Shown here: positions 1 to 15,839 of the stretch, piece by piece
How positions within the stretch are numbered: the stretch's first letter is position 1
How the letters are laid out: each line of letters begins with the position of its first letter
NCBI GenBank assembly: GCA_905373325.1
Contig: CAJPTB010000006.1
Coordinates: forward strand, 1-15,839
Direction: 5' to 3'
Length of the DNA stretch: 15,839 bases
Source: an uncultured Ancrocorticia sp.
Lineage (GTDB): Bacteria; Actinomycetota; Actinomycetes; Actinomycetales; Actinomycetaceae
Notes under the pieces: model-generated
What the model was told of the DNA's origin: nothing
Database searches by the model: none
Seen by the model: only the letters and a program-made list of their open reading frames with translations
Translations under genes and position numbers: made by a program

Positions 1-159
1 CCGCCGTTCTCGCGGCGGCCTTCCCTCAGCATCTGGCCGTTCCCCGCAGCGCCCTGTGCGTCTTCGCAAGCCTCACGGCGGCGGTCGCGAGGGATCCCGC
101 GACGACGATCCAGCCGAAAACGGCCAGATGCTGAGGGAAGGCCGCCGCGAGAACGGCGG
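1..159. repeat. Perfect 41-bp inverted repeat at the left window edge (arms 1-41 and 119-159)
   Basis: Bases 1-41 are the exact reverse complement of bases 119-159, separated by a 77-bp spacer. The match stops at 42/118 (c against a) on the inner side and reaches the window edge on the outer side, so the true arm length is unknown. The right arm lies inside the reading frame of the minus-strand phosphatidyltransferase gene, where it encodes a natural-looking membrane segment. The left arm supplies only the last four codons and the stop. A coding sequence repeated in inverse at the end of a sequence fits a fold-back (chimeric read or amplification) artefact better than a biological element. 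A genuine short inversion junction is the alternative. Confidence 0.95.
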
Positions 160-628
160 TGAGGCATCTCTCCGTCTTGCCGAAGGGGCCGCCGTTCAGG
201 CGCGGCGCGCCCGCTCCGGCCGCGCAGAGCGAGACGAACGTCGGCAGGGTGGCCGCCGCGGTCGCTGCGAGCAGAAGCGCCGTCGTCGACGTCGGCGAAT
301 CCGTTCGAACGGACAGGCCGACCAAGCCCGCCATGATGAGAAAGTCGGAAAAACGGTCGCCGATCTCGTTGAGGACGAAGCCGAAAGGGCGGGAGACGCC
401 GCGTGCGCGGGCCACTGCGCCGTCGAGATTCGCCCCTCCGAGTCTGGCCGCCAGGAAGACGAAGGCGGCGAGCCACCAGCCTTCGACGATCGCCCACGCT
501 CCGAGCGCCGCGGCCGCCACTCCGACCGCCGTCCAGAAATCCGGCGAGATTCCGCGGCGGACAGACGCGGAGACGACGAACCCGAGGCGTCTGGTATACC
601 AATACTTCAATGCGTACAGGGACTTCAC
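26..628 (-). CDS. CDP-alcohol phosphatidyltransferase family membrane protein with variant active-site motif (3' end doubtful)
   Basis: A 200-aa integral membrane protein of the CDP-alcohol phosphatidyltransferase superfamily, which moves a phosphatidyl group from a CDP-linked lipid to an alcohol in the membrane. The signature D-x2-DG-x2-AR-x8-G-x3-D-x3-D is recognisable at residues 66-91: D69 G70, A73 R74, G83 and D91 are present. The first Asp is Ala66 and the third is Asn87. From memory, Asn at the third position occurs in a YnbA-like branch that also starts with an 'SLYALK'-type N-terminus, as here. Hydrophobic helices lie around 32-62, 96-110, 115-136 and 155-185. The start is GTG; an in-frame TAA 12 bases upstream excludes extension. 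There is no Shine-Dalgarno sequence, but a TATAAG box lies about 9 bases upstream, suggesting a leaderless mRNA. The last four residues and stop fall in the 41-bp inverted repeat, so the C-terminus may be artificial. The alcohol acceptor cannot be told. Confidence 0.8.
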   Translation of the reverse strand: MKSLYALKYWYTRRLGFVVSASVRRGISPDFWTAVGVAAAALGAWAIVEGWWLAAFVFLAARLGGANLDGAVARARGVSRPFGFVLNEIGDRFSDFLIMAGLVGLSVRTDSPTSTTALLLAATAAATLPTFVSLCAAGAGAPRLNGGPFGKTERCLTAVLAAAFPQHLAVFGWIVVAGSLATAAVRLAKTHRALRGTARC

Positions 629-636
629 ATCGATAG

Positions 637-642
637 CTTATA
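637..642 (-). promoter_or_regulatory. Candidate -10 box (TATAAG) for the phosphatidyltransferase gene
   Basis: On the minus strand TATAAG ends 8 bases before the GTG start. Transcription would begin within a few bases of the start codon, which fits the absence of any ribosome-binding sequence. No good -35 is visible at the usual spacing, so this rests on the -10 box alone. Confidence 0.35.
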
Positions 643-723
643 GGCGTTGAGGCGGCATGCCCATGGGCCGTCCCACACCGTGGGAGCCTCCTGCGGAACG
701 CCGGGTGCGCCCAATCCCCGAGG

Positions 724-729
724 TATCAT
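724..729 (+). promoter_or_regulatory. Candidate -10 box (TATCAT) for the SnoaL-like gene
   Basis: TATCAT matches the TATAAT consensus at five of six positions and lies about 64 bases before the ATG at 793. No convincing -35 is seen 16-18 bases upstream. A short 6-bp hairpin (TCCCAC/GTGGGA, 671-685) lies further upstream in the same divergent intergenic region; its role is unknown. Confidence 0.3.
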
Positions 730-792
730 CGGATCGGCCGAGCGGAGTTCGTCGGGGCCGCCGGTCGGAAATCACGCGAAAGGCGGAGAGAA

Positions 793-1260
793 ATGACTGA
801 AAACGCAAGGGAAGCCGTCGGCAAAACGTCAGGTTCGGATGCCGAGGCCGATGGCTGCGCGGCGGACGCTGTCCGCGTTGCCGGCGCTTGCGGCGGAGGC
901 GTCGAGGGCGAGACTGTGCTTGACAGGTATTTTGCCCTCTCGGACACGGCCGGCGAGGCGCCGGAAGACTTCGAGGAGCTCGTATCGCTCTTCAGCCCTC
1001 AGGCGCGGATTTTTCCCGGGCGCGGCGGCGCCGTCGAAGGGATCGACGCCGTCAGGGCTTTCTACCGCGAATTTTTTGATCGCAACGTCGAATTGCGCCA
1101 CGTGTGGAAGGCGAGAGTGCAGCCGGACGGGCAGCACTTTGCCCGCTGGGCGGTTGCGGGGCGCAGATCGTCGGACGAGGTCTTCGCCCTGTCCGGTTGC
1201 GACGTCGCCGAAATGGACGACGTCGGCCGAATCCTGAAACTCCGCGTCGAGATCGACTGA
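793..1260 (+). CDS. NTF2/SnoaL-like small domain protein of unknown substrate
   Basis: A 155-aa cytosolic protein. Residues from about 42 to 154 look like the cone-shaped NTF2/SnoaL-like fold: a helix 'VLDRYFALSD', a 'LVSLFSPQARIFPG' segment, a 'GIDAVRAFYREFF' helix, then alternating strands ending in an 'ILKLRVEID' strand. Members of this superfamily include ketosteroid isomerase-like enzymes, polyketide cyclases and non-enzymatic ligand-binding proteins, so no reaction can be assigned. The first roughly 40 residues are low-complexity, rich in Ala, Gly and acidic residues, and outside the fold. A GTG at 916 would give a core-domain start, but ATG 793 is preceded by a clear GGCGGAGAG ribosome-binding sequence with about 4 bases spacing, so I keep it. 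It stands alone, divergent from the phosphatidyltransferase gene and convergent with nagA. Confidence 0.75.
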   Translation: MTENAREAVGKTSGSDAEADGCAADAVRVAGACGGGVEGETVLDRYFALSDTAGEAPEDFEELVSLFSPQARIFPGRGGAVEGIDAVRAFYREFFDRNVELRHVWKARVQPDGQHFARWAVAGRRSSDEVFALSGCDVAEMDDVGRILKLRVEID

Positions 1261-1281
1261 AACGCCGGCTCGCTCCCTCCC

Positions 1282-1305
1282 GGCCAGTCGGCCGGTCAGC
1301 TGGCC
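1282..1305. terminator. Weak hairpin between the convergent SnoaL-like gene and nagA
   Basis: GGCCAG (1282-1287) and CTGGCC (1300-1305) form a 6-bp stem with a 12-base G+C-rich loop, 21 bases after the SnoaL-like stop codon. No T-tract follows, so this is a poor intrinsic terminator. The rest of 1261-1421 shows no gene or further structure I can support. Confidence 0.25.
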
Positions 1306-1421
1306 CGGCCGAGGCGCAAGGGCCCGCCTCGCGGCGGAGATTCAAATCGGGCGCGGCGCGTCCGCGCGGAAGGCCGGGCGGCGTTCGCGCGGGGCTGAGG
1401 CTGAGCGCATCGCGGACCGGA

Positions 1422-2675
1422 TCACTCCCTGACGACGCACACGGGGGAGAAGCTGCGGTCGAAGACGACGAAATTGGGCCGCTTGCCCAGCTCGAAATCG
1501 AGCGTGACGCCCTTCGCCCCCTCGATGGAGGCCGCCTTTGCGGGAGCGGCGACGCAGGCGCGCACGATCTGCCCGAACGGGAGGGCGCCCCGCCGGGCGA
1601 ACAGCGCGAGCTGGTCGCTCAGCCGGGAGCAGCCCCCGGCGATCGTCTGCTTCCCCGCGAGCCGCGCCGCGCCCTCGCGCACGTCGACGTCGAGGCCCCC
1701 GAGGGCGTACCGCCCTTCGGGCATGCCGGCTGCGGCCATGGCATCCGTGACGAACGCGGCGTTTCCGCGCACCCATCCGTGCACGTCTTCGACGAGGGCG
1801 GGGGCCAGATGGACGCCGTCGCCGATGGTTTCCACGATCGCGCCGCCTTCCCTGGCGGCCGCCAGAAACTCCCTGACCGGGCCGGGTTCGCGATGGTCGA
1901 TCGGCGGCATCGCATTGAACAGGTGCGTGACCGTCTGCGGCACGCCCTCAAAGCCGAGTTCGGCCGCGCAACGCAACGTGGCTTCGAGGGCTTGTGCCGC
2001 GGTTTTTCCGCTTGCGGCGGTGTGCCCCCAGGAGGGCTTGGCGCCGTGGGCGAGCAGGATTCGGACGGCCTCCATGGCGTGATCGGCCTCCGGGGCGATC
2101 GTCATCGTCTTGACGAAGCCCTTGCCCTCCTCAAGCCACGACGTGAGCTCTTCGGGGTCGGCGCCGCGGATGGCGGCCGGATTCTGGGCGCCGGCCTTGT
2201 GGGGAGAGACGTACGGGCCCTCCATGTGGATTCCGGCCAGGTCGCCCGATTCGCAGAAGGGGAGGAGCGCCCGGATCGCCGGCAGGGGATCGGCCATCGA
2301 GACGAGGGACGCGAGAAGCGCCGTCGTCCCCGAAGCGCGATGGGCCTCGATCGCCTTGCGTATCGAGCGGGGATCGACGTCGTCGGGGAAGGACGCGCCG
2401 CCTCCGCCGTGGCAGTGGACGTCGACGAGCCCCGGCGCGATGAAGGCCCCCGAGACGTCGGCCTCGCCGGAATAGCCGCGCGGCAGCACGCGGGCGAGGA
2501 CTCCGCCCTCGAGCACGAGCCCGCCGCCGGCCTGCCTTCCATAGCCGTCGTAAACCGTGCCTGAGACGACCGCGTCGGGCTTGATGGCTTCGAGCGCGAC
2601 GCCGGGCTCGCCAGTGCCGACGCCGACGCGGCCTGCCCCTGCGACGGCGTCGGCCCGCCTTTGGCCGGCGGTCAC
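1422..2675 (-). CDS. nagA: N-acetylglucosamine-6-phosphate deacetylase
   Basis: A 417-aa cytosolic amidohydrolase that removes acetate from GlcNAc-6-phosphate, giving glucosamine-6-phosphate for NagB. With this start, the metal-ligand motif HCH is at residues 87-89 ('VDVHCHG'), the conserved Glu of 'HMEGPYVS' is E152, the metal His residues are H218 ('WGHTAAS') and H251 ('VTHLFNAM'), and the catalytic Asp is D311 ('FVTDAM'). The HxH motif resembles Bacillus/mycobacterial enzymes more than the QxN form of Escherichia coli. The start is a GTG whose last two bases begin the nagB stop codon (GTGA), preceded by GGAG at 6 bases, which implies translational coupling. The open frame extends upstream to 2786, but that part lies inside nagB and is Arg-rich nonsense. 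The first roughly 30 residues are divergent, so a slightly later start is possible. Confidence 0.95.
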   Translation of the reverse strand: MTAGQRRADAVAGAGRVGVGTGEPGVALEAIKPDAVVSGTVYDGYGRQAGGGLVLEGGVLARVLPRGYSGEADVSGAFIAPGLVDVHCHGGGGASFPDDVDPRSIRKAIEAHRASGTTALLASLVSMADPLPAIRALLPFCESGDLAGIHMEGPYVSPHKAGAQNPAAIRGADPEELTSWLEEGKGFVKTMTIAPEADHAMEAVRILLAHGAKPSWGHTAASGKTAAQALEATLRCAAELGFEGVPQTVTHLFNAMPPIDHREPGPVREFLAAAREGGAIVETIGDGVHLAPALVEDVHGWVRGNAAFVTDAMAAAGMPEGRYALGGLDVDVREGAARLAGKQTIAGGCSRLSDQLALFARRGALPFGQIVRACVAAPAKAASIEGAKGVTLDFELGKRPNFVVFDRSFSPVCVVRE

Positions 2676-3445
2676 GCCAGGCTCCAACGTTCGCGGTAAA
2701 GGTCGGCGTATTCGAGGAGTTCCGCGGCTTCGGCGTCGACGAAAACGGTGAGGTCGGGATGCATCTGGGCGACGGTGGCGGGCCATTTCGCGCTGATAGC
2801 GCCCTCGATCAGCTGGCGCACGGCTTCGGCTTTCTGAGCGCCGAAGGCGAGCAAGAGCAAGGACCGAGCCTCCATGATCGTTCCCAGCCCCTGCGTGATG
2901 CAGCGGGAGGGGACCTTGCCGACGTCGCCGTCGAAGAAGCGGGCGTTGTCCGTGCGCGTTCGGCGCGAGAGAACTTCGACGCGGGTGCGCGAAACGAGCG
3001 ATCCGCCCGGCTCGTTGAAGCCGATGTGCCCGTTGGCGCCGATTCCGAGGATCTGCAGGTCCACGCCGCCCGCCGCGGCGATCGACGCCTCATACTGCCC
3101 TGCAGCGAGGCGCGGGTCGGCGTCCGCGCTCTCGGGGGTGCGAAGGCCCGCCTCGGTCAGCCCGGTCTTTTCCGGCCCCACGAGCTCGCGTCGCAGGACG
3201 TTGCGGTACTTTTCCGGATGGCCGTCCGCGATTCCCACGTATTCGTCCAGCGCGAAGGCGGCCGAGCCCTCCAGGGTGAAACGCCCGGCGGCGTGCGCCT
3301 CGCGCAGCTCGGAGTAAAGGCCTTCCGGCGTGGATCCGGTTGCCACGCCGAGGTTCGCATTCGGCTTGCGGGCCAGAAGATCGACGATGCCGCGCGCCGC
3401 GGCGGCCGAGGCTTCCTCGGATGTTTCGAAGATGCCGATCTGCAT
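2672..3445 (-). CDS. nagB: Glucosamine-6-phosphate deaminase
   Basis: A 257-aa cytosolic enzyme that converts glucosamine-6-phosphate to fructose-6-phosphate plus ammonia, the step after NagA. The phosphate-binding loop 'GVATGSTPEGLY' is at residues 33-44, the catalytic D67 at 'LDEYVG', and 'GIGANGHIGFNEPG' at 134-147 carries H140 and E145. The position equivalent to E. coli Asp141 is Asn138, which I recall as common in Gram-positive NagB proteins. Length is close to the family norm (about 260). The ATG at 3443-3445 is preceded by AAAGGGA with 6 bases spacing. The frame stays open upstream to 3706, but that part has no NagB similarity and overlaps the divergent gene. Its stop overlaps the nagA start by 4 bases, so the two form an operon with nagB first. 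A palindrome upstream suggests repressor control. Confidence 0.96.
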   Translation of the reverse strand: MQIGIFETSEEASAAAARGIVDLLARKPNANLGVATGSTPEGLYSELREAHAAGRFTLEGSAAFALDEYVGIADGHPEKYRNVLRRELVGPEKTGLTEAGLRTPESADADPRLAAGQYEASIAAAGGVDLQILGIGANGHIGFNEPGGSLVSRTRVEVLSRRTRTDNARFFDGDVGKVPSRCITQGLGTIMEARSLLLLAFGAQKAEAVRQLIEGAISAKWPATVAQMHPDLTVFVDAEAAELLEYADLYRERWSLA

Positions 3446-3512
3446 TGCCAGTCCCTTTCTCGACGCGCCGTTCACGTTTCGCGGCGCTTCGTTGCAATAC
3501 CGTTGGTCAGTG

Positions 3513-3540
3513 ACGTTTGCCTTCAAGAATACACGTTTGC
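3513..3540. repeat. 8-bp direct repeat ACGTTTGC, 20 bases apart
   Basis: ACGTTTGC occurs at 3513-3520 and again at 3533-3540, exactly 20 bases (about two helical turns) apart, inside the divergent nagB control region and flanking the candidate -10 box. This phasing could serve a regulator bound on one DNA face, but an 8-bp match may be chance. Confidence 0.4.
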
Positions 3541-3554
3541 GGCAAATTTGTCTT
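3526..3554 (-). promoter_or_regulatory. Candidate sigma-70-type promoter of nagBA
   Basis: On the minus strand AAGACA (3549-3554, four of six to TTGACA) and TATTCT (3526-3531, four of six to TATAAT) are separated by exactly 17 bases, placing transcription start near 3519, about 75 bases before the nagB ATG. The surrounding 3490-3570 stretch is clearly A+T-richer than the neighbouring genes, as expected for a control region. Confidence 0.45.
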
Positions 3555-3561
3555 ACAAATT
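3545..3561. promoter_or_regulatory. 17-bp perfect palindrome, probable operator for nagBA
   Basis: AATTTGT-CTT-ACAAATT is a perfect 7-3-7 inverted repeat overlapping the candidate nagB -35 box. A second, shorter perfect palindrome TTTGC-G-GCAAA (3536-3546) overlaps its left side. The sequence lacks the TGGTCTAGACCA-type core of GntR/DasR sites that control amino-sugar genes in many Gram-positives. The TTTGT...ACAAA form is closer to what I remember of ROK-family (XylR/NagC-like) operators. No regulator gene lies in the window. It could also govern the divergent plus-strand gene. Confidence 0.55.
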
Positions 3562-3623
3562 CTAGGCGGGGAGTTTCGGCGTGTGTCCGCCTTTTCCAAA
3601 CGGGGGATGCGACCATTGGCCTG

Positions 3624-4916
3624 ATGAGCACAGAGGAACGCCGCGCATGCATTGCGGCCGCCTGGGTCCCGGTCAGGGTGCTGGCGGTCGTGTGGACGAC
3701 GGTCACGGTTTTTGCGATTTTCGCCTATGCCGCGACGGTCTCTTCTCCGACCCTCGGCCACGTCGATTGGCACGACGCCGCGAAGGCTGGAACATCAATC
3801 TTTTTACTGGCGATGGGAGGCTCGGCGGAGGTCGGGAATGCGGGCGTGACCCTCATGCCGTTGAGCGTGACTCTGCTCATCTGGTGGTTCGTCTATCGCT
3901 CTTTCCTCGCAACGGGGGTCGATTCCTGGGCTCAGGCGGCTTCGGCTGCGGCATCGTCCTTCGCTTTCACCCTTCTCGTCGGGCTCGCCGCCCTTCCGGG
4001 CGCCGGACGCTTCGGCGGCGCCGTCGGGGCTGCGGCTCTCACATGCGCTGCGATGGCTCGGGCCCGCTGGCGGACCTCGCGCCCCGACGGCCGCGTCTGG
4101 GGACTCCTTGAAGGCTGTCGCTGCGAGCTTCGGCCCGTCTTGCGCGCCCTCGCCGTCGTCTCCGTCTGCCTTTTGGCCGTCGCCCTCGTTCTCGGCCGGA
4201 GCTCGATCGCCGCCATCAACGGCTACTACGTCCAAGGGGCCGTCGGCGCCGCCATGCTCGCCGTCGTGCAGCTGGCCTACCTTCCCAACATCGTCGTCTG
4301 GGTCGCCTCCTTCGCGCTGGGGGCGGGTTTTTCCGTGGGCCGAGGCACGGATTTCTCGGCGTTCGGCGTGACGAGCCTCCAGCTGCCCGCGATTCCGGTT
4401 TTCGGCGCTCTGCCCAATCCGGGCGTGCGGATGGCATGGCTTCCCGTCCTTCTCGCCTTCCTCGCATTGGCGTGGTTCGTTTGGCGCTCGCGCGCCTATT
4501 CGAGTCTGAAAGAGGCGTCCGCCGCGGCGGGGGCGTGCCTGGCCTGCCTCTGTGCCTTCGGCGCCGCGGCCGCCTTCCTTTCGGGAGGGGCCCTAGGCCC
4601 GGGGCGGATGTCCGACGTCGGCCCTCGCCTCGTTCCGCTCGCCCTTGGTTTCGCTGTGGCCATAGGGCTGCCGTGCGTGCTCGGGCTCGTCGCTCCGCGC
4701 GCGGCCGCCGCGCTCCGCTCCCGCAGAACGGGGCCGGCGGAGGAGACGGAAGAAGGGCCCTCGACAACGGGGTTCTCCTCCCCACAGGCCGATCGACTTT
4801 CGCGTGATGCCGCCGACTCTTTGGCCTCAGACGGAAGGCGAGACCTCGAAAACCGTACGTTTGCCCGCCCGTCGAAGTGGCAGGGGAACCGGCGTGACGA
4901 TACATTTATCGAGTGA
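3624..4916 (+). CDS. DUF6350 multi-pass membrane protein (annotated in actinobacteria as cell division protein PerM)
   Basis: A 430-aa integral membrane protein with about nine hydrophobic segments (roughly residues 13-36, 70-93, 105-125, 130-145, 172-194, 205-245 as two, 272-290, 300-325 and 335-360) and a charged, probably disordered cytosolic tail of about 65 residues. The family marks are 'LPNIVVWVASFALGAGFSVG' followed by a 'GTDFSAFG' segment. Its place directly before purN is typical for DUF6350 genes in Actinomycetota. PerM of mycobacteria is linked to division and persistence, but the name is transferred and no function is shown here. ATG 3624 opens just before the first membrane helix. 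The frame continues upstream to 3330, but that part overlaps nagB in antisense. There is no good Shine-Dalgarno sequence; GGGGGA lies 16 bases away. The stop overlaps the purN start by 4 bases. Confidence 0.85.
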   Translation: MSTEERRACIAAAWVPVRVLAVVWTTVTVFAIFAYAATVSSPTLGHVDWHDAAKAGTSIFLLAMGGSAEVGNAGVTLMPLSVTLLIWWFVYRSFLATGVDSWAQAASAAASSFAFTLLVGLAALPGAGRFGGAVGAAALTCAAMARARWRTSRPDGRVWGLLEGCRCELRPVLRALAVVSVCLLAVALVLGRSSIAAINGYYVQGAVGAAMLAVVQLAYLPNIVVWVASFALGAGFSVGRGTDFSAFGVTSLQLPAIPVFGALPNPGVRMAWLPVLLAFLALAWFVWRSRAYSSLKEASAAAGACLACLCAFGAAAAFLSGGALGPGRMSDVGPRLVPLALGFAVAIGLPCVLGLVAPRAAAALRSRRTGPAEETEEGPSTTGFSSPQADRLSRDAADSLASDGRRDLENRTFARPSKWQGNRRDDTFIE

Positions 4917-5545
4917 GCAGCAAGCGCGGTCCCACTCGCCTCGTGGTGCTTGTGTCGGGCACAGGATCGAATATGCAGGCCCTCCTGCACGCCTGCGCCG
5001 ACCCATCTTACGGGGCGCAGATCGTCGCGGTGGGCGCCGACCGTCGAGGCGCCGCCGGAATCCGGGCCGCCGAAGAGGCCGGAGTTCCGACGTTTGTCCG
5101 CGTCCTTTCGGAGCACTCGTCGCGGGAAGAGTGGGACGCGTCTTTGCGCGACGCCGTGGCAGCGTACACACCCGACATCGTGGTTCTCGCGGGCTTCCTC
5201 AAGCTCGTCGGCCCTGAGTTTCTAGCGGCGTTCCCGCAACGCGTGGTGAACACCCACAACGCGCTTTTGCCCTCCTTTCCTGGAATCCACGGTCCGGCCG
5301 ACGCCTTGGCGTACGGCGTGAAGGTAACCGGTGCAACTCTATTCGTCGTCGACCCCGGAATGGACACGGGGCCGATTCTGGGACAGACAACATGCCCGGT
5401 TCTCGAGGGAGATTCCGAGGAAGCGCTGGTAGAACGAATTAAGGAAGTCGAGCGTGTTCAGTTGGTTGAGCTAATCGGGCGAATGGCGCGCGAAGGCTGG
5501 TGGGTCGAAGGCAGAAAGGCGGGGATAGGTGCTCGGTCCAGATAA
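4913..5545 (+). CDS. purN: Phosphoribosylglycinamide formyltransferase (GART)
   Basis: A 210-aa cytosolic enzyme that transfers a formyl group from 10-formyltetrahydrofolate to GAR, making FGAR, the third step of de novo purine synthesis. The substrate loop 'SGTGSNMQAL' is at residues 15-24. The catalytic triad N113, H115 and D151 is seen in 'NTHNALLPSFPG' and 'DPGMDTGPIL'. Length matches the family (about 190-215). The start is a GTG sharing GTGA with the stop of the upstream DUF6350 gene, so translation is probably coupled. No ribosome-binding sequence is visible. Instead a small CGATA/TATCG hairpin (4898-4911) sits directly before the GTG. The 3' end overlaps the following esterase gene by 17 bases. 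Confidence 0.96.
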   Translation: MSSKRGPTRLVVLVSGTGSNMQALLHACADPSYGAQIVAVGADRRGAAGIRAAEEAGVPTFVRVLSEHSSREEWDASLRDAVAAYTPDIVVLAGFLKLVGPEFLAAFPQRVVNTHNALLPSFPGIHGPADALAYGVKVTGATLFVVDPGMDTGPILGQTTCPVLEGDSEEALVERIKEVERVQLVELIGRMAREGWWVEGRKAGIGARSR

Positions 5546-6617
5546 GCTTCTTACGCTCATAGTGTTTGCCGTATTGACGGTCGCCAGCGCGGCGGCCGCG
5601 GTATGGCTCATCGGGCGCGAGCCCACTCGCAAGATTCGGGCGCAGGCCTCCGCCGCCATGGTGACCGCCATCGTGGGCGCCATCAGCATGACGGGCATTC
5701 AGATGAACCGGACGCTCGGGTACGCCGCAAATTGGAGCGACGTGCCGGGCCTTTTCTTCATGAAACCCGATGGAAAGGGCTCGACGACGCCGGTCCGCAG
5801 GCCCGTTCCCAGGCCCGAAGCCGGCGATCCCGAATTGCCGGGCCACCACGGAGACTCGAGGTGGAAGGTCAAGTTCACGAAGGATTCGAACGGCGCCTAC
5901 CAGACGAAATTCAAGGGGCCGATCTCGGGGATCAGCCTTCCCGTATGGGTGTGGACGCCTAAGAACTATTCGCCGACGAACGGGAAAATCTACAAGGTCA
6001 TGCTCATGCTGCACGGATACCCGGGCAACCCCTACAAGGTTCCCACGCAGCTCAATCTCCAAAATGCCATGAAAAAGCATCCGAACACGATTATGGCGAT
6101 CCCGTCGCTCAAGGTCGACGCCACGTCTCCCGACTGCGTCGACATCAAGGGGCGGCCCGCCGTCGGATCCTGGGTGGTAAACGACATCGTCGGCATGGTC
6201 CGCCACAATTTTCCCAACACCGAGAAGACGCGAAAGGGATGGACCATCGCCGGCGCCTCCTACGGCGCCTACTGTTCCGCCGTCCTCGGCCTCACCCATC
6301 CCCAGACTTTTTCCAAGATCATCTCATTTTCCGGCTACGATCAGCCGGAGACGGGGCGTTTGCTGGGTGCGCCGCCTCGTGTTCGGCGAGAATTCAGCGT
6401 GTCTAACCTGTTGTCGAAACAAAAGGCGTGGCCGCAGCGGCTTTACGTCACGGGTTCCAAAGGCGACCCAAAGTCGGCCGCCTTCGTTCAGAAGCTCAAG
6501 AGAATATCGACGCCGGCGGTCAAAATCACCTCGTTGCTCCAACCCATCGGCGGCCACAACTGGGGTGTGTGGCGCAAGGAGCTGCCCGCCGCCTTGGCAT
6601 GGAACGGAAAGGGCTGA
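5529..6617 (+). CDS. Membrane-anchored alpha/beta-hydrolase, esterase D/Ag85-like family
   Basis: A 362-aa protein. The N-terminus has two hydrophobic helices (about 8-28 and 41-57), then a linker and an alpha/beta-hydrolase domain (about 105-355) of the putative esterase type. The oxyanion region 'LMLHGYPGNPY', nucleophile S244 in 'GASYG', a likely acid D313 in 'GSKGDP' and H343 in 'GGHNWGVW' form a complete triad; the 30-residue acid-to-His spacing fits the family. The catalytic part probably faces outside and could act on ester-linked cell-wall or environmental compounds; the substrate is unknown. GTG 5529 follows GGCGGGGA at about 4 bases and overlaps purN by 17 bases. The gene is visibly poorer in G+C than its neighbours (31/60 at 5941-6000 and 30/60 at 6061-6120, against 49/60 in purH 7501-7560) and Lys/Asn-rich, partly as expected of an exported domain. 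It has no evident purine role. Confidence 0.85.
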   Translation: MLGPDKLLTLIVFAVLTVASAAAAVWLIGREPTRKIRAQASAAMVTAIVGAISMTGIQMNRTLGYAANWSDVPGLFFMKPDGKGSTTPVRRPVPRPEAGDPELPGHHGDSRWKVKFTKDSNGAYQTKFKGPISGISLPVWVWTPKNYSPTNGKIYKVMLMLHGYPGNPYKVPTQLNLQNAMKKHPNTIMAIPSLKVDATSPDCVDIKGRPAVGSWVVNDIVGMVRHNFPNTEKTRKGWTIAGASYGAYCSAVLGLTHPQTFSKIISFSGYDQPETGRLLGAPPRVRREFSVSNLLSKQKAWPQRLYVTGSKGDPKSAAFVQKLKRISTPAVKITSLLQPIGGHNWGVWRKELPAALAWNGKG

Positions 6618-6883
6618 TGTTTGCCATAACCGGCGGAGGGACGATCTTCGTCAGCTTCCTTTTGACTGTCGCGTGCATCGTTTGCGCCGTGGTGTACGGC
6701 CACCGCTTTCGATGGGAGGGCCACCACGCGGCATGGGGGGTCCTGGCCCGGTCGGGAATCGTGTTTCTGGCCATTTTGTGGGGATGCATCACCGTGCTCC
6801 TGCTCTTCAACAGGGTGACGCTCACGGTCACTTCCTTCGGCGATCTGGACGCCTTCCTCTACTTGCTCGGCTTTTCCGACTGA
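6617..6883 (+). CDS. Small two-helix membrane protein of unknown function
   Basis: An 88-aa protein I do not recognise. It has two strong hydrophobic segments, about residues 8-28 and 45-66, separated by a basic and His-containing loop ('YGHRFRWEGHH'), and ends in an acidic 'SFGDLDAF' and 'GFSD'. The ATG overlaps the esterase stop by one base (TGATG) and follows GGAAAGGG, so it is surely co-translated with the esterase. The same frame is open further upstream (to 6428), but that portion is antisense-like noise inside the esterase gene. The tight coupling suggests it forms a membrane complex with the esterase or extends its membrane domain; this is inference only. Confidence 0.75.
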   Translation: MFAITGGGTIFVSFLLTVACIVCAVVYGHRFRWEGHHAAWGVLARSGIVFLAILWGCITVLLLFNRVTLTVTSFGDLDAFLYLLGFSD

Positions 6884-6909
6884 CGCGCATGCGCGTCGAG
6901 CCGTATTAT
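6880..6909 (+). promoter_or_regulatory. Candidate internal promoter for purH
   Basis: CTGACG (6880-6885, four of six to TTGACA) and TATTAT (6904-6909, five of six to TATAAT) are 18 bases apart. Transcription would start near 6916, exactly where the ZTP aptamer begins, which strongly favours a real promoter. The -35 overlaps the stop codon of the small membrane protein gene. purH could therefore be made both from this promoter and by read-through from the upstream genes. Confidence 0.6.
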
Positions 6910-6913
6910 GAAT

Positions 6914-6984
6914 GCGTCGGCGACTGGCGTTGGATGGGATTGACCATCGGGGAGCGAAGTCTCGGCGTCGCACGCCTGGGCGCC
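6914..6984 (+). promoter_or_regulatory. ZTP (pfl-type) riboswitch controlling purH
   Basis: The conserved parts of the ZTP/ZMP aptamer appear in order. J1/2 GACTGGCG is at 6922-6929. The P2 hairpin is GATGG/CCATC (6933-6937 with 6944-6948), followed by GGGGAGCG (6949-6956). The 3' element CACGCCTGGGC (6971-6981) contains CGCC (6973-6976), which can form the pseudoknot with GGCG (6926-6929). P1 is weak here (GCGTCG with CGAAGT, one mismatch and one wobble). An alternative hairpin GGCGT/ACGCC (6964-6968 with 6972-6976) would compete with the pseudoknot. The ribosome-binding site AAAGGAG (6987-6993) follows within 3 bases and no T-tract is present, so control is probably translational. Ligand ZMP is the substrate of PurH; ON-type control is known for this class. 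Confidence 0.92.
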
Positions 6985-6997
6985 GGAAAGGAGAGAC

Positions 6998-8650
6998 ATG
7001 CGCATTCCCATTCGCAGAGCGGTCATTTCCGTCTTTGACAAGGCAGGCATCGAAGAGCTCGCCGCGGCGCTTCACGGCGTCGGCTGCGAGATCGTCTCAA
7101 CCGGCTCAACGGCCGAGGCCATTCGGTCGGCGGGCGTGCCGGCGACGGAAATCAGTGAGATCACCTCGTTCCCGGAGTGCCTTGACGGCCGGGTCAAAAC
7201 CCTCCACCCCGCGGTCCACGCGGGAATCCTCGCAGACCGGCGACGCCCGGAACACATGCGGCAGCTGGCCGAGCTCGGCGTCGAAGGCTTCGACCTCGTG
7301 GTCGTCAACCTCTATCCCTTCTCCCGGACCGTCGCCTCGGGGGCGGACTACGAGGAGTGCATCGAGAAGATCGACGTCGGCGGGCCCTCGATGATCAGGG
7401 GCGCCGCGAAAAATCATGCGAGCGTGGCTGTGGTCACGGACCCCTCGGACTATGCCCGCGCAGCCGAGGCCGCCCGGCGAGGGGGCTTCGACGCCGACGA
7501 GCGGGCGGCCCTCGCGGCGAAGGCCTTCGCGCGCACCGCCGCCTACGACGCGGCGATCGCCCGCTGGACGGCGAAGATTCACGGGAAAGCCGTTGCGGGG
7601 GAAGCGGCCGCGGGGGGCGCGGACATCGGCGGCGAAGGGCTTTCAGGCAACGTCGGCAAGGCGGAGTTTTCGGGAGTCGCCGCCGGCGGAGCAGGCCGTC
7701 CGGGAACGTCCGCGGGCGAAGAAGACAAGCTGTTTGGCTGCGTCAAAGTCGCCGATTTGCGCTACGGCGAGAATCCCCACCAGGCGGCCGCGCTTTACTC
7801 GGCGGGCGAGGGCGGGGTCGCAGGAGCCGTTCAGCTCGGCGGGAAAGAAATGAGCTACAACAATTACCAGGACGTCGACGCCGCAGTGCGGGCAGCCTAC
7901 GACCACGCCGAGCCCGCCGTGGCCGTGGTCAAGCACGCCAACCCCTGCGGCGTGGCCGTGGCCGAGGACGTCGCGCAGGCGCACGCGGCGGCCCACGCCT
8001 GCGACCCGATCTCGGCCTACGGCGGCGTGATCGCCGCCAACAGGGAGGTCGATGCCGCGATGGCCGAGCAGGTGGCTCCGATCTTCACCGAGGCGATCGC
8101 CGCCCCCTCGTTCAGCGCCGAGGCGTTGAAGATTCTCTCGTCCAAGAAGAATCTGCGGATCCTTCGGGTCGAGCCGGTCGACGTTGCGCGCGACATTCGG
8201 CCGATATCCGGGGGAGCGCTCGTTCAGGAACGCGACAGGATCGACGCCGAAGGCGACGACCCCGCGCAATGGCGCCTGGTTTCCGGAGAGCCCGCCGACG
8301 AGGCGACTTTGCGGGATCTGGCGTTCGCATGGCGCGCGGTGCGCGCGGCAAAGTCCAACGCGATTCTTTTGGCCGACTCGCGCGCCACGGTGGGAATCGG
8401 GATGGGGCAGGTCAACAGGGTCGATTCGTGCCGCCTCGCCGTGGCGCGGGCCGGCGTGCGGGCCGCGGGCTCGGTCGCCGCCTCCGACGCCTTTTTCCCC
8501 TTCGCCGACGGCCTCGAGGTCCTTCTCGACGCAGGGGTGTGCGCCGTCGTGCAACCCGGCGGATCGGTTCGCGACCCGGAAGTGATTGAGGCCGCCCAGA
8601 AAGCCGGTGTGACGATGTACCTCACGGGTGCGCGCCATTTTTCCCACTGA
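6998..8650 (+). CDS. purH: Bifunctional AICAR transformylase / IMP cyclohydrolase
   Basis: A 550-aa cytosolic enzyme catalysing the last two steps of IMP synthesis: formylation of AICAR (ZMP) by 10-formyltetrahydrofolate and ring closure to IMP. The N-terminal cyclohydrolase domain (1 to about 190) shows '[10 protein letters not shown]', 'GRVKTLHP' with K67, 'VVVNLYPF' and '[15 protein letters not shown]'. The transformylase domain (about 250-550) has 'RYGENPHQ', the catalytic 'KHANPCG' with K312 and H313, '[12 protein letters not shown]' and '[12 protein letters not shown]'. Between the domains, residues about 196-243 form a Gly/Ala-rich low-complexity insert longer than the usual linker. 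ATG 6998 follows AAAGGAG with 4 bases spacing, just after the ZTP riboswitch, so expression should rise when ZMP accumulates. It ends the purine group; a hairpin follows. Confidence 0.97.
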
Positions 8651-8670
8651 ATCCGCCGTTTCCAGAGGCT

Positions 8671-8720
8671 CGCGGAGCCGCGTCGGCCATTCCGCATGGG
8701 CGGGCGGCGTCGGCTCCGCG
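8671..8720 (+). terminator. Hairpin after purH, possible transcription terminator
   Basis: CGCGGAGCCG (8671-8680) and CGGCTCCGCG (8711-8720) form a perfect 10-bp stem 20 bases after the purH stop, with a 30-base loop that holds a small CCAT/ATGG hairpin. A T-containing but broken tract (AAGTTTCTTC) follows, so termination may be imperfect. Confidence 0.6.
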
Positions 8721-8745
8721 AAGTTTCTTCCCGGTTTTGTGCGGA

Positions 8746-8797
8746 AAGGGTAAAAGAATCCCTTACACTAAAGACCGAATAGACGTTGACGAAAGGA
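8746..8797 (+). promoter_or_regulatory. putA upstream region: candidate -10, short palindrome and ribosome-binding site
   Basis: A TACACT box (8764-8769, four of six to TATAAT) lies 36 bases before the putA ATG; no good -35 is seen at 16-18 bases, though TTGTGC lies at 8737-8742, 21 bases upstream. AAGGG (8746-8750) and CCCTT (8760-8764) form a 5-bp inverted repeat ending on the -10 box and could be a regulator site. AAAGGA (8792-8797) at 7 bases from ATG 8805 is a good ribosome-binding site and fixes the putA start. Confidence 0.4.
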
Positions 8798-8804
8798 TCC
8801 GACA

Positions 8805-11800
8805 ATGACGATTGACCCCGTTCTCATTGATCGCGCAGTGGAACGAGCCCGCCAGTGGAGCGAGGCCGCACGGGCCTACCCGACGGCGCGATCCGCCAAG
8901 CTTTTGTCGCAGGTTCTCGACCACGAGGGAGGCCTCGACTACACGGTGAACTTCGTGGACGGGGTCATCCGCCCTGAAGACCACGGCGTGGCCGCCCGCA
9001 ACCTCAAGCATCTGTCCAAGCGCGACTCGGCTTTCCTGCCCCCGTACCTCGCGGCGCCCGCGAACGTCGGCGGAAGGATCGCGCCCTTCGTTCCCTCGCT
9101 GGCGTCGTCGGCCGCCCGCCGCGTCTTCGCGATGCTCGTCGGCGACCTGGTCCTCGACGTGACGCCCGACAAGCTCGGCCCGGCGATTGCGAAGCTCCGT
9201 GCGGACGGCTCTCGGCTCAACCTCAACCTTCTGGGCGAGGCAGTCCTCGGAGACAAGGAGGCGGCCCACCGCATGGAGGCGACGGCGGCCCTCATCGAAC
9301 GCGACGACGTGGACTACGTTTCCCTCAAAGTCTCCGCGGTCATCGGGCCTCACGCGCCCTACGGCCACGCGGCGGCCGTCGAGGAAGCCGTCGAGAAGCT
9401 TCTCCCGCTTTACAGGCTCGCAGCCGCATCCAGCACCTTCATCAACCTGGACATGGAGGAGTACCGGGACCTCGATCTGACCATCGACGTGTTCACGCGA
9501 ATTTTGGATCGTGAGGAATTCCTCGGATACCGCGCTGGAATCGTCCTTCAGGCTTACCTTCCCGACGCCCTCGGCAGGCTCAACGGGCTGACCGAGTGGG
9601 CGCAGGCCCGCCGCGCCCGGGGCGGCGCCCCGATCAAGGTGCGCATCGTCAAGGGCGCCAACCTTTCCATGGAAAGAGTGGATGCGACGATGCACGGATG
9701 GGAGCTGACCGTTCAGGCGGACAAGGCTGACACGGACGCCAACTACATCGCATGCCTCGACGCCGCGCTGACCCCCGAGAGGGTCGACGCCGTCAACATC
9801 GGCATCGCCGGCATGAACCTCTTCACGATGGCTTACGGATACGAGCTTGTGCGCGAGCGGGGCATCGCCTCCGGCGTCGATTACGAGATGCTTGCGGGAA
9901 TGGCGACGCCGCAATCTCACGCCGTCCGCGACACCGTCGGCCCGCTCCTCTACTACGTGCCCGTCGTCAGGCCCGAGGAGTACGACGTGGCCGTGGCCTA
10001 CCTCGTGCGCCGCCTCGAGGAGAACGCGGCGCCGGAAAATTTCATGTCGAACGTGTTCGACTTGGAGAAGGCCGATACCTTCGCCTTGGAAGAGAAGCGT
10101 TTCCGCGACGCCGCCGGGCTTGTCCCGGGCTTGTCCTACGGGCCGCGCCGCAAGCAGAATCGCTTCGAGCGCACCGTTGTGCCCGACCGTTTTGAGAACA
10201 CTCGCGACACCGATCCCGCGCTGCACGCGAACATCGAATGGGCCGAGAAGATCGCCTCGCGCATTCCCGACTCGAAGCTCGGGGCCGACGTCGTCGCGGA
10301 GAACATGGTCAATTCCGACGCCGAGGCCCGCAAAGTCGTCCAGTCCGTGGCCGGTGCAGCCAAAAAGTGGGCGGCGCGCACGGGCAAGGAGCGGGCGCAG
10401 GTCTTGCGGTCCGTCGCCCAGGCCATCGAGGACCACCGCGGCGAGCTCATCGAAGTCGCCGGGAGCGAAGCCGGAAAGGCCATCGACCAGGGCGACGTCG
10501 AAGTCTCGGAGGCCATCGATTTTGCGCTCTACTACGCGGACCTCGCCGAGGACCTCGACTCTCTCGAAGGCGCCGCGTACGTTCCGGTGCGCACGACCCT
10601 CGTGACGCCTCCGTGGAACTTCCCGATCGCCATTCCCGCGGGCGGCGTGCTGGCAGCGCTGGCGACCGGCTCCGGCGTCGTCTACAAACCGGCCAAGCTG
10701 ACTCGGCGCACGGGATCCTACCTCGCGAAGCTCATGTGGGAGGCCGGGGTCCCCCGCGACGTCCTCGCCCTCGTGTGCATGGACAAGTCCTCCTACGGGA
10801 AGGTCCTCGTCGAAGAGACCGATCAGACGATCCTCACCGGTTCGATCGACACGGCGCGGATGTTCCGCTCGTGGCGCCCCGACCTTCGCCTGTTCGCCGA
10901 GACCTCCGGCAAGAACGCGATCATCGTCACCCCGAATGCCGACATCGACCTCGCGGTCAAGGACGTCGTCTATTCGGCCTTCGGCCACGCCGGCCAGAAG
11001 TGCTCCGCGGCCTCGCTCGTGATCCTCGTCGGGTCGGTCGGATTCTCCAAGCGTTTCCAGCGTCAGCTCTGCGACGCCGTCCGCTCGCTCAAGCTCGGGC
11101 ATCCCCACGACCTCGCCGCCCAGATGGGCCCGATGGTCGAACCTCCGCACGGCAAGCTGTTGAAGGGCCTGACGGAGCTCGGCGAAGGCGAGGCATGGGC
11201 GATCAAGCCGCGCAAGATCGACGACAAACTCTGGAGCCCCGGCGTGCGCGCCGGCGTCATGCCGATGAGCGAGTATCACCTGACCGAATACTTCGGCCCG
11301 ATTCTCGGCGTCATGAGGGCAGACACCCTCGGTGAGGCGATCGCCTGGCAGAACGCCGTCGACTTCGGTCTCACCGCCGGCCTGCACTCGCTCGACCCCG
11401 AGGAGATCTCCGCCTGGCTCGACCAGGTTCAGGCCGGCAACGTCTACGTCAACCGCGGCATCACCGGCGCGATCGTGCGCCGCCAGCCGTTCGGCGGATG
11501 GAAGCGCTCCTCGGTGGGCGCCGGAACGAAGGCCGGAGGCCCGAACTACCTCATCGGACTCGGGCACGTCGAATGGGCGGACAAGGACCTCGGCCGCGCC
11601 CAGATTTCGAACGAGACGCTGTGCGGGGCGCGGGTGATCGCCGAGACGATGGACGGCGTCGACCAGGATCGTTTCCTCGCCGTCGTCGAGGGAATGGACA
11701 AGGCTTTGTCTGGCCATTTCCAGCCGGCAGACCCCAGCGCCCTCGGGGTGGAAAAAAACGTTCTGCGCTACATTCCCTTCCCCGAAGTCGTCATTCGCCA

Positions 11801-12197
11801 GTCAGGCGCGGGATCCGGAGACGTCATGGCGTTGGCCGCCGGCGCTTTGGCGATCGGCGCCCGCCCCAGGGTCTCGACGTCCGCGGCGCTTCCCAAGCAG
11901 GCTGTCGACTTCCTCGAGTCGAGGGGCGCCGAGGTCGTGCTCGAATCCGAGGATGACTTCCTCGCCTATGCCGCCACGCGGGCGAACTCGGCCGACGGAG
12001 TGCGTTTCCGGCTCATCGGCGCCGATCCGAAGGCGCTGGCCGAGGCCGTCGGCGGAAGCGTCGACGTCGGCGTCTACGCCGAACCGGTCACCGGCAGCGG
12101 GCGGATCGAGCTGCTTCCCTTCGTTCAGGAGCAAGCCGTGTCGGCCACGAACCATCGCTTCGGAAATCCGACGAGGCTTCTGGACACCGTGATCTAG
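8805..12197 (+). CDS. putA: Bifunctional proline dehydrogenase / L-glutamate-gamma-semialdehyde dehydrogenase
   Basis: An 1130-aa enzyme oxidising proline to pyrroline-5-carboxylate (FAD) and then glutamate (NAD+). The proline dehydrogenase part (about 80-420) shows 'VRIVKGAN' with K283, 'DYEMLAGMA' around Y360 and the substrate-binding Arg pair R402/R403 in 'VRRLEEN'. The aldehyde dehydrogenase part (about 490-955) shows 'TPPWNFPIAIP', the general base E699 in 'AETSGKN' and the nucleophile C733 in 'GHAGQKCSAAS'. A further C-terminal domain of about 170 residues follows, as I recall for long actinobacterial PutA proteins. The ribbon-helix-helix DNA-binding domain of enterobacterial PutA is absent, so the protein cannot repress its own gene that way. 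It is a single-gene unit between two hairpins, convergent with glutamate dehydrogenase, which uses its product. Confidence 0.96.
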   Translation: MTIDPVLIDRAVERARQWSEAARAYPTARSAKLLSQVLDHEGGLDYTVNFVDGVIRPEDHGVAARNLKHLSKRDSAFLPPYLAAPANVGGRIAPFVPSLASSAARRVFAMLVGDLVLDVTPDKLGPAIAKLRADGSRLNLNLLGEAVLGDKEAAHRMEATAALIERDDVDYVSLKVSAVIGPHAPYGHAAAVEEAVEKLLPLYRLAAASSTFINLDMEEYRDLDLTIDVFTRILDREEFLGYRAGIVLQAYLPDALGRLNGLTEWAQARRARGGAPIKVRIVKGANLSMERVDATMHGWELTVQADKADTDANYIACLDAALTPERVDAVNIGIAGMNLFTMAYGYELVRERGIASGVDYEMLAGMATPQSHAVRDTVGPLLYYVPVVRPEEYDVAVAYLVRRLEENAAPENFMSNVFDLEKADTFALEEKRFRDAAGLVPGLSYGPRRKQNRFERTVVPDRFENTRDTDPALHANIEWAEKIASRIPDSKLGADVVAENMVNSDAEARKVVQSVAGAAKKWAARTGKERAQVLRSVAQAIEDHRGELIEVAGSEAGKAIDQGDVEVSEAIDFALYYADLAEDLDSLEGAAYVPVRTTLVTPPWNFPIAIPAGGVLAALATGSGVVYKPAKLTRRTGSYLAKLMWEAGVPRDVLALVCMDKSSYGKVLVEETDQTILTGSIDTARMFRSWRPDLRLFAETSGKNAIIVTPNADIDLAVKDVVYSAFGHAGQKCSAASLVILVGSVGFSKRFQRQLCDAVRSLKLGHPHDLAAQMGPMVEPPHGKLLKGLTELGEGEAWAIKPRKIDDKLWSPGVRAGVMPMSEYHLTEYFGPILGVMRADTLGEAIAWQNAVDFGLTAGLHSLDPEEISAWLDQVQAGNVYVNRGITGAIVRRQPFGGWKRSSVGAGTKAGGPNYLIGLGHVEWADKDLGRAQISNETLCGARVIAETMDGVDQDRFLAVVEGMDKALSGHFQPADPSALGVEKNVLRYIPFPEVVIRQSGAGSGDVMALAAGALAIGARPRVSTSAALPKQAVDFLESRGAEVVLESEDDFLAYAATRANSADGVRFRLIGADPKALAEAVGGSVDVGVYAEPVTGSGRIELLPFVQEQAVSATNHRFGNPTRLLDTVI

Positions 12198-12215
12198 GGG
12201 CGCGGGCGCGCCTAG
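12194..12215. repeat. Inverted repeat overlapping the putA stop codon
   Basis: CTAGGGGCGC (12194-12203) and GCGCGCCTAG (12206-12215) pair with one mismatch around a 2-base spacer, beginning one base before the putA TAG. It could stabilise the mRNA 3' end or contribute to termination upstream of the main terminator. Confidence 0.5.
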
Positions 12216-12294
12216 AGGCGCACTGCCGACGGTCCGCGGTCCCAAACCGTTGGACCGGCGGTCCAGAGCCGTCTATGCCGGTTGAAGAATCAGG

Positions 12295-12333
12295 CGGAGG
12301 GGCTCCTCTCTTGAAGAGGAGCCCCTCCGTTTT
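12295..12333 (+). terminator. Strong Rho-independent terminator of putA
   Basis: CGGAGGGGCTCCTCT (12295-12309) and AGAGGAGCCCCTCCG (12315-12329) form a perfect 15-bp stem with a 5-base CTTGA loop, followed by TTTT (12330-12333). It lies about 100 bases after the putA stop. The stem could also stop transcripts from gdh on the other strand, but the bases that would follow there contain only a broken T-run. Confidence 0.92.
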
Positions 12334-12427
12334 GCCGTCGTTTGGGTCCAGTTCGAGTGGATTCTGTTCGCGTTCTTTTCAGGCCTGTCGCATCCGCACA
12401 GCTTTTGCGCCCGCTCGATTTGCCCGA

Positions 12428-12461
12428 CGGCGCCAAAGCCACGGCGGCGCCAAAGCCACGG
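12428..12461. repeat. Two tandem copies of a 17-bp unit
   Basis: CGGCGCCAAAGCCACGG occurs at 12428-12444 and is repeated without change at 12445-12461. It is outside any gene, 73 bases beyond the gdh stop in the gdh 3' direction. Two identical abutting copies point to a recent slippage duplication and could vary in copy number between strains. Confidence 0.9.
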
Positions 12462-12533
12462 CAGCTGTGCCCGTGCGGCCTCTGGACGTCGGGCTTCCCG
12501 CGGCCTGCCGGTTGACCGTTTGGAGGGGCGGCT

Positions 12534-15500
12534 CTAGCTTCTGGCGAGCGCGCGCATCGAGCGCAAAACGACGACGAGCGAGGCGAGGGAGGCTTCCTGT
12601 GAGTCGGCCAGCGCGGCGGTCGCCTCAATGGCCCGCTTCGAGCCAGGGCGTTCGTCGAGCCATGCTGCGACCCGATCGGCGCTCTGTTCCGTGTCGGCGA
12701 GTATGCGCTCGGTAAGGGCCACCGCCGCCGCACGCAGATCGGCCTCCGTGGCCGACTGCGCCGTGGCCGTCCACACGTCGGTCACCGGAAGCGCGGCGTC
12801 GAGTTCGAGCAGTCTGCCGATCGAAAACCGGCCGTAGACGTCAAACATGACACGCAAGACCTCGCCGGGATCCTCGCCCGTGCGGGAGGCCGTGTCGATT
12901 GCGTCCATAAGAGCCGTGGCCCTTGTCAGATCGGAGAAGACGGCGGCCAGCGCCTCGGGCACCCCCGTGGCCGCGGCCTCGTCGATTTCCTGCGAACGCC
13001 TGCTCAGATCGGGTTCGGCCAGAAACGCGTCGAGGCGTCCGATCCAATCGCCGACGGCGGCGAATCGTTCCACCGTGTCGCCGATGGGCGCGGCCGGCGC
13101 CTGGATGAGCCAGCGGACCGCGGCGTCGAGCGTGCGCCTGAAGCCGAGGTAGAGCTTGGTCTGGGTTTGGGCGGGGATGCGGTTGTCGAGGGCCTGGACG
13201 GCGTCGGTGAATCCGGCGAGGTCAAGGATCTCCCGGGCGGCGGCGAAGGCGCGCACGACGTCTTCGACCGCGGCCTGGGTGTCCTCGATCGCGCGGAGCG
13301 TGAAAGTCAGGCCGCCTCGGTTGACGATCGAGTTTGCCACGGCGTTGGCGACGATCTGGCGGGCCAGGGGGTGGCTTGCCAGTCTGTCGGCGTAGGCGGC
13401 GGCGATTTGCGGCGGGAAGTAGCCGCGCAGGTCGCGGGCGAACCATTCGTCGTCGGGCAGGGAGGACTCCAGGATGTCCTTTTTGAGGGCGATTTTCGTG
13501 TAGGCCGTCAGGACGGAGAATTCGGGGCTGGTCAGACCGCGGTCAAGCGAGGCGGCGCGTTCGAGCAGGGCGGCGTCGCTCGGAAGGAATTCGAGGCGCC
13601 TGTCGAGGTCGCCTCGCTCTTCGAGGCAGTGCATGAGGCGGATGTGTTCGTGGGCCATGGCCGGTCCGAGGGCTCGGGCGTTGCCGAGCAGGACATTTTG
13701 CTCGTAGTTGTCGCGCAGGACGTGCGCGGCGACGTCGTCCGTGACGGAGGCGAGGAGTTCGTCGCGCCCGGCGCCGGTCAGTTCGCCCGAGGCGACCAGC
13801 GGCGCGAGGAGGATCTTGATGTTGACCTCGTGGTCGGAAGTGTCCACACCGGCCGAGTTGTCGATCGCGTCGGTGTTGATCCGCACGCCGGCCAAGGCCG
13901 CCTCGATGCGTCCGCGTTGGGAGAATCCCAGGTTGCCGCCTTCGCCGACGACCGTGCATCGAAGGTCGGCGCCGTTGACGCGGACGGCGTTGTTGGACGG
14001 ATCCCCAATTTGTTCGTGGGTTTCGTCGCTGGCCTTGACGTATGTGCCGACCCCTCCGTTGAACAGCAAGTCGACGGGAGCGGTGAGGATGGCGCGGACG
14101 GCCTCCGCCGGGGTGAGAGACTCCACGGCCTCGTCGAGTCCGAGCCGCCGGCGAACCTCGGGGGAGACCGGGATGGATTTGGCCGATCGGGGCCAGACCC
14201 CGCCGCCCGAGGAGATGGCCGAGGCGTCGTAGTCTGCCCACGAGGAACGCGGCAGTTCGAACAGACGCTTGCGCTCGGCGAAGGAGACCGCGGGGTCGGG
14301 GTCCGGGTCGAGGAAAATCGATCGGTGGTCGAAGGCGGCCACCAGGCGGATGTGTTTGGACAGCAGCATGCCGTTTCCAAAGACGTCGCCGGACATGTCG
14401 CCGATGCCTGCGGCCGTGAACTCCTCGGACTGGGTGTCGATCCCGAGTTCGCGGAAATGCCGCTTGACCGACTCCCACGCCCCGCGGGCGGTGATTCCCA
14501 TCTTCTTGTGGTCAAACCCGGCCGAACCGCCGGAGGCGAAGGCGTCGTCCAACCAGAACCCGTAGGCGCGCGAGACGGAGTTGGCGATGTCGGAGAACGT
14601 CGCGGTTCCTTTGTCCGCCGCGACGACGAGGTACGTGTCGTCTCCGTCGTAGCGGACCAGTCCCTCGGGCGGGACGACCTTCCCGTCGACGAGGTTGTCC
14701 GTGACGTCGAGCAGCGCGCCGATGAAGATCCGGTATGCCGCTATGCCTTCGGCCAGCCACGCGTCGCGGTCTGCGGACGGATTGGGCAGGCGTTTGGCGA
14801 AGAAGCCGCCCTTCGATCCGGCGGGCACTATGACGGCGTTTTTGACTGCCTGGGCCTTGACCAGACCGAGGATCTCGGTGCGGAAATCCTCCCTGCGGTC
14901 TGACCAGCGCAGCCCGCCGCGGGCCACCGGGCCGAAACGCAGATGCACGCCCTCCACGCGAGGCGAGTACACCCATATTTCATATAGGGGCCGAGGCTCG
15001 GGAAGAAAGCCGATTCGGCGCGGCTCGAGCTTGAAGGCGAGAGACGCCGCCCCGGTCAAATAGGCGTTCGTGCGCACGACGGCGTCGATGACCGCGAGAA
15101 GTCCGTTGGCGATCCGCTCGTCGTCGAGGGACGCCGCCTTTCCGACGCCTTCGACCAGGGCTTCGCGCAGTTCGCTGGGATCGGCGGCGTTGCCGGGCTG
15201 GAACCTGGCCTCAAAGTACTCGACGAAAGCCCTTGCCAGTTCGGGGTTTTTCACGAGGGATTCGCGCAGGTAGGTTCGCGAGAAGGGCAGGCCCGCCTGC
15301 CGCAGATAGCCCACAAGGGCGCGGAGAACGGACACCTGGGACTTCATGAGTCCGGCTGAAAGCACGAGGGCGTTCAGCGAGTCCGACTCCATCTCGCCCG
15401 TCCACGCCGCCGTCACGGCTTCAACGAACCGTTCGTCGGCGTCGGTCCAGCGTTCGGGGCTTTCAGCCCGCAAACCGAAGTCGAACATTTTTGCGTCGCC

Positions 15501-15839
15501 GAATGTGTACGGGCGTTCGTCGGTGACGACGAGGTCGAAGTTCGAGAATATCGGCAGGATTCGGGTGAGCGAGACCTCTTCGCGCACGAAGACCTTGAGA
15601 CGGCGGGCGTCGGGGGAGCCTTCGGGGGCGTAGAGCTCCAGCTCGAAGCCCCCGGGTTCGAGCTTCGCCAGCCGGGCAGCGTCGCGGGCGCCGGTTTCCG
15701 GCGAGTACTCCGTCTTATAGGCGGCAGGCACAAGGGAAACGTCGGCGGCGGATTCGGCGGCGACGACGAAGCCCTCGTCCCAGTCAAGCGTGGCTCGGGC
15801 CACGACACGGGCGAATTCGCCGCGTTGCTGGCGATCGAC
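12534..15839 (-). CDS. gdh: NAD-dependent glutamate dehydrogenase, large (GDH2/COG2902) type, 5' end outside window
   Basis: About 1100 C-terminal residues are present; the frame stays open through the right edge, so the N-terminal part (about 500 residues in a family of roughly 1600) lies outside. The GTG at 15801-15803 is internal, not a start. The enzyme oxidises glutamate to 2-oxoglutarate and ammonia with NAD+. The family catalytic core is clear: 'RGGLRWSDRREDFRTE' (near 14880-14930), 'VIVPAGSKGGF' with the catalytic Lys codon at 14811-14813, 'KGTATFSDIAN', 'GDMSGDVFGNGML' and 'NGGVGTYVKAS'. The C-terminal part is the helical region typical of these large enzymes. It ends with TAG at 12534-12536, convergent with putA, whose product is its substrate. 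In related bacteria the activity is regulated by the FHA protein GarA/OdhI; nothing in this window shows that. Confidence 0.95.
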   Translation of the reverse strand, partial: VDRQQRGEFARVVARATLDWDEGFVVAAESAADVSLVPAAYKTEYSPETGARDAARLAKLEPGGFELELYAPEGSPDARRLKVFVREEVSLTRILPIFSNFDLVVTDERPYTFGDAKMFDFGLRAESPERWTDADERFVEAVTAAWTGEMESDSLNALVLSAGLMKSQVSVLRALVGYLRQAGLPFSRTYLRESLVKNPELARAFVEYFEARFQPGNAADPSELREALVEGVGKAASLDDERIANGLLAVIDAVVRTNAYLTGAASLAFKLEPRRIGFLPEPRPLYEIWVYSPRVEGVHLRFGPVARGGLRWSDRREDFRTEILGLVKAQAVKNAVIVPAGSKGGFFAKRLPNPSADRDAWLAEGIAAYRIFIGALLDVTDNLVDGKVVPPEGLVRYDGDDTYLVVAADKGTATFSDIANSVSRAYGFWLDDAFASGGSAGFDHKKMGITARGAWESVKRHFRELGIDTQSEEFTAAGIGDMSGDVFGNGMLLSKHIRLVAAFDHRSIFLDPDPDPAVSFAERKRLFELPRSSWADYDASAISSGGGVWPRSAKSIPVSPEVRRRLGLDEAVESLTPAEAVRAILTAPVDLLFNGGVGTYVKASDETHEQIGDPSNNAVRVNGADLRCTVVGEGGNLGFSQRGRIEAALAGVRINTDAIDNSAGVDTSDHEVNIKILLAPLVASGELTGAGRDELLASVTDDVAAHVLRDNYEQNVLLGNARALGPAMAHEHIRLMHCLEERGDLDRRLEFLPSDAALLERAASLDRGLTSPEFSVLTAYTKIALKKDILESSLPDDEWFARDLRGYFPPQIAAAYADRLASHPLARQIVANAVANSIVNRGGLTFTLRAIEDTQAAVEDVVRAFAAAREILDLAGFTDAVQALDNRIPAQTQTKLYLGFRRTLDAAVRWLIQAPAAPIGDTVERFAAVGDWIGRLDAFLAEPDLSRRSQEIDEAAATGVPEALAAVFSDLTRATALMDAIDTASRTGEDPGEVLRVMFDVYGRFSIGRLLELDAALPVTDVWTATAQSATEADLRAAAVALTERILADTEQSADRVAAWLDERPGSKRAIEATAALADSQEASLASLVVVLRSMRALARS

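Follow-up and report, generated by a model that had tools for sequence, protein, structure and literature searches.

A ZMP/ZTP riboswitch directly before purH in an uncultured Ancrocorticia sp., probably a translational ON switch

The ZMP/ZTP (pfl) motif was described in PMC2864571, which already in 2010 listed purH with the genes most often linked to this RNA and expects higher expression with ligand. Discovery of the ligand by Kim et al. (2015) is recounted in PMC7266159. The pseudoknot of the ZTP riboswitch and its terminator mechanism are described in PMC7337938, and a covariation model of the class was built from sequences with predicted terminators (PMC13273304). For a Pectobacterium ZTP riboswitch a translational lacZ fusion was used (PMC10117056), and the review PMC9481103 presents five tandem ZTP systems, one of them predicted to be an OFF switch.

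Here, we analyzed a window of 15,839 nucleotides (the whole stretch of DNA under study), from which the aptamer, its target gene, the promoter position and the absence of a terminator at the aptamer were computed (Table 1). A sequence-only reading had assigned the locus to the ZTP class, and this was borne out by an Rfam covariance-model search, in which the aptamer scored 44.7 bits (cut-off 39) over the full RF01750 model (1-86). Its E-value of 1.2e-4 (0.00012) refers to a search of the entire window on both strands with all 4227 Rfam families. This was the sole match above a curated cut-off in the window, and the sole other match listed there (Plant_U3, 18.1 bits) lay far under its cut-off of 80. 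The conserved motifs GCGACUGGCG, GGGGAGC and CGCCUGGGC were all found. The core motifs, P2, P3 and pseudoknot partners are intact, with the P3 stem formed by CGGCG (6963-6967) and CGCCG (6981-6985), and J1/2 GGCG (6926-6929) complementary to CGCC (6973-6976) in the P3 loop. Judged by its sequence and structure, the locus is a genuine ZTP riboswitch.

Table 1. Features of the riboswitch locus and its surroundings in the window
Feature	Positions	Strand	Basis or remarks
Upstream co-directional genes	3330-6883	+	DUF6350 protein, purN, esterase-like, 88-aa membrane-like protein
DUF6350 protein, longest ORF	3330-4916	+	True start probably later
purN	4913-5545	+	192.5 bits to TIGR00639
Esterase-like gene	5529-6617	+	
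88-aa membrane-like protein	6617-6883	+	Overlaps esterase stop
Promoter: -35-like CTGACG (6880-6885), 18-nt spacer, -10 TATTAT (6904-6909)	6880-6909	+	Sole promoter-like match in 6300-7300
ZMP/ZTP riboswitch aptamer (RF01750)	6910-6988	+	44.7 bits, gathering 39, E 1.2e-4
P1 5' strand, weak, with bulge and mismatch	6914-6921	+	3 non-standard pairs in Rfam alignment; weakest P1 of 29 measured
J1/2 pseudoknot strand GGCG	6926-6929	+	Sequence; partner CGCC 6973-6976 by the ZTP fold described in PMC7337938
P2 hairpin GATGG/CCATC	6933-6948	+	Pairing probability 0.98-0.99
J2/1 and P1 3' strand, GGGGAGCGAAGTCTC	6949-6963	+	Predicted ligand-free partner 6993-7009 (MFE pairs, duplex energy)
P3 stem-loop, loop CGCCTGGGC, holding pseudoknot strand CGCC 6973-6976	6963-6985	+	Rfam alignment, folds
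Expression platform: SD AAAGGAG (GGAG 6990-6993), ATG 6998, GAGAC...TTCCC strand of predicted OFF helix	6987-7009	+	Sequence, folds
purH, bifunctional AICAR formyltransferase/IMP cyclohydrolase, controlled gene	6998-8650	+	NF002049 691.2 bits, PF01808, PF02142
PutA-like gene downstream of purH	8805-12197	+	
NAD-glutamate dehydrogenase	12534-15803	opposite strand	

The riboswitch precedes a gene of purine or one-carbon metabolism. The identity of the proposed target as purH was confirmed by the NF002049 match of the ORF, although its score to the purH profile TIGR00355 fell slightly under the cut-off (525.9 vs 528). Its start lies 9 bases beyond the end of the aptamer match, and the aptamer and SD, along with most of the promoter, fit into the 114 bases of 6884-6997. 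The genes upstream had been taken for membrane genes, which suits the 88-aa membrane-like protein but not purN, a purine gene third upstream of purH. The true start of the DUF6350 protein is probably later than 3330, because a NagB-like ORF on the opposite strand reaches 3706. Divergent from the purN-purH run, on the minus strand at 1422-3706, are ORFs resembling an amidohydrolase and glucosamine-6-phosphate isomerase, which Pfam marks as NagA/NagB-like. On the other side (8805-15803), the PutA-like gene faces that of NAD-glutamate dehydrogenase, a convergent proline-to-glutamate-to-oxoglutarate pair, and the PutA-like protein extends about 220 residues past its Aldedh match (which ends at 909 of 1130).

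Under strict filters, a ZTP match at E <= 0.001 was obtained in 43 of 59 related genomes, with 42 exceeding the cut-off. A purH match was present in 57 (3 weak). ZTP RNA stands directly before purH in 29 of the 59. Another 34 ZTP matches lie elsewhere, and 18 of the 20 examined precede glyA, as judged by tblastn with the G044 protein (72-83% identity), itself 597 bits to serine hydroxymethyltransferase of NCBIfam. In G002 (L147), of the same genus, purH was not preceded by a ZTP match, lenient filters included; by eye, a TACACT hexamer occurs upstream of its purH. Divergent ZTP copies, each followed by a T-run, were seen in G021 (L194) and G026 (L198), and they are predicted terminator-type platforms within the same bacterial family. 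In G021 the copy is followed by purE (196.5 bits) and then a gene resembling purC (114.7 bits, under its cut-off). Tandem ZTP aptamers before purH in G031 (L169) were considered and set aside: the copies flank a run of exactly 100 N and agree in all of 77 bases, so the pair is probably a scaffold artefact.

A promoter adjoining the aptamer had also been proposed, and its -10 position proved common to relatives. A TANNNT hexamer ends 10-13 nt upstream of the aptamer core, for this purpose (G/A/C)ACUGGYG, in 28 of 30 purH copies (window and nearest genome G001 counted), against 89/5022 further upstream and 4.7% in shuffled bases of the same stretch. As for the two misses, an N-gap occupies the position in G031, where the copy across the gap has TACACT at 12 nt, and G057 has TAAACT at 18 nt. 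All 18 glyA copies having the core show the hexamer when 9-15 nt is allowed, and 54 of 57 family and class loci, a set overlapping the 30 purH copies, carry the hexamer at 9-14 nt (background 154/20520). In the window itself, CTGACG-18-TATTAT is the sole sigma-70-type match in 6300-7300 (shuffle mean 0.1), its -35-like hexamer overlapping the stop codon (TGA, 6881-6883) with which the small gene upstream ends. Only half of the claimed -35/-10 pair holds across relatives, however: the -10 is kept, whereas CTGACG is shared with the near-copy G001 but by eye there is no -35 consensus in the other relatives. The perfect 16-bp palindrome GACGCGCATGCGCGTC (6882-6897) overlaps the -35-like hexamer and the spacer. 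It is probably no conserved operator, because one arm base differs in G001, and none was seen by eye in the relatives' spacers.

The usual distance from a -10 hexamer to the transcription start is 6-7 nt. Transcription would therefore start within the P1 5' strand, around 6916, rather than at the first base of the aptamer (6910) as had been supposed. As a control, TPP riboswitches of the same relatives (L236-L265) had the hexamer in one 7-nt interval, the best of those tried, at 23 of 30 loci. The ZTP spacing is tighter (54/57 vs 23/30), but because the control shows a similar tendency the layout is not special to this locus or to ZTP riboswitches. The promoter is thus credible, but in its placement the locus follows a widespread habit and is no special case. 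It appears that ZTP, and by this control many TPP, riboswitch leaders in the group have their first bases at the transcription start or close to it, in which case P1 strength would depend on start-site choice.

The weakness of P1 had been noticed from the sequence and is indeed unusual. Measured in 29 purH copies (G036 left out) with a 6-nt 5' strand, the P1 energy of the window (-2.4 kcal/mol) is the weakest, tied with G001, and 21 of the 29 fall between -8.4 and -13.4 kcal/mol. With a 10-nt 5' strand the window alone is weakest (-3.4 kcal/mol; G001 -6.6), the sole aptamer base differing from G001 (6913) lying within the extended P1. A decayed or chance match, with a degenerated P1 and an RNA that no longer binds, would agree with this weakness and with the lack of a ZTP match before purH in the same-genus G002. 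This explanation is nevertheless very improbable: the score exceeds the cut-off, the core motifs are kept, and 6914-7020 (107 bases) is unchanged in G001, the nearest genome compared, despite an overall identity of 93.5% over 15.8 kb.

The proposed very short platform stood up as well, and no terminator accompanies it at the aptamer. From CGCCUGGG to the ATG there are 17 nt in the window and in G001, within a range of 15-71 in 30 copies (15 in G018, 17 in G029); so short a platform is near the bottom of the range yet has counterparts. The ribosome-binding site had been placed 3 bases after the aptamer and is very close to it, but 4 bases (6986-6989) lie between P3 and the GGAG core (6990-6993). 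No terminator-like match occurs at the aptamer, the three found in 6300-7300 all lying at 6632-6772, and the window has no intrinsic terminator of the transcriptional type between P3 and the gene. Likewise, T-runs of at least 4 between the CGCCUGGG loop and the start codon are present in 1 of 30 purH copies (G020).

Taken together, the locus is probably an RF01750-class ZMP/ZTP riboswitch acting as a translational ON switch that raises purH translation, a judgment made jointly on class, on the ON direction and on control at translation, and on no particular helix. Ligand binding, direction and translational control are what we infer. The riboswitch would be transcribed from its own promoter inside the purN-to-putA gene run, and accumulating ZMP/ZTP would raise purH translation. 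ON would be the sensible direction because PurH consumes ZMP.

How a true ZTP riboswitch would reach the ribosome is less certain. It had been proposed that a GGCGU/ACGCC hairpin competes with the pseudoknot by capturing one of its strands, and the ribosome might then be affected by the folded aptamer, which ends 4 nt short of the SD core. Both pentamers exist, and the static energy of the hairpin with P2 (-14.4 kcal/mol) is near that of P2 with P3 (-14.9 kcal/mol). The ensemble disfavors it, however: pairing of 6964-6968 with 6972-6976 has a probability of 0.02-0.03 in folds reaching at least 7009 and 0.13 in those ending at 7003, P3 or an extended form being favored. The hairpin also pairs no SD base and would therefore need another step. 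Switching by this route is improbable.

For the translational ON switch, the likeliest single mechanism, still a tentative one, is an anti-start helix between 6949-6963 and 6993-7009. Without ligand, the weak P1 would be open, and GGGGAGC together with the P1 3' strand would pair with the purH start region, hindering ribosome loading. Ligand would stabilize the pseudoknot and P1, withdraw the P1 3' strand and free the purH start. Support for this helix is mixed and confined to the lineage of the window. In the predicted ligand-free fold of 6914-7016 the two segments pair around P3, 11 of the 14 MFE pairs having a probability of at least 0.93, and the P1 5' strand pairs with the GGCG pseudoknot strand (0.48-0.60). 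The energy of the duplex is -18.8 kcal/mol vs -10.1 +/- 2.4 kcal/mol in dinucleotide shuffles, and was reached by 0 of 500 of these and by 59 of 20,000 mononucleotide shuffles. Against the helix, 15 of 216 synonymous codings of codons 2-5 pair equally well or better.

In a translational switch the SD or start region would be mutually exclusive with the ligand-bound aptamer. The helix is strong in prediction, yet the accessibility comparison was negative: SD-start accessibility fell from 0.61 to 0.53 on removing the aptamer (-0.08, the wrong sign), and in 98% of 60 shuffles the change was equally high or higher. The SD bases 6987-6992 are mostly unpaired (at least 0.73) in ligand-free folds. 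The helix also depends on the ends of the RNA, its GUCUC/GAGAC part falling to 0.46-0.73 when the RNA starts at 6916 and the helix standing at 0.26 (pair 6961-6995) when it ends at 7003. Nor is the strong duplex general, with p < 0.05 in 3 of 30 copies (the window, its near-copy G001 and, weakly, G008), which is near chance for the family. In pseudoknot-free folds P1 is open (at most 0.11) in 25 of 30 copies; an open P1 is thus not particular to this locus. In the same folds the start region is paired at 0.29-0.82 in relatives and 0.75 in the window. Family-wide SD sequestration was rejected, since the mean accessibility gain over 30 sequences was 0.12, against 0.10 for shuffles (60 each).

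That no freeing of the start region was seen would suit a true ZTP aptamer working by another route: it might act through Rho or RNA decay, or, once bound to ligand, block the SD close by and so switch purH OFF. The tandem ZTP system predicted to be OFF in PMC9481103 (before moeA) would be a precedent. ZTP riboswitches are described as typically ON in PMC2864571 and PMC9481103, however, and the consumption of ZMP by PurH also argues against an OFF direction. We regard such a route as rather unlikely, and favor the translational ON switch. Within that reading, a more speculative and doubtful idea is that P1 was traded for control in the lineage of the window. GGGGAGC, the conserved strand of the ligand site, and a remodelled P1 3' strand would pair from the purH SD to codon 4, and the aptamer itself would serve as the anti-start helix, with no separate expression platform and with transcription starting inside P1.

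ZTP riboswitches linked to purH are already known, and the locus adds another instance, as expected in its bacterial group. It contributes a clean example from purH in which the platform is minimal, and does not overturn current understanding. Compared with the ZMP/ZTP (pfl) class of RF01750, it shares the aptamer core, the P1-P2-P3 plan, the pseudoknot and the purH target, and differs by its very weak P1, an ATG 17 nt after CGCCUGGG and the lack of a terminator at the aptamer. The ZTP riboswitches of Thermosinus carboxydivorans and Clostridium beijerinckii belong to the same aptamer and ligand class, and ON is expected here too. The T. carboxydivorans RNA is described as a transcriptional ON switch whose terminator takes P3 bases (PMC7337938) and the C. 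beijerinckii one is treated as transcriptional (PMC10085676), whereas no terminator accompanies the aptamer here. Of the 30 purH copies, 29 have no T-run before the start and some have equally short linkers, although 21 of 29 have a P1 of at least the strength given by -8.4 kcal/mol and that of the window, with a bulge and a mismatch, has only -2.4 kcal/mol. With the purH- and glyA-linked copies of relatives (G003, G018, G029 and others) the locus also shares the near-fixed -10 spacing before the core. The locus is, in sum, a real but ordinary representative of a familiar riboswitch family, and its construction largely follows that of the copies in related bacteria of the same group.
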